64,000 nucleotides of DNA from Solirubrobacteraceae bacterium (GTDB lineage: Bacteria > Actinomycetota > Thermoleophilia > Solirubrobacterales > Solirubrobacteraceae): the NCBI GenBank assembly GCA_029263125.1, contig JAJCYD010000043.1, positions 1 through 64,000 of the forward strand, read 5' to 3'. Positions within the stretch are counted from its first letter, which is position 1. Every line of letters starts with the position of its first letter. The translations under genes and the position numbers were made by a program. The notes under the pieces were generated by a model that saw only the letters and a list, made by a program, of their open reading frames with translations, did not search any database and was not told where the DNA came from. Positions 1 through 64,000 of the stretch are shown piece by piece.

Positions 1-5
1 AGCTC

Positions 6-305
6 GTGAATTGGGTCACGCACAACCGCAGCGCCCGACGCTTTGACGGGGAAGTCGCGGTCAACGCTACGTCGCATGTCCTCGACGTCTTCTCGATGGC
101 GCTCGTCCGGTTCGAGCGTGGCGCGCCCGATCGTTGCCCGGTATGCGGTTCATATCGCCTGACGAGCGACTATCGCCCCGAACTCGGCGACGTGAGGCCC
201 TATGTCACGCTGTGCAATGCGTGCGGCTGGGAGGACCACGAGCCGCGGCCCGACGACGGCGACGTGGCCGGTAGCGGAGGCGGCGCGGACCGGGACGACG
301 CTTGA
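6..305 (+). CDS. Small zinc-ribbon-like protein, possibly cut by the left edge
   Basis: The frame encodes about 99 residues from a GTG near the window edge. The frame is open up to the edge, so the true start may lie outside. The middle holds two Cys pairs, CPVCGSY near residue 44 and CNACGW near residue 70, spaced as in a zinc ribbon. The tail is rich in Gly and Asp. No family can be named from these motifs alone. It ends about 95 bases before a tRNA-Gly on the other strand and has no other partner in view. It could be a nucleic-acid-binding or structural zinc protein; that is a guess from the Cys spacing. Confidence 0.5.
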   Translation: MNWVTHNRSARRFDGEVAVNATSHVLDVFSMALVRFERGAPDRCPVCGSYRLTSDYRPELGDVRPYVTLCNACGWEDHEPRPDDGDVAGSGGGADRDDA

Positions 306-399
306 CCGTCCTGGGAGAGGCGTGGCGAATCGATGTGCTTCGGACGAAACCGACCCACGTGTGCCGTGTTGCCCCGCTGCTTTTCGGCTTTTCGTCGCA

Positions 400-473
400 A
401 GCGGATGAAGGGACTCGAACCCTCGACCTTCTGCATGGCAAGCAGACGCTCTAGCCAACTGAGCTACATCCGC
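400..473 (-). tRNA. tRNA-Gly (GCC)
   Basis: Read on the minus strand this folds as a full cloverleaf. The acceptor is GCGGATG paired with CATCCGC, and the D arm starts with GCTC. The anticodon stem TCTGC/GCAGA encloses the loop TTGCCAT, so the anticodon is GCC. The T loop is TTCGAGT. The discriminator is U, as expected for bacterial tRNA-Gly. CCA is not encoded. Confidence 0.95.
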
Positions 474-485
474 GGGGGGTTGCGA

Positions 486-491
486 ACTATA
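486..491 (-). promoter_or_regulatory. -10 box of tRNA-Gly
   Basis: TATAGT on the minus strand ends 12 nt before the first base of tRNA-Gly. The other two tRNA genes of the window have TANNNT boxes at exactly the same distance. Transcription would begin about 5 nt before the mature tRNA. Confidence 0.6.
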
Positions 492-554
492 GCCGCGAGG
501 CGTCCGAGGAGGCTGCGCAACCGGATGCGCACGCCGGTCGCCCGCGGGCCCGCG

Positions 555-560
555 TAGGCT
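555..560 (+). promoter_or_regulatory. -10 box for leaderless fetA-like mRNA
   Basis: TAGGCT is followed by exactly 8 nt and then the ATG at 569, so the mRNA would start at or next to the start codon. The same arrangement precedes argG, dnaE, gltX and the helicase gene in this window. Confidence 0.5.
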
Positions 561-568
561 CGGGGTCG

Positions 569-1198
569 ATGGCCGGCCGCGATGAAGCAGAGGGGATGCG
601 GGCGCGCGACGTCGGGGTCACGCTCGGCGAGCGCCGCGTGCTGGGCGGCGTCGACCTGCGCATTCCCAGAGCGCAGGTCACGGGGCTGCTGGCGCCCTCG
701 GGCGCGGGGAAGAGCACGCTGCTTCGCGCGCTCGTCCGGCTCATCGAGGCGGACGCCGGCTCGATCACCCTCGACGGGGAGGACATCCGCTCCTTCGACG
801 CCCGCGTGCTGCGCCGCCGCGTCGGATTCGTCGCCCAGACGCCCGCGATGCTGCCCGGATCGGTTGCCGACAACCTGCGTCACGGCCTGGACGATCTGAC
901 CGACGACGCGCTGACTGACGCCCTGCACGCCGCCAGCCTCGACGAGGCGTTCGCCGAGCGCGAGGCGGACGAGCTATCCGGCGGTGAGCGTGCTCGCGTC
1001 GCGCTCGCACGGGCGCTCACGCGCGGCCCCGAGCTGCTGCTGCTCGACGAGCCGACGGCGGCGCTCGACGAGGGGGCCGCGAAGCGGATCGGCGAGACGC
1101 TGCGTTCGCTGTGCGATCGCGGTCTGGGGATCTGCGTGGCAACCCACGACCGGCACTTTGCCGATGCCTGGGTCGACCGCCGCGAGCACCTGCAATGA
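569..1198 (+). CDS. fetA: ABC transporter ATP-binding protein, FetA (YbbL) type
   Basis: This 209-residue ATPase would power a membrane exporter; the E. coli FetAB homologues are linked to iron efflux. Visible motifs are Walker A (PSGAGKST, 43-50), the Q-loop Gln at 90, the signature LSGGE (136-140), Walker B LLLLDEP (157-162) and the switch His in ATHD (193). All catalytic residues are present. The ATG at 569 is chosen because a -10-like hexamer sits 8 nt upstream; an internal ATG at 596 is an alternative. The stop codon overlaps the start of the permease gene by 4 bases, so the two are surely made together. The substrate cannot be read from the sequence; iron is inferred from the partner family. 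Confidence 0.8.
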   Translation: MAGRDEAEGMRARDVGVTLGERRVLGGVDLRIPRAQVTGLLAPSGAGKSTLLRALVRLIEADAGSITLDGEDIRSFDARVLRRRVGFVAQTPAMLPGSVADNLRHGLDDLTDDALTDALHAASLDEAFAEREADELSGGERARVALARALTRGPELLLLDEPTAALDEGAAKRIGETLRSLCDRGLGICVATHDRHFADAWVDRREHLQ

Positions 1199-1956
1199 GC
1201 TCGATGGTCGCGAAGGTCGTCGCCGGGGCGGGATTCACCGTGCTCGCGGTGTTCCTGTCGCTGCGCCTGCGGCTGGGCCTCGCCCGCGAGATCGGCGTGG
1301 CCGCGCTGCGGGCGGGCACCCAGCTCGCCGTCGTCGGCGCGCTGATCGCGCTCGTCTTCAGCTATCCGGTCCTGTCGTTCGCCTTCGTCGCCGTGATGCT
1401 CGCGACGGCCGGCGTGACCGCCGGGGGTCGCGTCAAGGGGCTGCCGCGGGCGCGGCTTCGAGCGTTGATCTCGATCGCGATCCCGGCGCTCGGGGCGACG
1501 GGGGCGCTGCTGCTCGTGGGAGCGTTCGATTTCACGGCGCGCTCCGGCGTGCCGACCGCGGGCATCCTCATCGGCGGTGCGCTCGCGGCGACGACGCTGA
1601 CCGGCCGGCGGCTGCTCGAAGCGCTCGTCGACGAGGCGGGTGAGATCGAGGCGCGCCTGTGTCTCGGCGACGCCGCCCGCGCCGCGCTACAGCCGTCGGT
1701 CCGGAAGTCGGTGACGACTGCCCTGATCCCCGTGATCGATCAGACGCGTAGCGTCGGGCTCGTGACGCTGCCGGGGACGTTCGTGGGACTGATCCTCGGC
1801 GGCGCGTCGCCCGCGGAGGCGGCGGCGACGCAGCTCGTGGTGCTGCTGACGCTGGTCGCGGTCGAGCTCGCCGCGGGCATGCTGCTGGCGGAGCTGACGA
1901 TGCGCGCGCTGATCCTGCCGGGCGAGCGGATCGCGCCGCTGCAGATCGAGCGCTGA
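1195..1956 (+). CDS. fetB: ABC transporter permease, FetB (YbbM, UPF0014) family
   Basis: A 253-residue hydrophobic integral membrane protein that starts at the ATGA overlap with the ATPase gene. Several long hydrophobic segments are visible from the N-terminus (VVAGAGFTVLAVFL) to the C-terminus (QLVVLLTLVAVELAAGML). The conserved stretch around LPGTFVGLILGGASP is characteristic of the YbbM/FetB family. With the upstream ATPase it would form a two-gene exporter; the E. coli pair has been linked to iron export and peroxide resistance. The gene ends 15 bases before the convergent CoA-transferase gene. The family call is firm; the substrate is inference. Confidence 0.8.
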   Translation: MSSMVAKVVAGAGFTVLAVFLSLRLRLGLAREIGVAALRAGTQLAVVGALIALVFSYPVLSFAFVAVMLATAGVTAGGRVKGLPRARLRALISIAIPALGATGALLLVGAFDFTARSGVPTAGILIGGALAATTLTGRRLLEALVDEAGEIEARLCLGDAARAALQPSVRKSVTTALIPVIDQTRSVGLVTLPGTFVGLILGGASPAEAAATQLVVLLTLVAVELAAGMLLAELTMRALILPGERIAPLQIER

Positions 1957-1971
1957 CGCGCGCTCTGGCGG

Positions 1972-3138
1972 TCAGTCCGAGCCGTCGAGCTCGGCGAGGA
2001 TCTCGTCGGTGTGCTCGCCGAGCTCGGGCGAGCGCACGGCGGGCATGCGCCCGTTGATGGAGAACTCCAGCGGGCTGGCCGGCGTGAGGTAGGTGCCGAC
2101 CGGGTGCTCGACCTCGGTGAACATCGGGTTCTCCGTCGAGCAGCGCGTGTCCTCCTGCACGAGCTGCTTGAACGTCTGGTAGGGACCCCACGAGACGCCG
2201 GTGCCCTCGAACGTCGTCCGAATCTCCTGCAGCGTGCGCTGGCCGAACCACGGCGTCAGCAGCTCGCGGATGAGGTCGCGGCCTTCGTAGCGGCCGGCCT
2301 CGCCGCGGAAGTCGTGCCCCGTGGCTGCCGCGACGGTCTCGAACAGCTCCTCGGTGCCGGTCGCCTCCTTCAGCGCCTTCCACTGCCGGCTCGTCAGGGC
2401 GACGACCATCACGCGGCGCCCGTCGGAGGTCGGGAAGTCGCCGCCGAAGGCGCCGTAGAGGTAGTTGCCGTCGCGTGGCTGCTCACGGCCCTCGAGCTGG
2501 ACCTCGGCGATGCGGCCGAGGTTGCCGACGGTCGCCAGGGCGACGTCCGACAGGGCGATCTTCACGAGCTGGCCCTCGCCGGTGCGGTCGCGGTGGCGCA
2601 GCGCGGCGAGCAGGCCGACGACTGCGAGGCCGCCCATCGCCGTGTCCCACGCCGGCATCAGGCTGTTCGTCGGCACGGCGGAGTCGCGTGGGCCCATCGC
2701 GTCGGGGAAGCCGACCGACGGGTTCACCGTGTAGTCGACCTCCGACGAGCCGTCGTGGTTGCCGGTCATGAGCACCATGATGAGATCCGGCCGGCGCTCG
2801 GACAGCGCCTCGTAGCTCATCCATCCGCGCGCCGGGAAGTTCGTCAGGAAGATGCCGTTGCCGTCTCCGGGCGCCGTGATGAGCCGCGCCAGGGTCTCCC
2901 GGCCCTCGTCGGAGCGCAGGTCGACGGCGAACGAGCGCTTGCCCTTGTTCAGGCCCGACCAGAAGAGGCTGTTGCCCGCGCTGTCAAGCGGCCAGCGCTT
3001 GTGGTCCAGGCCGCCGCCGGGGGCGTCGAAGCGGATGACGTCGGCGCCGAGCTGCGCGAGCGTCATGCCCGCCGTCGGCGCGGCGACGAACGCCGAGCCC
3101 TCGATCACGCGCACGCCGTCCAGGATCCCCTTGCTCAT
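1972..3138 (-). CDS. mct: Family III CoA-transferase, 2-methylfumaryl-CoA isomerase (mesaconyl-CoA C1-C4 transferase) type
   Basis: The 388-residue product belongs to the CaiB/BaiF CoA-transferase family. The N-terminus (EGSAFVAAP, GMTLAQLGADVIRFD, GLNKGKRS) and the segment FLTNFPARGW resemble, from memory, the Chloroflexus enzyme that moves CoA within mesaconate (2-methylfumarate). The Asp in LPAWDTAMGG is in the usual position of the catalytic Asp. Its ATG overlaps the stop of the upstream MaoC-type gene by 4 bases, so the two form an operon. In Chloroflexus these steps belong to the second cycle of the 3-hydroxypropionate bicycle. No other gene of that cycle is in the window, so the role here is more likely assimilation or disposal of C5 dicarboxylates. 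Any other family III CoA-transferase specificity is possible. Confidence 0.75.
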   Translation of the reverse strand: MSKGILDGVRVIEGSAFVAAPTAGMTLAQLGADVIRFDAPGGGLDHKRWPLDSAGNSLFWSGLNKGKRSFAVDLRSDEGRETLARLITAPGDGNGIFLTNFPARGWMSYEALSERRPDLIMVLMTGNHDGSSEVDYTVNPSVGFPDAMGPRDSAVPTNSLMPAWDTAMGGLAVVGLLAALRHRDRTGEGQLVKIALSDVALATVGNLGRIAEVQLEGREQPRDGNYLYGAFGGDFPTSDGRRVMVVALTSRQWKALKEATGTEELFETVAAATGHDFRGEAGRYEGRDLIRELLTPWFGQRTLQEIRTTFEGTGVSWGPYQTFKQLVQEDTRCSTENPMFTEVEHPVGTYLTPASPLEFSINGRMPAVRSPELGEHTDEILAELDGSD

Positions 3139-4160
3139 GCCATCGCTCCCACGAGTCGCCAGTCCAGAACCGCGTCCTGCGCGCCGTCGGCGCGCTGTGC
3201 GGACACCTCGATGCCCAGCGTCACGAGGCCGCCGCCATCGGGCAGCGGCTCGGTCCCGTCCAGACGAACCGTGCTGCGCAGCACGTCGCCCTCGAACACC
3301 GGCCCGAGGTGGTTGCAGTGATGCCAGCCGATGATCGTCACGAGGTTGGGCAGCGCCTTGGTCAGCTGCGCGGCGGCGACGCCGATCGTGTGGCCGCCGT
3401 AGACCAACCGCTTGCCGGAGTGGTGTGAGCCGGGGTCGGTGTGCGCCTTGGCGATGTTCAGCGACAGGCGCGCGAGCTCGGTCGCGGCGGTGACGCTGTC
3501 GCCGCCGTCGACGATCCACGTCGCGGGTGTTCGCAGGTCGGCGAAATGCGAGCCGGGGACGGCGGCACGGTACGCGGCGAGGTCGAGGCCGTCCAGGGTC
3601 GCGTGCAGCGCGTCGTCGGGCAGGTCGGCGGGGAACTGGTCGAGGTCGTCGGCGTGTGGCTTGGAGGCCTCGACGTCGCCGATCGGCAGCATCGCGCAGC
3701 GCCAGTAGTCGAGGATCGCGCGGTCCTCCTGGTCGGTCGTGACGATGTGCAGGACGGCCAGGCCCGTCGGCTTGCGGCCCTCCTTGATCGTGTTGCGCTT
3801 CAAGGCGACGATCTCGGTGATCGTGCGCAGCGTGTCGCCGATCGCCGGCAGGCGGCGCAGCATCAGCCGGCGGTAGAAGAGGTTGCCGATGACGCGCTGG
3901 GTGGGCAGCGTCGACTGGCCGATCGACACGTCGCACACGAGGTTCGGATGAGCGAGACGGCGACCGGCGACACGCTCGGACAGGGATGCGTCGAGCGCCA
4001 GGCGCAGGCGGTCGCCGACGATCGACTGGTGCAGCGCCGCGTGGCCCTCGGTGAGCGTCATCGCCGGGAAGTCGTCGTAGCGATCGCCGACCGACAGCTC
4101 CTCCCAGTAGGGGCCGCCGACATGCACGGCGTCGCTGGCGATCGTCGTCTCTGCGCTCAT
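3135..4160 (-). CDS. MaoC-like hydratase, mesaconyl-CoA hydratase type
   Basis: A 341-residue hotdog-fold protein of the MaoC dehydratase class, long enough for two hotdog domains as in mesaconyl-C1-CoA hydratase. The opening GPYWEELSVGDRYDD and the later GKRLVYGGHTIGVAAAQ are typical of the two halves. The start at MSAETT is preferred; an in-frame GTG 12 codons upstream (4196) is an alternative. It overlaps the CoA-transferase gene by 4 bases, which supports a joint pathway on mesaconyl/methylmalyl-CoA thioesters. The family call is good. The exact substrate is inferred from the neighbour. Confidence 0.7.
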   Translation of the reverse strand: MSAETTIASDAVHVGGPYWEELSVGDRYDDFPAMTLTEGHAALHQSIVGDRLRLALDASLSERVAGRRLAHPNLVCDVSIGQSTLPTQRVIGNLFYRRLMLRRLPAIGDTLRTITEIVALKRNTIKEGRKPTGLAVLHIVTTDQEDRAILDYWRCAMLPIGDVEASKPHADDLDQFPADLPDDALHATLDGLDLAAYRAAVPGSHFADLRTPATWIVDGGDSVTAATELARLSLNIAKAHTDPGSHHSGKRLVYGGHTIGVAAAQLTKALPNLVTIIGWHHCNHLGPVFEGDVLRSTVRLDGTEPLPDGGGLVTLGIEVSAQRADGAQDAVLDWRLVGAMA

Positions 4161-4295
4161 ACGGCGGACCTCGTTCTCTACGGCACCCTGGGACACGTGG
4201 TCCGGCGGCGCGCTGACCGTGGATCGGGCGGGCGCGCCCGGCCCCGTGCGAACGGGCGCAAACGTACACGATCAAGTGGTGGTCATGTGTGCAGC

Positions 4296-5262
4296 TCAGC
4301 GAGGGGTCGGGGCGCCATCGTGTCGACGACCCGCGAGCGCCTCGGCGACACGCGCCACGAGCGCCGGTGACCGTCGCGTCAACTCCGTCCACGTCGTGCG
4401 CAGCACCAGGTAGTCGGCGCGCGCGAGCGTTGCGTCACGGCGCCGGTCGCGCTCGAACGCGGCCCGCGTGGCATGGAACGTGTAGCTGTCGAACTCCAGC
4501 ACGACGCGCTCGCGTCGCCACAGGGCGTCGACCTCCAACCCTTCGACGGTCGCGTTGAAGACCGGCCGCGGCAGCTCCGCCGCGCAGATCAGGGCGACGA
4601 CGATCCGCTCTGCGCGCGAGCGCGTGAAGGACGGCTCGTCCACGAGCGACCTCAGCGTTCGCGTGCCGCGCAGGCCCGTGGCGCGATCCAGCGCGGCGGC
4701 GATCTCGGGCTTGGTCACGAGCCGGTTGACCTGCGCGCGCTCCACCGCGGCGGCGAGCTCGCGGGTCCCGAGCAGCGCCGCGAGCTCGACGAGCGTGCGG
4801 GCTGGGCTGGCGATCGGCAGCGGACCGAGGTTGCGCACGTCGCGTGCGTCCAGGTGGGCGACCTCGTGTGTGCGGATGGCGTGGTGTCGTACCCGCCGGC
4901 CGATGACGGTGACGTCGGTCGGCTCACGGCGCTGCCTGACGATCGACCACACCGAGCCTGCCGCGATCCCTCCGAGAAGGCTGCCCTCGCCGCATGCGTA
5001 GATGGAGGCCAGCGCGGCCGTTCGCTCTGCGGTGGGTCTCGAGGCGCCCCAGAGGTAGACGCCGCGGTGGCAGCGGTGCAGCAGCCCGCGCTCGTTGCGG
5101 CGCTGGACGGTGCCGCGCGATGCCGAGCGCCGCCAGCTGCGAGCGTGCGACGACGCCCTCCTGCCGTGCGGCGAGCGCCGCGATGAGCCGGTCGGCGTGC
5201 ACAACTGACGGATCGATGCCCTGCCGTTTCAGATCCGTCAGTACTGCATCACAGTGATGCAT
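4296..5262 (-). pseudogene. AbiEi-antitoxin-like / DUF559 protein with a frameshift
   Basis: The expected protein is split over two frames. The N-terminal part (LIAALAARQEGVVARSQLAA, from the ATG at 5262) is the AbiEi-type winged-helix start. After LGIAR the homology continues in another frame as GTVQRRNERGLLHRCHRGVY. The break is near 5118-5124 and can be explained by one extra or two missing bases. The C-terminal part keeps an intact DUF559 nuclease-like domain (VVLEFDSYTFHATRAAFERD, then LVLRTTWTEL). Stand-alone AbiEi-DUF559 genes are common in this group and are not clearly linked to a toxin. Either this copy is decaying or the base call is wrong; the rest of the frame is clean, which would fit a recent event. 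Confidence 0.7.
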
Positions 5263-5421
5263 AAGCGCCGCCTCGCTCAGCGGGCGACCTCGATCCGGCA
5301 GTTGTGCACGCATGGCGACGAGGATGTCGCCGCCTTGGCCGCCGCGGCTCGGTCTGCGCAGGATCGTTGCGCTGGCGTCGCGGGCTCTGCGCGATCTGCG
5401 TCCCTTTCGTGCGATCTGACC

Positions 5422-6195
5422 TCAGGATCCGGCGAAGCGCACGACGTCCCCCGCGACGAGCGGCTCCTCGGGGTCCTCGACGACACGGTCGCCGATCGTT
5501 GCGGGTCCCATGCCCACCGCCCCGAGCGTCGCGGCGCGCACGATCCCTGTGCCGACGACGGTCACCCGGGGTGCCGGGCGCGCGCGAGCGGCCTCGTAGG
5601 TCTGCGGGTCGTTGAGGCTGCGCAGCGAGTCCAGCTGAGGGTCGTGCGCGGCGACGGTGCGATCGGCGAGCAGCGCCGCCTCGTCGAGTTCGTGCACGCG
5701 ACATCGGTGCAGCAGCGCGCTGGTGCCCAGCCGGTCGCCGCGCAGCACCTCCTCGAGTCGGGGTGCGATCGTCGTCCTGTAGGCGGCGGCGAGCGGCTGC
5801 GCGAAGCCGCCGGCATAGGGAAGCGCGACCTCGTCGTCGGGTCCGACGGCGGCGAGCACGCGGGCGACGACGGCGGGATGCAGCAGCGGTGCGTCGACGC
5901 CGCAGACGAAGGCGACGTCGGCGCGCGCTCCGACGGCACGCAGGCCCGCGGCGATGCCCTCCAGCGGGCCGCGCGCCGGGCGCTCGTCCACGGTGACCTC
6001 GATGCCGGCCGGCAGCACGGGCAGCTGTTGTGCTGCGGCGCGGACCACGACGACCGGCCCGTCGACGACGCGGCCGACGATGCCAACGGCACGGCGCAGC
6101 AGCGTCGACCCATGCCAATCCATCCATGCCTTCGACGTGCCCATTCGTGCCGACGCGCCCCCCGCGAGCACGATGGCGGCGGTTCGCTCAGTCAC
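5422..6195 (-). CDS. MobA-like molybdenum cofactor nucleotidyltransferase with C-terminal extension
   Basis: The 257-residue protein begins with the nucleotidyltransferase signature LAGGASARMGTSKAW (10-24), which binds the nucleotide. It has VDERPARGPLEG (69-80) and the metal-site Asp in VCGVDAPLL (101), as in MobA, which attaches GMP to molybdopterin. Residues 209-257 are an extra segment ending LVAGDVVRFAGS. This recalls a shortened MoaD/ThiS ubiquitin-like domain but lacks the terminal Gly-Gly. The GTG start is chosen because its codon overlaps the stop of the macro-domain gene by 8 bases (GTGACTGA). No other molybdopterin gene is nearby. A related cytidylyl- or uridylyl-transferase function is possible. 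Confidence 0.7.
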   Translation of the reverse strand: MTERTAAIVLAGGASARMGTSKAWMDWHGSTLLRRAVGIVGRVVDGPVVVVRAAAQQLPVLPAGIEVTVDERPARGPLEGIAAGLRAVGARADVAFVCGVDAPLLHPAVVARVLAAVGPDDEVALPYAGGFAQPLAAAYRTTIAPRLEEVLRGDRLGTSALLHRCRVHELDEAALLADRTVAAHDPQLDSLRSLNDPQTYEAARARPAPRVTVVGTGIVRAATLGAVGMGPATIGDRVVEDPEEPLVAGDVVRFAGS

Positions 6196-6697
6196 CGAGC
6201 GCGCGCTCGAAGGCGTCGAAGGCCGGCCGGGCGAACAGCCAGAAGCGCGCCTCCTCGACGCCGGGATGCTGTTCGAGGGCAGCGTTCGTGGCGCTGATCG
6301 CGACGGTCGCGGCCTGCGCGAGCGGGTAGCCGTAGACGCCCGCCGAGATCGCAGGCAGCGCGACGCTCGCGCAGTCGTGCTGTTCGGCGAGCTGGATGGC
6401 TCGGTGGTAGCAGGAGGCCAGCAGCTCGGGCTCATGCTCCCCGCCGCCGCGCCAGATCGGGCCGACGGCGTGGATGACGTGGCGCATCGGCAGGCGGCCC
6501 GCGCCGGTGATCTTCGCGTCGCCGGGCTCACAGCCGCCGAGCTCGCGGCACTGCACCAGCAGCCCCGGTCCGGCAGCGCGATGGATCGCCCCGTCGACTC
6601 CGCCGCCACCCAGCAGGCTCGTGTTCGCGGCGTTGACGATCGCGTCGGCGTCGGAGTCCGTCGTGATGTCGCCGAGATGCAGGGTGATGCGCGCCAT
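6188..6697 (-). CDS. Macro-domain (ADP-ribose-binding) protein
   Basis: A 169-residue single macro domain, similar in size to YmdB-type O-acetyl-ADP-ribose deacetylases. Diagnostic segments are IVNAANTSLLGGGGVDGAIH near residues 20-40, GRLPMRHVIHAVGP, and PAISAGVYGYP, which line the ADP-ribose pocket. These enzymes remove acetyl or ADP-ribosyl groups in the cytoplasm. It starts 12 nt downstream of tRNA-Cys on the same strand, so it may be co-transcribed with the tRNA. It overlaps the MobA-like gene by 8 bases, which implies translational coupling, although no functional link between the two is known to me. Confidence 0.85.
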   Translation of the reverse strand: MARITLHLGDITTDSDADAIVNAANTSLLGGGGVDGAIHRAAGPGLLVQCRELGGCEPGDAKITGAGRLPMRHVIHAVGPIWRGGGEHEPELLASCYHRAIQLAEQHDCASVALPAISAGVYGYPLAQAATVAISATNAALEQHPGVEEARFWLFARPAFDAFERALGD

Positions 6698-6708
6698 CGA
6701 GATTCCAG

Positions 6709-6779
6709 AGGCGCCGTCCGGATTCGAACCGGAGTAAACGGCTTTGCAGGCCGCTGCGTAGCCACTCCGCCACGGCGCC
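6709..6779 (-). tRNA. tRNA-Cys (GCA)
   Basis: The minus strand folds as a cloverleaf with acceptor GGCGCCG/CGGCGCC. The anticodon stem GCGGC/GCCGT holds loop CTGCAAA, so the anticodon is GCA. The T loop is TTCGAAT and the discriminator is U, as usual for tRNA-Cys. The gene is 71 nt long, and CCA is not encoded. Confidence 0.95.
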
Positions 6780-6791
6780 GGGGGCGGGCCT

Positions 6792-6797
6792 AGGGTA
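6792..6797 (-). promoter_or_regulatory. -10 box of tRNA-Cys
   Basis: TACCCT on the minus strand ends 12 nt before the tRNA, the same distance as at tRNA-Gly and tRNA-Val. Confidence 0.5.
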
Positions 6798-6818
6798 GCG
6801 AGCAGGCCGCCGCGCGGC

Positions 6819-7664
6819 TCAGGCGTCGCCGCCCGCCTCGGCCAGGCGGTTCGCTTCCCTGGCGAGCAGGCCGAGGCGCGCCTCGCGTACGAGCGGCACC
6901 TCGCGGCGACGCTTGCGGACGGTCGCGAGATCGATCTCGGTCGTGACCACCGTCTCCTTGTCCTCGTCGAGCTGGCAGACGATCTTGCCCCACGGGTCAA
7001 CGATGTGCGAGCCGCCCCAGAAGCGCAGGTTCTCGCCCTCGTCGCCGACGCGATTGACGAACACGACGTAGCACTGGTACATCCGCGCGTAGAAGACGGT
7101 GATGTCGCGCCAGTACGTGCGCGAGTCGTACTTGTCGGGGAAGCGGCTCTGCGAGGAGTTCGTCGGGACGAGCAGCACCCGGGCGCCGTCCTGGACGGCG
7201 AGGAAGACGAGGTGCGGCTGCCAAGCGTCGTTGCAGATCAGCGTCGCGACGCGCCCCTGCCGGGTGTCGAACGCGCGCATCGTCTGACCGGGCGAGAAGT
7301 GCTTGCGCTCCTCGAAGATGTCGTAGGTCGGCAGGTAGAGCTTGCGATGCGTGTGGACGCGGGCCTCGGCGTCGTAGTAGGCGGCCGAGTTGTAGTTGTG
7401 TACGCCCAGGCCGTCCTCATAGAAGCCCACCAGCGCATCCGTCTCGGGCGCGATCGCGCTGAGAGCCATCAGGCGCGGATCGTCGGCCGACAACGAGACG
7501 TCGCTGTCGACCTTTCCGAGCGCGTAGCCCGTCAGAAACAGCTCGGGGAAGACCACGAGATCGCTGCTCTCACGCCCGCCCTGGGCCATGATGTCCGCCG
7601 CGCTGTCGAAGTTCGCGTCGACGTCGCCGAGCTTGCACGAAACCTGAGCGAGGGTGATGCGCAT
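6819..7664 (-). CDS. Nitrilase/amidase superfamily carbon-nitrogen hydrolase
   Basis: The 281-residue protein has the full nitrilase-superfamily triad: Glu41 (VVFPELFLTG), Lys108 (HTHRKLYLPTYD) and Cys144 (TLICNDAW). The segments FDTRQGRVATLIC and ARVLLVPTNSS are typical of amidase branches such as N-carbamoyl-putrescine amidase and the glutaminase domain of NAD synthetase. The substrate cannot be assigned; no NAD synthetase or polyamine gene is next to it. The ATG is chosen because conserved sequence (RITLAQVSCKLGD) begins right after it. No ribosome-binding site is visible. The ATG overlaps a TGA of a possible 8-codon upstream ORF (TGATG), which may be how translation reaches it. Confidence 0.8.
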   Translation of the reverse strand: MRITLAQVSCKLGDVDANFDSAADIMAQGGRESSDLVVFPELFLTGYALGKVDSDVSLSADDPRLMALSAIAPETDALVGFYEDGLGVHNYNSAAYYDAEARVHTHRKLYLPTYDIFEERKHFSPGQTMRAFDTRQGRVATLICNDAWQPHLVFLAVQDGARVLLVPTNSSQSRFPDKYDSRTYWRDITVFYARMYQCYVVFVNRVGDEGENLRFWGGSHIVDPWGKIVCQLDEDKETVVTTEIDLATVRKRRREVPLVREARLGLLAREANRLAEAGGDA

Positions 7665-7690
7665 CAACGTGTCTGCGAGGGGGTCGACAT
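7664..7690 (-). CDS. Possible 8-codon leader ORF (MSTPSQTR) before the nitrilase-family gene
   Basis: On the minus strand a TACGCT hexamer is followed by 9 nt and an ATG. The ATG opens eight codons that stop in TGATG, and the last ATG is the start of the hydrolase gene. This would be a leaderless mini-ORF that carries ribosomes to the downstream start. It rests only on spacing and overlap, so it is weak. Confidence 0.25.
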   Translation of the reverse strand: MSTPSQTR

Positions 7691-7748
7691 CAGATCGCGA
7701 GCGTAGCTGCCGAAGCCCCGCGACGGCCACGAGGCCGGCGCGCGTTGC

Positions 7749-7754
7749 TATTCT
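7749..7754 (+). promoter_or_regulatory. -10 box of tRNA-Val
   Basis: TATTCT ends 12 nt before the first base of tRNA-Val, the same spacing as at the two other tRNA genes here. Confidence 0.6.
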
Positions 7755-7766
7755 GCTCGTCTCCCA

Positions 7767-7839
7767 GGGCGATTAGCTCAGCTGGGAGAGCGCCGCCTCG
7801 ACAAGGCGGAGGTCACTGGTTCGAGCCCAGTATCGCCCA
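7767..7839 (+). tRNA. tRNA-Val (GAC) with C33
   Basis: The sequence folds with acceptor GGGCGAT/ATCGCCC, D stem GCTC/GAGC, T arm ACTGG-TTCGAGC-CCAGT and discriminator A. The anticodon stem CCGCC/GGCGG is perfect and encloses loop TCGACAA, giving anticodon GAC. Position 33, almost always U in elongator tRNAs, is C here, and T32 could even pair with A38. The rest of the molecule looks fully functional. Confidence 0.9.
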
Positions 7840-7847
7840 CTCCGAAA

Positions 7848-7884
7848 GCCCCGGCAGACGATGGGGTTTTCGTCTTTCCGGGGC
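7848..7884 (+). terminator. Hairpin terminator candidate after tRNA-Val
   Basis: GCCCCGG, then AGACGA, pair with TCGTCT and CCGGGGC around an 8-nt loop, giving a 13-bp stem with small bulges. It starts 9 nt after the tRNA. There is no T run, as is common for hairpin terminators in high-GC actinobacteria. Confidence 0.5.
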
Positions 7885-8044
7885 GTGCACACGATGGTCT
7901 CGGACCGTGCCTCGACCGTGGCGCGTCGGCGTCGACACTGGTTGATCGCCGAGCGGCGCATCAGGGAGCTACAGCACAGATCATCATTCAAGGTCGTTCC
8001 GGTGGCGACCGATACAGCCTTGTGCTGCGCATCGGAGGTCGCAA

Positions 8045-8584
8045 ATGCTGAGGAGCCTCGGAGAGGGCCGCAAGTACGGTGCCTTTCGCTTCGACTTCGG
8101 CCCGCCAAAGCGACCCACGCGGGCCAAGCTGCCATCGGGCCCCCGGCAGTCCAGTGGCCCGTTCCATCTTGAAGGCGTCGAGAAGAAGAGCAGCTCTGGC
8201 TGGTGGGTGACGGCGGGAGATGGAAAGGACTACTGGCTCCACGAGAAGGTCGTCTACGTGACGAACGAGACGGGGCTCGATCCCGCGGACGTCGAGGCAC
8301 TCATCGTCTCGAAGCGTCTTCGGAAGGAACGCCAGATCGACCGCGCTCGCCTTGCCGTCAAGGCGGCCGAGGAGCCAACAGGGCGGAAGCGACGATCGAT
8401 TCCGGTCGAGGTGCGCCAGGCGGTCTTCGAGAGGGATGGAGGACGTTGTGTTGAGTGCGGCGACAACTTCGACATCCAGTACGACCACGTCATCCCGCAC
8501 TCGCTCGGCGGCGCAGACACCGTCGAAAATCTCCAACTCCTCTGCGTCCCGTGCAACCAGAGCAAGGGCGTCGCGCTCGCCTAG
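8045..8584 (+). CDS. HNH endonuclease-domain protein
   Basis: The 179-residue protein ends in an HNH nuclease domain: CVECGD, then YDHVIPHSLGG, then LCVPCNQSKG. The four Cys would bind a structural zinc, and Asp-His plus the last Asn are the usual catalytic set. The first 110 residues (GRKYGAFRFDFG, GWWVTAGDGKDYWLHEK) match no family I recognise. A clear ribosome-binding site GGAGGT lies 5 nt before the ATG, unlike most genes in this window. The gene sits just downstream of tRNA-Val, in a short accessory stretch, and its codon use looks less GC-extreme than its neighbours. It could be a restriction or mobile-element nuclease, or a stand-alone defence gene; nothing nearby decides. Confidence 0.75.
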   Translation: MLRSLGEGRKYGAFRFDFGPPKRPTRAKLPSGPRQSSGPFHLEGVEKKSSSGWWVTAGDGKDYWLHEKVVYVTNETGLDPADVEALIVSKRLRKERQIDRARLAVKAAEEPTGRKRRSIPVEVRQAVFERDGGRCVECGDNFDIQYDHVIPHSLGGADTVENLQLLCVPCNQSKGVALA

Positions 8585-8648
8585 CAGCAGCGCCCATCTC
8601 TCCCCCGAGCGACCGACGCGGTGTTGTGCCCATGGTTGAGCCCGGCGA

Positions 8649-8927
8649 TCAGGCGGCTGCTTCGCGCACGACCAGAGCGTTCAGCTGCGGGAGGCCAACG
8701 TAGATCACGATCGGGTCCAGGTCGGCGCTGGTCGGCCAGGTGACGGTGCCAGCCTCGCGGTCAACCTCGACGCGGGCGAATCTCTCGGGATCGCGGAGTG
8801 GCTCGAACACCGGGCCGTCGAGCCGGCCTTCGAGGCTTACGTCGCGTACAGCGCCGTGATCGAAGACGACGCGCAGGCCGTGGTCGGCGATGACCTCTAC
8901 CTGCACGATGTCGTGGCGGTCGTTCAT
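8649..8927 (-). CDS. DUF2442-like protein
   Basis: The 92-residue protein follows the DUF2442 pattern: a short beta-rich start (VQVEVIADHGLRVVFDHGAVRDVSL), a middle with FEPLRDPERFARVEVD, and an end with TVTWPTSADLDPIVIY. Members of this family often lie next to a DUF4160 protein in putative toxin-antitoxin pairs. No DUF4160 partner is present here, so this may be an orphan. The start at MNDRHD is chosen because homology begins there. The role is unknown. Confidence 0.7.
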   Translation of the reverse strand: MNDRHDIVQVEVIADHGLRVVFDHGAVRDVSLEGRLDGPVFEPLRDPERFARVEVDREAGTVTWPTSADLDPIVIYVGLPQLNALVVREAAA

Positions 8928-9032
8928 CGGAGCAGTTCGATCTATTGGAGCGGTTGGCCGCCCGATCATGCTCCGAGTTTCGCAGTTCACCCGACTACGG
9001 CGCGGCGTTCACGGTCGTCGGACCCATTGTGG

Positions 9033-9061
9033 GTGATCACTTGCGTCGCTAAGGTGATCAC
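9033..9061 (+). promoter_or_regulatory. Twin-palindrome operator of the vapBC-type pair
   Basis: The 8-bp palindrome GTGATCAC occurs at 9033-9040 and again at 9054-9061, 21 bp apart (two helical turns). They bracket the -10-like TAAGGT at 9050-9055, which ends 6 nt before the antitoxin ATG. This geometry fits autoregulation by the toxin-antitoxin complex. Confidence 0.6.
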
Positions 9062-9331
9062 ATGCGCGAGGTTGGGATCAAGGAGCTCAAGCGCGACGCG
9101 AGCGCCATCGTCGATGCTGTCGAGGCGGGTGAGACGGTCGTGATCACGCGCCGTGGCAACCCCGTGGCGCGCATGGGTCCGGTCGCTGCGCCACCTCGCG
9201 TGCGAAGGCTCGTCGAGCAGGGCCTGATGAGCTGGCCGGGCGCAGCGACGAGTCTTCCCGACGAGACGTCGGTGCTGGTGACGGGCCACGGCGCCCCGAT
9301 CTCCCAGCAGGTCGTCGAGGACCGGCGCTGA
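9062..9331 (+). CDS. Phd/YefM-type antitoxin (VapB-like)
   Basis: An 89-residue protein with the N-terminal Phd/YefM DNA-binding fold: VGIKELKRDASAIVDAVEAG, then VVITRRGNPVARMGP. The C-terminal half is less conserved, as expected for the part that wraps the toxin. It overlaps the PIN-domain toxin gene (CTGA) and has a twin palindrome at its promoter. It should neutralise the toxin and repress the operon. The family assignment is secure. The pairing is inferred from overlap and order. Confidence 0.85.
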   Translation: MREVGIKELKRDASAIVDAVEAGETVVITRRGNPVARMGPVAAPPRVRRLVEQGLMSWPGAATSLPDETSVLVTGHGAPISQQVVEDRR

Positions 9332-9753
9332 CGGCGTTCCTCGACACCAGCGCGTTGCTGTCGCTGGTGCTTGGCGAGACGACGGCTCCGAAGATCCGCG
9401 CGATCCTCGTCGAGCACGAGACGGTCGCGGCATCTGCGATCGCCGAGGTTGAGGCGAGAGCCGGGATCGCACGAGCCCGGCGTGGCGGACGGCTGACCGT
9501 CCGCAGCGAGCGTGAGGTATGGCAGCGCTTCGAGCTGATCTGGTCGACCTCCGCGATCCTCGATGTCGACCGGACGCTGCTGGCGAGCGCGACCGATCTC
9601 GCATACCGTCGCGGGCTGCGTGGCTATGACGCGGTGCAACTCGCGAGCGGGCTGCGGGCCGCCGAGGCGACTGGCCATCCCGGGTTCGTCTGCCTCGATC
9701 GCGAGCTCAACGTTGCAGCTGAGGCGGAAGGCTTGACCTGCCTGATGACGTAG
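9328..9753 (+). CDS. VapC-type PIN-domain ribonuclease toxin with a probable CTG start
   Basis: The 141-residue PIN protein reads TAFLDTSALLSLVLGE at its start, with the first catalytic Asp. It then has an acidic residue in SAIAEVEARAG, Asp in RGLRGYDAVQLASG, and Asp in FVCLDREL. The only ATG, GTG or TTG start in frame before homology is lost is a TTG at 9355, which would remove the first catalytic Asp. No ATG or GTG lies upstream in this frame within the antitoxin region I checked (back to about 9271). CTG at 9328, overlapping the antitoxin stop as CTGA, keeps the whole fold. The toxin would cut RNA when the antitoxin is lost. Confidence 0.8.
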   Translation: MTAFLDTSALLSLVLGETTAPKIRAILVEHETVAASAIAEVEARAGIARARRGGRLTVRSEREVWQRFELIWSTSAILDVDRTLLASATDLAYRRGLRGYDAVQLASGLRAAEATGHPGFVCLDRELNVAAEAEGLTCLMT

Positions 9754-9772
9754 CCGGCGGCAGTTCGCCGAG

Positions 9773-10228
9773 CTACCGGCGTGCCGTCTGACAGGCCGCC
9801 ACGGCCAGCTCGTCGGCGCGCTCGTTGAGCGCCGAGCCCGCGTGGCCCTTGACCTTCTTCCACGTGACCGTGTGGGGCTCGAGCGCCACCAGCAAGGCCT
9901 CCCACAGCTCTCGGTTCTTGACCGGCGTCTTGCCGGCCGTCTTCCAGCCGCGCTTCTGCCAGCCGACGATCCAGCGCTTGACGATCGCGTCCATGACGTA
10001 GGTCGAGTCGATGTGGATCGTCACCTCGGACGGGCCTTTCAGGGCGCGCAGGCCCTCGATGACCGCCTGCAGCTCCATGCGGTTGTTCGTCGTCGCGGGA
10101 TCGCCGCCGGACAGCTCGACCTGCTTGGCGATCGATCCGTCGTCATCACGGGCGACGAGGATCGCCGCCCAGCCACCGGGGCCCGGGTTGCCCGAGCAGG
10201 CGCCGTCGGTCCAGAGTTCGAGATCCAT
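9773..10228 (-). CDS. rnhA: Ribonuclease HI
   Basis: This 151-residue enzyme removes RNA from RNA-DNA hybrids. All four catalytic acids are in place: Asp8 in [15 protein letters not shown], Glu52 in NNRMELQAV, Asp74 in IHIDSTYV and Asp139 in NERADELAV. The His of VKGHAG is also present. Length is normal for the bacterial type. On the minus strand TACGCT ends 7 nt before the ATG, so the mRNA is probably leaderless. It converges with the toxin gene. Confidence 0.95.
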
Positions 10229-10314
10229 GCGCCGCAGCGTATGAGGCGCGGTGGACGGCGGCGCGCGCCAATCCGGGCGTGCTCGACCGTGTCGCGCTCG
10301 ATACCGTCCCGGCC

Positions 10315-10833
10315 ATGCCGTCCCTGCGATTCGCGATTCCCACCAACCAGGCCGCCGTCATGCTCTCGGAGTGCAGCGGCGCGCTGACCGCGCTGTTCGC
10401 GCTCGACTCGCACATGCAGCATCACCTCGATTGGCTCACGGCCGCCGCTGAGTCGCTCGGGCGCAGCCCGGACGCCGACGACGACGCGACGCGCGACGCG
10501 CGTGCCGTGGCCAACGCGCAGACCGAGCGCATGCGCGCGCTGCGCACCGAGCTCGCCGAGCTGGCCGCCGATGCCCAGGCCCTGCTACCCGAGGGCGACA
10601 CGGCCGGCGCGACGATCGTGCGCGAGCACGAGATGGCGCCGTTGCCCGAGGCCGTGGGCCCGCAGGAGCTGTTCATGGTTGAGCGCAGCTTCTCCGCCGG
10701 GATGGCGCGCTTCGTCCACACCGCGACGATGTCGCTGCGGCCGCTGCGCAGTCGCCTGAGGACCTTCGACGACGACCCGAGCACGCAGCTCGCCGACAAC
10801 GTCGATGCGTTCCTCGCCGCCGTGCACTCCTGA
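10315..10833 (+). CDS. Unknown helical protein
   Basis: The 172-residue product is rich in Ala, Leu, Glu and Arg and looks mostly alpha-helical. The stretches [20 protein letters not shown] and [14 protein letters not shown] could form helical bundles. I recognise no domain or active site. The ATG at 10315 is chosen because TACCGT ends 7 nt before it; the frame is open for 12 codons upstream. It abuts its convergent neighbour, stop to stop, without a gap. Confidence 0.6.
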
Positions 10834-11166
10834 CTACACGGGATCCGCCGGCGGTGGGATCGGCGTCCACGTGACCACGAGGCGCGCGCCGCCCTCCAGC
10901 CGGAAGGTCAGGCCGTGCTCGCGCTCGGCGACGGACTCGACCGGCGCGTCGCTGAGATCGAAGCGCGTGTCGCCGACCGAGTAGTGGCCGTAGAGATCGA
11001 AGTGCGACGCGCCGGCCGTCGGCTCGTCGTCGGCGACGTCCAGATGCCAGTTCTCCAGGTGCCCGCTCGTGATCAGCAGCGGCATGTCGTGTGAGACCTC
11101 GACCCAGGCCGTCACCTCATGTCCGAGGCGGTCGTTGAGCAAGAGCAGCGCCTCGTCGAGGGTCAT
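10834..11166 (-). CDS. Unknown small acidic protein
   Basis: The 110-residue product begins MTLDEALLLLNDRLGHEV and contains alternating beta-like segments (HFDLYGHYSVGDTRFDLSD, FRLEGGARLVVTW). No known family comes to mind. The start is supported by TACGGT on the minus strand ending 8 nt before the ATG. It is divergent from the gene at 11230 with only 63 bases between starts. Confidence 0.6.
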   Translation of the reverse strand: MTLDEALLLLNDRLGHEVTAWVEVSHDMPLLITSGHLENWHLDVADDEPTAGASHFDLYGHYSVGDTRFDLSDAPVESVAEREHGLTFRLEGGARLVVTWTPIPPPADPV

Positions 11167-11229
11167 CGCCGCGCACCGTACCGTGCCGTGGCATGCCACG
11201 TCCTTCGGGCTGGGTAGCCTCCGGAACCA

Positions 11230-11580
11230 ATGGCGAGCCCACCACCGATCATCTTCGCGGTCAACCTCACCGTTCCCGGCGAGATGCGCTGGTGCATGCG
11301 CGCCAAGGGCGCCTTCGACGACTGGATCCATTCGGAGGCCGAGTCGGCCGACCGGCCGATCGCCGAGCTGCCGGCCGCCGACCTGGCCATGCAGACCGAT
11401 CACTGCGAGCTGACGCTGTCCTGGATCGAGCTGCCCGCCGACAACGCCTGGCACGCGACACAGCGCGCGTCGGAGATCGTCGAGCAGGTGTTGCCCGAGC
11501 TGCTGCGCACACGAGCGCTGCGCGTCGATGCGACGATGCAGACCCCCGACCCCGACATGCGCCGGCCGGTCGGAAGCTGA
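11230..11580 (+). CDS. Unknown small protein
   Basis: The 116-residue product starts MASPPPIIFAVNLTVPGEM and has an amphipathic C-terminal helix (ATQRASEIVEQVLPELLRTR). TAGCCT ends 9 nt before the ATG, which supports a leaderless start. No conserved family is evident. It faces the receiver gene and ends 9 bases from it. Confidence 0.6.
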   Translation: MASPPPIIFAVNLTVPGEMRWCMRAKGAFDDWIHSEAESADRPIAELPAADLAMQTDHCELTLSWIELPADNAWHATQRASEIVEQVLPELLRTRALRVDATMQTPDPDMRRPVGS

Positions 11581-11589
11581 CGCCCGCGC

Positions 11590-11955
11590 CTACAGCTCCG
11601 CCACGAGCCGCAGCAGCTCCAGCGGACTGAACGGCTTGGTCAGGAAGTAGTCCGCCCCGGCCTGTTCGGCACGCACCCGCGCCGAGTCCTCGGCGGTGGC
11701 GGTCAGCATGACGATCTTCGCGCCGGTCATCGTCGCGTCCGCGCGCATCTGACGGCACGCCTCGATGCCGTCCATGCGCGGCATGTCGATGTCCAGGAAG
11801 ACGAGCTTCGGCGACTGTGCGCGTGCGGCCTGGACCGCCTCCTCACCGTCGCGGGCCTCGTGCAGCTCGAACTCCGAGACCCCCTCGAGCGTCGTCAGGA
11901 TGAGCTTGCGGATGAAGGGGTCGTCGTCAACGATCAGCACCGCCCGGGAATTCAC
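11590..11955 (-). CDS. Single-domain response regulator (CheY-like receiver)
   Basis: The 121-residue product is one receiver domain with nothing attached. The acidic pocket is Asp10-12 (VDDD), the phospho-acceptor Asp is at 55 (VFLDIDMPRMDG), Thr85 is in MLTATAED and Lys107 in FLTKPFSP. All are in the standard positions, so it should be phosphorylated. It has no output domain, so it likely relays or sinks phosphate for the hybrid kinase upstream. Its GTG overlaps the stop of the HD-GYP gene (GTGA), making it the last gene of a three-gene signalling operon. Confidence 0.9.
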   Translation of the reverse strand: MNSRAVLIVDDDPFIRKLILTTLEGVSEFELHEARDGEEAVQAARAQSPKLVFLDIDMPRMDGIEACRQMRADATMTGAKIVMLTATAEDSARVRAEQAGADYFLTKPFSPLELLRLVAEL

Positions 11956-12698
11956 CCGATCGCCTCCCTGATCTGCTCGATCCGGCTGTCGGGAAGCTCG
12001 CGAAACGCCGCGATGACGTCGGGGTCGAAGTGCGAGCCGCCGCCGTCCTCGATGATCTCCCGCGCATGCGCGATCGTCGACGGCTGGCGGTAGGGCCGCT
12101 GGGTCGTCAGGGCGTCGAGCGTGTCGGCGACCGCGAACACGCGCGCGGAAACCGGGATCTCCTCGCCGGCCGTGCCGTCCGGGTAGCCGCCGCCATCCCA
12201 GCGCTCGTGGTGGGAGCGGATGACGTCGCGCGCCGCGCCGAGGAAGTCGATGTCGCGAACGATCTCAAAGCCCGTCACGGGGTGCTGCTGCATCACCAGC
12301 CGCTCGGTCGTCGTCAGCGGGCCGGGCTTGAAGAGGATCGCGTCGGGCACGGCGACCTTGCCCACGTCGTGCAGCAGGAAGCCGAACTCGATCTGCGGAT
12401 CGTCGGCGAGGGCCAGCTCGAAGACCTCTCCGAGCGCGAGGCCGTAGGCCGCGACGCGCTCGGCATGACGTCCGGTGTAGGCGTCACGCGCCTCGACCGC
12501 GCTGGCGAGCGCGCGAACCGTGAGCATGTAGGAGCGGTGCAGCTCCTGAGATCGCCGCCGTTCCTGAAGAAAGGTCTCGCGCAGGTCGGCCGCATAGCGA
12601 TGTAGCTGGCGATCCTGCTCCCCGGCGTCGTCGACGCGTTGCGCGAGCTGGGCCTCCAGCGCCCCGATCCGTTCGCGAAGCTCCTCCTCGACAGGCAC
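11952..12698 (-). CDS. HD-GYP domain protein, probable cyclic-di-GMP phosphodiesterase
   Basis: The 248-residue protein has an N-terminal coiled-coil stretch (about residues 1-60) followed by an HD-GYP domain. Motifs are HAERVAAYG, LLHDVGK, SHHERWDGGGYPDG and ARVFAVADTLDALTTQRPYR. The HD and GYP residues are intact, so cleavage of cyclic-di-GMP is expected. The GTG start just after the kinase stop is preferred; a TTG 12 codons earlier would overlap the kinase gene. It shares 4 bases with the receiver gene. No GGDEF protein is in the window. Confidence 0.85.
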   Translation of the reverse strand: MPVEEELRERIGALEAQLAQRVDDAGEQDRQLHRYAADLRETFLQERRRSQELHRSYMLTVRALASAVEARDAYTGRHAERVAAYGLALGEVFELALADDPQIEFGFLLHDVGKVAVPDAILFKPGPLTTTERLVMQQHPVTGFEIVRDIDFLGAARDVIRSHHERWDGGGYPDGTAGEEIPVSARVFAVADTLDALTTQRPYRQPSTIAHAREIIEDGGGSHFDPDVIAAFRELPDSRIEQIREAIG

Positions 12699-12705
12699 CT
12701 GGTCA

Positions 12706-15186
12706 TCATGACCCAGCCGCGCCCGCCGTGCCAAGCGCCGTGCGCAGCGCGGCGATCGCCTGTGGCAGCGGGAAGACCGGCATGCCGACGCCGCTGCCCC
12801 GCCCGCCCGCGTCGCCTGTCGAGAACAGGATCACCGAGCGTCCTCGGCGGCGCCCGCGCAACGCCAAGCCTTCGATGAGCGCGAGCGCGTCGCTCATGCT
12901 CGCGTGGATGAGGGCGACCTCGAAGAGCTCGGACGCGCTGGCCTGCGTGGCTCCCTGCGCGCTCGTCTCCCAGCGATGCTCGATGCCGAGCCCCGCGAGC
13001 GACGGCGCGAGGTCGATGCGTACGGCGTCGGGGGCGACGACGAGCACGCGCGAGCGCTTGGCCGTGATCGCGGATTGGAGCACGTCGCTGAGCCGCAGGC
13101 GATCGATCGGCTTGGACACCGCCCACTCGCCATCCAGCTGCGACAGCGCCGAGGAGACCGACACGAAGATCACCGGCAGATCGCGCAGGCTCGGATCCGC
13201 GCGCACCGCCTCGAGCACCTCGAAGCCGCTCATCCCGGGCATCAGCACATCGAGCGTCATGGCGTCGAAGCGCTCGCCCCGCAGCCGTGCGAGCGCGTCG
13301 GTTCCGGAGTGGACCTGCACGCTCTGCACCCCCAGCGGCTCGAGCTGCTCGGCGATCAGCGCGGCCAGCGGCGGCTCGTCGTCGACGATCAGCACGCGGC
13401 GCGACGCCAGTGGCGGGGGCGTCGCGCCGTTGACGCCGTCGCCGGCGGCGTCGGGCGCGACGGGCAGGGCGATCGTGAACGTCGTCCCGCGGCCCAGCTC
13501 GCTGCGGACGTCGATCGACCCGCCGTGCAGGTCGACGAGCGACTTGACGATCGGCAGGCCGAGGCCGGTGCCCGGGTTGCGGCGCTCGCTGGTCGTGCCG
13601 CGGTAGAAGCGGTCGAAGATCCGGCGCGTGTCGTCGGAGGCCATGCCCGGGCCGTCGTCGCCGACGACGATCCGCGTCGCTTGTGCGTCGCCGTCCAGCC
13701 GCAGCGCGATCGTCCCGTGCTCGGGCGTGTACAGATGGGCATTGGTCAGCAGGTTGGTGATCATCTGGCGCACACGACCGGGGTCCGCCAGGGCGGGCGG
13801 CCGCGGCTCGGCGATTTCGACGTCCAGGCGCTGATGCTTGTCGTTGATGCGCGGGCGCATCAGCGCCGCGACCTCCTCGACGGTGTCGCGCAGGTCGCAG
13901 CTGCGCGGCTGGATCTCAAACTCGCCTGACTCGATCCGCGCGACGTCGAGCAGGTCGTTGACGAGGTCGACGAGCCGGTCGGTCGACTGCAGCGCGATGG
14001 CGATGAAGTCCAGTTGGCGCGGCGTGAGGTTCTCGGCTTCGGTCGACTGCAGCAGCTCGATGAACCCCTTGATCGACGTCAGCGGGCTGCGCAGCTCGTG
14101 CGACGCGGTCGCGACGAAGTCGGTCTTGGCCTGCTCCAGGCGCGCGCGCTCGGTGATGTCGCGCAGCGTCCAGACGACGCCGCCCTCGGGGCCCCCCAGG
14201 CGGGCGGCGGTCACGGCGATCGTGACCCCGTCGTGCTCGATCGTCACCTCGCCGCGCAGCGCCTCGTCGCGCGCGGGCAGCGGGCTGCCGGGTCCATGCG
14301 CGCTCGCGCCGGGGCTCAGCTGCGCTACCAGGTCGCGCGCACGAGGATTCATCGTCGTCACCCGATCGCCGGCGTCGCAGATGACAAGGCCGTCGCCGAG
14401 GCTCTCGACCGTCGTCGCCAGCCGTTGTCGCTGGGACTCCACGCGCACGGCGGCCGCCTCGAGGTCGGCGCTCATGACGTTGAAGGACTCTCCGAGCGCC
14501 GCGAGCTCGCGCGGACCGTCGGCCTCGACGCGCACGGCGCGCTCCCCGGCGGCCATCCGACGGGTCGCCCCCACGAGATCGTCCAGTGGTCGGCGCATCG
14601 CTCCGATCAGCAGCGTCAAGAAGGCCAGGACGCCGACCAGCGCCAGGCCGGCGCCGACGCCGATCGCCGCGAGCGCAGTGCGTGACCGGCGCGTCGTCAG
14701 CGCGCGCGCGTCCTCGCGCCGGGCATCCTGGCGAGCGGCGATCAGCATCGTCGCATCGCGGACCGCGGGCAGCGCGAGCGCGGCGGCCGCTCGCGGCGCC
14801 GGGCGAGTCGGGCTCTGGGCAAGCGCGCGGGCGGCACGCTGGGCCGCGGCGATCCGATCGGCCTGCGTCTGGCTTGCGTCGTCATCTCGCGCGAGAAGCC
14901 GCACGCTCTCGGCCTTGCGGTCGACCTCGCGCGCGGCGTTGGCGACGAAGGTGGCCGCCTCGCGCGACCTCGGCCGGGCGAGGTTCGCCTGCAGGGCAAC
15001 CGCTGCCGACAGGAGGTTGGCGGCCGCGACCTCCAGCGACGATGCCGCAGACAGATCGTCCTCGTAGCTCTGCCGGGCGTCATAGAGCGCCGCGATGCCG
15101 ACCGCGCCGATCGTCGCCAGGATGACCGTCAACCCGAGCAGCGCGACGCGCAGCGTGCGAGCGATCGGACGTCGCCGCGCGCTCAC
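12706..15186 (-). CDS. Membrane hybrid histidine kinase with two receiver-like C-terminal domains
   Basis: The 826-residue sensor has a membrane helix at 12-35, an extracytoplasmic helical domain, a second membrane helix at about 171-196, HAMP (197-250) and a PAS-like domain (about 257-350). A HisKA domain carries His363 (ASHELRSPLT). The ATPase domain has Asn482, DDGPGM (510-515) and GTGLGLP (539-545). A receiver follows with phospho-site Asp646 (LDVLMPG). The last 110 residues (RSRVLVVAPDAVRID onward) look like a second receiver without the acidic pocket. The input signal is unknown. Overlap and spacing tie it to the HD-GYP and receiver genes that follow, suggesting a phosphorelay that controls cyclic-di-GMP turnover. 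Confidence 0.9.
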   Translation of the reverse strand: MSARRRPIARTLRVALLGLTVILATIGAVGIAALYDARQSYEDDLSAASSLEVAAANLLSAAVALQANLARPRSREAATFVANAAREVDRKAESVRLLARDDDASQTQADRIAAAQRAARALAQSPTRPAPRAAAALALPAVRDATMLIAARQDARREDARALTTRRSRTALAAIGVGAGLALVGVLAFLTLLIGAMRRPLDDLVGATRRMAAGERAVRVEADGPRELAALGESFNVMSADLEAAAVRVESQRQRLATTVESLGDGLVICDAGDRVTTMNPRARDLVAQLSPGASAHGPGSPLPARDEALRGEVTIEHDGVTIAVTAARLGGPEGGVVWTLRDITERARLEQAKTDFVATASHELRSPLTSIKGFIELLQSTEAENLTPRQLDFIAIALQSTDRLVDLVNDLLDVARIESGEFEIQPRSCDLRDTVEEVAALMRPRINDKHQRLDVEIAEPRPPALADPGRVRQMITNLLTNAHLYTPEHGTIALRLDGDAQATRIVVGDDGPGMASDDTRRIFDRFYRGTTSERRNPGTGLGLPIVKSLVDLHGGSIDVRSELGRGTTFTIALPVAPDAAGDGVNGATPPPLASRRVLIVDDEPPLAALIAEQLEPLGVQSVQVHSGTDALARLRGERFDAMTLDVLMPGMSGFEVLEAVRADPSLRDLPVIFVSVSSALSQLDGEWAVSKPIDRLRLSDVLQSAITAKRSRVLVVAPDAVRIDLAPSLAGLGIEHRWETSAQGATQASASELFEVALIHASMSDALALIEGLALRGRRRGRSVILFSTGDAGGRGSGVGMPVFPLPQAIAALRTALGTAGAAGS

Positions 15187-15193
15187 GTTGACC

Positions 15194-15208
15194 TGGGGTC
15201 AGACCCCA
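15194..15208. repeat. Short palindrome TGGGGTCAGACCCCA
   Basis: Two 7-base arms (TGGGGTC and GACCCCA) flank a central A. It sits between the divergent kinase gene and the proline-rich protein gene. Similar short palindromes are scattered in many high-GC genomes, so it may be a dispersed repeat or a local operator. Confidence 0.4.
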
Positions 15209-15243
15209 TGGACATGCGCGGACGCGCAACTATCATCGCCGGG

Positions 15244-15825
15244 ATGGACTTCGTCGCATCGTGGCTGCGCCAGCTGCTGAAAGCCGGCACGGCAGCTGCG
15301 CTCGTGCCGGCCGCGATGGTCGTCGCGCTCGCGGTGGTCGCGGCAGGCAGCGGCGGTCTTGGCGGTCTCGGCAGCCTCGCCCAGCTCGTGACCGGACCGC
15401 AGATCTCCACCGCCGAGCGCGCCGGGGCGAGCTCCGCGGGCGAGTCGGATGTCGCGATCGTCGCCCCCCCGACCATCGCGGCGGCACCGGCCGCGTCACC
15501 GCCGGGCGCTGTCCCACGCGCCCGTCCGGCACCCGCTCCGCGGCGCCAGTCGCCACAGCCGGCCCCCAATCCGCAGCCCCAATCGCCGCCCGCCGTGCGA
15601 CCGCCGTCGCCCGTCGTCGCACCGCCGGTCGCGGCCACGCCGGTCGACCGGCCCGAGCCCCAAGGGCCGCCCGCTCCTCCGACGGTCAGGGAGCGCACGG
15701 GAGCGCTGGTCGCGGAGCTGGGCGACGTGGTCGACGAGGTCGTCGTGGTGCTGGAGAAGGTCATCGAGAGCCTGGGGCAGTCCGTGGACAGGATCCTCAA
15801 CGGACCTCCACTCGGGCGGCCCTGA
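15244..15825 (+). CDS. Membrane-anchored proline-rich protein
   Basis: The 193-residue product has a short cytoplasmic start, a hydrophobic segment near residues 18-40 (AAALVPAAMVVALAVVAAGS), then a long Pro/Ala-rich linker of about 80 residues. A C-terminal helix (ALVAELGDVVDEVVVVLEKV) looks amphipathic. This fits a cell-envelope protein with a wall-spanning linker. No enzyme motif is seen. The start is set by TATCAT ending 7 nt before the ATG. The gene is divergent from the histidine kinase. Confidence 0.65.
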   Translation: MDFVASWLRQLLKAGTAAALVPAAMVVALAVVAAGSGGLGGLGSLAQLVTGPQISTAERAGASSAGESDVAIVAPPTIAAAPAASPPGAVPRARPAPAPRRQSPQPAPNPQPQSPPAVRPPSPVVAPPVAATPVDRPEPQGPPAPPTVRERTGALVAELGDVVDEVVVVLEKVIESLGQSVDRILNGPPLGRP

Positions 15826-15853
15826 GCTGCCGGGCCAGTCCCGTGCGAAACCC

Positions 15854-16129
15854 CTACTCCAGCGCGTCCTGCGGCACGACGTAATACGGCTTCGGCGCCT
15901 CGCGCGGCTTGAGCGTCGGACCGCGCCCGCGGCGGGTGCTCGTCGCAAAGGACTTGTCGGGGTAGCCGCCGTGTTCGCGAACCCAGTCCAGCACGTCGTC
16001 GGGATCGCCGCCGGCCTCGACGACCTTGGACTCCATGATCACGACGGTGCCCTCGGGGTTGCCCATGAACAGCGACGGCGTGATGCCCGCGAGCAGCTTG
16101 CGAATCGGATCGGCCTGCTTCTTCGCCAC
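15854..16129 (-). CDS. Unknown small basic protein
   Basis: The 91-residue product starts at a GTG (VAKKQADPIRKLLAGITP). It contains GTVVIMESKVVEAGGDPDDV, then a basic Arg/Lys/Pro-rich tail. No family is recognised. On the minus strand TATCCT lies 6 nt before the GTG, which supports this start over the longer frame. It shares a short divergent promoter region with the acyl-CoA dehydrogenase gene. Confidence 0.55.
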   Translation of the reverse strand: MAKKQADPIRKLLAGITPSLFMGNPEGTVVIMESKVVEAGGDPDDVLDWVREHGGYPDKSFATSTRRGRGPTLKPREAPKPYYVVPQDALE

Positions 16130-16159
16130 GGCGCGAGGATAGCGCCGGAGACGGCCGTT

Positions 16160-16165
16160 CATACT
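16160..16165 (+). promoter_or_regulatory. -10 box before the acyl-CoA dehydrogenase gene
   Basis: CATACT is followed by 8 nt and the ATG at 16174. This is the likely leaderless promoter of the three-gene degradation operon. Confidence 0.45.
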
Positions 16166-16173
16166 TGGCACGC

Positions 16174-17307
16174 ATGAACTTCGAGCTCTCCGACGACCAC
16201 GAGCTGCTGCGCAGCACGGTGCGCGACTTCGCCGAGGGCGAGGTCGCGCCGGTGGCCGAGGAGCTCGATCGCCTGCACGAGATCCCGTACGAGATCATCG
16301 CCAAGCTCGGTGCGCTGAACCTCATGGGGATCCCGTTCCCCGAGGAGTACGGCGGTGGCGGCGGGGACACGCTGGCCTATGCGCTGACCGTCGAGGAGCT
16401 CACGCGCGTGGACTCCTCGGTGGCGATCACGCTGTGCGCGCACACGTCGCTGGGTACGCAGCCCGTCTACCTCTTCGGCACCGAGGACCAGCGCGGCGAA
16501 TGGATGCCGCGGCTGTGCAGCGGCGAGATCCTCGGCGCGTTCGGCCTGACCGAGGCCGAGGCGGGCTCGGACGCCGGGCACATCACCACGCGCGCGAGGC
16601 TCGATGCGGGCGACTGGGTCATCGACGGCGCCAAGCAGTTCATCACCAACGCCGGCACCGACATCTCGGGTCTCGTGACGATCACCGCGCTGACCGCCGA
16701 GGGGGAGATCTCCAACCTGCTGGTGGCCAACGGCACGCCCGGCTACGAGCAGGGCGAGCCGTACCGCAAGATGGGGTGGCACGCGTCTGACACGCGGCCG
16801 CTGACGTTCACCGGCTGCCGCGTGCCCGAGGCCAACCTGCTCGGTACGCCCGGGCGCGGGCTCAAGCAGTTCCTGCAGGTGCTGGAGATCGGGCGCATCG
16901 GCGTCGCGGCGATGGGCCTCGGCCTCGCGCAGGGCGCGCTTGATCAGGCGCTGGCCTACGCCAAGCAGCGCCACGCGTTCGGGCAGGCGATCTCGAAGTT
17001 CCAGGCGATCTCCGGCAAGCTCGCCGACATGTCCACGGAGATCGAGGCGTCTCGGCTGCTCGTCTATCGCGCGGCGCTGCTGAAGGACGCGGGGCGCCCG
17101 TTCGGCCTCGCCGCCGCGCAGGCCAAGCTCAAGACCGGCCGCCTCGCAGTGCGCTGCGCGGAGGAGGCGGTCCAGATCCACGGCGGCTACGGCTACATCG
17201 AGGAGTACCCGGTCTGTCGCATGTACCGCGACGCGAAGATCCTCACGATCGGCGAGGGCACCGACGAGATCCAGCAGATGGTGATCGCGCGCGGCCTGGG
17301 CGCATGA
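16174..17307 (+). CDS. Acyl-CoA dehydrogenase
   Basis: The 377-residue flavoenzyme would oxidise an acyl-CoA at the alpha-beta bond. Family marks are ITLCAHTSLGTQPVYLFG, GAFGLTEAEAGSDAG (FAD/substrate loop), QAISKFQAISGKLADM and the end YRDAKILTIGEGTDEIQ. Glu361 in IGEGTDEI is where short- and medium-chain enzymes keep their base. Isovaleryl-CoA dehydrogenases use another Glu and usually have Ala or Gly here. The operon partners suggest branched acyl-CoA as substrate, but the Glu position argues for caution. The 4-base overlap with the lyase gene shows coupling. Confidence 0.85.
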   Translation: MNFELSDDHELLRSTVRDFAEGEVAPVAEELDRLHEIPYEIIAKLGALNLMGIPFPEEYGGGGGDTLAYALTVEELTRVDSSVAITLCAHTSLGTQPVYLFGTEDQRGEWMPRLCSGEILGAFGLTEAEAGSDAGHITTRARLDAGDWVIDGAKQFITNAGTDISGLVTITALTAEGEISNLLVANGTPGYEQGEPYRKMGWHASDTRPLTFTGCRVPEANLLGTPGRGLKQFLQVLEIGRIGVAAMGLGLAQGALDQALAYAKQRHAFGQAISKFQAISGKLADMSTEIEASRLLVYRAALLKDAGRPFGLAAAQAKLKTGRLAVRCAEEAVQIHGGYGYIEEYPVCRMYRDAKILTIGEGTDEIQQMVIARGLGA

Positions 17308-18233
17308 CGCTTCCGGGGACCGTCAGCATCCGGGAGGTCGGGCCGCGCGACGGGCTGCAGAACGAGCCCGAGACGGTCGCGACGGCCGACAAGATCGCGT
17401 TGATCGACGGGCTGGCGCGCAGCGGTCTGCGGCGCATCGAGATCACGAGCTTCGTCCGGCGCGACGTCATCCCGCAGCTTGCCGACGCGGGTGAGGTGCT
17501 GGCCGCGATCGATGTTCCCGACGGTGTCTCGCGCAGCGTGCTCGTGCCCAACTCGCGTGGCATGGACCATGCGCTGCAGCTGTGCGAGCACTACGACGAG
17601 ATCGGCGTCTTCCTGTCGGCGTCCGAGACGCACAACATGGCGAACGTCAACCGCTCGATCTCCGCGTCGCTGGACAGCCTGAGCCGGGTGATCGGCCGCG
17701 CGCGCGCCGCGGGCCTGCGCGTCGAAGCGGTCATCTCGACGAGCTTCGGCTGTCCCTACGAGGGCGTCGTACCGCGCGAGCGCGTGCTCGACATCGCGGC
17801 GCGGCTCGTCGATGCCGGCGCGCAGGAGATCGCCTTCGGCGACACGACCGGCATGGCCAACCCGCTGCAGGTCGGCGAGCACTTCCAGGACGCCGCCGCG
17901 CGACTCGGAGACGACGTCCAGTTGACGGCGCACTTCCACAACACCCGCGGCCAGGGCTTGGCGAACGTGCTCGCGGCGCTGCAGGCCGGCTGCGCGTCGT
18001 TTGAGTCCAGCGTCGGAGAGCTCGGCGGATGCCCCGTGCCACCCGGCTCGACCGGCAACATCGCCACCGAGGATGTCGTCTGCATGCTGCACGAGATGCA
18101 GATCGCGACGGGCGTCGACCTCGACGGACTGCTGGACGCCGCACGTGAGATCCGGCGGGTGCTGGACCGCCCGCTGGGATCGCACACACTCGTCGCGGGT
18201 CCGATCGACTGGCGCCCGGAGGCCGACCGGTGA
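17304..18233 (+). CDS. Hydroxymethylglutaryl-CoA lyase
   Basis: This 309-residue TIM-barrel enzyme would split HMG-CoA into acetoacetate and acetyl-CoA, the last step of leucine breakdown. It begins with [12 protein letters not shown], which holds metal and catalytic residues. It has [19 protein letters not shown] and [12 protein letters not shown] (metal His pair), and the glycine-rich Cys loop [15 protein letters not shown], the signature of true HMG-CoA lyases. Related 2-oxo acid lyases lack that loop. It overlaps both neighbours by 4 bases, in the order dehydrogenase, lyase, carboxyltransferase. Confidence 0.9.
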
Positions 18234-19816
18234 GCATCGTGCTCGACACCAGGGCGCGCCCCGCCGGCAAGACCTTCCAGGCCAACGAGGCCGCGCACCG
18301 CGCCCTGATCGAGGATCTGAGCCAACGGCTGGCGCAGGCCCGCGCCGGCGGCGGCCCGCTCGCCGCCGAGCGTCACGAGCGGCGCGGAAAGCTGCTGCCG
18401 CGCGAGCGCATCAGGCGACTGCTTGATCCGCAGACGCCCTTCGACGAGCTGTCGCCGCTGGCGGCGCACGATCTCTACGACGTCGCGGCGCCCGGCGCGG
18501 GGATCGTCACCGGCATCGGCCGCGTCGCCGGACGCGAGGTCGTCGTGATCGCCAACGACGCGACCGTCAAGGGCGGCGCCTACTTCCCGATGACCGTCAA
18601 GAAGCATCTGCGCGCGCAGGAGATCGCGCTGCACAACCGGCTGCCGTGCGTCTACCTCGTCGATTCGGGCGGCGCGTACCTGCCGATGCAGGACGAGATC
18701 TTCCCCGACCGCGAGCACTTCGGCCGGATCTTCTTCAACCAGGCGACGATGTCCGCGGCCGGCGTGGCGCAGATCGCGGCGGTCATGGGCTCCTGCACGG
18801 CGGGCGGCGCGTACGTCCCCGCGATGAGCGACGAGACGGTCATCGTCCGCGACCAGGGCACGATCTTCCTTGCCGGTCCGCCGCTCGTGCAGGCGGCGAC
18901 CGGCGAGCGGATCACGGCCGAGGAGCTCGGCGGCGGCGAGCTGCACGCCCGCCGCTCGGGTGTGGTCGACCACCTCGCCGACGACGACGATCACGCGCTG
19001 GGGATCGTGCGCTCGATCGTGGACACCCTCGGCCCTCGCTGCCCGGCCCCGTGGGAGCGCGTCGCCCCGCAGGACCCGGCGGTCGATCCCGACGGCCTGC
19101 TCGGCGTGCTGCCCTGGGGCTCGCGGACGGGCTATGACCCGCGGGAGATCGTCGCGCGCATCGTCGACGGCTCGCGCTGGCAGGAGTTCAAGGCGCTGTA
19201 CGCGACGACGGTCGTCTGCGGATTCGCCCACATCCACGGCCATCCGGTCGGGATCGTCGCCAACCAGGGCGTCCTGTTCGCGGACAGCGCGCGCAAGGCG
19301 GCTCACTTCGTGGAGCTCTGCGACCAGCGTGGCGTACCGCTGGTGTTTTTACAGAACGTTGCGGGCTTCATGGTCGGGCGCGAGGCGGAGGCGGGCGGGA
19401 TCGCCCGCGACGGCGCGAAGATGGTTGCGGGCGTTGCGTGCGCGCGAGTACCCAAGCTCACGGTGATCGTCGGGGGCTCCCACGGCGCGGGCAATTACGC
19501 CATGGCCGGCCGCGCCTACGACCCGCGCTTCTTGTGGACGTGGCCCAACGCGCGGATCTCGGTGATGGGTGGCGAGCAGGCGGCGACCGTCCTGTCCGCC
19601 GTCGCCTCGGACCGCGACCCCGACGAGATCCAGGCCCTGCGGGCGAGGATCGGCGCGCAGTACGAGCGCCAGGGCCATCCGTACTATGCGACCGCGCGGC
19701 TGTGGGACGACGGGATCATCGACCCCCGATCGACGCGCGACGTCCTCGGCCGGGCGCTGACGGCGTGCGCGAACGCCCCGCTGGGCGAGCTGCGCCGGCC
19801 CGTGCTGCGGATGTAG
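18230..19816 (+). CDS. Acyl-CoA carboxyltransferase subunit, methylcrotonyl-CoA carboxylase beta type
   Basis: The 528-residue protein carries both crotonase-like halves of a carboxyltransferase. Typical segments are [49 protein letters not shown] (oxyanion Gly residues), and in the second half [18 protein letters not shown] and [20 protein letters not shown]. The [11 protein letters not shown] motif is typical of methylcrotonyl-CoA carboxylases. It starts at a GTG overlapping the lyase stop. The biotin carboxylase/biotin carrier subunit needed for activity is not in the window. Geranyl-CoA carboxylase is an alternative. Confidence 0.85.
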
Positions 19817-20422
19817 ATGAGCCGCGAGCGCCAGGTCCTGTTCTTCGGCGACTCCTTCGTGGCCGGCGTCGGCGATCCGCAGGGGCGAGGCTGGGTGGGA
19901 CGCGTCGCGCAGGCGTCCGCCGAGGCAGGGCTGGCGTTCACCCCGTACGTGCTCGGCGTCCAGGGCGAGACATCCGTGCAGGTCGCGTCGCGCTGGCGTG
20001 GCGAGGCCGGCCCGCGCATGGTGCGTGAGGCGGACCGTGCTGTCGTCTTCTCGTTCGGCGCCAACGACGCCACCGTCGAGGACGGCGCGCCGCGAGTGTC
20101 GACGAAGCTCACGCTGCAGACCCTCGAGGATCTCCTGGATGACGCGGCGGCGCTCGGATTGCGCGCCTTCGTCGTCGGCCCCGCCCCGGTCGGCGAGCAT
20201 GCGCATGACGCGCGGATTGTCGCGTTGACCGCGCAGATGGGGCAGGTCTGCGACGGTCGCGGCGCGCCGTTCGTGCCGGTCGCCGATGCACTGGGCGCCT
20301 GTGCGGTCTGGTGCGCGGAGGCGAAGGCCGGCGACGGCACGCACCCCGCGGTCGGCGGCTACGAGGCGCTCGCGAGCTTCGTGCTCGCGGGTGGCTGGAC
20401 GGACTGGCTGGAGGGTGGCTGA
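19817..20422 (+). CDS. GDSL-type SGNH hydrolase
   Basis: The 201-residue cytoplasmic protein has the SGNH esterase blocks: catalytic Ser in FFGDSFVAGVGD, Gly, Asn in FGANDATVED, and the Asp/His pair in GDGTHPAVGG. There is no signal peptide. It begins on the base after the carboxyltransferase stop codon, so it belongs to that operon. A thioesterase- or acylesterase-like role in the same acyl pathway is possible. The family is clear; the substrate is not. Confidence 0.85.
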   Translation: MSRERQVLFFGDSFVAGVGDPQGRGWVGRVAQASAEAGLAFTPYVLGVQGETSVQVASRWRGEAGPRMVREADRAVVFSFGANDATVEDGAPRVSTKLTLQTLEDLLDDAAALGLRAFVVGPAPVGEHAHDARIVALTAQMGQVCDGRGAPFVPVADALGACAVWCAEAKAGDGTHPAVGGYEALASFVLAGGWTDWLEGG

Positions 20423-20619
20423 GACGGCGAGAATCCTCCGAGGACCGTGGCCGCAAAGAACGTTGGCCTGACCACCGCTTCGTCTGGCATTCTCAGGGGT
20501 TGCACCAAGCAAGACGCCCCAAACCGGGGGAGGGCTGGCGTGCTCGTCGTGGTCCGCTGCCATCATCTCGGCCGCACCAGCGCCTGGAAGATCGACCCAG
20601 ACCCTCGAAGGAGAACCGC

Positions 20620-21057
20620 ATGTCGTCCACCCACCGCATCATCCGCCTCTGGCCACTGGCGATCTTGGCCTGCATCTCGATGGCGGCCGCGGTCGGTGTC
20701 GTCGCGGTCGGCGCGGACGCCAAGACGTCATCGACGAAGAAGTCGGCGAAGAAGTCCACCAAGCGCGTGACGCGATCCTGCAAGGCGCCGAAGTATCCGG
20801 GCGACGGCTACTTCAACGAGATTCGCGCCACGAGGATCAGCTGCAGCTACTCCAGGAAGTTCGTCGTTCGCTTCTACAAGTGCCGCACCAGGTCCAGCAA
20901 GAGCAGCCGCACCAACAAGTCCGGTCGGTGCACCACGCGCCTGAGCAGGTTCAAGTGCAGTGAGAGGCGCAACTCGATCTCCACGCAGATCGCCTCGACG
21001 GTGACGTGCCGCCGCGGCAAGTCGCGCATCATCCACAGCTACCAGCAGAACCTCTGA
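20620..21057 (+). CDS. Secreted basic Cys-containing protein, unknown
   Basis: The 145-residue product has an N-terminal signal peptide (hydrophobic LWPLAILACISMAAAVGVVA, probable cut after ADA). It is followed by a Lys/Ser/Thr-rich segment (SSTKKSAKKSTKR) and a core with six Cys, probably in disulfides. The charge is strongly positive. AAGGAG about 7 nt before the ATG is a good ribosome-binding site. No enzymatic motif is visible. A wall-binding or nucleic-acid-binding surface protein is plausible. The 197 bases upstream hold no other gene. Confidence 0.65.
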   Translation: MSSTHRIIRLWPLAILACISMAAAVGVVAVGADAKTSSTKKSAKKSTKRVTRSCKAPKYPGDGYFNEIRATRISCSYSRKFVVRFYKCRTRSSKSSRTNKSGRCTTRLSRFKCSERRNSISTQIASTVTCRRGKSRIIHSYQQNL

Positions 21058-21086
21058 GCCGACCTCCGGACCGCTGAAGCTGCGAG

Positions 21087-22586
21087 CTACGCGCGCCCGT
21101 TCAGGGCTCGCAGCTTGCGCACCACGTACGGACCCAGCGTCGAGGCGAAGATGTCGGTCAGGTGCGTGACGTCCTTGTGGACGAGCGCACCGCCGACGAC
21201 GGGATAGCAGCGCCGGCGGCTGCAGAAGAACGACGTCATGTCGACCGTCCTGATGCGCGCGGAATGCAGCTTCTGCGCGGCGACGACGGCGGCGTCGCGC
21301 TTGAGCGCGCTCGTGCGCGAGCGTGAGCAGGCGAGCCCCGGGCGCCGCTTCTTCTGGCGCATCGCGCGCCGCACGCACGACAGCGTGTCCGGGCCGACCT
21401 TCGGGTTGTCGCGGATGACGATCACGCGCTTGACGGACGTCGGGAGCGCCTTCCACGCGGCTCGGAACCCGCGCATCTTGGCGGCGAACTCGCTGCGTCC
21501 CTTCTTGACGACCACGCCGGCGTCGACGTGCGCCACGACGAACACCGTGCTGATCTGCGGGTGCGTCTTGAGGTACCTGAGCACCTGCCTGTTCCAGCGC
21601 AGGCACTGCTCGCGCCGCAGCGCGGGATCCAGGCGCGGGGTTGCCGTGGTGAACGGGCAGCCCGACCGCGTGATCGACAGGCCCTGCCACCTGAACTCCT
21701 GCGTGACGGATTCCAGCGCCGCGCGCCACGCGGCGGCGTGGCTGTCGCCGATCAGCGCGACGGTCTTGCGGGAGTCCGGACCGGGCACGCCGAACTCGCA
21801 TGGGATGACCAGCCCCTCAGCCGTCAGCGGCGTGCATGGAACGTTCGGGGTGATCAGGGCCTCGTCGGGCGTGGGCACGACCCTGCGATCCAGCCTGCTG
21901 TTGCGACAGCGGAAGCGCACGTTGCGCGACGCGGCCCCGAAGCAACGCTCCTTGACCAGCGGGTCCACCGACAACCCGATCGTCAGGTCGTTCTCGCCGG
22001 CGTTGGGCAGCAGGTCCTGACAGCCAGCCGGCGGCAGGCAGCCCAGCTCGTCGTTGTGCTGGCTGCGCGCCACCCAGTGATAGAGGCCCGGCTTCAGCCG
22101 CAGCAGCGGCGGCGGGAAGCTCACGCGGACGGTCGACGAGTTCGGACGCTGCACCTTGGGGTCGAGATCGCGGATCCCGCGCTGGGCGCCGGTCTGCGGA
22201 TCCAGCACCGTGTAGCGCAGCCCGAGCCCGCTCCTCGCCGTCGCTCGCGGATAGATGCACAGGCGTCCCGCGGGTAGCGGTTGCTCGTCGCTGCGCAGCA
22301 GCACGCAGAGCGTGCGGTGCAGCTTCGGGCTGATCGCCGACGCCTTGAACGGCGCGTAGGTGCGGATGAGCAGCGTCAGGTCGGTGCTCGCCGTCTGTCC
22401 GAAGCGCACGCCGAAGAGATCCAGCGGGGTGTTGCCCTCCTCGGGGTCGAAGTGGGCCTTGAGGTCGTTGCTGCTCTTCGGTGCCGCGCTCGACGCGCTG
22501 GGCAGCGCGAGCATTGACGCGAGCACGAGCACGAGCGCGCTCCAGCGCAGGCACGTCGAATGGGATTGGCGGCAGGCGATGCGCAT
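21087..22586 (-). CDS. Secreted stand-alone SGNH-domain protein
   Basis: The 499-residue protein has a signal peptide (LRWSALVLVLASMLALPSA). An N-terminal beta-rich domain (about residues 35-250) follows, then a C-terminal SGNH domain like that fused to OafA-type acyltransferases. The nucleophile block is ALIGDSHAAAWRAAL. The Asp-His pair is in HKDVTHLTDIFAS. Several Cys suggest disulfides outside the cell. In the OafA family this domain finishes acetyl transfer onto sugars; here the membrane acyltransferase part is missing. An ATG 22 codons upstream (22652) is an alternative start. Confidence 0.75.
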   Translation of the reverse strand: MRIACRQSHSTCLRWSALVLVLASMLALPSASSAAPKSSNDLKAHFDPEEGNTPLDLFGVRFGQTASTDLTLLIRTYAPFKASAISPKLHRTLCVLLRSDEQPLPAGRLCIYPRATARSGLGLRYTVLDPQTGAQRGIRDLDPKVQRPNSSTVRVSFPPPLLRLKPGLYHWVARSQHNDELGCLPPAGCQDLLPNAGENDLTIGLSVDPLVKERCFGAASRNVRFRCRNSRLDRRVVPTPDEALITPNVPCTPLTAEGLVIPCEFGVPGPDSRKTVALIGDSHAAAWRAALESVTQEFRWQGLSITRSGCPFTTATPRLDPALRREQCLRWNRQVLRYLKTHPQISTVFVVAHVDAGVVVKKGRSEFAAKMRGFRAAWKALPTSVKRVIVIRDNPKVGPDTLSCVRRAMRQKKRRPGLACSRSRTSALKRDAAVVAAQKLHSARIRTVDMTSFFCSRRRCYPVVGGALVHKDVTHLTDIFASTLGPYVVRKLRALNGRA

Positions 22587-22753
22587 CATCGGTGTGCGGA
22601 TCCCGTCGCAAAGCGGGCAGCAAACGGGCAGCGAGAGAACCGCGGCTCGCATGATCGCCAATTCCGCGGAGGAATGACGCAGCTGCGCGCACGACGACCC
22701 GCGGTCTGACGCAGACGTTCGACGCGCGGATGCGCGGACGCGGGCGGCAACGG

Positions 22754-23824
22754 CTAGAGGGCGCGCACGAGTCGCTGGAGATCGGACTCGTCGTTCCATG
22801 CGCCGACGGAAGCCCGCAGCAGTCCGGTTCCCGGCAGCTCGCGCACGACGATCCCCGCGGCCGCCAGCCGCTGCATCGTGGCCGGCGGGTCGTCGTCGCT
22901 CCACGAGACGAGCGTCGTCCGGTCACGCGGCGCGACCTGCCGGCCGCCGTCGACCAGCATCTGCGCGAGCGCCTCGGCGAGGGTCGCGGAACGCTCGTGC
23001 AGGTCGTCCCAGCCCGTCGAGGCCAGCAGGACGAACGCCGTCGCGGCGGTGACGGCCGATTCGAGGCTCTGCGCCGTCGAGTCGTGGCGTGCCGCGCCGG
23101 CCGCCAGCCCGGCGTCCAGGCCTGCGCCGGGATCATCGAGGTTCAGGTAGGTCGGGCCCGTCACGGTCAGGCGCTCGGTCCATTCCGGCGACAGCCACAG
23201 CAGCCCGGTCCCGACCGGGCCGCACAGCCACTTCTGACCGGATGCGGCGTAGAAGTCACAGCCGAGCGCCACGACGTCGACCGGCACGGCGCCGGCGCCC
23301 TGGGCGCCGTCGAGCAGGACGGGCACGTCGAGGCCCCCGAGGTCCGGCGCCAGGGCGCCGCTGACCCAGCTGACGTGCGAGCAGGCCACCAGCCGGGTGG
23401 CCGGGGAGACGGCATCGGCGATGTCGGCGAGCGCGACGGTCCGCACGTCGACTCCTCGCTGGGCGCGGACGGCGCCGAGCGGGCCGAGCAGGCCGGGGTG
23501 CTCCTCCTGTGAGGTGAGGATCTCGTCGCCGGGGGAGAGATCCATGCCCGCCAGGACGCGGACGATGCCCTCGCTCGTGGAGCCGGTCAGCGCGATGTCG
23601 CGGGCGTCGGCGTTCAGGAGCGCCGCGTAGGCCGCGCGCCGCTGGGTTGACAGTGCGCGCATCTGGTCGAAGTACATGCCGGCGCGGCCCGACCGGGCGC
23701 ACTCCTCGAGCACCTTGGTGGCCACGCCGACGGCGGGGCCGGGCAGCGGTCCGCACGTTCCCGCGTTGAGGTAGGCGATCTGCTCCAGGACGGGGAACTG
23801 GGCGCGCAGCTTGACGGCATCCAT
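22754..23824 (-). CDS. Class V PLP-dependent aminotransferase/cysteine desulfurase-like protein
   Basis: The 356-residue protein has the class V fold: YLNAGTCGPLP at the start, LTGSTSEGIVRVL for phosphate binding, VLLDGAQGAGAVPVDV with the PLP ring Asp, and SGQKWLCGPVGTGLLWL with the Schiff-base Lys. It resembles the isopenicillin N epimerase/kynureninase-like branch as well as SufS. The catalytic Cys loop of SufS-type desulfurases is not evident, so sulfur transfer is uncertain. TAGCCT on the minus strand ends 7 nt before the ATG. No suf, isc or peptide-synthetase genes are near. Confidence 0.75.
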   Translation of the reverse strand: MDAVKLRAQFPVLEQIAYLNAGTCGPLPGPAVGVATKVLEECARSGRAGMYFDQMRALSTQRRAAYAALLNADARDIALTGSTSEGIVRVLAGMDLSPGDEILTSQEEHPGLLGPLGAVRAQRGVDVRTVALADIADAVSPATRLVACSHVSWVSGALAPDLGGLDVPVLLDGAQGAGAVPVDVVALGCDFYAASGQKWLCGPVGTGLLWLSPEWTERLTVTGPTYLNLDDPGAGLDAGLAAGAARHDSTAQSLESAVTAATAFVLLASTGWDDLHERSATLAEALAQMLVDGGRQVAPRDRTTLVSWSDDDPPATMQRLAAAGIVVRELPGTGLLRASVGAWNDESDLQRLVRAL

Positions 23825-23846
23825 CCGCTGCAGGCTATCCGTGGCC

Positions 23847-23877
23847 GCGACGGCCCGGCGCTGGGCCGGGCCGTCGC
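23847..23877 (-). terminator. Perfect 13-bp hairpin after the Rpf-like gene
   Basis: GCGACGGCCCGGC pairs perfectly with GCCGGGCCGTCGC around a 5-nt loop. It lies 12 bases past the stop of the transglycosylase gene and before the next gene on that strand. There is no T run, as usual in this GC range. Confidence 0.6.
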
Positions 23878-23889
23878 GTGCCGGCAGCG

Positions 23890-24519
23890 TCAGCGGCTGC
23901 AGACGGGCCAGTGGCCTGGGCCGCCGGTCCGGTAGAGGATCGCCGCGCGGCGATCCTGCTCGGTCTCCGAGGCGGCCGCGGGATCGCCGCTGCCTCCGAC
24001 CGAACGCCAGGTCGAGGTGGAGAACTGGTACTTGCCGCGGTAGGTCCCGCCGGAGGAGATCGCTCGCGGGTTGCCGCCGGACTCGCATGCTGCGATGGAG
24101 CTGAGCTGCCCTGGGATCGGCACGTTGGGCGCGCCTCCGGTGCGCTTGCGCTGGCGCGCTCGCTCGCGCTTCTTCAGCTTGCCCTTGAGGCGGCGGATGT
24201 CTGCGCGCACCTCACGGGTCTCGACGCGGATGCGAAACGGCGTGAGGTCGCGCATGTCCGCGTAGAGCTCGCGGCGCTCGGAGAGCTTCAGCGGGTCGCC
24301 CAGCAGCCGGTGGTAGCGGCGAGAGGAGGCGAGGTAGTGGTTGGATGCCAGCGCGACGGCACCATCGTGCAGGGTCATCGGCGGCTGTGCCGCGGCGGGT
24401 GCGCTTGCGGGGGTGAGCGTTGCTGGTGGCTCCTGTGCGGAGACGGATGCGGCGAAGACCGTGAGGGGCACCGCGGCAGCGCTCGTGGCGCAGACGGCGC
24501 CCAGGATTCTGGTACGCAT
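23890..24519 (-). CDS. Secreted Rpf-like transglycosylase
   Basis: The 209-residue protein has a signal peptide (ILGAVCATSAAAVPLTVFAA). A helical basic middle (VETREVRADIRRLKGKLKKR) follows, then a C-terminal lysozyme-like domain of the resuscitation-promoting-factor class. The domain shows IAACESGGNPRAIS with the catalytic Glu, then YRGKYQFSTSTWRSVGG and a closing Cys. It would cut peptidoglycan glycan chains during growth or resuscitation. GAAGGA upstream of the ATG is a good ribosome-binding site. The 213 bases upstream hold no gene, and I found no recognisable cyclic-di-AMP riboswitch there. Confidence 0.85.
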   Translation of the reverse strand: MRTRILGAVCATSAAAVPLTVFAASVSAQEPPATLTPASAPAAAQPPMTLHDGAVALASNHYLASSRRYHRLLGDPLKLSERRELYADMRDLTPFRIRVETREVRADIRRLKGKLKKRERARQRKRTGGAPNVPIPGQLSSIAACESGGNPRAISSGGTYRGKYQFSTSTWRSVGGSGDPAAASETEQDRRAAILYRTGGPGHWPVCSR

Positions 24520-24732
24520 GAGTGGTTGGGTCCTTCCATCGGCCCGGAGGCGACGCGCGAAAGGGCGCGCGGCGCGTGACGGCCGGTCGGTTGCGGCGGG
24601 CGGCGGCGTCCTTCGACGCTCTTGGTCGCCCGCGGTTGAACTCACACCGTAGCAACCTCAGACGAACCCCTGTTCGCTTCGGGCCCGAACGGGTCGGCCG
24701 CTGCTGGCTCGATGGCCCGGAAGTGGGCGCGT

Positions 24733-25749
24733 CTACAGTCGCGGGCGCAGCGTCTTCAGCAGCGTCCTGCGCTGCCCCGCCGTGCCGCCCTGGACAACGA
24801 GCCAGCCCGGCCCCAGGCGCCTCCCGCTGAGGTTCGGCGAAGGCGGCAGCTCGGCGGCGCGACGCTCCTGGTCCAGCGCGTCCAGCAGGATCGCCGCGGT
24901 CAGGGGAGACCGCTGGTCTGGCGTGTGGAAGACGGTGTACGCGCAGCTGAAGAACGCACGTCCCTCGATCCGCTTGGCCGGTCGCGGGGAGCCCACCGCG
25001 ACCCGTGCGTACCCGGCCACATGGCCCCTGGCCCGCCCGATGATGCAGCGGCGAGCTGGGTCGGTCCGCGTGACCAACCGTGATCTTGCCCCCCGCTGGC
25101 CGACGTCGGCGGGAGTCGTGGCAGGCAACATTCGTCCACGTTCGTCAAACGGGACCGGCGCTGGTGGCAGGCCGGCGGGCTTCCCAACCGGCGCGCGGCC
25201 ACGGCCTCGCGCAATCCGGACCGCGATGCGCCATCCATATGGCAGGGTTGGGTCCGCCCGTGTTGCGACAACCCGGCGATCGGCGAAGCGAACCATTCGA
25301 ACCCTGGACGTCACCACAGCGAACTCGACCACGTTCGTATTGCGACCGGCGAGGTCCACGCCAGATGTGGCGATGAGGTTGCCGCCAGCCGCTGGAGGGG
25401 TTCGGCAACCCGCGCTGCCGCCGGTCGCTGCGCCGGCGTTCGTCAAGCGGATCGCGGCACACCATCCCATCTGGCCGGCGCGCAGATCGGGCCCCAGTGA
25501 GATCGCGTACCCACGAGCGTTCGATGCGCTGGCCGTCACGGGTCCGGCGAGTGGCTTGGAGGGCTGACCGGTCGTGCTCACGACGGCCGCGGTCGCCGAG
25601 CCGCCGACGACGAGCGCGGCGACCGCCACCGCGAGGCCGCGACCGGAGAAGCGCCGCCGCCGGACCGCCGCGGCGGTCCGTCGAGCCTCCGACTGGCGCG
25701 CCGCGGCGTCGACGAGGTCGTGTTCGAGTCCGTCGATGAAGTCCGTCAT
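24733..25749 (-). CDS. Single-pass membrane protein, probable atypical anti-sigma factor
   Basis: The 338-residue product has a cytoplasmic start (MTDFIDGLEHDLVDAAARQS), one membrane helix near residues 38-60 (GLAVAVAALVVGGSATAAVV) and a large extracytoplasmic part of unknown fold with a few Cys. Its ATG overlaps the stop of an ECF sigma gene (ATGA). This order and topology are typical of sigma/anti-sigma pairs. The usual zinc motif HxxxCxxC is absent, so the sigma-binding role is inferred from position only. Confidence 0.6.
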   Translation of the reverse strand: MTDFIDGLEHDLVDAAARQSEARRTAAAVRRRRFSGRGLAVAVAALVVGGSATAAVVSTTGQPSKPLAGPVTASASNARGYAISLGPDLRAGQMGWCAAIRLTNAGAATGGSAGCRTPPAAGGNLIATSGVDLAGRNTNVVEFAVVTSRVRMVRFADRRVVATRADPTLPYGWRIAVRIARGRGRAPVGKPAGLPPAPVPFDERGRMLPATTPADVGQRGARSRLVTRTDPARRCIIGRARGHVAGYARVAVGSPRPAKRIEGRAFFSCAYTVFHTPDQRSPLTAAILLDALDQERRAAELPPSPNLSGRRLGPGWLVVQGGTAGQRRTLLKTLRPRL

Positions 25750-26309
25750 CTCGTTCCCTCCGTCTGTCGGCGCAGCGCGCGCAGGCCGCGCGAGACGCGC
25801 TGTCTGACGACGCCCGGCGACGTTCGCAGCTGCTCGGCGATGTCCGTGTAGGAGCGCTCGTCCACGATCCGCGCGAGCACGGCCTCGCGCTGGTCGGGCG
25901 GCAGGTCGGCGACGAGCCCGCTGAGGCCCGTTCCGCGCCCGAGGTCGGCCAGCTCCTCGACGCGCTCGAGGTCGCTGTCGGTCAGCGCGCGCGGCGGGAT
26001 GCGCAATCGTCGGCGCGCGCGGTCCTCGACCTGGCCGCGGCGCGCCGCGTCGACGAGCTTGGAGGAGGCCATCGTCAGCAGCCACGCCCGTGCCGGCCCG
26101 CGCCCGGCGTCGTACCGATCGTGCTGCTCGAGCGCGGACGCGAAGACCTCGGCCGTGAGGTCGGCGGCGAGCTCCGGCCGGCCCGTGCGCGACAGCGTGT
26201 AGGCGAGCACCGCGCGGACGTGGCGGCGATAGAACGCGCCGAAGGCCTCAGGGCTCCAAGCCGTGTCCGCCAACAGTCGCTCGTCGGTGCGCACGTCGAT
26301 TGCGATCAC
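25746..26309 (-). CDS. ECF-family RNA polymerase sigma factor
   Basis: The product of about 187 residues has sigma region 2 (EAFGAFYRRHVRAVLAYTLS, then DLTAEVFASAL) and region 4 (LPPDQREAVLARIVDERSYT, then VVRQRVSRGLRALR) joined by a charged linker. It would direct RNA polymerase to a stress or envelope regulon. GTG at 26309 is chosen; GTG at 26294 is an alternative. The longest frame would run into the start of thrS. It is divergent from thrS and coupled to the membrane-protein gene downstream. Confidence 0.85.
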   Translation of the reverse strand: MIAIDVRTDERLLADTAWSPEAFGAFYRRHVRAVLAYTLSRTGRPELAADLTAEVFASALEQHDRYDAGRGPARAWLLTMASSKLVDAARRGQVEDRARRRLRIPPRALTDSDLERVEELADLGRGTGLSGLVADLPPDQREAVLARIVDERSYTDIAEQLRTSPGVVRQRVSRGLRALRRQTEGTR

Positions 26310-26352
26310 GCCAGCAATACGAACATCCTGCCCGTGATGTGACAATGGCCGC

Positions 26353-28272
26353 GTGAACGTCACCCTGCCCGACGGAAATCAGCTTGAGCTCGCCGACGGC
26401 GCGACCGGCGCCGACGCGGCCGCGGCGATCGGGCCGGGCCTGGCGCGCGTCGCGCTCGCGGTGCGCCAGAAGGGCGAGATCCGCGACCTCGCAAGACCGC
26501 TGCTTGAGGGCGAAACGCTGGAGATCATCACGCCCAAGAGCGACGGCGCGCTGGACATCATCCGCCACGACGCCGCGCACGTGCTCGCTGCGGCCGTCAT
26601 GGAGCTCTATCCGGGCGTGAAGATCTCGATCGGCCCGCCGATCGAGCACGGCTTCTACTACGACTTCGACTTCCCGGAGGGCGTCACGGTTTCGGACGCC
26701 GACTTCGCGCGCATCGAGCAGAAGATGGGCGAGCACATCAATGCCGACGAGTCCTTCGTGCGCGAGGAGGTGACGGTCGCCGAGGCGCTGGAGCGCTTCC
26801 GCGAGGAGGGTCAGGACTACAAGGTCGAGCTGATCGAGGACCTCGTCGCAGACCAGCAGGTGCAGACGGTCAGCCTCTACACCAACGGCCCGTTCACCGA
26901 TCTCTGCCGCGGCCCGCACGCGCCGGGCACCAAGCGCATCAAGGCCTTCAAGCTGCAGTCGGTCGCCGGCGCGTACTGGCGCGGGGACTCGGCGCGCCAG
27001 CAGCTCACGCGCATCTACGGCACCGCGTTCTTCTCCAAGGACGACCTGAAGATGCGCATGAAGCGCCTGGAGCTCGCCCGCGCTCGCGACCATCGCAAGC
27101 TCGGCCCGCAGCTCGGGCTGTTCGCGTTCAACGACACCGCCGCGGGCGCGGCGTTCTGGCTGCCGAAGGGGACGACGATCTTCAACAGCCTCGTCGCCCT
27201 GTCGCGGGAGATGGGAACGGCCCACGGCTACACGGAGGTCAAGACCCCGCAGCTCTTCGATGCCGAGCTGTGGAAGACCTCAGGCCACTGGTTCAAGTAC
27301 CGCGACCACATGTTCGTCACCGAGGCCGAGGGCCAGCCGCTGGCGCTCAAGCCGATGAACTGCCCGGGCCACTGCCAGCTGTTCAAGATGCAGAAGTGGT
27401 CCTACCGCGACCTGCCCGCCCGCTTCTCAGAACCTGGGCTGCTGCACCGCAACGAGCTGTCGGGCACGCTGCACGGCCTGCTGCGCGTGCGCCACTTCGT
27501 CCAGGACGACGCCCACATCTTCTGCGCGCCCGAGCAGACGCTCGACGAGGTCAAGGGCTGCCTGAACATGGCCTTTGAGACCTACGCGCACTTCGGGATC
27601 GTGCCGGACATCGAGCTGTCGACCCGCCCGGAGAACCGCATCGGCGAGGACAGCGTGTGGGACGAGTCCGAGGGCATCCTCAAGCAGGCGCTGGACGACC
27701 GCGAGCTCTCCTACGTCATCAACGAGGGCGACGGCGCCTTCTACGGGCCGAAGATCGACCTGCACTTCACCGACTCGCTGGATCGCTCGTGGCAGCTGGG
27801 CACCGTCCAGCTGGATTTCAACTTTCCCGAGCGCTTCGACCTCACCTACACGGGCGCCGACAATGCCGAGCACCGCGTCGTGATGCTGCACCGCGCGCTG
27901 TTCGGCAGCTACGAGCGCTTCATCGGGATCCTCATCGAGGACACCGCCGGCGAGCTGCCGCTGTGGCTGGCGCCGGTGCAGGTCGCGGTCCTGCCGATCG
28001 CCGACCGTCATGCTCCCGCCGGCCAGCAGGTGATCGCCGCGCTGGACGCCGCCGGACTGCGCTCCGAGCTTGATGATCGCACCGAGTCGATCGGGCGCAA
28101 GATCCGCGACGCCGAGCTGCGCAAGCTGCCGTTCATGCTCGTGATCGGCGATCGCGAGGCCGAGACCGGCACGGTGTCGGTGCGCGAGCATCGTCGCGGG
28201 GACACCGGCAGCATGCCCGCCGAGGAGTTCGTCGAGCGCCTGTCGCACCGCACCGCACTGCGCGGCGCGTGA
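26353..28272 (+). CDS. thrS: Threonyl-tRNA synthetase
   Basis: The 639-residue enzyme charges tRNA-Thr. It has an N-terminal TGS domain (LPDGNQLELADGATGADA). The editing domain follows (HDAAHVLAAAVMELYPG, PPIEHGFYYDFDFP). The class II core has zinc ligands beginning in MNCPGHCQLF and motif 2 in LLRVRHFVQDDAHIF. The anticodon-binding domain is last (VAVLPIADRHAPAGQQV). The GTG at 26353 fits the domain start; GACAAT ends 6 nt before it, suggesting a leaderless message. It is the first of a translation-gene group that continues with infC. Confidence 0.97.
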   Translation: MNVTLPDGNQLELADGATGADAAAAIGPGLARVALAVRQKGEIRDLARPLLEGETLEIITPKSDGALDIIRHDAAHVLAAAVMELYPGVKISIGPPIEHGFYYDFDFPEGVTVSDADFARIEQKMGEHINADESFVREEVTVAEALERFREEGQDYKVELIEDLVADQQVQTVSLYTNGPFTDLCRGPHAPGTKRIKAFKLQSVAGAYWRGDSARQQLTRIYGTAFFSKDDLKMRMKRLELARARDHRKLGPQLGLFAFNDTAAGAAFWLPKGTTIFNSLVALSREMGTAHGYTEVKTPQLFDAELWKTSGHWFKYRDHMFVTEAEGQPLALKPMNCPGHCQLFKMQKWSYRDLPARFSEPGLLHRNELSGTLHGLLRVRHFVQDDAHIFCAPEQTLDEVKGCLNMAFETYAHFGIVPDIELSTRPENRIGEDSVWDESEGILKQALDDRELSYVINEGDGAFYGPKIDLHFTDSLDRSWQLGTVQLDFNFPERFDLTYTGADNAEHRVVMLHRALFGSYERFIGILIEDTAGELPLWLAPVQVAVLPIADRHAPAGQQVIAALDAAGLRSELDDRTESIGRKIRDAELRKLPFMLVIGDREAETGTVSVREHRRGDTGSMPAEEFVERLSHRTALRGA

Positions 28273-28279
28273 GCCTGCG

Positions 28280-28285
28280 TATACT
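28280..28285 (+). promoter_or_regulatory. -10 box candidate for infC
   Basis: TATACT lies 7 bases after the thrS stop and 72 bases before the infC GTG. It would give the infC-rpmI-rplT unit its own start and a short 5' leader. No clear -35 box is seen. Confidence 0.4.
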
Positions 28286-28357
28286 GCGGCACGTTGACTC
28301 AATACCAGAACTTCACGCAGCGCTCGCTCACCGCTTGACGCGCGCACCCATCAGCTA

Positions 28358-29053
28358 GTGCCGGTTCCTCGCAGGTTCGACCGGCGTCCGCCCGAGCGGG
28401 ACACGACTCGCACCAACGAGCGCATCCGTGTGCCCGAGGTCCGGCTCATCGACGACCACGGCGATCAGGTCGGCGTCATGAAGACCGACGACGCCTTGCG
28501 CTACGCGCAGGATCGCGACCTCGATCTCGTCGAGGTGGCCCCTGAGGCGCGCCCGCCCGTCTGCCGCGTGCTCGACTACTCCAAGTACAAGTACGAGCAG
28601 GCCCAGAAGGTCAAGCAGGCGCGCAAGCACCAGCAGCAGATCACGATCCGCGAGATCAAGTTCCGCCCGAAGATCGCGGAGAACGATTACAACACCAAGA
28701 AGGGCCACGTCGAGCGCTTCCTGCGCCACAAGGACAAGGTCAAGATCACGATCATGTTCCGCGGCCGCGAGGTCACGCACCCCGAGCGCGGCGTGATGAT
28801 CCTCGACCGTCTCGCCGAAGAGCTCAACGAGCTCGCCGTCATCGAACAGCGGCCGTTGCAGGACGGGCGCAACATGACGATGATGCTCGGCCCCTCCAAG
28901 GCGGTGCTCAACGGCGAGCTCGATGGCGTCGCCACCGACACCGGCGCCGACGACGCCGACAAGACCGGCGACGCCGTCGCCAATGCCGCCGCCGCGCTCT
29001 CCGACGACACGGCCGGCAGCGACGCGGGCGACGGGCCCGCGTCCTCGGCCTGA
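28358..29053 (+). CDS. infC: Translation initiation factor IF-3
   Basis: This protein checks start-codon choice on the 30S subunit. It has the N-domain (TNERIRVPEVRLIDDHGDQV), the linker helix (KYKYEQAQKVKQARKHQQ) and the C-domain (IKFRPKIAENDYNTKKGHV, then VKITIMFRGREVTHPERG). At 231 residues it is longer than usual. The last 40 residues form an acidic Ala/Asp/Gly-rich tail seen in some actinobacterial IF-3 proteins. The GTG start has no ribosome-binding site, so start choice is uncertain by a few codons. Order infC-rpmI-rplT is the classic operon. Confidence 0.95.
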   Translation: MPVPRRFDRRPPERDTTRTNERIRVPEVRLIDDHGDQVGVMKTDDALRYAQDRDLDLVEVAPEARPPVCRVLDYSKYKYEQAQKVKQARKHQQQITIREIKFRPKIAENDYNTKKGHVERFLRHKDKVKITIMFRGREVTHPERGVMILDRLAEELNELAVIEQRPLQDGRNMTMMLGPSKAVLNGELDGVATDTGADDADKTGDAVANAAAALSDDTAGSDAGDGPASSA

Positions 29054-29125
29054 CCCGGCCACGCGCCGCCTGACCGGTCCCCGCCCCGGGCCTGCGGCGC
29101 CGTCTGCCATACTGACGCCCTCGCT

Positions 29126-29329
29126 ATGCCCAAGATGAAGACTCATTCCGGCGCCAAGAAGCGCTTCAAGATCACGGCCAACGGCAAGGTCAAGGCCCGC
29201 CACCCGTTCTCCAGCCACATCCTGGAGAAGAAGTCGCCGAAGAAGAAGATGGCGATGAGCCGGCCGATGATCCTCAACGAGCACGACGCGCCGCGCGTCA
29301 AGAAGCTGCTGGGAGCCAAGACCAAGTGA
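29126..29329 (+). CDS. rpmI: Ribosomal protein L35
   Basis: The 67-residue basic protein [20 protein letters not shown] is a full-length bL35 of the large subunit. The Lys-rich middle ([16 protein letters not shown]) is normal. Its stop overlaps the rplT start by 4 bases. CATACT 12 nt upstream of the ATG could be an extra promoter. Confidence 0.97.
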
Positions 29330-29685
29330 CCCGCGTCAAGCGATCGGTTCACGCCCGCAAGAAGCGGCGCGCGACACTCGAGCGGACCAAGGGCTTCCGC
29401 GGCGAGGCGAACTCGAACTACAAGCGGGCCAAGGAAGCGCTGATGAAGGCGGACGCGTACGCGTACCGCGACCGGCGCAACCGCAAGCGCGATTTCCGGC
29501 GGCTGTGGATCACCCGCATCAACGCCGCCGCTCGCCAGAACGGCATGACGTACGCCACCTTCATCCACGGCCTCTCGGTCGCCGGCATCGAGCTGGATCG
29601 CAAGGTCCTCGCCGACATCGCCGTGCGCGACCCCGAGACGTTCTCCCGATTCGTCGACGCCGCCCGCGAGGCGTCGGCTGCCTAA
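29326..29685 (+). CDS. rplT: Ribosomal protein L20
   Basis: The 119-residue basic protein shows the bL20 hallmarks [35 protein letters not shown] and [18 protein letters not shown]. It helps 50S assembly and in other bacteria represses its own operon through the mRNA leader. It starts at a GTG overlapping rpmI and is followed by an intrinsic terminator. Confidence 0.97.
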
Positions 29686-29714
29686 CCGCACCAAGCCGAC
29701 AGATCCACCTCACC

Positions 29715-29748
29715 GGGCGCCGCTTCCTTCTTGGACGGCGCCCTTTTT
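29715..29748 (+). terminator. Intrinsic terminator after rplT
   Basis: GGGCGCCG pairs with CGGCGCCC (8 bp, perfect) over a 13-nt loop and is followed at once by TTTTT. It is the only classic hairpin-plus-T-run terminator noticed in the window. It ends 6 bases before the ATG of the downstream methyltransferase gene. Confidence 0.85.
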
Positions 29749-29754
29749 CATTTC

Positions 29755-30561
29755 ATGATCATCACCAGCGCCCACAACGACAAGCTCAAGGAGATCCGCA
29801 AGCTCGCGCGCCGCCGCGAGCGCGACGATCGCGGGCGCTTCGTCGCCGAGGGCGAGGATCTCGTCGCGGCAGCGGCTCGCGCGGGCTGGGCGCCCGTGCA
29901 CCTGCTCGCCGCCGCCGGCAGCGGCCTGGACGGCGAGCAGGTCGAGCAGTCGCTGCTCGATGGCGTCAGCGGACTGGGATCGGGCAGCCGCACGATCGGT
30001 GTCTATGCGTCGCGCTGGGGTGCTCCGGCCGGCCCGCTGTGCGTCTACCTGCACGGGGTCGGCGACCCCGGCAACGTCGGCACGATCCTGCGTTCGGCGC
30101 TGGCGTTCGGCGCGTCGTCGGTCGTCGTCGGCCCGGGCACGGCCGACCCCTTCGGGCCGAAGGCCGTGCGCGCCTCGATGGGCGCGATCTTCGAGGTGGC
30201 GGTGGCCCGCGCTGAGAGCATGGACGACCTGCCCGGCGAGCGTGTCGCCCTCGTGGCCGCCGGCGGCGAAGCGCTGGCCCGACCGGCGGCGGCCGAGACG
30301 ACGATCGTCATCGGCGCCGAGCGCGACGGCCTGCCGGCGGACGTCATCGACGCGTGCGACCGCAGCGCCCGCATCCCGATCGCATCCGAATCCCTTAATG
30401 CCGCCATGGCCGCAACCGTTGCCCTCTACGAGCTCACCCGCGGCGCACGGGCTGGTGGGTGTGTCGAATCAGTCGCGCCAGGCGCGACGCATTCGACACA
30501 CCCCCCGGCAGGTGGCCGGGCGGGCACCGAGAAACCGAGCTCGAGGATGGCCGGCGCATGA
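29755..30561 (+). CDS. TrmH/SpoU-family RNA 2'-O-methyltransferase
   Basis: The 268-residue protein has the N-terminal substrate-binding domain (SAHNDKLKEIRKLARRRERD, RFVAEGEDLVAAA). The C-terminal SPOUT knot methylase domain has CVYLHGVGDPGNVGTILRSA, IVIGAERDGLPADVI and IPIASESLNAAMAATVALYE. It would methylate rRNA or tRNA with S-adenosylmethionine. The last 35 residues are an extra tail encoded partly by a 53-nt hairpin repeat. The stop overlaps the pheS ATG (ATGA), which supports the extended reading frame. The ATG sits 6 bases after a terminator, so expression may depend on read-through or an internal promoter. Confidence 0.9.
   Translation: MIITSAHNDKLKEIRKLARRRERDDRGRFVAEGEDLVAAAARAGWAPVHLLAAAGSGLDGEQVEQSLLDGVSGLGSGSRTIGVYASRWGAPAGPLCVYLHGVGDPGNVGTILRSALAFGASSVVVGPGTADPFGPKAVRASMGAIFEVAVARAESMDDLPGERVALVAAGGEALARPAAAETTIVIGAERDGLPADVIDACDRSARIPIASESLNAAMAATVALYELTRGARAGGCVESVAPGATHSTHPPAGGRAGTEKPSSRMAGA
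30454..30506. repeat. 53-nt near-perfect inverted repeat in the 3' end of trmH
   Basis: The arms GGTGGGTGTGTCGAAT-CA-GTCGCGCC and the matching right side are centred on a single A at 30480. Pairing covers 23 of 26 positions per arm. The mismatches are a 2-base bulge and one inner T-C pair. It encodes the tail GGCVESVAPGATHSTHPPAGG of the methyltransferase and ends 51 bases before pheS. It resembles a mobile palindromic repeat or an mRNA hairpin. Confidence 0.75.
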
Positions 30562-31607
30562 TCCAACGCATCGCAGAGCTGCGCGACGAGGCGCGGGCCG
30601 CCATCGTGGCCGCGACGACGACGGGCGAGCTCGAGGAGCTGCGCGTGCGCTACCTCGGGCGCAAGGCCGAGCTGCCAAACGTCCTTCGCGGGATCGCCCA
30701 GCTGCCGCCCGAGCAGCGCGGGCCGACCGGCAAGGCCGCCAACCAGGCGCGCCAGGCGCTCGAAGCCCAGATCGCGCAGCGTGGCGAGCAGCTCGCCGGC
30801 GACGAGCTCGAGGATCGCCTGCGCGACGACGCGGTCGACGTGACGCTGCCGGGATCGCCGGCGCAGCAGGTCGGCGGCCTGCACCTGTTGACCTCCACGC
30901 GCCGCGAGATCGAGGACGTCTTCCTCGGCCTGGGATTCAAGATCGCCGAGGGCCCCGAGGTCGAGACCGTCTACTACAACTTCGACGCCCTCAACCACGC
31001 CCCGACCCATCCGGCGCGCGGGCTGATGGACACCTTCTACGTCAGCGACGAGGTCCTGCTGCGAACGCACACGTCGCCGATGCAGATTCGCGCGATGCAG
31101 GCCGAGCCGCCGCCGCTGTACGTCATCGTTCCCGGCCGCGTCTACCGCCGCGACTCCGACGCGACGCACACGCCGCAGTTTCACCAGATCGAGGGCCTGG
31201 CCGTCGACGAGGACATCACGCTCTCAGACCTCAAGGGGACGCTGCTGGCCTTCGCCCGCGCGATCTTCGGCCCCGACCGCGAGGTGCGGCTGCGCCCGCA
31301 CTTCTTCCCGTTCACCGAGCCGTCGGTCGAGGTCGACGTCTCGTGCTTCAACTGCAAGCACGGCACGCTGCGCGACGGCTCGCGCTGCCCGGTCTGCAAG
31401 GGCACGCAGTGGCTGGAGATCCTCGGCTCCGGGATGGTCGACCCCAACGTCTTCGCGCACGTCGCCGAGCACGGCTATGACCCAGAGCGCGTGCAGGGCT
31501 TCGCCTTCGGCCTGGGCATCGAGCGGATCGCGATGCTCAAGCACGCCGTCCCCGACCTGCGGCTGTTCTATGACAACGACGTGCGCTTCCTGGAGCAGTT
31601 CGCATGA
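30558..31607 (+). CDS. pheS: Phenylalanyl-tRNA synthetase alpha subunit
   Basis: The 349-residue catalytic subunit has the N-terminal coiled coil (about 1-85). The class II core follows, with LGLGFKIAEGPEVETVYYNF, LLRTHTSPMQIRAM (motif 2 region), VYRRDSDATHTPQFHQIEGL, FRPHFFPFTEPSVEVD-like sequence, and GFAFGLGIERIAML (motif 3). A four-Cys insert (CFNCKH, CPVCKG) is normal in many bacteria. The ATG lies in the ATGA overlap with the methyltransferase gene. It also overlaps pheT by 4 bases. Confidence 0.97.
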   Translation: MIQRIAELRDEARAAIVAATTTGELEELRVRYLGRKAELPNVLRGIAQLPPEQRGPTGKAANQARQALEAQIAQRGEQLAGDELEDRLRDDAVDVTLPGSPAQQVGGLHLLTSTRREIEDVFLGLGFKIAEGPEVETVYYNFDALNHAPTHPARGLMDTFYVSDEVLLRTHTSPMQIRAMQAEPPPLYVIVPGRVYRRDSDATHTPQFHQIEGLAVDEDITLSDLKGTLLAFARAIFGPDREVRLRPHFFPFTEPSVEVDVSCFNCKHGTLRDGSRCPVCKGTQWLEILGSGMVDPNVFAHVAEHGYDPERVQGFAFGLGIERIAMLKHAVPDLRLFYDNDVRFLEQFA

Positions 31608-34003
31608 GGGCCGGCATCGACTGGCTCGCCGAGTACTGCGACGCCGGCCTGGATGCTCGAGCGCTCGGCGAGCGGCTGGCGATGACCGGCACCGAGGTCG
31701 ACCGCATCCACCACCACGGCGTGGACAACCTCGACGCGTTCGTCGTCGGGATCGTCGTCGAGGCATCCCAGCACCCCGACGCCGATCGCCTGACGGTCTG
31801 CAGCGTCCAGATCTCCGAGGACGAACGGACCCAGATCGTCTGCGGGGCGCCCAACGTGGCCGCCGGTCAGACGGTCGCCGTCGCGCGCCCCGGAGCCGTC
31901 ATGCCCGATGGCACGAGACTGAAGAAGGCCAAGCTGCGCGGCGTGTCCTCCGACGGGATGATCCTCGCCGAGGACGAGCTGGCGATCAGCTCCGACCACG
32001 ACGAGACGATCGTGCTCGACGCCGGCGGCCTGCGGGCCGGGCAGCCGCTGTCGAGCGTGCTGCCGATCGCCACGGACGTGCTCGAGCTGGAGATCACGCC
32101 CAACCGGCCCGACTGCCTCGGCGTCTACGGCGTCGCGCGCGAGATCGGGGCGGCGACCGGCTCGGTGCTGAGGCCGGCTCCGTGGGAGAACGACCCGGGC
32201 ACGTTTGACGGCAATGTCGGCGTCGAGGTGACCGTCGAGGCGACCGACCTGTGCCCGCGCTTCACCGCCCGCGCATTCGAGGACGTCACGATCGGCCCGT
32301 CGCCCTGGTGGCTGAAGGCACGGCTGATGGCGGCCGGCCAGCGCCCGATCAACAACGTCGTCGACATCACGAACTACGCGATGCTCGAGACCGGGCAGCC
32401 GCTGCACGCCTTCGACCTCGATCGAATCGCGGGGGCGGCGCTCGTCGTGCGCCGGGCGGGCGACGGTGAGCGGGTGGTCACGCTCGACGGCCAGGAGCGC
32501 GTGCTCGACCCCGACGTCTGCCTGATCGCCGACGCCGATGGGCCGACGTCGATCGCCGGGGTCATGGGCGGCACGCGATCGGAGGTGCAGGCGGACACGA
32601 CGCGCGTGCTGATGGAAGCCGCGAGCTGGGACGGCCCGAACATCCACGAGACGTCGCTGAAGCTCGGCCTGCGCAGCGAGGCCAGCGGGCGTTTCGAGAA
32701 GGGGCTGTCGCCCGAGCAGGCGCTCGAAGCCCAGATCGTCGCCACGAAGCTCATGCTGCAGCTCACGGGCGCGACGCTCGTCCCGGGGACGATCGACGTG
32801 GGAGGACCCGGGCCCGACGCGCAGGTCATCCGCCTTCGCGACGCCCGCGTGAGCGGCCTGCTCGGCGTCGACATCCTGCGCTCGGAGAGCGCCCAGCACC
32901 TCCAGCGCCTCGGCTTCGACGTCGTCGAGCGCGACGATGCCCGCGCGCCCGGCGGCTCGCACGGCCCGGGCGGACTCGACGTGACCGTGCCCCACTGGCG
33001 GCGCAACGACGTCTCCCGCGAGGCCGACCTGATCGAGGAGGTCGCGCGCCTGCATGGCGTCAACGACCAGCTTCCCGCCACGCTGCCCGGCCGCCGCGGT
33101 GCCGTCGGCGTGCTCACCGCGCCACAGCGCCTGCGCCGGCGCGCGGAGGACGCGCTGGCCGGTCGCGGCCTGCTGGAGATCGTCGGCTGGAGCTTCACCT
33201 CGCCCGACCGCGACGAGCGCCTGCGCCTGCCCGCCGGCGACCCGCGGCGCGCGCACGTCGTCATCCAGAACCCGATGAGCGCCGACCAGTCCGTGCTGCG
33301 CACGACGCTGCTCGGATCGCTGCTGGACGCCGCCGCCCACAACGCCGCGCGCGGGCAGGGCGTGCCTCACATCTTCGAGTCCGGCGCGGTCTACCGCGCG
33401 ACCGGCGAGCAGCTGCCCCACGAGCACCGGGCGCTCGGCGCGCTCGTCCCCGGCGACGTCTTCGCGGCGAAGGGCTACCTCGAGGGGCTGCTGGGCGCGC
33501 TGCACGCGCCCGCCGCGTTCGCGTCGGCGCCGCAGCCGTTCCTGCATCCCGCGCGCAGCGCCGAGCTGCGCATGGGGGAGAGCGTCGTCGGCTGGGTCGG
33601 GGACGTTCATCCGCTCGTCGCGGCGGCGTGGGATCTCGCGGACGTCGCCGCATTCGAGATCAACCTCGATGCCGTCATCGCGGGTGTCGAGACGATCGCT
33701 CGCTATGAGGACCTGACGTCGTTTCCCGAGCTGCGCGAGGACGTCGCGATCGTCGTCGATGCGGGCGTGCCGGCCGCGACGGTGCTGGACTGCGTCCGTG
33801 CGGCGGGCGGCAGGCTGCTCGCGCGCGCAGAGGTCTTCGACGTCTACCGCGGCGAGCAGATCGCCGAGGGCCGCACGTCCCTGGCGATCGCGCTGACGTT
33901 CCGTGCGAAGGACCGCACCCTCACCGACGCCGACGTCGCGCCCCTGCGCGAGAAGATCGTCGCGCGGCTGGCCAAGGACGTCGGGGGTGAGCTGCGTGGC
34001 TGA
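31604..34003 (+). CDS. pheT: Phenylalanyl-tRNA synthetase beta subunit
   Basis: The 799-residue subunit binds tRNA-Phe and edits misacylated Tyr. It shows the N-terminal tRNA-binding OB domain (VVEASQHPDADRLTVCSVQI, KKAKLRGVSSDGMILAEDEL), the B3/B4 editing region (NNVVDITNYAMLETGQPLHA), the B5 domain, a catalytic-like core and the C-terminal ferredoxin-fold anticodon domain (DVYRGEQIAEGRTSLAIAL). Full length. It overlaps the start of argC by 8 bases; the pheS-pheT-argC order is also found in Mycobacterium. Confidence 0.97.
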   Translation: MRAGIDWLAEYCDAGLDARALGERLAMTGTEVDRIHHHGVDNLDAFVVGIVVEASQHPDADRLTVCSVQISEDERTQIVCGAPNVAAGQTVAVARPGAVMPDGTRLKKAKLRGVSSDGMILAEDELAISSDHDETIVLDAGGLRAGQPLSSVLPIATDVLELEITPNRPDCLGVYGVAREIGAATGSVLRPAPWENDPGTFDGNVGVEVTVEATDLCPRFTARAFEDVTIGPSPWWLKARLMAAGQRPINNVVDITNYAMLETGQPLHAFDLDRIAGAALVVRRAGDGERVVTLDGQERVLDPDVCLIADADGPTSIAGVMGGTRSEVQADTTRVLMEAASWDGPNIHETSLKLGLRSEASGRFEKGLSPEQALEAQIVATKLMLQLTGATLVPGTIDVGGPGPDAQVIRLRDARVSGLLGVDILRSESAQHLQRLGFDVVERDDARAPGGSHGPGGLDVTVPHWRRNDVSREADLIEEVARLHGVNDQLPATLPGRRGAVGVLTAPQRLRRRAEDALAGRGLLEIVGWSFTSPDRDERLRLPAGDPRRAHVVIQNPMSADQSVLRTTLLGSLLDAAAHNAARGQGVPHIFESGAVYRATGEQLPHEHRALGALVPGDVFAAKGYLEGLLGALHAPAAFASAPQPFLHPARSAELRMGESVVGWVGDVHPLVAAAWDLADVAAFEINLDAVIAGVETIARYEDLTSFPELREDVAIVVDAGVPAATVLDCVRAAGGRLLARAEVFDVYRGEQIAEGRTSLAIALTFRAKDRTLTDADVAPLREKIVARLAKDVGGELRG

Positions 34004-35000
34004 CCCACGCGTGCTCGTCGCGGGTGCTTCGGGCTTCGCCGGCGCGATCGCGGCGCGCCTCGTCGACCGCCACCCGGCCTTCGAGCTGTCGGCGGTCACG
34101 AGTCGCAGCGACATCGGCAAGCTGCTCGGCGACGTCTATCCGCAGCACCGCGTCGACGCCGCCCTGCAGGAGCTCGACGTCGACCGCCACGGCGACGCCG
34201 ATGCCGCGATCGTCGCCTACCCGCACGGCGCCGCCGCCCCGGTCGTCGCCGCGCTGCGCGAGCGCGGCGTGCGCGTCGTCGACCTCAGCGCCGACTTCCG
34301 CCTGCGCGATCGGCCCACCTATGAGCACTGGTACGGCGAGCACGGCGCGCCCGAGCTCTTCGGCGACGCGGTCTACGGGCTGCCCGAGGTCTACGGCGAG
34401 CAGGTCGCGGCCGCCGACATCGTCGCCAACCCCGGCTGCTATCCGACCGCCACGCTCCTGGCGCTTGCGCCGCTCGCCCGCAGCGAGACCATCAGGGACG
34501 TCGTCGTCGACGCGAAGTCCGGCGTGTCGGGGGCGGGACGCACGCCCAGCGCGAAGACGCATTTCGTCTCGATGGCCGAGAACGTCACGCCCTACGGCGT
34601 CGGCGCGCACCGCCACATGCCCGAGATCGACCAGGAGCTCGCCGCGCTGGGCGCGCCGATCGCGACGACGTTCACCGCCCACCTCATGCCGCTGGACCAG
34701 GGCGAGCTCGTCTCCTGCTACGTGACGACGAGCGAGCCGTGGAGCCAGGAGCGCGTCGACGAGGCCTACGCCGACTGGGCCGACGGCAAGCCCTTCGTGG
34801 AGATCTCCGCGGTGCCGCCCGGCGTGCGCGACGTGCGCGACACCAACGTCTGCCGGATCCACGCGCGAGCCGACGAGCGCACCGGCAAGGTCTTCGTCTT
34901 CGCGGCGATCGACAACCTCTGGAAGGGGGCCGCGTCGCAGGCCGTGCAGAACCTCAACCTCATGTTCGGTCTGCCCGAGACGCTGGGGATCGAGCCATGA
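33996..35000 (+). CDS. argC: N-acetyl-gamma-glutamyl-phosphate reductase
   Basis: The 334-residue enzyme makes N-acetylglutamate semialdehyde in arginine synthesis. It has the NADP-binding start VLVAGASGFAGAIAARL and the catalytic Cys148 in VANPGCYPTATLLAL. The loop AHRHMPEIDQEL carries the conserved His. GTG at 33996 overlaps the end of pheT by 8 bases and fits the family start. No ArgR-like operator is evident because the gene has no free upstream region. Confidence 0.95.
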   Translation: MADPRVLVAGASGFAGAIAARLVDRHPAFELSAVTSRSDIGKLLGDVYPQHRVDAALQELDVDRHGDADAAIVAYPHGAAAPVVAALRERGVRVVDLSADFRLRDRPTYEHWYGEHGAPELFGDAVYGLPEVYGEQVAAADIVANPGCYPTATLLALAPLARSETIRDVVVDAKSGVSGAGRTPSAKTHFVSMAENVTPYGVGAHRHMPEIDQELAALGAPIATTFTAHLMPLDQGELVSCYVTTSEPWSQERVDEAYADWADGKPFVEISAVPPGVRDVRDTNVCRIHARADERTGKVFVFAAIDNLWKGAASQAVQNLNLMFGLPETLGIEP

Positions 35001-36244
35001 GCTTCTTCGCCTCGCGCTGGGTGCCCGAACCCGATCACGTCAGCGACGCCGAGGCCGGGCTGCCGCGCGGCTTCCGCGCGGGCGCGGCGGCCGCCGCGAT
35101 CAAGCAGCCGGGCGTCGCCGACGTCGGGCTGCTCGTCTGCGACGCCGCGGCATGCGTGAGCGCGGCGCGCTTCACGCGCTCGGGCGTGCTGGCGGCGCCG
35201 GTGCTCGTGACTCGCGACCACGCCCGCGTGGATGGGCTGCGCGTCGTCGTCGCCAACTCGGGCAACGCCAATGCGGCGACCGGGGAGCCCGGCATGCAGG
35301 TCGCGCTCGGCATGCAGGCGGCGGCCGCCGAGGCGGCGGGCGTCGATGCCGACCGCGTCGCGGTGGCGTCGACGGGCGTGATCGGCGTGCAACTCGACGC
35401 CACGCGCGTGTCGGCCGGCATCGCGCAGGCCGCGAGCGCGCTGCACCGCGGTGGCGACCTGGACTTCACCGACTCGATCATGACCACCGACGCCTTCCCC
35501 AAGCGCGCCTCGCTGAACGTGCGGCTGCCGTCGGGAACGGTGCGGATCAGCGCGCAGGCCAAGGGAGCCGGCATGATCGAGCCGGCGTTCGCGACGATGC
35601 TGTGCTTCGTGCAGACCGACGCGGCGCTTGAGCCCAAGACCGCCGACCTGTTGCTCGGCGTCTGCGTCAAGCGCTCCTTCGACCGCATCTCCGTCGACGG
35701 CCAGCTGTCGACCAACGACACCGCGATCCTCATGTGCTCCGGTGCCAGCGGCGTGCGCGTGGCGCCCGAGTCCGAGGACGAGCTGCGTTTCGGCGAGGCG
35801 CTGGATGCGCTGCTGCGCCAGCTCGCGCTGATGATCGTGCGCGACGGCGAGGGCGCCAAGCGCATCGGCCGCGTCGTCGTGCGCGGCGGCGATCAGCACG
35901 TCGCCGAGCGCTGCGCGCGCGCGGTCGCCAACTCCCCGCTCGTGAAGACCGCGCTGCACGGCGCCGACCCCAACTGGGGGAGGATCGCCCAGGCCGTCGG
36001 CGCGGCGCTGCGAGGAGCGGATCCGCTGGCGCTGGACATCGCGATCGAGGGCATCTGGCTGTGCCGCGATGGCGCGGCCGTGGCCCACGACGCGGTCGCA
36101 CTCGACGCCGCCGCGGCGGGTGTCGAGATCGAGTACGAGGTCGGACTGCCGATGTCCGATCCTGCCCACCTCGCGGAGGCCGAGGTCTTCTTCTCCGATC
36201 TCGGCCACGAGTACGTGACGATCAATGCCGAGTACACGACATGA
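34997..36244 (+). CDS. argJ: Bifunctional ornithine acetyltransferase/N-acetylglutamate synthase
   Basis: The 415-residue precursor cleaves itself before Thr200 (PAFATMLCFV) to give alpha and beta chains; the new N-terminal Thr is the nucleophile. It recycles the acetyl group from N-acetylornithine to glutamate. Other marks are VANSGNANAATGEPG, ASTGVIGVQLD and SMTTDAFPK-like sequence (IMTTDAFPKR). The ATG overlaps the argC stop. Whether it is mono- or bifunctional cannot be read directly. Confidence 0.95.
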   Translation: MSFFASRWVPEPDHVSDAEAGLPRGFRAGAAAAAIKQPGVADVGLLVCDAAACVSAARFTRSGVLAAPVLVTRDHARVDGLRVVVANSGNANAATGEPGMQVALGMQAAAAEAAGVDADRVAVASTGVIGVQLDATRVSAGIAQAASALHRGGDLDFTDSIMTTDAFPKRASLNVRLPSGTVRISAQAKGAGMIEPAFATMLCFVQTDAALEPKTADLLLGVCVKRSFDRISVDGQLSTNDTAILMCSGASGVRVAPESEDELRFGEALDALLRQLALMIVRDGEGAKRIGRVVVRGGDQHVAERCARAVANSPLVKTALHGADPNWGRIAQAVGAALRGADPLALDIAIEGIWLCRDGAAVAHDAVALDAAAAGVEIEYEVGLPMSDPAHLAEAEVFFSDLGHEYVTINAEYTT

Positions 36245-36257
36245 GAGGTCTCGCCAC

Positions 36258-37109
36258 ATGAGAGACGTCGGCACCCTTCTCGAGGCGCTGCCCTACATCC
36301 GGGAGTTCCACGGCCGCACGGTGGTCATCAAGTACGGGGGCGCGGCGATGACCGATCCCCAGCTCGTCGAGGAGTTCGCCCGCGACGTCGTGCTGCTGAA
36401 GTACGTCGGGATGAACCCCGTCGTCGTCCACGGCGGCGGGCCCGACATCACGACGTACATGCAGCGTCTGGACATGCCCGTCGAGTTCGTCTCGGGCCTG
36501 CGCGTCTCGGACTCCGCGACGGTCGAGGTCGCCAAGATGGTCCTCGTCGGCAAGGTCAACAAGGACATCGTCCTGCGCCTGAACCGCCACGGACAGACCG
36601 CGGTGGGGCTGTGCGGCGACGACGGGGCGCTGTTCAGCGTCGCGCGCCAGGCCGCGCCCGGCGGCGAGGACATCGGCTTCGTCGGGCACATCGAGAAGGT
36701 CGACGTCGGCGTCCTGGAGCACATCGCGCTGGACTACATCCCGGTGATCGCGTCCGTCGGCGCCGACGGCGACGGCAACTCCTACAACATCAACGCCGAC
36801 GAGGCGGCGGGGGCGATCGCCCGCGAGCTGAATGCCTACAAGGTCATGTTCCTCACCGACGTCTCGGGCTGGCTGCGCGACCCGGCCGATCCGCAATCGG
36901 TCATCACCTCGGCGCGCGCCAACGAGGTGCAGGACGCGCTGCCGACGATCGACGGCGGCATGCGCCCGAAGCTCAAGGCCTGCCTGGACTCGATCCACGG
37001 CGGCGTCCGCGCGGCGCACATCGTCGACGGTCGCGTCCCGCACTCGCTGTTGCTCGAGCTCTTCACGCGCGCCGGATCGGGCGGCACGATGATCACGCCC
37101 GCCGCATGA
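36258..37109 (+). CDS. argB: N-acetylglutamate kinase
   Basis: The 283-residue amino-acid kinase phosphorylates N-acetylglutamate. Motifs are VVIKYGGAAM (ATP site Lys), VVVHGGGPDITTYM, VGLCGDDGALF and NINADEAAGAIARELNAYKV, with YKVMFLTDVSGWLRD. The N-terminal helix before VVIKYGG is the form seen in arginine-inhibited, hexameric enzymes, so feedback control by arginine is likely. A GAGAGG ribosome-binding site lies upstream of the ATG at 36258, 13 bases after argJ. Confidence 0.95.
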   Translation: MRDVGTLLEALPYIREFHGRTVVIKYGGAAMTDPQLVEEFARDVVLLKYVGMNPVVVHGGGPDITTYMQRLDMPVEFVSGLRVSDSATVEVAKMVLVGKVNKDIVLRLNRHGQTAVGLCGDDGALFSVARQAAPGGEDIGFVGHIEKVDVGVLEHIALDYIPVIASVGADGDGNSYNINADEAAGAIARELNAYKVMFLTDVSGWLRDPADPQSVITSARANEVQDALPTIDGGMRPKLKACLDSIHGGVRAAHIVDGRVPHSLLLELFTRAGSGGTMITPAA

Positions 37110-38263
37110 GCCTCAGTGAGCTGCAGGAGCTCGAGCATCAGTACGTCGTGCCGGCCTATGCGCGCATGCCCGTGCAGTTCGTCCGCGGTGACGGAGCGCG
37201 GCTGTGGGATGACGACGGCACGGAGTACCTCGACTTCCAGGGCGGCCTGGCCGTCAGCTCGCTCGGGCACGGCCACCCGGCGGTCGTGGCGGCGATCACC
37301 GAGCAGGCGGCACAGCTCATCCACGTCGGCAACCTCTTCTACACCGAGCCGGGCATGCGCCTGGCTCAGCGCCTGGCGCAGGGGTCGCTCGGCGGGAAGG
37401 TCCACTTCGCGAACTCCGGCACCGAGGCCAACGAGGCGGCGCTGAAGGTCGCGCGCAAGGCACGGCAGGGCGGCGACGTCATCTCCCTGCATCGCGGCTT
37501 TCACGGTCGCACGTATGGCTCGCTGTCGGCGACTCCGCAGGAGGCCAAGCAGGCGCCGTTCGCCCCGCTCGTGCCCGGCTTCCGTGCCGTGCCGCCGACC
37601 GCCGACGCCGTGACGGCCGCCGTCGACGAGCGCACCGCGGCGCTGATCCTCGAACCGATCCAGGGCGAAAGCGGCGTGTGGGTGCTCGACGACGAGCTGT
37701 TGCAGGCGGCACGCGCCGCATGCGACGAGCACGGCGCCGCGCTGATCTTCGACGAGGTGCAGTGTGGCCTCGGGCGCACCGGGACCCTGTGGGCCTACGA
37801 GGATGCCGGCGTCGTGCCGGACATGCTCACCACCGCCAAGGCGCTCGGCGGGGGCCTGCCGATCGGGGCGCTGATCTGCGGGCCGCGCTTCGCCGACGTC
37901 CTGGAGCCCGGCGATCACGGCTCGACGTTCGCCGGCGGTCCGGTCGCATGCGCCGCCGCGCACGCCGTCCTCGATGTCGTCGAGGACCCGCTGTTGCTGC
38001 GGCGGGTGCGCGAGCTGGGGGAGCGGCTGATGGACGAGCTCGCCACGCTGCCCGGTGTCGGCGAGGTGCGTGGCCGCGGCCTCATGCTCGCCTGCGAGCT
38101 CGAGCAGCAAGGAGCGCCGGAGCTCGTCCGGCGCGCGCTGATCGAGCGGCACCTGCTGCTCAACGCGACGGGGCCCGGCACCTTTCGCCTGCTGCCTGCG
38201 CTGACGCTCACCGACGCCGACGCCGACGAGGCGCTGGCACGGCTGCGGGCACTGCTCGCCTAG
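37106..38263 (+). CDS. argD: Acetylornithine aminotransferase
   Basis: The 385-residue class III PLP enzyme converts N-acetylglutamate semialdehyde to N-acetylornithine. It has GGLAVSSLGHGHPAVV, FANSGTEANEAALKVAR, LEPIQGESGVW, IFDEVQCGLGRTG and the PLP Lys in TTAKALGGGLPIGAL. The ATG overlaps the argB stop. It ends the argCJBD run; argF and argR, which usually follow in actinobacteria, are absent here. Confidence 0.95.
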   Translation: MSLSELQELEHQYVVPAYARMPVQFVRGDGARLWDDDGTEYLDFQGGLAVSSLGHGHPAVVAAITEQAAQLIHVGNLFYTEPGMRLAQRLAQGSLGGKVHFANSGTEANEAALKVARKARQGGDVISLHRGFHGRTYGSLSATPQEAKQAPFAPLVPGFRAVPPTADAVTAAVDERTAALILEPIQGESGVWVLDDELLQAARAACDEHGAALIFDEVQCGLGRTGTLWAYEDAGVVPDMLTTAKALGGGLPIGALICGPRFADVLEPGDHGSTFAGGPVACAAAHAVLDVVEDPLLLRRVRELGERLMDELATLPGVGEVRGRGLMLACELEQQGAPELVRRALIERHLLLNATGPGTFRLLPALTLTDADADEALARLRALLA

Positions 38264-38298
38264 ACAGCGCCCTTGCGGCCGGCGTGCCGCTGCTCACG

Positions 38299-40263
38299 TC
38301 AACGGCCGAACCCGAACCGCGCGTTGCGGCGCACGTTCTGGCGGTTGTTGTCGGCATCGATCACCGCGGCGATCACCGACACGCGCAGCCTGCCGCTCTT
38401 GGTGTTGCGGCGGATGCGCTCCAGGACCGACATCCGCTGCGCGTTGAGCTTGAGGATGACGAACCCGACCTTGCGCTCGTCGAGCTGGACCGGCGCGGTC
38501 TCAAACGTCACGCGTCGAGCCTTGCGCTTGCGCTTGCCGAGGCTCGCCGGGTTGATCTTGGCGATCGAGCGGATCTTGACGTTGCCCGAGCAGGTGCGGA
38601 CCGCCCTGCTGCGGCAGTACACGCGGACGCGAACGCGGCCGCGGTTGCGGCCCCTGCGCGGGACGGTGATCGTCTGCGCGTCGATGCGCAGGATCGCTCG
38701 CCTGTCGCCCGAGATCAGGTTGAGCACCGAGGAGCCGGTCGTAGGGGGCGCTCCCGTGGGTCCCGCCGGACCGTTGGCGCCGGGGATCCCCTGCGGGCCG
38801 ATCGGACCACCTGGACCTCCCGGGCCGGTGGCGCCTGTCGGCCCGGTCAGACCCGTAGGCCCGGTGGGACCTGTCGGCCCGGTGGGACCTGTCGGTCCTG
38901 CCGGTCCCGTCGGGCCGGCCGGCCCTACGGGCCCGGTCTCGCCGGTGCCGGGGGTCGTGAAGGTCACCGGCTCGCCGGTCGACGTCCCAACGGCGTTCGT
39001 GGCGACGATGCGGACCTTGTATTCGGTCTCCTTGGTCAGCCCGCCCGCCGGGTAGCTGTTGGGAGCGACGTCACGATCGCCTGGGGGGATAGACAGCTCG
39101 TCTGCCGGAGCCGGAACCCGCAGCGTGAAGTCTCCCGCGGCGAGGCCGTACTCGTAGTAGTACGTGGTCTCCAGGCTGCGTGGATTGATGCGGCTGTTGA
39201 ACGTCGCCGAGTTCGGCCCGACACCGGAGGCGACGAGCGTCTTGACCTCTGGCTTGCACGCCGTCGAGAACGAGAGCCGTGAGCCGGTCGTCGTGCCCGA
39301 CGGGTTGGTGGCCTCGATCTCGAAGTAGTACGTGGTGCAGGCGGTCAAGCCGTCGATCGTGCGCGGCCGGCTGACGAACGTCGTCAGCTGCCCCCCGTTG
39401 TACGGACCGATGGTGCTGCTCAGCGCGCCGGTCGCCTGCGTTCCGTAGCGGTAGACGAAGGTCGTCGGCAGCCCGCGGGCATTGACGCGCCCGTTGAGCC
39501 GTGCCGACGTCGGGGTGATCAGGTCGGCCGGATCGGTCACGGCTCCCGGTGCGCCGAACGTCGGGGTCCCGTCTGCCACGCGCAGACGGATGTTGTCGAA
39601 GTTGGCGATCGTCTTCCCCAGCGCGGCGGTGAGGATCGCGGTGTCGAAGACCGTGCTCAGCTCGATGCGGTAGGTGTGACCGGAGATCACCGGCGCCATC
39701 TGGTCGTTCAGCTGTCCCCGGAAGACGTTGTCGGAGTCGGTGAGCCGTTCGCGGAAGAGCTCGGTTCGTGTGGCTGCCGTCTCGTCGACGAGCGTGAAGG
39801 TGTAGGTCGCGCGGCTGCCGAAGTCCAGCAGCGCCTGCACGTCGGCGCGGCGATCGAACTGGAATGTCGTGGGACCGCCGGTGGCGATCGTGAACCTCGA
39901 CGAGACGGCGACCGTCGTCGCGTTGAACAGCAGCGGAGCCAGCCCGTTCGCCGGCGGTTGATAGCCCTGCTGCAAGGAGCCGGGCGGCGTGCCGATGCCC
40001 GCCGCGTGCGTCGTGTCGGCGTTGCACGTCAGCGGATCATTGGTGTGGATCAGCCCGATCAACAGCGTGCAGGAGTTGCTGAGCGCCGTCCAGCCCGAGC
40101 CGCCGGAATGCGACAGGCCGTTTGAGAAGTGCGAGCCGGTGATGACGTTGTCCGGGTAGATCGTGTCCGCCCTGGCAACCGAGACGGTCGCAAGCAGAAG
40201 AAATGCGAGCGCCAGCAAGGCCGCCTTGGCGCCGCGCTGGACGCGAACTGCACCGATCGTCAT
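38299..40263 (-). CDS. Secreted collagen-like surface protein
   Basis: The 654-residue protein has a signal peptide ([18 protein letters not shown]). An N-terminal beta domain (about 34-235) is followed by two repeats of fibronectin-like type ([20 protein letters not shown] and [20 protein letters not shown]). About 22 Gly-X-Y triplets with Pro and Thr (GPTGPTGPT style) come next, then a C-terminal Arg-rich beta domain (about 520-654). No sorting signal or membrane anchor is visible. Bacterial collagen-like tracts form triple helices and act as stalks or adhesins. It lies on the opposite strand between argD and argG. Confidence 0.85.
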
Positions 40264-40303
40264 AGGTCATGCCCCCTGCCGTTTGATGAACCGTCATCCA
40301 TGC

Positions 40304-40315
40304 TGTTGCGCAACA
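40304..40315. promoter_or_regulatory. Palindrome TGTTGCGCAACA upstream of the collagen-like gene
   Basis: A perfect 12-bp palindrome lies 41 bases before the collagen-like gene start, in the divergent region shared with argG. It could be an operator for either gene; no regulator can be named. Confidence 0.35.
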
Positions 40316-40410
40316 TACGGCGCCCCTGCCTAGAAGCTAGCCGAAACACGGCAAAACGTCCAGATCGGTTTCCGGGTTGCTCGCTCTGCGCGCTCGGTGC
40401 CTCGGGCTCG

Positions 40411-40416
40411 TAGGCT
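40411..40416 (+). promoter_or_regulatory. -10 box for leaderless argG mRNA
   Basis: TAGGCT is followed by 8 nt and the argG ATG, the recurrent leaderless arrangement of this window. Confidence 0.5.
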
Positions 40417-40424
40417 TCCGCGCC

Positions 40425-41708
40425 ATGGCCGAGACGACCGAACAGACACCACACACCCGCACCGCCTCCTATCTGGCCGAGCCCAGCGAGGTCCGGCGTG
40501 TGCTGCTGCTGTACTCCGGCGGCCTGGACACGAGCGTCATGCTCAAGTGGATCGCCGACGAGTACGAGGCCGACGTCGTCACGCTGACGGTCAACCTCGG
40601 CCAGCCGGGCGAGGACTACGCGGCCGTCGAGGCCAAGGCACGCCAGATCGGCGCCGTCGAATGCCACACGATCGACGCTCGCGAGGAGTTCGCGCATGAC
40701 TTTGTCCTGCCGGCGATCAAGGCCAACGCGCTCTACGGCGGCGGCTACCCGCTGTTCACCGCGCTGGGACGGCCGCTGATCGCCAAGCTCGCCGTCGACG
40801 TGGCTCGCCGCACGGGCTGCGACACGATCGCCCACGGCTGCACCGGCAAGGGCAACGACCAGGTCCGCATCGAGGCCACGATCGCCACGCTGGCCCCCGA
40901 GCTGAAGGTCATCGCGCCGGTGCGCGGCTGGCAGATGGGGCGCGAGGAGGAGATGGAGTACGCCCGCAAGCACGGCATTCCCCTGAAGACGGGCACGGAG
41001 ATCCAGCCATATTCGATCGACGACAACCTCTGGGGGCGCTCGTCGGAGGGGCGCTGGATCGAGGACCTTGACCACGCGCCCGACGACGACGTCTTCCAGC
41101 TCGTCACGCCGCCCGAGCGGGCGCCGGATGAGCCGCAGGTCGTGCACGTCGGCTTCGAGCGCGGCGTGCCGGTGTCACTGGACGGCGAGTCGCTGGGGCT
41201 CGTGGACCTGCTCGAGCGCATCTCGGACGTCGGCTGTCGCCACGGGGTTGGGATCGTCGACCACATCGAGGACCGGATCGTCGGCCTGAAGGTGCGCGAC
41301 ATCTACGAGGTGCCCGCCGCCGCGATCGTGCTGCTCGCCCATCAGGAGCTCGAGAAGCTCGTCGGGACGATCCACCAGAACCAGTTCAAGCCCGGCCTTG
41401 AGCGGCAGTGGGCCTACCTCGTCTACGCGGGGCTGTGGTGGGAGCCGCTGCGTGGGGACCTCGACGCATTCATGCAGCGCGTCAACGAGCAGGTCACCGG
41501 CACGATCGGCGTCAAGCTCTTCAAGGGCTCGGCGCGGGTCGTGACGCGCAGCTCGCCCAACGCCGTCTACGACCAGTCGCTGGCGTCCTTCGCCGAGTCC
41601 GGCGGCCTGTTCAGCCAGCAGGCATCGCCCGGATTCATCGAGCTGTGGTCGCTGCAGTCGCGCATGGCCCATCAGCTGCGCGAGCGCAATCAGGCTTCCG
41701 GCGGATAG
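40425..41708 (+). CDS. argG: Argininosuccinate synthase
   Basis: The 427-residue enzyme joins citrulline and aspartate. It shows the ATP pyrophosphatase loop LLYSGGLDTSVML, then ECHTIDAREEFAHDF, GCTGKGNDQVRIE and EIQPYSIDDNLWGRSSEG. An extra N-terminal stretch of about 25 residues precedes the usual start. Length is that of the longer argG subtype. It is expressed alone, away from argCJBD, with its own promoter. argH, the next step, is not in the window. Confidence 0.95.
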   Translation: MAETTEQTPHTRTASYLAEPSEVRRVLLLYSGGLDTSVMLKWIADEYEADVVTLTVNLGQPGEDYAAVEAKARQIGAVECHTIDAREEFAHDFVLPAIKANALYGGGYPLFTALGRPLIAKLAVDVARRTGCDTIAHGCTGKGNDQVRIEATIATLAPELKVIAPVRGWQMGREEEMEYARKHGIPLKTGTEIQPYSIDDNLWGRSSEGRWIEDLDHAPDDDVFQLVTPPERAPDEPQVVHVGFERGVPVSLDGESLGLVDLLERISDVGCRHGVGIVDHIEDRIVGLKVRDIYEVPAAAIVLLAHQELEKLVGTIHQNQFKPGLERQWAYLVYAGLWWEPLRGDLDAFMQRVNEQVTGTIGVKLFKGSARVVTRSSPNAVYDQSLASFAESGGLFSQQASPGFIELWSLQSRMAHQLRERNQASGG

Positions 41709-41734
41709 AACTCCGTCTGGTCTCACCCGGTTCT

Positions 41735-41757
41735 TGCGCGGCGACGATCACCGCGCA
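41735..41757 (+). terminator. Weak hairpin downstream of argG
   Basis: TGCGCGG pairs with CCGCGCA around a 9-nt loop, 26 bases past the argG stop. There is no T run. The rest of the 200-base gap up to the mscS stop holds no recognisable gene. Confidence 0.3.
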
Positions 41758-41909
41758 GGCGGTCAGCGCAATGCGCCCCTGACGGGACAGCGCCGCGCGG
41801 TCCAGCCGGTTCGGCCACCGAGACGACGGGTGCGCGCGGAGCGTGCTCGGACAGCGTAGGGCAGGAATGCTCGACGCGTTCGGTGGACTCACAGACTGAT
41901 CGCAGGACG

Positions 41910-42830
41910 TCATCGGCTCGTGCCGTCTCGTTTGGAGGCGGGCGTGACGTCGCGCACCGCAAGCTCCGTCTCGCCCGGCCCGAACCACATCGTGCGCTGC
42001 GGGAAGGGGATCGTGTAGCCCTCGTCGTCGAGCTTGCGCTTGACGGCCTGCGCCACGGCATCGCGGGCGCGCCACATGCTGAGGATCTGCGCGCCGTGCC
42101 AGTAGCGCACCGCGAAGTTGATCGAGCTCTCGCCGAACTCGTAGACCAAGGCCTGCGGGGCGGGATCCTGCTCGACTTCCTCGACGGTCCCGACCGCGTC
42201 CAGGATCGCCCGCTGCGCACCCGCGAGGTCATCGGAGTAGGCGATGCCGATCTCCAGCGTGGTGCGGCGCGTGGGCGTCGCGGTCCAGTTGATGATCGGG
42301 TTCTGCAGGACCTGGGAGTTGGGGATGTAGATGCGCTCCCCGTCGAAGGTGTGCAGCTGCACGACGCGCAGGTCGACTCGTTCGACGACGCCCTCATGAT
42401 CGCCGCTGACGATCTGATCGCCCGCGACGAACGGCCGGCGCACCTGAAGCAGGATCCCGGACACGACGTTGGAGAGGATCTCCTGCAGCGCGAATGCCAG
42501 CGCGATGCCGCCGATGCCCAGGGCACCCAGCAGCGGTCCGACGCGGACGTCGACGGTCGACATCGCGTAGAAGAAGCCGATCACGACCACGAGGTAGCTG
42601 CCAAAGCGGGCCAGCAGCGCGGCGACCAGCGGTTCGACTGCTGTACGCGCGAACGTCCGTCGCAGGATCTTGCGCACGACGATGGCGAGGATGACGGCGG
42701 CGAGGACGAGGGCCGCGGCGACGATCCATTCCTCGGTGGTCACGGCGCCGATGCCCGAGTCCGAGATCGAGACCTCGTCTGGGGCGCCGCCGGACGATTG
42801 CGCCAGAAGCGGTTGCGCCAGCGCGAACAT
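41910..42830 (-). CDS. MscS-family small-conductance mechanosensitive channel
   Basis: The 306-residue protein has a short signal-like start, then membrane helices near residues 33-55 and 72-92. The pore helix region LGALGIGGIALAFALQEILS matches the Gly/Ala-rich TM3 of MscS. The beta domain follows with VSGDHEGVVERVDLRVVQLH and IYIPNSQVLQNPIINWT. It would release osmolytes on hypo-osmotic shock. ATG at 42830 is chosen; an adjacent GTG one codon upstream is equally possible. It is divergent from a small membrane-protein gene across a long inverted repeat. Confidence 0.9.
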   Translation of the reverse strand: MFALAQPLLAQSSGGAPDEVSISDSGIGAVTTEEWIVAAALVLAAVILAIVVRKILRRTFARTAVEPLVAALLARFGSYLVVVIGFFYAMSTVDVRVGPLLGALGIGGIALAFALQEILSNVVSGILLQVRRPFVAGDQIVSGDHEGVVERVDLRVVQLHTFDGERIYIPNSQVLQNPIINWTATPTRRTTLEIGIAYSDDLAGAQRAILDAVGTVEEVEQDPAPQALVYEFGESSINFAVRYWHGAQILSMWRARDAVAQAVKRKLDDEGYTIPFPQRTMWFGPGETELAVRDVTPASKRDGTSR

Positions 42831-42841
42831 CACGAGAGACC

Positions 42842-42889
42842 TACCCGGGCGCTCGCCAAGTCACGCTTGAGAGCCTCAGCGCCCGGGTA
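42842..42889. promoter_or_regulatory. Symmetric inverted repeat between mscS and the small membrane-protein gene
   Basis: TACCCGGGCGCT (42842-42853) and AGCGCCCGGGTA (42878-42889) are perfect 12-bp arms 24 bases apart. The outer ends overlap the two divergent -10 boxes: TATCCT for the plus gene, and GTAGGT for mscS at 42839-42844 on the minus strand. A dimeric regulator could control both genes, or the arms could form a hairpin. Confidence 0.55.
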
Positions 42890-42900
42890 TCCTTGCGCGC

Positions 42901-43068
42901 ATGGCTTACAAGATGCTCGGATTCGTCGTTTGGCAGGGTGCGCGCTGGTACGCGCGCCGTCGCATCGGTTCCCTCGTCCCGTCGCGGAGGGTCGCCACCG
43001 GCGCACTCGTCGTGGGCGTCGTCGGTGCCGCTGCCGTGATCGCGGCGCGCTCCTCGGACCGCGACTAG
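42901..43068 (+). CDS. 55-residue membrane protein
   Basis: The frame starts MAYKMLGFVVWQGARWYARR and ends with one hydrophobic helix (VATGALVVGVVGAAAVIAAR) plus a charged tail. TATCCT ends exactly 8 nt before the ATG, as at other leaderless genes here. The twin-Arg-rich stretch between the hydrophobic parts suggests an inner-membrane protein with a cytoplasmic basic loop. No family is recognised. It is divergent from mscS and 111 bases before dnaE. Confidence 0.6.
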   Translation: MAYKMLGFVVWQGARWYARRRIGSLVPSRRVATGALVVGVVGAAAVIAARSSDRD

Positions 43069-43165
43069 CAACAGTCACAAACGCCGATCGCGCAGGCTGG
43101 GCGAGCGGCACCCGCAACGTGCGGGAAGGACGCCGGGCCGGGCCGGATTCCGCCGCCGCGCCGCG

Positions 43166-43171
43166 TATCGT
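43166..43171 (+). promoter_or_regulatory. -10 box for leaderless dnaE mRNA
   Basis: TATCGT is followed by 8 nt and the GTG start of dnaE. Confidence 0.5.
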
Positions 43172-43179
43172 CCGGCGCC

Positions 43180-46100
43180 GTGACCGCCCCCTCCTGCGCG
43201 CATCTGCACGTCCATTCGGAGTACTCGCTGCTGGACGGCGCCTGCAAGGTGGAGGCGCTCGCCAAGCGCGCCGCGGACTTCGGCCAGCCCGCCCTAGGCC
43301 TAACCGATCACGGCGTCATGAACGGCGCCGTCGAGCACTATCAGGCGGCCCGCAAGCACGGCGTCAAGCCGATCATGGGCTGTGAGATCTACTTCGCCGA
43401 CGACCACACCGCGCGCGGCCGTCACGAGCACAACCACCTCACGCTGCTGGCCGCGACCAACGACGGCTACCGCAACCTCGTCAAGCTCTGCAGTGCCGGC
43501 TTCTTGAAGGGGCTCAACCGCGGCAAGCCGACGGTCGATCTGGGGCTGCTGGACCGCTACAGCGACGGGATCATCGCCCTGACCGGCTGCCTGGCGTCGC
43601 GCTTCTGCCAGCGCCTCGTCGACGACCGCGACGACGAGGCGCGTGCGCACGTCGACGACCTGATCGAGGTCTTCGGCGCCGAGGACGTCTACCTGGAGGT
43701 CCAGCGCAACGGCCTCGCGCCGCAGGACAAGGCCAACGAGAAGATCGTGCGGATCGCGCACGAGCTCGGCCGGCCGATCGTCGGGACCGCCGACGTGCAC
43801 TACCTGCGCAAGGAGGACTACCACCACCACACGGCGCTGCTGTGCGTGCAGACGAAGTCCACCCTGCAGTCGCCGAAGATGACCTTCGACACCAACGAGT
43901 TCTTCCTGAAGTCCAGCGAGGAGATGGCGCAGTCCTTCTCGCAGTGGCCCGAGGCGCTGGCGTCGACGGTCGAGATCGCCGAGCGCTGCGACGTGCAGAT
44001 CGAGCTCGGCCAGCAGCTGATTCCGCACTACCCGACGCCGGACGCCAGCAGCGAGCAGGACTACCTGCTGGCGCGCGTGCACGAGGGCCTGGCGCTGCGT
44101 TACGGCGATCCCGCGCCGGCAGAGGCGCTCGAGCGCGTGGAGATGGAGCTCGGCGTCATCAACCGCATGGGCTTCGACGCCTATTTCCTGATCGTCTGGG
44201 ACTTCATCCGCTACGCCAAGGAGCACGGCATCGCCGTCGGCCCGGGCCGCGGGTCGGCCGCCGGGTCGATCGTCGCGTACTGCCTGCAGATCACCGACGT
44301 GGACCCACTGCGCTACGACCTGCTCTTCGAGCGCTTCCTGAACCCCGAGCGCGTGTCGATGCCCGACATCGACATCGACTTCTCCGTGCGCGGGCGCGAG
44401 CAGGTCATGCGCTACGTCGTCGAGAAGTACGGCCGCGAGTCGGTCGCGCAGATCGTGACCTTCGGCAAGATGTTCCCGCGCGCGGCGACGCGCGACGCGG
44501 CGCGCGTGCTCGAGCACGACTACGGCACCGGGGACAAGCTCGCCAAGCTCATCCCCGACCCGATCATGGGGCGCTCGCCGTCCTTCGAGGATTGCCTGAA
44601 GCCGGGCGAGGCCCTGCGCCTGGCCTACGACTCCGACCCGGTCGCCAAGCAGATCGTCGATGTCGCCCAGGGCTTGGAGGGGATCGTGCGCAACTCCTCG
44701 ATCCACGCGGCCGCGGTCGTCATCGCCGAGGGGCCACTGACGGACATCGTGCCGCTGCAGCTCGCCGACTCAAACCAGGTCGACGCGGACGGCAACAAGA
44801 TCTTCAAGATCGTCACGCAGTTCTCGATGAAGCCCGTCGAGCAGCTCGGCCTGCTGAAGATGGACTTCCTCGGCCTGCGCAACCTCGATGTCATCGAGGA
44901 CGCGCTGGACATCATCGAGCGCTCGACCGGCACACGGCCGGACATGGCGGGGCTGCCGCTCGACGACGAGCGCACCTACGAGATGCTCGCAAGCGGCGAC
45001 TCGATCGGCGTCTTTCAGTTCGAGTCCGAGGGCATGCAGAAGGCGCTGCGCAACGTGCGCCCGTCGGAGTTCGACGACCTCGTCGCGCTCAACGCGCTGT
45101 ACCGGCCGGGCGCGATGGACTCGATCCCGATCTACGCGCGCGGCAAGCGCAACCCCGAGTCGGTGGAGTTCCCCGACGAGCGGCTGCGGGCGATCACCGA
45201 GTCGACGAAGGGCGTGATCCTCTACCAGGAGCAGTCGATGCAGATCGCCAAGACGCTCGCGGGCTTCTCGGGTGCCAAGGCCGACGACCTGCGCAAGGCG
45301 ATCGGCAAGAAGAACCGCGAGGCGATGGCCAAGCTCGAGCCTGAGTTCCGCGAGGGCTGCCGCGCGTCGGGAACTCACGACCAGGTGATCGAGCACCTGT
45401 GGGCAACGAACGTCAAGGCCGCTGACTACTCGTTTAACAAGTCTCACGCCGCATGTTATGCACTCATTGCATATCGCACTGCATGGTTAAAGGCCAACTA
45501 CCCCGCGGAGTACATGGCGGCGCTGATCTCGAGCGTCATGTCGACAAAGGACAAGGTCCCGTTCTTCGCCACGCAGGCCGAGCAGATGGGCATCGAGATC
45601 CTGCCGCCCGACGTCAACCTCTCAGACCACGACTTCGTCGTCTCAGACGGCAACATCCGCTTTGGACTAGATGCCGTCAAGGGCGTCGGCTACGCTGCCG
45701 TCGAAGCGATCAAGACCGCGCGCCAGGAGGGTGGGCCGTTCGAAACGCTGTGGGACTTCTGTACCCGGGTCGACGCGCGCACGGTGAACAAGAAGGCGAT
45801 CGAGGCGCTGATCAAGTGCGGCGCCTTCGGCTCCACCGGCGACTCGCGCATGGGCATGCTGAGCGTGCTCGAGCAGGCGCAGGGTGCGGGCCAGAAGGCC
45901 CAGCAGGATCTCGAGATCGGGCAGGGCTCGATCTTCGACTCGCTGGACTTCGGCGGCGAGTCCGATGCCAACGGCGCCGCTGCGGCGTTCGCCACGCAGC
46001 ACCCGCCGATCCCGCCCGAGGAGTTCGACCAGCCCGAGCTGCTGGCGATCGAGAAGGAGTCGATCGGCCTGTTCATCTCCGCGCACCCGCTCAAGCAGGT

Positions 46101-46704
46101 CCGCGAGGCGCTGCGCGAAGCGGTCGACTGCCCGCTGGCCGATCTCGCCGCGCGCAAGGACAAGGACTGGGTCTCCGCCGGAGGGATCATCACGGCTGCC
46201 AAGAAGATCCGCACGCGCAACGGCGAGCACATGATGTTCGCGACGCTTGACGACCTCGAGGGCTCCGTCGAGATCCTCGTGTTCGGCAAGGCGCTGGCGG
46301 AGTACGAGGGCGCGCTGGGCGTCGACTCGGTCGTCGTCGTTCGAGGGCGCGTCGACCACAAGGACGCCGACAAGACGTGCCTCGTCGTGCAGTCCGCCGA
46401 GCCGTTCGTCCCGACCGACGAGGAGGTGGAGCGCGCCAAGGCCGCGGCGGCCACCCGCCTGGTCGGGCCACTGCCCCTGCACGTGCGCCTGGACGCGGCT
46501 TGCCTGCCCGCATCGGTCATCGATGACATCAAGCACCTGCTGGCCAACTTTCCGGGCGAGTCGGAGGTCGTGCTCGAGGTGCAGATGAGCGCGGGCGACC
46601 CGCGCACGCTCAAGCTCGGCCCCGGCTACAAGGTCGCGCCCACGCCGACGCTGCGGGCCGAACTTGAGCATGTGCTGGGTCCGGCAGCGCTCGTTGCCGG
46701 CTGA
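43180..46704 (+). CDS. dnaE: DNA polymerase III alpha subunit (DnaE)
   Basis: The 1174-residue replicative polymerase has the N-terminal PHP domain (HLHVHSEYSLLDG at 8-20, LGLTDHGVM). The catalytic palm has GPGRGSAAGSIVAYC and the Asp triad PDIDIDF (Asp396, 398, 400). The finger region has KKNREAMAKLEPEFREG, and helix-hairpin-helix and OB segments follow (GGIITAAKKIRTRNGEHMM). It is a DnaE1-type enzyme. No intein is present. A 24-codon stretch from 45421 has strikingly AT-ending codons (see the separate entry). The GTG start is set by the PHP motif and a -10 box 8 nt upstream. Confidence 0.97.
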   Translation: MTAPSCAHLHVHSEYSLLDGACKVEALAKRAADFGQPALGLTDHGVMNGAVEHYQAARKHGVKPIMGCEIYFADDHTARGRHEHNHLTLLAATNDGYRNLVKLCSAGFLKGLNRGKPTVDLGLLDRYSDGIIALTGCLASRFCQRLVDDRDDEARAHVDDLIEVFGAEDVYLEVQRNGLAPQDKANEKIVRIAHELGRPIVGTADVHYLRKEDYHHHTALLCVQTKSTLQSPKMTFDTNEFFLKSSEEMAQSFSQWPEALASTVEIAERCDVQIELGQQLIPHYPTPDASSEQDYLLARVHEGLALRYGDPAPAEALERVEMELGVINRMGFDAYFLIVWDFIRYAKEHGIAVGPGRGSAAGSIVAYCLQITDVDPLRYDLLFERFLNPERVSMPDIDIDFSVRGREQVMRYVVEKYGRESVAQIVTFGKMFPRAATRDAARVLEHDYGTGDKLAKLIPDPIMGRSPSFEDCLKPGEALRLAYDSDPVAKQIVDVAQGLEGIVRNSSIHAAAVVIAEGPLTDIVPLQLADSNQVDADGNKIFKIVTQFSMKPVEQLGLLKMDFLGLRNLDVIEDALDIIERSTGTRPDMAGLPLDDERTYEMLASGDSIGVFQFESEGMQKALRNVRPSEFDDLVALNALYRPGAMDSIPIYARGKRNPESVEFPDERLRAITESTKGVILYQEQSMQIAKTLAGFSGAKADDLRKAIGKKNREAMAKLEPEFREGCRASGTHDQVIEHLWATNVKAADYSFNKSHAACYALIAYRTAWLKANYPAEYMAALISSVMSTKDKVPFFATQAEQMGIEILPPDVNLSDHDFVVSDGNIRFGLDAVKGVGYAAVEAIKTARQEGGPFETLWDFCTRVDARTVNKKAIEALIKCGAFGSTGDSRMGMLSVLEQAQGAGQKAQQDLEIGQGSIFDSLDFGGESDANGAAAAFATQHPPIPPEEFDQPELLAIEKESIGLFISAHPLKQVREALREAVDCPLADLAARKDKDWVSAGGIITAAKKIRTRNGEHMMFATLDDLEGSVEILVFGKALAEYEGALGVDSVVVVRGRVDHKDADKTCLVVQSAEPFVPTDEEVERAKAAAATRLVGPLPLHVRLDAACLPASVIDDIKHLLANFPGESEVVLEVQMSAGDPRTLKLGPGYKVAPTPTLRAELEHVLGPAALVAG
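45421..45493 (+). other. Codon-usage anomaly inside dnaE at the intein insertion site
   Basis: Codons for residues 748-771 (ADYSFNKSHAACYALIAY and on to TAWLK) end in A or T in 13 of 24 cases, including TTA, TGT, ATT and two TAT. Flanking dnaE codons almost never do. The protein sequence itself is the conserved DnaE motif. The junction Tyr750/Ser751 matches the site where cyanobacterial split DnaE inteins are inserted (before CFNKSH). No intein or endonuclease sequence is left. Confidence 0.7.
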
Positions 46705-46730
46705 CACGGCGCCTGCTGACTGACGCTGAC

Positions 46731-47606
46731 CTAGCCGGCACCGGCGGATTTCCGTGCTGTCAGCCCCTGCTGGCGCAGCGTGCGCGCTAGCGCGATCTCC
46801 TCGACGGTCGGGCCGCTGTGTTTCGGCCCCGGCGTCTCCAGGACGCAGGGCAGCCCCTCGAAGCGCGGTTCCGACAGGAACACGGCGCAGCCGTCGCACC
46901 CGATCTCGCCCTCGCCGACATTGGCGTGGCGGTCGCGGTTTGATCCCAGGCCGGTCGTCGAGTCGTTGAGGTGCAGGGAGCCGAGACGCGCCAGGCCGAC
47001 GCGCGCGTCGCATTCGTCGAGGACCGCGTCCAGGCATGGCACCGTGCGCACGTCATAGCCCGACGCCAACAGGTGGCAGGAGTCCAGGCACAGGCCGAGC
47101 CGCTCGTGCGCGCCGGCGGCGTCGATCAATGCGGAAAGTTCGGCGAAGGACCTGCCCAGGGTGCCGCCCGTCCCGGCCGTGTTCTCCAGGTGCAGCGGGC
47201 AGCCGTCGGACTCCGCCAGCGCCTCGGCGATGACCTCGCCCGCTCGCGAGATCGCGGGCGCCACCGCGCCCGCCAGCGCCGATCCCGGGTGCAGGACGAC
47301 GGCGTGCGCCCCCAGCGCGTCGCCCGCGCGCAGCGAGCTCGTCAGCGACGCCAGGGACTTCGCCCGGATCTCCGGATCCTCCGAGGCGCAGTTGAGCAGG
47401 TAGACGGCGTGGATCAGCAGCGCGTCGACGTCCGAGCCGGCCATCGCGTCGGCGAACGCGGCGATCTCCTCAGACGAGTACACCCGCGGCTTCCAGGCAC
47501 GCGGGTTCTGGTTGAAGATCTGGATCGCCTGCGCGCCGCGATCCTCACCGCGCTTGACGGCCTTGGCGACGCCGCCCGCCGGAGAGACGTGCGAGCCGAT
47601 CAGCAT
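46731..47606 (-). CDS. nfo: Deoxyribonuclease IV (AP endonuclease)
   Basis: The 291-residue TIM-barrel enzyme nicks DNA at abasic sites. Conserved segments are IGSHVSPAGGVAKAV, AIQIFNQNPRAWKPR, LLIHAVYLLNCAS, LENTAGTGGTLGRSF, LCLDSCHLLASGYD, LHLNDSTTGLGSNRDRHANVGEG and VLETPG. These hold the three-zinc ligands (His, Glu, Asp). It starts 18 bases from the divergent gltX start. Confidence 0.93.
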   Translation of the reverse strand: MLIGSHVSPAGGVAKAVKRGEDRGAQAIQIFNQNPRAWKPRVYSSEEIAAFADAMAGSDVDALLIHAVYLLNCASEDPEIRAKSLASLTSSLRAGDALGAHAVVLHPGSALAGAVAPAISRAGEVIAEALAESDGCPLHLENTAGTGGTLGRSFAELSALIDAAGAHERLGLCLDSCHLLASGYDVRTVPCLDAVLDECDARVGLARLGSLHLNDSTTGLGSNRDRHANVGEGEIGCDGCAVFLSEPRFEGLPCVLETPGPKHSGPTVEEIALARTLRQQGLTARKSAGAG

Positions 47607-47610
47607 CTCG

Positions 47611-47616
47611 TAGTGT
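47611..47616 (+). promoter_or_regulatory. -10 box for leaderless gltX mRNA
   Basis: TAGTGT is followed by 8 nt and the gltX ATG. It lies inside the 18-bp gap to nfo, so the -35 region would be within nfo. Confidence 0.5.
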
Positions 47617-47624
47617 CAGGGCGC

Positions 47625-48950
47625 ATGAGGGTCCGCTTCGCTCCATCCCCGACCGGGGCGCTGCACGTCGGTGGCGCGCGCACGGCGCTGTACAACTGGC
47701 TGCTGGCCCGGCATGACGGCGGGACGCTCGTCCTGCGCATCGAAGATACCGACCGCGATCGCTCGACTCCCGAGAACGTCGAGCAGATCCTCGATGCCCT
47801 GCGCTGGCTGGGCCTGGACTACGACGAGGGGCCGATCAGCCAGCTCTCACGGACCGAGCGCCACCAGGAGGTGCTCGCCCGGCTGCTCGAGGAGGGGCAC
47901 GCCTACCGCAGCACGGCCGCCAAGCCCGAGGTCGACGCCTACAAGGCGCAGCACGGCGCCGAGCGCGGGTTCAGAGGCCAGGCCGAGGCCGAGGGCGCGG
48001 TGCGCCTGCGCGTTCCCGACGACGGCTCGACCGTCGTCCACGACCTCATCCGCGGCGACACGACCTTCGCCCACGTGCACCTCGACGATCCGGTCATCGC
48101 GCGCGCCGACTCCAGCGTCCTCTACAACTTCGCCGTCGCCGTCGACGACCTCGACGCGCAGATCACGCACGTCGTGCGCGGCGAGGACCACCTCTCCAAC
48201 ACCCCCAAGCAGCTGCTCGTGCTCAAGGCGCTCGGCGCGCAGCCCCCGATCTACGCCCACCTGCCGCTGCTGCACGGCCAGGACGGCAAGAAGCTCTCAA
48301 AGCGCCAGGGTGCCTCGTCGGTCCAGGAGTTCCGCGACGACGGCTACCTGCCCGAGGCGCTCCTGAACTACCTGGCGCTGCTGGGCTGGGGCTCGGAGGA
48401 TGACGAGACGATCCTCTCCATCGACCAGCTCGTGACGCAGTTCGCGATCGAGCGCGTCTCGCGCAATCCGGCGCGCTTCGACCATCAGAAGCTGCGCTGG
48501 CTCAACGGCCGTTACGTGCGCGAGCTGTCGGTCGACGAGCTCACCGAACGCCTCGAGGCGTTCACCGGCCGCGGCGGCCTGCGCGGGGCGGTCGAGATCT
48601 CGCGCGAGAAGATGCAGACGCTCGCGGACTTCTGGCCGCTGGCCGGATTCCTCTTCGACGGCCCCGCCGATGACCCGGCGGCGCGCGAGAAGTGGCTCGA
48701 CGAGGACGGGCGCGCGATCCTGCGCGAGGTGCGGGAGGCGCTGCAGCCGCTGGATCCGCTCACGATGGCCAACGTGCAGCCGGCGCTCGAGGGCGTCGTG
48801 GCGGCTCGGGAGGTCAAGCCCAAGCAGGTCTTTCAGCCGGTCCGCGTCGCGCTCGCGGGCAGGGCCGTGTCGCCTGGGATCTTCGAGACGCTCGTCGTGC
48901 TCGGGCGCGAGCAGTCACTGGCTCGCATCGACGCGGTGCTGGCTCCCTAA
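47625..48950 (+). CDS. gltX: Glutamyl-tRNA synthetase
   Basis: The 441-residue class I enzyme charges tRNA-Glu. It has the HIGH-type motif in PSPTGALHVGGARTALYN, the segment VLRIEDTDRDRSTPE and the KMSKS-type loop KKLSKRQGASSV. The C-terminal anticodon domain is present. At 441 residues it is on the short side. The first Met directly precedes the Rossmann strand VRFAPSPTG, so the start is certain. Whether it also charges tRNA-Gln is unknown; no glnS or gatCAB is in view. Confidence 0.95.
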   Translation: MRVRFAPSPTGALHVGGARTALYNWLLARHDGGTLVLRIEDTDRDRSTPENVEQILDALRWLGLDYDEGPISQLSRTERHQEVLARLLEEGHAYRSTAAKPEVDAYKAQHGAERGFRGQAEAEGAVRLRVPDDGSTVVHDLIRGDTTFAHVHLDDPVIARADSSVLYNFAVAVDDLDAQITHVVRGEDHLSNTPKQLLVLKALGAQPPIYAHLPLLHGQDGKKLSKRQGASSVQEFRDDGYLPEALLNYLALLGWGSEDDETILSIDQLVTQFAIERVSRNPARFDHQKLRWLNGRYVRELSVDELTERLEAFTGRGGLRGAVEISREKMQTLADFWPLAGFLFDGPADDPAAREKWLDEDGRAILREVREALQPLDPLTMANVQPALEGVVAAREVKPKQVFQPVRVALAGRAVSPGIFETLVVLGREQSLARIDAVLAP

Positions 48951-49004
48951 CACATTCTGGGGAACGGGCTCAACCGAACGTCCACGGCTGCCGATAACCG
49001 CACC

Positions 49005-50084
49005 ATGATCTCCCCCGCACCAGCGACTCGCGCCGCTTCGGGCAGCGCCGCCGTGCAGCGCCATCACAACGAGGGGCACGGCCGCCGCCTGACTGCCGCC
49101 TTCGAAGCCCTGGAGGCGTTTCCGGCACTTGCGGAGTCGCGCAACCGGCTGATGCGCCTCGCCGGCGCCGAGCGCGTATCGCCGGCCGACATCGTTGCCA
49201 CGGTCGAGTCCGACATCGCGCTCGTCATCAGCGTCATGCGGCTGGCCAACCAGATCGACGGCCCCAAGCATGGTCGCGTCGACTCCGTCGTCAGTGCCGT
49301 CGAGGTGCTGTCCCCCGAATCGGTGCAGGCGCTCGCCAGCAGCGCACGCACGTTCGACTTCTTCGAGCGCTCGTCGCTGTGGGACTCCGAGCCCGAACGC
49401 TCACGGCTGCACGCCGTCGCTACGCAGCGTGCCGCCGACCGCCTCGCGCAGGAGGCCGGCTACGAGCACCGCGACCGGCTGATGGTCACCACGCTGCTGC
49501 ACGACATCGGCAAGCTCGTGCTCGCGCACGCCTACCCCGGCTACCCCCAGCAGGTCCATGGGGACGCCCGTACGCCCGAGGAGCGTCTGCATCGCGAGCG
49601 TCGCGAGCTCGGCGTCGACCATGCGCTGGTCGGTGGCGTCCTGGCTCGTCGCTGGGGGCTGCCCAGCGCCATCGCGTCGGCGATCGAGCGCCACCACTCC
49701 GACGACGCGCAGGGCGAGGCCGCGTTCGTGCGGCTGGCGGACATGCTCGCCCACTACGCCCACGGCCACCAGATCTCTCCGAACGCGCTGCTGAAGACCG
49801 CCCGCGCCGTTGGTCTCGGACCGGCCGAGCTGCGGTCGGTCATGTACGACCTGCCCTACCCGTCGTCGGGCCGACCGCGCCAGATCGATCCATGCCCGCT
49901 CTCGGGCCGTGAGATCGAGGTGCTCAAGCGACTGGCCGAGGGCAAGGTCTACAAGCAGATCGCCGTCGAGCTGTCGCTCTCGACATCGACGGTGCGCACC
50001 CATCTGCACAACATCTACGGCAAGCTCGGCGCCGTCGATCGCGCCCAGGCCGTCCTGATCGCCACTGAGCGCGGCTGGCTCTGA
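49005..50084 (+). CDS. HDOD-domain protein with C-terminal LuxR-type DNA-binding domain
   Basis: The 359-residue protein joins an HDOD signalling domain to a helix-turn-helix. HDOD marks are LEAFPALAESRNRLMRL, ADIVATVESDIALVISVMRL and VEVLSPESVQALASSA. The HD part keeps LLHDIGKLVLAHAYPG and the later His pair in IASAIERHHSD. The LuxR domain is CPLSGREIEVLKRLAEGK, YKQIAVELSLSTSTVRTH and LHNIYGKLGAVDRAQAV. It likely senses a cytoplasmic cue and controls genes directly. No partner gene is overlapping. Confidence 0.88.
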   Translation: MISPAPATRAASGSAAVQRHHNEGHGRRLTAAFEALEAFPALAESRNRLMRLAGAERVSPADIVATVESDIALVISVMRLANQIDGPKHGRVDSVVSAVEVLSPESVQALASSARTFDFFERSSLWDSEPERSRLHAVATQRAADRLAQEAGYEHRDRLMVTTLLHDIGKLVLAHAYPGYPQQVHGDARTPEERLHRERRELGVDHALVGGVLARRWGLPSAIASAIERHHSDDAQGEAAFVRLADMLAHYAHGHQISPNALLKTARAVGLGPAELRSVMYDLPYPSSGRPRQIDPCPLSGREIEVLKRLAEGKVYKQIAVELSLSTSTVRTHLHNIYGKLGAVDRAQAVLIATERGWL

Positions 50085-50097
50085 CCGGCCGCGCGGC

Positions 50098-50487
50098 TCA
50101 GCGCGGGGTGGAGGCGGCGATCGGCCACGGAGGGCCCGGCCGCCCTCGGCGGCGAGCCATCAGCCACCACGCCAGCGCGGCGAGCCCGATCCCGAACGCA
50201 TCGATCGCCACGTCGGCCGGCGAGCCGTGGCGACCGCCGACGAAGCTCTGGTGCAGCTCGTCGCTGGCGGCGTAGAGCAGCGCGACGACGGTGGCGGCCA
50301 GGGGCCTGCGCCAGTCGCCGGCACGCGCGAGCGTGAGCCACAACGTGGCGTAGATCGTGACGTGCGCGATCTTGCGCAGCACGAGATCCCATCCGTCGAT
50401 GCCGCTGCTGAGATCCGGGGTCGCGGACAGCGCGAAGATCAGCACCATCACGGCGACTGGAGGTGCGTACCGGCTGACGGCTCCCAT
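50098..50487 (-). CDS. VanZ-family membrane protein
   Basis: The 129-residue protein has four hydrophobic segments and the VanZ pattern: ALSATPDLSS, RKIAHVTIYATLWLTL, AASDELHQSFVGGRHGSPAD and VAIDAFGIGLAALAWW. VanZ proteins affect teicoplanin sensitivity in enterococci; in soil actinobacteria their role is unknown. The start at MGAVSRYAPP is set by TACCGT 6 nt upstream on the minus strand. Confidence 0.85.
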   Translation of the reverse strand: MGAVSRYAPPVAVMVLIFALSATPDLSSGIDGWDLVLRKIAHVTIYATLWLTLARAGDWRRPLAATVVALLYAASDELHQSFVGGRHGSPADVAIDAFGIGLAALAWWLMARRRGRPGPPWPIAASTPR

Positions 50488-50552
50488 ACAGTGACGGTAG
50501 TGGTCTCGCCGGCACGTCCTCGCACCAGGACTCACCGGAGCCGCTAAGGCCG

Positions 50553-50942
50553 ATGATCTCGATCACCACGAAATCCCCGTACGCGCTGCAGGCCCTGTCG
50601 GAGCTCGGTCGTTCGGGAGACGGCCCGGTCCCGATCGGCGAGCTCGCCCGCCGCCGCGAGATCCCCGTGCAGTTCCTCGAGCAGCTGTTCGCGACGCTGC
50701 GGCGAGCCGGTGTGCTGCGCTCCCAGCGCGGCGTCAAGGGCGGCTACGCCTTCGCCCGCGCTCCGGGCGAGGTGACGGTGCTCGAAGTCGTCGAGCTGCT
50801 GGACGGCCCGTTCGGCCGTGACGCGCGGGGGGTCTTCGCCGAGGCCGCCGGGGCAGCCCGCGCCGTCCTGGCATCGACGACGATCGCCGACATCGTCGAG
50901 CGCGAGGCCCGCGATGCGGGCGTCGCGATGTACCACATCTGA
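50553..50942 (+). CDS. Rrf2-family transcriptional regulator without cysteines
   Basis: The 129-residue winged-helix protein starts MISITTKSPYALQALSELGR and has the recognition segment IPVQFLEQLFATLRRAGVLR, then SQRGVKGGYAFAR. It contains no Cys, so it cannot hold the Fe-S cluster of IscR or NsrR. Cys-free Rrf2 proteins include CymR, which controls cysteine synthesis with CysK in Bacillus. cysK and cysE lie 1.2 kb downstream, which makes a similar role possible. It has no other obvious target nearby. Confidence 0.85.
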   Translation: MISITTKSPYALQALSELGRSGDGPVPIGELARRREIPVQFLEQLFATLRRAGVLRSQRGVKGGYAFARAPGEVTVLEVVELLDGPFGRDARGVFAEAAGAARAVLASTTIADIVEREARDAGVAMYHI

Positions 50943-51040
50943 GGACGCGCTCGGCAGGCACGTCTGGTCGACGGACTCCCGACGCGGCGAAGCATCGCGC
51001 CCCGCCTCCATCGCCGCCAGGAGCTACGGTCCCGTGGCAC

Positions 51041-51697
51041 ATGGACTACGTGGCGATGCGCGAGCGATCCGTGCAGCGGCTGGCCGGTTGGAAGCTGCCG
51101 GACTCGGGCGTTCTGCCGCTGCACGGCGACGAGGACTTCCGCTGGGTGCGCGGCGCCGAAAGCATCGCCGATCGCTGCCATGCGATCGCTGCCGCGCTCG
51201 CCCTGCTCCATGGCGCGCCGCCCGATCGCATCAGGCGTGCGCTTGAGGACAACGGCCTGCTCGAGTACGTCGACGGCCCGGAGCTGCGGTTCCTGCTGCA
51301 CCTCGAGCGCGAGGTTGCGATGGACGACGAGCAGCGTCACCGAACCGCGGTCGACATCTCATGGCGCGAAGAGGCGCTGTGGGCGCTGATGTGGAGCTTG
51401 GCCCTGGTCGACGACATGGCGCCCGACGAGCTGTGTCCGAAGGCCCCGTTCTACGAGCGCCTGGCGCCGGACATGGATCCGTCGCGCGGTCGCAGGAACG
51501 TGGCGCTGCGCCCGCTGGGCGAGATCGCGGCGATGCTCGACTTCTACTACTGCCTGCACTGGCACGCGCGCAACGCCCAGTATCACGGCCAGGCATGGGA
51601 CATGACGATCGCGCCGGGCGCCGTGCTCGAACGCCGCCATGCGCTCGAATGGCTCTTCCAGGACGTGCGCTGGGAGGACGTCGACCTCGCGGTGTGA
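51041..51697 (+). CDS. DUF4272 protein
   Basis: The 218-residue product carries the DUF4272 pattern: an N-terminal helical part (ESIADRCHAIAAALALLHGA), WREEALWALMWSLALVDDM in the middle and LDFYYCLHWHARN with VLERRHALEWLFQDVRWEDV at the end. The family has no known function. TACGGT lies 10 nt before the ATG. It faces the ATPase gene at 51701 and stops 3 bases from it. Confidence 0.8.
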   Translation: MDYVAMRERSVQRLAGWKLPDSGVLPLHGDEDFRWVRGAESIADRCHAIAAALALLHGAPPDRIRRALEDNGLLEYVDGPELRFLLHLEREVAMDDEQRHRTAVDISWREEALWALMWSLALVDDMAPDELCPKAPFYERLAPDMDPSRGRRNVALRPLGEIAAMLDFYYCLHWHARNAQYHGQAWDMTIAPGAVLERRHALEWLFQDVRWEDVDLAV

Positions 51698-51700
51698 GCG

Positions 51701-52126
51701 CTACGACGTGAAGGACCGCGCGGCCAGCGCGAATCTCAGGAAGACCTCCGTCCCGCCGTCGACGCCCTCGCGGACCTCGAGCCGATCGGCCTCGTGCGCC
51801 ATGACCGCAAGGCCGACGCCCATGCCCGGGCTGTCCAGGCGCGCGGACATCCCGACGCCGCGATCGGCGACGACGATGTCGAGGAACGATCCGCGGACGG
51901 GCGTGGCCGTGACGCGAATCTCGCCCGGCGTCCCGGACACGCGGTACGCGTGCAGCACGGCGTTCGTGGCGGCTTCGCTGACCGCGAGCGCGATCCGGTT
52001 CTGCGTGTCCATGCCGACATCGCAGCGCGACGCGACATCGCTCACAGCGCGGCGGATGCTTGCCACCTGCGAGGGATCCGCCGGATAGCTGGCATCGAGT
52101 CCGCCGACGCTGTTGGACGCAGCCAT
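51701..52126 (-). CDS. RsbW-like serine kinase/anti-sigma ATP-binding protein
   Basis: The 141-residue GHKL-type ATPase has the N-box AVSEAATNAVLHAYR, the G1 box VVADRGVGMS and the Gly-rich lid SPGMGVGLAVMAHEADRL. These are marks of the RsbW/SpoIIAB family that bind or phosphorylate anti-sigma antagonists. No anti-sigma antagonist or sigma-B-type gene is adjacent, so the target is unknown. The start MAASNSVGG lies 64 bases from the divergent cysK start. Confidence 0.85.
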   Translation of the reverse strand: MAASNSVGGLDASYPADPSQVASIRRAVSDVASRCDVGMDTQNRIALAVSEAATNAVLHAYRVSGTPGEIRVTATPVRGSFLDIVVADRGVGMSARLDSPGMGVGLAVMAHEADRLEVREGVDGGTEVFLRFALAARSFTS

Positions 52127-52190
52127 CCGATGTCTGTACCCGGTTGGCGATCGGCCATCACGTTGTGGTGGCGGATACCGTGTGCCCTCA

Positions 52191-53114
52191 ATGCCGCCAA
52201 TCCCGGTCAACATTGCCGATCACGTTGGCCGCACGCCGATGATCGAGCTCGCCCGCATGGCTCCCAAGGGCACGCGGATCTTCGGCAAGCTGGAGTCGTT
52301 CAATCCGGGTGGCAGCGTCAAGGACCGCATCGGGGTGGCGATGATCCAGGCCGCCGAGACCGACGGCCTGATCGAGCCCGGTCGCACGACGATCGTCGAG
52401 GCGACGTCGGGCAACACCGGGATCGCGCTGGCGTTCGTCTGCGCCGCCAAGGGCTATGAGCTCGTCCTGACATTGCCGCAGGGCATGAGCCGCGAGCGCG
52501 AGGCGCTGCTGCGGATGTACGGCGCGCGGGTCAACGTCATCGAGTCGCTCGGTGGGATGAACGAGGCCGTCGACGCCGCTCGCGCGATGGCGGCGTCAGA
52601 CGACGTCTTCCTGCCCGATCAGTTCGCCAACCCCGCCAACCCCGGGGCGCACCGGACCACGACGGGCCCCGAGATCTGGAACGCGCTCGACGAGCGCGTC
52701 GACATGCTGGTGTGCGGCGTCGGGACCGGCGGCACGATCACCGGAGCGGGGGAGTTCCTCAAGCAGCGCAACCCGAAGCTGCGCGTGGTGGCGGTCGAGC
52801 CGGCGAGCTCAGCGGTGCTGTCAGGCCGGTCGCCGGGGCCGCACAAGATCCAGGGCATCGGCGCTGGCTTCGTCCCGCCCGTGCTCAACCGCGAGATCAT
52901 CGACGAGGTCATCGCCGTCGACGACGAGGACGCCCTGGCGACGGCCCGCACTGCAGCGCGCATGGAGGGAGCGCTGGTCGGCATCTCGTGCGGAGCCGCG
53001 CTCTGGGCCGCGATCCATGTCGCCGGCCGGCCCGAGTCCCGTGGACTGCGGATCGCCGTGGTGCTGCCCGACTCCGGCGAGCGCTACGTGTCCACGCCGT
53101 TTTTCGCGCCGTAG
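52191..53114 (+). CDS. cysK: Cysteine synthase (O-acetylserine sulfhydrylase)
   Basis: The 307-residue PLP enzyme makes cysteine from O-acetylserine and sulfide. Lys44 in ESFNPGGSVKDRIG binds PLP. EATSGNTGIALAF binds the substrate carboxylate, and VGTGGTITGAGEFLK binds the cofactor phosphate. The segment KIQGIGAGFVPPVLN is typical of CysK. The ATG directly precedes PPIPVNIADHVGRTP, with TACCGT 9 nt upstream. cysE follows 29 bases after the stop. Confidence 0.95.
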   Translation: MPPIPVNIADHVGRTPMIELARMAPKGTRIFGKLESFNPGGSVKDRIGVAMIQAAETDGLIEPGRTTIVEATSGNTGIALAFVCAAKGYELVLTLPQGMSREREALLRMYGARVNVIESLGGMNEAVDAARAMAASDDVFLPDQFANPANPGAHRTTTGPEIWNALDERVDMLVCGVGTGGTITGAGEFLKQRNPKLRVVAVEPASSAVLSGRSPGPHKIQGIGAGFVPPVLNREIIDEVIAVDDEDALATARTAARMEGALVGISCGAALWAAIHVAGRPESRGLRIAVVLPDSGERYVSTPFFAP

Positions 53115-53143
53115 CCGCCATCGCGCGGCGCTACGCTCTGCGC

Positions 53144-53884
53144 ATGCTCGGCCTGAGAACGCTTGCGCGCGTCGCGGGCGAGGTGCGCCGCGACGTCGCG
53201 GCCGCGCATGCGCGCGATCCCGCCGCTCGCGGGGCCCCGAGTGCCGAGATCCTGACCTCGTGGCCCGGCGTGCAGGCCCTGCTGGCCCATCGCGTCGCGC
53301 ACGAGCTGCACAGCGCCGGCATCCCGATCGTGCCGCGCTCGCTGTCGATGGCCTCGCGGGTGCTGACCGGCATCGAGATCCATCCGGCGGCGACGATCGG
53401 CCAGGGCTTCTTCATCGATCACGGCTCCGGGGTCGTCATCGGGGAGACAGCCGAGATCGGCGACGACGTGACGATCTACCAGGGCGTTACGCTCGGTGGC
53501 ACCGGCTTTGCGACCGGCAAGCGGCACCCGACGCTGCAGGACAACGTCACCGTCGGCGCCGGAGCCAAGCTGCTCGGCGCGATCACCGTCGGCCACGGCG
53601 CGAAGATCGGCGCCAACTCCGTGGTCATCCACGACGTCGCGGCGAACTCCACCGTCGTCGGCAACCCTGGGCACGCCGTCCGCGTGGACGGCCGCCGGCC
53701 TGAGGGCCCCGACACCGACTGGATCCACCTGCCCGACCCGATCGCCGACGCGATCAAGGGTCTGTCGGCACGGCTCGGCGACATCGAGCACGACGTCGCG
53801 GAGCTGTCGGGTCGCGAGCGCCCGCCCGGGGGCGAGGTGCACGCGCTGCGCCAGGTTCGCGGCCCCAGCCCCGCCGGCGGCTGA
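53144..53884 (+). CDS. cysE: Serine O-acetyltransferase
   Basis: The 246-residue left-handed beta-helix enzyme makes O-acetylserine for cysK. Key segments are HRVAHELHSAGIPIVPRSLS, the hexapeptide coil IHPAATIGQGFFIDHGSGVV, GETAEIGDDVTIYQGVTLGG and ITVGHGAKIGANSVV. The catalytic His is in FIDHGSG. It lacks the long N-terminal domain of the E. coli enzyme, like the short CysE of Gram-positives. A long C-terminal extension is unlike the CysK-binding Ile tail. It has its own TACGCT box 6 nt before the ATG. Confidence 0.93.
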   Translation: MLGLRTLARVAGEVRRDVAAAHARDPAARGAPSAEILTSWPGVQALLAHRVAHELHSAGIPIVPRSLSMASRVLTGIEIHPAATIGQGFFIDHGSGVVIGETAEIGDDVTIYQGVTLGGTGFATGKRHPTLQDNVTVGAGAKLLGAITVGHGAKIGANSVVIHDVAANSTVVGNPGHAVRVDGRRPEGPDTDWIHLPDPIADAIKGLSARLGDIEHDVAELSGRERPPGGEVHALRQVRGPSPAGG

Positions 53885-53891
53885 CCTCGCG

Positions 53892-54764
53892 TCAGTAGTA
53901 GACGGTGCGGTAGCGGTGACGGGGCAGCGCCTTGTACTGCGGTGCCTGCCCGCGATTCCAGAGCCAGTTGTCGAGCTCGTGCGGGGAGGCTCCCACGCGC
54001 CGCGCGATGAGTTCACAGGCGTGGACGGCGCAGGCACGGATCTCGCGCTCCTGGGGGCCGCTGCGCAGGAGCCTGCCCGCGTCGATGTGCGATGCCAGCG
54101 ACTCGTGGTAGACCAGCACGCCGTCACAGCGCAGGACGTGGGGCACGAGGTTGTCGGCGAAGATCGTCAGGCGATGCAGATCGTGCCAGCGCGCGACTCC
54201 GGCCAGCGCGAGGTCGGCCGCCGCGATCTGCGCGCGCTTGTAGAAGCCGCGGTCATCGAACATGGCCATGCCCGCCGCGAGCAGCGTCGCCAGGCCTTCG
54301 GCTGATCCGCGGGCCTCACGCACGAGGTCCAGCGGGCTGCGCTCACCGATGAAGTCGCCCAGCGCTCGGAGCGCCTGGGCGTAGAGGGCGATGAGCTCAT
54401 GATCGCGGCGCTGGCCGAGCGTGTCGGCAAGCTCGTCGGCTCGCATCGCCGCCAGATCGCTCACCGACCACGGGCCATCGGCGCGGAAGCGGTCTGCGAT
54501 CGACCACGCGACGGTGAAGTAGCCCGAGCAGCCCGCCCGCTTGCGGAGGGTCGGAAACCATCCGGAGCCGAAGTTCACGGCATCGAGGGCGAGGACGTAC
54601 ATCGCGACGTCCGCCTCGCTGCCCTCGAGGTAGTGACGTAGCGGATCGAGCTCGGGCGCGGGCCCAGGCTCGATCCGCTCCAGCGCTGCGACGTCGATGC
54701 GCACCCAGGACGCGCCGCGCGCGAGTCCTGCGGAGCTCGTCCGGACCTCGTCGCACAGCGCCAC
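53892..54764 (-). CDS. Queuosine 5'-phosphate N-glycosylase/hydrolase family protein (QNG1, DUF2419)
   Basis: The 290-residue product matches the queuosine-salvage family. The N-half has VLALDAVNFGSGWFP and GYFTVAWSIADRF. The C-half has GFYKRAQIAAADLAL, DLHRLTIFADNLVPHVL, DGVLVYHESLASHID, ERE with IRACAVHACELI, and ends LDNWLWNRGQ and PRHRYRTVYY. The Asp in FADNLVPH is in the catalytic position of the family. These enzymes free the queuine base for reuse. No tgt or queuosine-synthesis gene is in the window. The GTG at 54764 is chosen because the longer frame upstream reads a decayed CAP-domain gene. Confidence 0.85.
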   Translation of the reverse strand: MALCDEVRTSSAGLARGASWVRIDVAALERIEPGPAPELDPLRHYLEGSEADVAMYVLALDAVNFGSGWFPTLRKRAGCSGYFTVAWSIADRFRADGPWSVSDLAAMRADELADTLGQRRDHELIALYAQALRALGDFIGERSPLDLVREARGSAEGLATLLAAGMAMFDDRGFYKRAQIAAADLALAGVARWHDLHRLTIFADNLVPHVLRCDGVLVYHESLASHIDAGRLLRSGPQEREIRACAVHACELIARRVGASPHELDNWLWNRGQAPQYKALPRHRYRTVYY

Positions 54765-54804
54765 GCGCCAATGATGGCGCGTGCGCCAAGCGCTCGGTGT
54801 GCTG

Positions 54805-55050
54805 CTTCGACGACGGCCGAAGACGACCGTGACCGTGGCGGCGCTCCCGCCGACGCCCGCGACCGGGGCTCCGGGCACCATGCCCACCCCGATGTCGCGG
54901 TAGCGGCCGCCGAGGATGTGGCGACGGTGCGCCCGTCTCCCTTGGAGCTGCTGTGCGACAGGTGCTGCTCGGAGACCATCGAGCTGCTGTGCTGGAGCTT
55001 CCGCGCGCCGAACCGTAACGCCGTGTTCGGCGGCACGTCGACTGCTGAGA
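54805..55050 (-). pseudogene. Remnant of a secreted CAP-domain (SCP-like) protein gene
   Basis: Two pieces of a CAP domain lie in different frames. The first, near 55030-54920, reads LRFGARKLQHSSSMVSEQHL and SHSSSKGDGRT, like the HS-x-x-M and SH-x-S-x-x-GRT region. The second, in another frame, reads AHRRHILGGRYRDIGVGMV and ATVTVVFGRRR, the end of the domain. The middle (about 60-80 residues) and the signal peptide are gone. It lies between the glycosylase gene and the helicase gene and cannot give a working protein. Confidence 0.6.
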
Positions 55051-55083
55051 GCCGGCAATGGCTGTGCCCTCCGGTCCCGGGCC

Positions 55084-55089
55084 TATCCT
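55084..55089 (+). promoter_or_regulatory. -10 box for the leaderless pcrA/uvrD-like mRNA
   Basis: TATCCT is followed by 8 nt and the ATG at 55098, identical in box and spacing to the small membrane-protein gene at 42901. Confidence 0.5.
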
Positions 55090-55097
55090 CAAGACGG

Positions 55098-57302
<2,205 letters not shown>

Positions 57303-57316
57303 GAGGGTTGCATCAC

Positions 57317-58174
57317 ATGGCAGCCGAGATCATCGACGGCAAGCAGATCGCCGGTCGCGTGCGGATCGCCGTCGCGCGTGACGTAGAGGCCTTCACGAAG
57401 GAGTTCGATGGCGCCAGGCCCGGCCTCGCGACGATCCTCGTCGGAGACGACCCCGCCTCCGCCGTCTACGTCGGTGGCAAGCAGAAGGCCTGCAAGGAGG
57501 TCGGCATGGAGGGTTCGAACTTCCCGCTGCCCGCCGACACTGCGCGCGAGGACGTCGTCGCGCTGATCGAGCGACTCAACGCCGATCCGCAGGTCAACGG
57601 CATCCTGCTGCAGCTTCCGCTGCCTGAGCATCTCGATGGCGTCGAGCTGACCGGCATGATCGATCCCGGCAAGGACGTCGATGGCCTGACGCCGGTCAGC
57701 GCGGGGCTGCTCGCGCTTGGGCGCGAGGGATTGCGTCCCTGCACGCCGGCCGGCGTGATGACGCTGCTGGAGGCCGCCGGCGCGCAGCTCGAGGGTGCCG
57801 AGGCCGTCGTGATCGGCCGCTCGAACCTCTTCGGCAAGCCGATGGCGCAGCTGCTGCTGGGCGCCAACGCGACGGTGACGATGTGCCACTCGCGTACGCG
57901 AGACCTCGCCGGGGTCTGCCGTCGCGCCGACGTGCTGATCGCCGCGGTCGGGCGCGCGAAGATGGTCAAGGCCGACTGGGTCAAACCGGGCGCGGTCGTC
58001 ATCGACGTGGGCATGAACCGCACCGACGACGGCCTCTGCGGCGACGTGGACTTCGATGCCGTCAGCGAGGTCGCCGCGGCGATCACGCCGGTGCCGGGCG
58101 GCGTCGGCCCGATGACGATCGCCTTCCTGCTGCGCAATACGCTGCAGGCGGCGCGGATGGCGCGCGGGACGTAG
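57317..58174 (+). CDS. folD: Methylenetetrahydrofolate dehydrogenase/cyclohydrolase
   Basis: The 285-residue bifunctional enzyme interconverts one-carbon folates. It has AEIIDGKQIAGRV, LATILVGDDPASAVYV, then GGKQKACKEVG with the catalytic Tyr and Lys, QVNGILLQLPLPEHLDG, PGKDVDGLTP, VIGRSNLFGKPMAQLLL (NADP site) and ITPVPGGVGPMTIAFLL. All key residues are present. ATG at 57317 is chosen over an earlier weak start. It is in line with the helicase and a small membrane-protein gene. Confidence 0.95.
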   Translation: MAAEIIDGKQIAGRVRIAVARDVEAFTKEFDGARPGLATILVGDDPASAVYVGGKQKACKEVGMEGSNFPLPADTAREDVVALIERLNADPQVNGILLQLPLPEHLDGVELTGMIDPGKDVDGLTPVSAGLLALGREGLRPCTPAGVMTLLEAAGAQLEGAEAVVIGRSNLFGKPMAQLLLGANATVTMCHSRTRDLAGVCRRADVLIAAVGRAKMVKADWVKPGAVVIDVGMNRTDDGLCGDVDFDAVSEVAAAITPVPGGVGPMTIAFLLRNTLQAARMARGT

Positions 58175-58176
58175 CG

Positions 58177-58671
58177 GTGGACGTCCGCAGGGTGCGCGGC
58201 GGGGAGCTGCTGGCGGGGGCCGGCGCGGTCGGCCTGCTCGCCGTCATGTTTCTCGCGTGGTTCGGCGAGCGCTCGGCGTGGGAGGCGATGCCCGTCATCC
58301 GCGTGCTGCTGGTCGGCCTGATCCTGTGCGCGCTGACGATCGTCGTGTTGACGGTGACCTCGCGCACGGCGGCGATGGCCTGCTCGGCGGCCGTGATCAC
58401 GATCGTCGCCGGCGCGATCACGCTGCTGTTCGTCGCCTACCGCGTGCTGGTCAACGAGCCGGGACCCAACGCGGACGTCAGCGTCGACGCTGGCGCCTAT
58501 CTCGGCCTCCTACTCGTCCTGGCCGTGATCGCCGGCGCGTGGCGGACGCTCGCCGACGAGCGCACGGGGGCCGCTGCGTCGCTGCGCCAGACCGCGCGCG
58601 TGCTGGCCGTCCGCGGGGCTGCGCGGCCGCCGCCGCCCGAGCGCGACCCCGGGCGGCCAGCCGCGCGCTGA
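58177..58671 (+). CDS. Four-helix membrane protein, unknown
   Basis: The 164-residue product starts at a GTG two bases after the folD stop. Four hydrophobic segments are visible: LLAGAGAVGLLAVMFLAWFG, MPVIRVLLVGLILCALTIVV, MACSAAVITIVAGAITLLFV and GAYLGLLLVLAVIAGAWRTL. A charged Pro/Arg-rich cytoplasmic tail closes it. It resembles small DUF-type membrane proteins of actinobacteria, but I cannot name a family. It is probably co-transcribed with folD. Confidence 0.7.
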   Translation: MDVRRVRGGELLAGAGAVGLLAVMFLAWFGERSAWEAMPVIRVLLVGLILCALTIVVLTVTSRTAAMACSAAVITIVAGAITLLFVAYRVLVNEPGPNADVSVDAGAYLGLLLVLAVIAGAWRTLADERTGAAASLRQTARVLAVRGAARPPPPERDPGRPAAR

Positions 58672-58683
58672 CATGAGCGCCGG

Positions 58684-58968
58684 TCATCGCCTGCCGCCGA
58701 GCAGACCGGCGTTGGACACGACGAACGGCACGACGAAGTTCAGCCCGCAGCGCACCCACGTCAGCGTCGTCGCGTCGCCTCCCGCGATGACGCCGCTCTG
58801 GTTGATGACCGTCAGCACGACGCCGACGATGAGCGCGATGCGGATCGTGCGGCGCAGGTTCTGACGCCGGGCGCAGTACGCGCACGCGTCGCGTACGCGC
58901 TCGCGCCGGCCGATGGGCGCGAGGTCGGATGGCGTCGAAGGGCTCAAGGCCGTCGCGAGTATGACCAC
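58684..58968 (-). CDS. NrtS-like small membrane protein
   Basis: The 94-residue product has two membrane helices: IRIALIVGVVLTVINQSGVI, and NFVVPFVVSNAGLL near the end. The VGxxLxxINQ and VPFVVS patterns match NrtS, a small nitrate/nitrite transport protein first described in cyanobacteria. The N-terminus adds a charged region with a CAYC pair. No nitrate reductase or other nitrogen gene is near, so the function is inferred from pattern only. Confidence 0.65.
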   Translation of the reverse strand: MVILATALSPSTPSDLAPIGRRERVRDACAYCARRQNLRRTIRIALIVGVVLTVINQSGVIAGGDATTLTWVRCGLNFVVPFVVSNAGLLGGRR

Positions 58969-59005
58969 CGACGTAGTGCTTCGCGATCTCGTGCATGATC
59001 GACCG

Positions 59006-59773
59006 ATGCAGCTGCGATCAGAGCCGTTGACCTTCCCCGGCGCCGGCGGCGACGCGCTCTGCGGGCGCCTGGAGCGCCCCGAGGGGGCGGTCCATGCCTA
59101 CGCGTTGTTCGCGCACTGCTTCACGTGCGGCAAGGACATCCGCGCCGCCACGGTCATCAGCCGCGCGCTCGCGCAGGCGGGCATCGGCGTGCTGCGCTTT
59201 GACTTCACCGGCCTGGGTTCCAGCGAGGGCGACTTCGCCAACACGACGTTCTCCTCCAACGTCGGCGATCTCGTGGCCGCCGCCCGGTTCGTCGCGCGGG
59301 AGTTCGAGCCGGTGCGGCTGCTCGTCGGCCACAGCCTCGGCGGCGCCGCGGTGCTGCGAGCCGCGCTCGATCTGGCCGATGTCGCCGCGGTGGCGACGAT
59401 CGGCGCGCCGTCGGACGCGGCGCACATCCGCGACCTGCTCGACGGGGATGTCGAGGCGATCGAGCGCGACGGCGAGGCGAGCGTGTCGATCGCCGGACGG
59501 GCGTTTCGGATCAAGCGCGAGTTCCTCGAGGACCTCAGCGAGGGCGGCGCCGAAGCGAGGATCGCCGGGCTGCGGCGGGCGCTGATGGTCTTCCACAGCC
59601 CCGTGGACGCGATCGTCGGGGTGGACAACGCACGCCGGATCTTCGAGGCCGCCCGCCACCCCAAGAGCTTTGTGTCGCTTGACGACGCCGACCATCTGCT
59701 CTCCCGGCGCGCCGACGCCACCTACGTCGCCGAGGTCCTGGCGGCTTGGGGGTCGCGCTACCTGATTGCCTGA
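59006..59773 (+). CDS. Alpha/beta hydrolase
   Basis: The 255-residue protein has the hydrolase fold with nucleophile elbow LLVGHSLGGAAVLRA, oxyanion region ALFAHCFTCGKDIRAA, the segment FDFTGLGSSEGDFANTTFSS and a late Asp and His (HSPVDAIVGVDNA, LDDADHLLSRRAD). The FAHCFTCGKD stretch is typical of hydrolases often fused to OsmC domains; no OsmC part follows here. The substrate is unknown, perhaps an acyl or peroxide-derived ester. MQLRSEP is taken as start; a start at 58961 would overlap the divergent gene. Confidence 0.8.
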   Translation: MQLRSEPLTFPGAGGDALCGRLERPEGAVHAYALFAHCFTCGKDIRAATVISRALAQAGIGVLRFDFTGLGSSEGDFANTTFSSNVGDLVAAARFVAREFEPVRLLVGHSLGGAAVLRAALDLADVAAVATIGAPSDAAHIRDLLDGDVEAIERDGEASVSIAGRAFRIKREFLEDLSEGGAEARIAGLRRALMVFHSPVDAIVGVDNARRIFEAARHPKSFVSLDDADHLLSRRADATYVAEVLAAWGSRYLIA

Positions 59774-59883
59774 CGCTCAGCGAACTCTCGGGTTGTACAC
59801 GGCCAACTCGCAGGCGGCGCGGCGATCTTGATCTTCGACCGGCGGTGAAGACCCGCCTCACATCGACGTCAGGAGCAGCAACC

Positions 59884-60489
59884 ATGTCTCGCAACCGTGT
59901 GATCGCCGCCGTTTCGGCCGCCGCCCTGCTGGGCGCGGGAGGCCTCGGCGCCGCCCAGTCGGCCCAGTCGGCCACCGACACCCCCTCGAACACGTCGAGC
60001 AGCCGTCCAGCCAAGCGCGCCATCTCGACCACGCAGCTTGCTGCGATCGCGAAGACCCTCGGGGTCACGAGCGCCGAGCTGAAGGCCGCGATGGACGACG
60101 CGCGTCCGACCAAGGGATCCAAGGCCGACGAGCGAGCGGGACGAGCGGCAGCTCTGGCCAAGGCCCTCGGCGTGCAGACCAGCGCCGTGCAGGAGATCCT
60201 GGACGCCAATCGTCCGGCCACGCCGGCCGAAGGCAGCCGGCCTTCCCGCGGATCCAGGCCCGACCAGTCCACGCTCGTCGCCGCGCTCGCCTCCGGCCTG
60301 AACCTCAGCGAGGCGCAGGTGAAGACCGCGCTGGCCACGGTTCGCGCCGATGATCGCGCCGCACACGAAGCGCGTCATGACGCGGTCACCGCGGCGATCG
60401 CCACGACGCTGGACCTCGACGCGGCCGACGTCAAGGCCGCGTTTGACGCCAACCGTTCCGCCGGCGGGACGGGGCGGCGGCGTGGCTAA
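59884..60489 (+). CDS. Secreted protein with four short helical repeats
   Basis: The 201-residue product has a signal peptide (RVIAAVSAAALLGAGGLGAA). Four related repeats of about 24 residues follow: LAAIAKTLGVTSAELKAAMD, AAALAKALGVQTSAVQEILD, VAALASGLNLSEAQVKTALA and TAAIATTLDLDAADVKAAFD. Each looks like two small helices. AGGAG upstream of the ATG is a good ribosome-binding site. The repeats recall short secreted actinobacterial proteins of unknown function. Its stop overlaps the convergent reductase gene stop by 4 bases. Confidence 0.7.
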   Translation: MSRNRVIAAVSAAALLGAGGLGAAQSAQSATDTPSNTSSSRPAKRAISTTQLAAIAKTLGVTSAELKAAMDDARPTKGSKADERAGRAAALAKALGVQTSAVQEILDANRPATPAEGSRPSRGSRPDQSTLVAALASGLNLSEAQVKTALATVRADDRAAHEARHDAVTAAIATTLDLDAADVKAAFDANRSAGGTGRRRG

Positions 60490-61350
60490 TCGACGGCGGC
60501 GTCGCTGAGCGCGCTGAACTGCTCGTCGGTCAGCTCGATGCTCGCCGCGGCCATGTTGTCCTCCAGGTGGGCGACGGTGGACGTGCCAGGAATCGGCAGC
60601 AGGACCGGCGAGCGCCTCAGCAGCCAGGCCAGCGCGAGCTGGGACGGCGTCGCGTCGTGCTCGGCGGCCAGCGCGGCCAGCGGACCGCCCTCGGCGGCCA
60701 GCTTGCCGGTGGCCAGCGGAAACCACGGGATGAACGCGATGTCGTTGGCCTCGGCGTGCTCCAGCAGGTCTTCGGCCGAGCGGTCGGCGAGGTTGAAGCG
60801 GTTCTGCACCGAGGCGATCGCGACCGTCTGCTGGGCCTCCAGCAGCTGCGCGACGCTGACCTCCGACAGGCCGATGTGGCCGATCTTGCCCTCGTCCTGC
60901 AACAGCTTGAGCTCGCCGACCTGCTCGGCCAGCGGCACCTTCGGATCGATGCGGTGCAGCTGGAAGAGCTCGATGCGCTCCAGGCCGAGGTGACGCAGGC
61001 TCAGCTCGGCCTGCTGGCGCAGGTACTCGGGCCGCCCGACGGGATGCCAGCCGCCCGGACCCGAGCGCGTCAGGCCGGCCTTCGTCGCGATCACGAGATC
61101 GTCGGGGTAGGGGTGCAGCGCCTCGCGAATCAGCTTGTCGGCGACGAACGGGCCGTAGGCGTCGGCGGTGTCGATGAACGTCACGCCGAGCTCGACGGCG
61201 CGGCGCAGGACCGCGACGGCCTCGGCGCGATCGTCGGGGTCGCCCCATACCCCGCGGCCGGTCAGCTGCATTGCGCCATAGCCCAGGCGATTGACGGTGG
61301 TGCGTGCGCCGAGCGCGAACGTGCCGCCGGGGGAGGTCGTGGAAGTCGTC

Positions 61351-61352
<2 letters not shown>
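60486..61352 (-). CDS. Aldo/keto reductase
   Basis: The 288-residue TIM-barrel oxidoreductase uses NADPH. The catalytic tetrad is visible: Asp and Tyr in FIDTADAYGPF, Lys in VIATKAGLTR and His in LFQLHRIDPK. The cofactor region is near the end (LLPIPGTSTVAHLEDNM). It is of the AKR type seen in soil bacteria; the substrate is unknown. Its ATG and the ATG assumed for the transporter ATPase gene on the other strand share the bases CATG. Confidence 0.9.
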
Positions 61353-62184
<832 letters not shown>

Positions 62185-62199
62185 GAGGAAGGACAACAG

Positions 62200-63093
62200 A
62201 TGCAGAAGCTGAGATGGCGCTGGCTGACGGCGCTCGTGCTCGCGACGGGCATGGTGGCGGTGACCGCGTGTGGCGACGACGACGACAAGAGCAGCGGGTC
62301 GAGCACGACGGCTCCGGCGCGGACGTTCGAAGCCGGCACGACGATGAAGAAGCTCCAGGACGCCGGCACGATCACGATCGGCGTGAAGTTCGAGGTGCCG
62401 CCGTTCGGCCAGAAGAACCCGGCGAGCGGCAAGGTCGAGGGCTTTGATGTCGACCTCGGCCAGGCGATCGCCGACGAGCTCGGTGTCAAGGCGAAGTTCG
62501 TCGAGGCGCTGTCGGACAACCGCATCCCGTTCCTCAAGGACGGCACGACCGACGTGATCCTCTCGACGATGACGATCACCGCCGAGCGCGACCAGGAGAT
62601 CGACTTCTCCGATCCGTACTTCGTCGCCGAGGGCCGCATCCTGACCAAGAAGAGCGACGACTCGATCAAGGGCATCGACGATCTCGCCGGCAAGAAGGTC
62701 TGCACGGCGCTCGGCTCGACCTACGAGGCGACGCTCAAGAAGCAGGCTCCGAAGGCCACGGTCCGCCCGGTGGACGGCTACTCCGATTGCCTGGAGCTGA
62801 TCCAGAACGGGTCCGTCGACGCCGAGGCGACCGACGACGTGATCCTCACGGGCCAGATCATCCAGGACGACTCGCTGCAGCTCGTCGGCGACAAGCTCAC
62901 CACCGAGCCCTACGGCGCCGGGATCAAGGAGGGCGACACGGAGTTCCTCGCCTTCGTCAACGAGGTGTTCGCGACGTTCAAGTCCGACGGCCGCTGGGCC
63001 AAGTCCTATGAGAAGTGGGTCGGCCAGTACACCGGTGAGGACCGCGATCCGCCCGAGATGTCCCTCAAGGAGGCGCTCGACCTCAGCACGTGA
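62200..63093 (+). CDS. Lipoprotein amino-acid-binding protein of the ABC transporter
   Basis: The 297-residue protein has a lipoprotein signal ending VTAC, with Cys24 the lipid anchor, followed by an Asp/Ser-rich linker. The mature part is the type 3 solute-binding fold: ITIGVKFEVPPFGQKNP, VEGFDVDLGQAIADELGV, STMTITAERDQEIDFSDPYF and VCTALGSTYEATLKK. This pattern fits glutamate or glutamine binding. AGGAAGG about 10 nt before the ATG is a strong ribosome-binding site. It sits between the ATPase and first permease genes and overlaps the latter by 4 bases. Confidence 0.93.
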   Translation: MQKLRWRWLTALVLATGMVAVTACGDDDDKSSGSSTTAPARTFEAGTTMKKLQDAGTITIGVKFEVPPFGQKNPASGKVEGFDVDLGQAIADELGVKAKFVEALSDNRIPFLKDGTTDVILSTMTITAERDQEIDFSDPYFVAEGRILTKKSDDSIKGIDDLAGKKVCTALGSTYEATLKKQAPKATVRPVDGYSDCLELIQNGSVDAEATDDVILTGQIIQDDSLQLVGDKLTTEPYGAGIKEGDTEFLAFVNEVFATFKSDGRWAKSYEKWVGQYTGEDRDPPEMSLKEALDLST

Positions 63094-63752
63094 GCGCGCT
63101 GTTTGACGTCCTGACGGAGCACCTCGACGAGTTCGGGGGTGGCCTGTGGGTCACCCTCCGGCTCGTCATGGGGGCCTTCGTCATCGCGATCGTCGTCGGC
63201 ACGGTCGTCGCGGCGCTGCGGATCGCGCCGTCGGTGTGGCTGCGGCGGCTCGGCGGGATCTACGTCGAGTCGTTTCGCAACATCCCGCTGCTGGTGCTGC
63301 TGACGATGGCCTACGCGGGGCTGCGCCGTGCGGGCGTGCCGATCGGCCAGTGGACGGCGGGGATCGGGGCGCTCGGGCTGTACACCGCGGCCTATGTCGC
63401 CGAGGTGCTGCGCTCGGGCGTCTTCGCGGTCAGCAAGGGCCAGATCGAAGCGTCGCTGTCGCTGGGCTTCAGCTATGCGCAGACGCTGCGGCGGATCGTC
63501 CTGCCGCAGGCGTTTCGCACCGTGATCCCGCCGCTGGGCTCGATCACGATCGCGATGATCAAGAACTCGGCGATCATCGGCGTGTCGCTGATCGCGCTCA
63601 ACGACATCCTCAAGAGCGCGCGCATCGTGCAGGCCGAGACCTTCAAGACCGAGGAGGCGTTCCTGTGGGCCGCCGTCGGCTACCTGCTGATCACCGTGAC
63701 CGCGACGATCGCGTTCCGGTTCCTCGAGCGACGCTACGTGATCTCGAGGTAA
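63090..63752 (+). CDS. Amino-acid ABC transporter permease, first subunit
   Basis: The 220-residue membrane protein is of the HisMQ/GlnP type. It has the start GGLWVTLRLVMGAFVIAIVV, the segment YVESFRNIPLLVLLTMAYAG and the EAA loop ASLSLGFSYAQTLRRIVLPQAFRTV-type region that docks on the ATPase. Five membrane helices are expected. The GTG overlaps the binding-protein stop. It pairs with the next permease to form a heterodimer. Confidence 0.93.
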   Translation: MSALFDVLTEHLDEFGGGLWVTLRLVMGAFVIAIVVGTVVAALRIAPSVWLRRLGGIYVESFRNIPLLVLLTMAYAGLRRAGVPIGQWTAGIGALGLYTAAYVAEVLRSGVFAVSKGQIEASLSLGFSYAQTLRRIVLPQAFRTVIPPLGSITIAMIKNSAIIGVSLIALNDILKSARIVQAETFKTEEAFLWAAVGYLLITVTATIAFRFLERRYVISR

Positions 63753-63758
63753 CGGCTC

Positions 63759-64000
63759 GTGACCTACCTCTTTCGTCCGGACAACTGGGAGTGGCTGATC
63801 ACCGGCCGCAACGCGCGGTTCATCTTCGAGGGCTTTCTCGTCAATCTTCAGCTCGCGCTGATCGCGATGGTCTTCTCGCTGATCTTCGGTCTGGGGCTTG
63901 CGTTGCTGCGCATCTCTCCGTGGGGGCCGGTCCGCTTCGCGACCGGCCTGTGGATCGACCTGTGGCGCAACCTGCCGCTGATCCTCGTGATCCTGTACTT
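63759..64000 (+). CDS. Amino-acid ABC transporter permease, second subunit (cut by the right edge)
   Basis: The frame starts at GTG 63759, 6 bases after the first permease stop, and is open to the window end (about 80 residues). It has FIFEGFLVNLQLALIAMVFS, LGLALLRISPWGP and DLWRNLPLILVILY. These match the N-terminal half of a HisM/GltK-type permease. The rest lies outside the window. Confidence 0.88.
   Translation, partial: MTYLFRPDNWEWLITGRNARFIFEGFLVNLQLALIAMVFSLIFGLGLALLRISPWGPVRFATGLWIDLWRNLPLILVILY

What the first reader, a model, noticed from the sequence alone, without database searches (positions are those of the whole stretch)
45421..45493. AT-ending codon island in dnaE starts exactly at the conserved DnaE intein site
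Seen: 13 of 24 codons from GCT (45421) to TTA (45489) end in A or T, including TTA, ATT, TGT and two TAT, while the flanks are almost all G/C-ending. The protein is normal. Known: cyanobacterial split DnaE inteins are inserted just before the CFNKSH motif, which aligns with SFNKSH here. Inference: the island may be a co-conversion tract left by an intein that invaded and was later lost, or a repair patch from a distant donor. An alternative is selection for a local DNA or RNA signal.
Basis: partly seen in the sequence, partly recalled or inferred. Interest (0 to 1): 0.65.

Follow-up and report, generated by a model that had tools for sequence, protein, structure and literature searches.

The report
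Probable intein scar in dnaE
A 70-base stretch of a bacterial DNA polymerase gene is written in codons foreign to the rest of the gene, and it surrounds the exact place where relatives carry a selfish intein, so it is probably the scar of an intein that came and went.

Summary
In dnaE1 (43180-46704, +), 13 of 24 codons from 45421 to 45492 end in A/T, against 5.6% elsewhere. This is the strongest such cluster in the gene, in a 450-kb sample of the genome, and among 148 dnaE1 genes of the order. Close relatives lack it (0-3/24).

Five of 232 genomes of the order carry a 332-335 aa intein in dnaE1, all at one site, FNK^SHAACY (45441^45442), inside the island and four codons downstream of the recalled cyanobacterial split-intein position. 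It is the only intein site seen in this gene across the order.

One carrier has a similar AT-ending island around its intein. The site is also the part of the conserved core richest in lineage-specific AT-codon clusters, even without the window and all carriers.

No donor was found, and the other carriers' downstream flanks do not match the island. Best explanation: a short DNA-conversion tract left at a homing site when an intein was gained and lost, or when an endonuclease cut was repaired from foreign DNA. This rests on position and composition, not on an identified donor. Confidence about 0.5.

The parts
43180..46704 (+). dnaE1, DNA polymerase III alpha subunit, intact, no intein
   Evidence: NCBIfam NF004226 1282 bits, above its cut-off; ORF of 1174 aa
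45421..45492 (+). AT-ending codon island, codons 748-771, 13/24 A/T-ending
45441..45442 (+). Intein junction of relatives (FNK^SHAACY, codons 754/755), empty here
45442..45489 (+). Densest part of the island, 3' of the junction (TCT to TTA)
   Evidence: 11 of 17 codons downstream against 3 of 15 upstream
45367..45420 (+). Possible upstream extension of the foreign tract: amino acids unlike the congeners (H733, D734, Q735, H739, V745, A747) and GGA, ACT, GCA codons
   Evidence: boundary uncertain

Best explanation
The island is a short DNA-conversion tract at an intein homing site. A DnaE intein that circulates in this bacterial order inserts, or makes its endonuclease cut, between codons 754 and 755. 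Repair of the cut, or the later exact removal of the intein by recombination with an intein-free gene, copied about 70 bp (perhaps up to about 120 bp) of dnaE from a donor with less GC-rich codons. The protein stayed normal because the motif is nearly invariant, so only codon choice shows the foreign patch. Shown here: the island, its lineage specificity, the intein in relatives at that junction, and further AT-codon clusters at that junction. Inferred: block replacement, the foreign donor, and the intein's former presence.
For: (1) The island spans 45441^45442, the only large in-frame insertion site in the dnaE1 core across the order, and every insertion there is this intein; a 24-codon window spans a given codon by chance about 2% of the time (my arithmetic). 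(2) Congeners lack the island, and at least 10 of its codons differ from all four of them; neighbouring codons change little, which suits one block event. (3) The carrier G058 (L114) has the same kind of island around its intein: 8/24, p = 4e-6, second strongest within the core. (4) In scans of 148 genes, 5 of the 17 gene maxima below p = 5e-4 lie at this junction. With the window and all carriers left out, the junction region still has the highest tail sum in the core: 6.1, 6.9 and 6.3 for windows of 16, 24 and 32 codons, against at most 4.2, 3.9 and 5.8 more than two window lengths away. (5) The order-wide mean at the site is only 1.10-1.17 times expectation, so there is no general codon preference there. 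(6) Intein identities (64-73%) roughly follow extein identities (71-79%), as expected of an old resident with repeated losses. (7) Precedent: plant cox1 introns leave mainly 3' tracts of silent differences, which can outlast the intron (PMC3192709).
Against: No donor: the best DNA match to the island is 83%, with nothing close in phages, plasmids or viral contigs. The downstream flanks of carriers G023, G109, G228 and G189 are ordinary, about 0-2 of 17 codons. The AT-independent test flags only the window and G058 at this junction, among 48 genes with an anomaly somewhere. The island (54% A/T-ending) is more AT-rich than any sampled intein (6-23%) or dnaE1 of the order (at most 35%). The own genome holds no such intein.
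Confidence: 0.5

Rival explanations
1. A short patch of foreign dnaE was recombined into this place for reasons unrelated to any intein, for example by transformation and homeologous recombination anchored in the highly conserved motif.
For: Block-like, lineage-specific patch. Conserved motifs offer anchoring homology. No intein or intein donor in this lineage. Other genes have synonymous anomalies elsewhere in dnaE1.
Against: The patch falls on the one intein junction of the gene, about a 2% coincidence by my arithmetic, and the same junction is the core's hot spot for AT-codon clusters even without the window and the carriers.
Confidence: 0.25
2. The island is a homing-resistant allele: the lineage was selected to change the endonuclease's recognition sequence silently, step by step or by adopting a recoded copy, so that the intein can no longer cut and enter.
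For: Changes are silent and centred on or just beside the junction. The intein is present in the order and absent here. Conexibacter arvalis has one ordinary and one recoded dnaE copy.
Against: At least 13 changes, far more than escape should need. GCA at 758 and TTA at 770 are unmatched in the order, and CTG to TTA needs two steps. Neither the endonuclease nor its target has been characterised.
Confidence: 0.14
3. Selection for a local DNA or RNA signal or for translation speed produced the AT-ending codons.
For: Two further genes with higher AT3 (L125, L242) also have 8/17 A/T-ending codons just downstream. The order-wide mean is slightly raised, 1.10-1.17 times.
Against: Congeners lack the island. 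RNA folding z = -0.69, no promoter-like site, no RNA family at threshold.
Confidence: 0.07
4. Assembly artefact: a piece of another organism's dnaE was joined into this contig.
For: The genome is a 53-contig draft with 2% estimated contamination.
Against: The frame and protein motif are intact across a 70-bp patch inside a 200-kb contig, and the surrounding gene is that of the genus.
Confidence: 0.04

Closest known systems
Co-conversion tracts of the homing group I intron in plant mitochondrial cox1 (PMC3192709)
   Same: Short run of third-position changes beside a homing site, mainly on the 3' side, able to persist where the intron is absent
   Different: There the tract matches intron-bearing donors; here no donor is known, and the element is an intein in a bacterial chromosome
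Cyanobacterial split DnaE inteins (recalled, not tested)
   Same: Same gene and same conserved motif (SFNKSH / CFNKSH)
   Different: The recalled site is four codons upstream, before the C/S of CFN; the intein here is one continuous chain and inserts before SHAACY
Intein-flank co-conversion in haloarchaeal mcm (PMC10643990)
   Same: Flanking extein positions replaced during intein invasion
   Different: There the intein is present and the evidence is an amino-acid change; here the intein is absent and the tract is silent

Membership tests
Co-conversion tract (homing scar) | Lies directly at a homing-element insertion site | tested here: met
   Island 45421-45492 spans 45441^45442, the intein junction of five relatives
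Co-conversion tract (homing scar) | Lineage-specific run of mostly silent changes with sharp boundaries | tested here: met
   sharp at the 3' end, less sharp at the 5' end
Co-conversion tract (homing scar) | Sequence matches an element-bearing donor | tested here: not met
   No sampled carrier has the island codons; unsampled donors remain possible, so 'co-conversion tract' is used for how it would work, not as proven membership
Co-conversion tract (homing scar) | Carriers themselves show converted flanks | tested here: inconclusive
   G058 yes, p = 4e-6; G023, G109, G228, G189 little or none
Intein (the element in relatives) | In-frame insertion with intein splicing domain, Cys at the start, His-Asn at the end followed by Ser | tested here: met
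   PF14890 3e-10, TIGR01445 8.8e-10, junction sequences
Intein (the element in relatives) | Active homing endonuclease | not testable with these tools
   The middle region matches no Pfam nuclease; nuclease-like motif noted by eye only

The most novel reading that the evidence does not exclude
Synonymous codon islands at intein sites are an evolved immunity: host lineages repeatedly acquire silently recoded versions of an invariant protein motif that the homing endonuclease cannot cut, so the islands mark past invasions of essential genes.
Probability: 0.14. Interest if true: 0.75.

Novelty: new variant of a known kind. Interest (0 to 1): 0.55.

Why it matters
Whether inteins are often lost from essential genes is hard to see, because exact loss leaves an intact protein. 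A silent codon scar at the insertion site would make past invasions readable in intein-free genomes and could be scanned for at every known intein site. It would also show that selfish elements shape codon usage in the most conserved parts of replication genes.

Tried and rejected
Conserved codon preference at the motif: rejected, order-wide ratio 1.10-1.17. RNA structure, promoter, Rfam: nothing. Phage, plasmid or viral donor: none close. Intein on phages or plasmids, or in 396 sampled genomes of the phylum: none at the limits used (one search has no positive control in its sample, since the five carriers were not drawn). Other inteins in dnaE1: none; two further insertions of 32 and 43 aa lie in the variable C-terminal part. 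A first ORF-based genome background was polluted by spurious frames and was replaced, which still contains some.

Full report
What is there. The gene at 43180-46704 (+) is dnaE1, the replicative DNA polymerase III alpha subunit, intact and without an intein. Its codons almost always end in G or C. Codons 748-771 break this: GCT gac tac tcg TTT aac aag TCT cac gcc GCA TGT TAT GCA ctc ATT GCA TAT cgc ACT GCA tgg TTA aag, 13 of 24 ending in A/T, against 5.6% elsewhere. With a model that allows for each gene's own level and for amino acid, p = 2.9e-10. In 452,763 bases of the same genome no other cluster is as strong, and several of the next ones lie in doubtful reading frames.

It is new in this lineage. 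Four congeners (L004, L005, L006, L008) have 3, 1, 3 and 0 of 24. Among codons with the same amino acid, identity to the congeners is 35-50% at codons 750-779, against mostly 75-90% over the rest of the stretch examined. GCA at codon 758 and TTA at codon 770 occur in none of about 147 relatives. Just upstream, residues H733, D734, Q735, H739, V745 and A747 differ from the four congeners, so the foreign tract may begin near 45367; that boundary is uncertain.

An intein sits exactly there in relatives. A protein search over relatives showed the match split in G023 and G058. The insertion in G023 is a 332-residue intein (Pfam PF14890, TIGR01445). Five of 232 genomes of the order have it: G023, G058, G109, G228 and G189, in five different genera. 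The junction is codon 754/755, FNK^SHAACY, window 45441^45442, and it is the only large insertion in the dnaE1 core. The cyanobacterial split-intein site, from memory, is four codons upstream. The window's genome has no such intein. Named relatives such as Conexibacter arvalis and Solirubrobacter place the window in or near Solirubrobacterales; the window itself is unnamed.

Does the site attract such islands? The scan of 148 distinct dnaE1 genes gave 17 whose best cluster is below p = 5e-4. Five of those lie at the junction: the window, the carrier G058 (8/24), the second dnaE copy of C. arvalis (8/24, while its ordinary copy has 0/24), G013 (a congener of carrier G189) and G009. About 0.4 would be expected (my arithmetic). 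Leaving out the window and all carriers, the junction region still has the highest tail sum in codons 60-880 for window sizes 16, 24 and 32; at size 32 the margin is small and the count of genes (3) is equalled elsewhere. Averaged over the order the site is only 1.10-1.17 times expectation, so this is sporadic and not a shared preference. An independent test that ignores AT content and uses unusual synonymous differences from nearest relatives flags the window (5e-7) and G058 (2e-4) at the junction, but only these two of 48 genes with an anomaly below 1e-3. The recurrence is therefore suggestive, not proven, and the number of independent cases is small.

Donor. The closest DNA to the island is 83% identical, from G010 of the same family. 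Phage, plasmid and viral collections give nothing close. The carriers' downstream flanks do not carry the window's codons. Sampled inteins have 6-23% A/T-ending codons and the most AT-rich dnaE1 of the order 35%, against 54% in the island, so the donor is an unsampled gene or the small number of codons exaggerates its composition.

Mechanism. Homing endonucleases cut intein-free alleles, and repair copies flanking donor DNA along with the element; exact loss also needs recombination with an intein-free copy, which again replaces flanks (established knowledge of homing). Either step leaves a silent patch at the junction. Plant cox1 introns show both the mainly 3' tract and its persistence without the intron (PMC3192709); here the island is also heavier on the 3' side (11/17 against 3/15). 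Intein identities (64-73%) rise and fall roughly with extein identities (71-79%) in four carriers, which fits long residence with repeated losses better than recent spread, though four sequences are few. That an intein was ever present in this lineage remains inference.

Rivals. A short recombination unrelated to inteins is the main rival, because no donor ties the patch to a carrier. Selection for resistance to the endonuclease is possible and would be the more novel reading, but the number of changes is larger than escape should need. A conserved DNA or RNA signal is unlikely: congeners lack the island, and no promoter, RNA fold or RNA family was found. An assembly error is unlikely but was not excluded with reads.

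Verdict.

Noticed in passing
L142 1-1838 and L143 2141-3967 (Conexibacter arvalis, G027 contigs C13 and C4): Two dnaE1 copies in one genome, identical near the contig ends and diverged further on; only the ectopic copy has an AT-ending island (8/24) at the intein junction, the other has 0/24.
   Followed up: partly
window 45661-45672: Second mini-island: four successive A/T-ending codons TTT GGA CTA GAT in the conserved motif IRFGLDAVKG.
   Followed up: no
L113, L114, L148, L149, L151, L289: A DnaE1 intein family of 332-335 aa, found only in this order in the genomes searched, whose middle region matches no Pfam nuclease; motifs such as CDFYF...WEMDGMDR look nuclease-like (PD-(D/E)XK type) by eye.
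   Followed up: partly
L027 (G015), dnaE1 codons 766-789: Run of 10/21 unusual synonymous codons starting 12 codons downstream of the intein junction, not AT-rich.
   Followed up: no
L031, L240, L261, L264, L267, L129, L131, dnaE1 codons 821-824: In-frame insertions of 7-14 residues at one place in several genera of the order.
   Followed up: no
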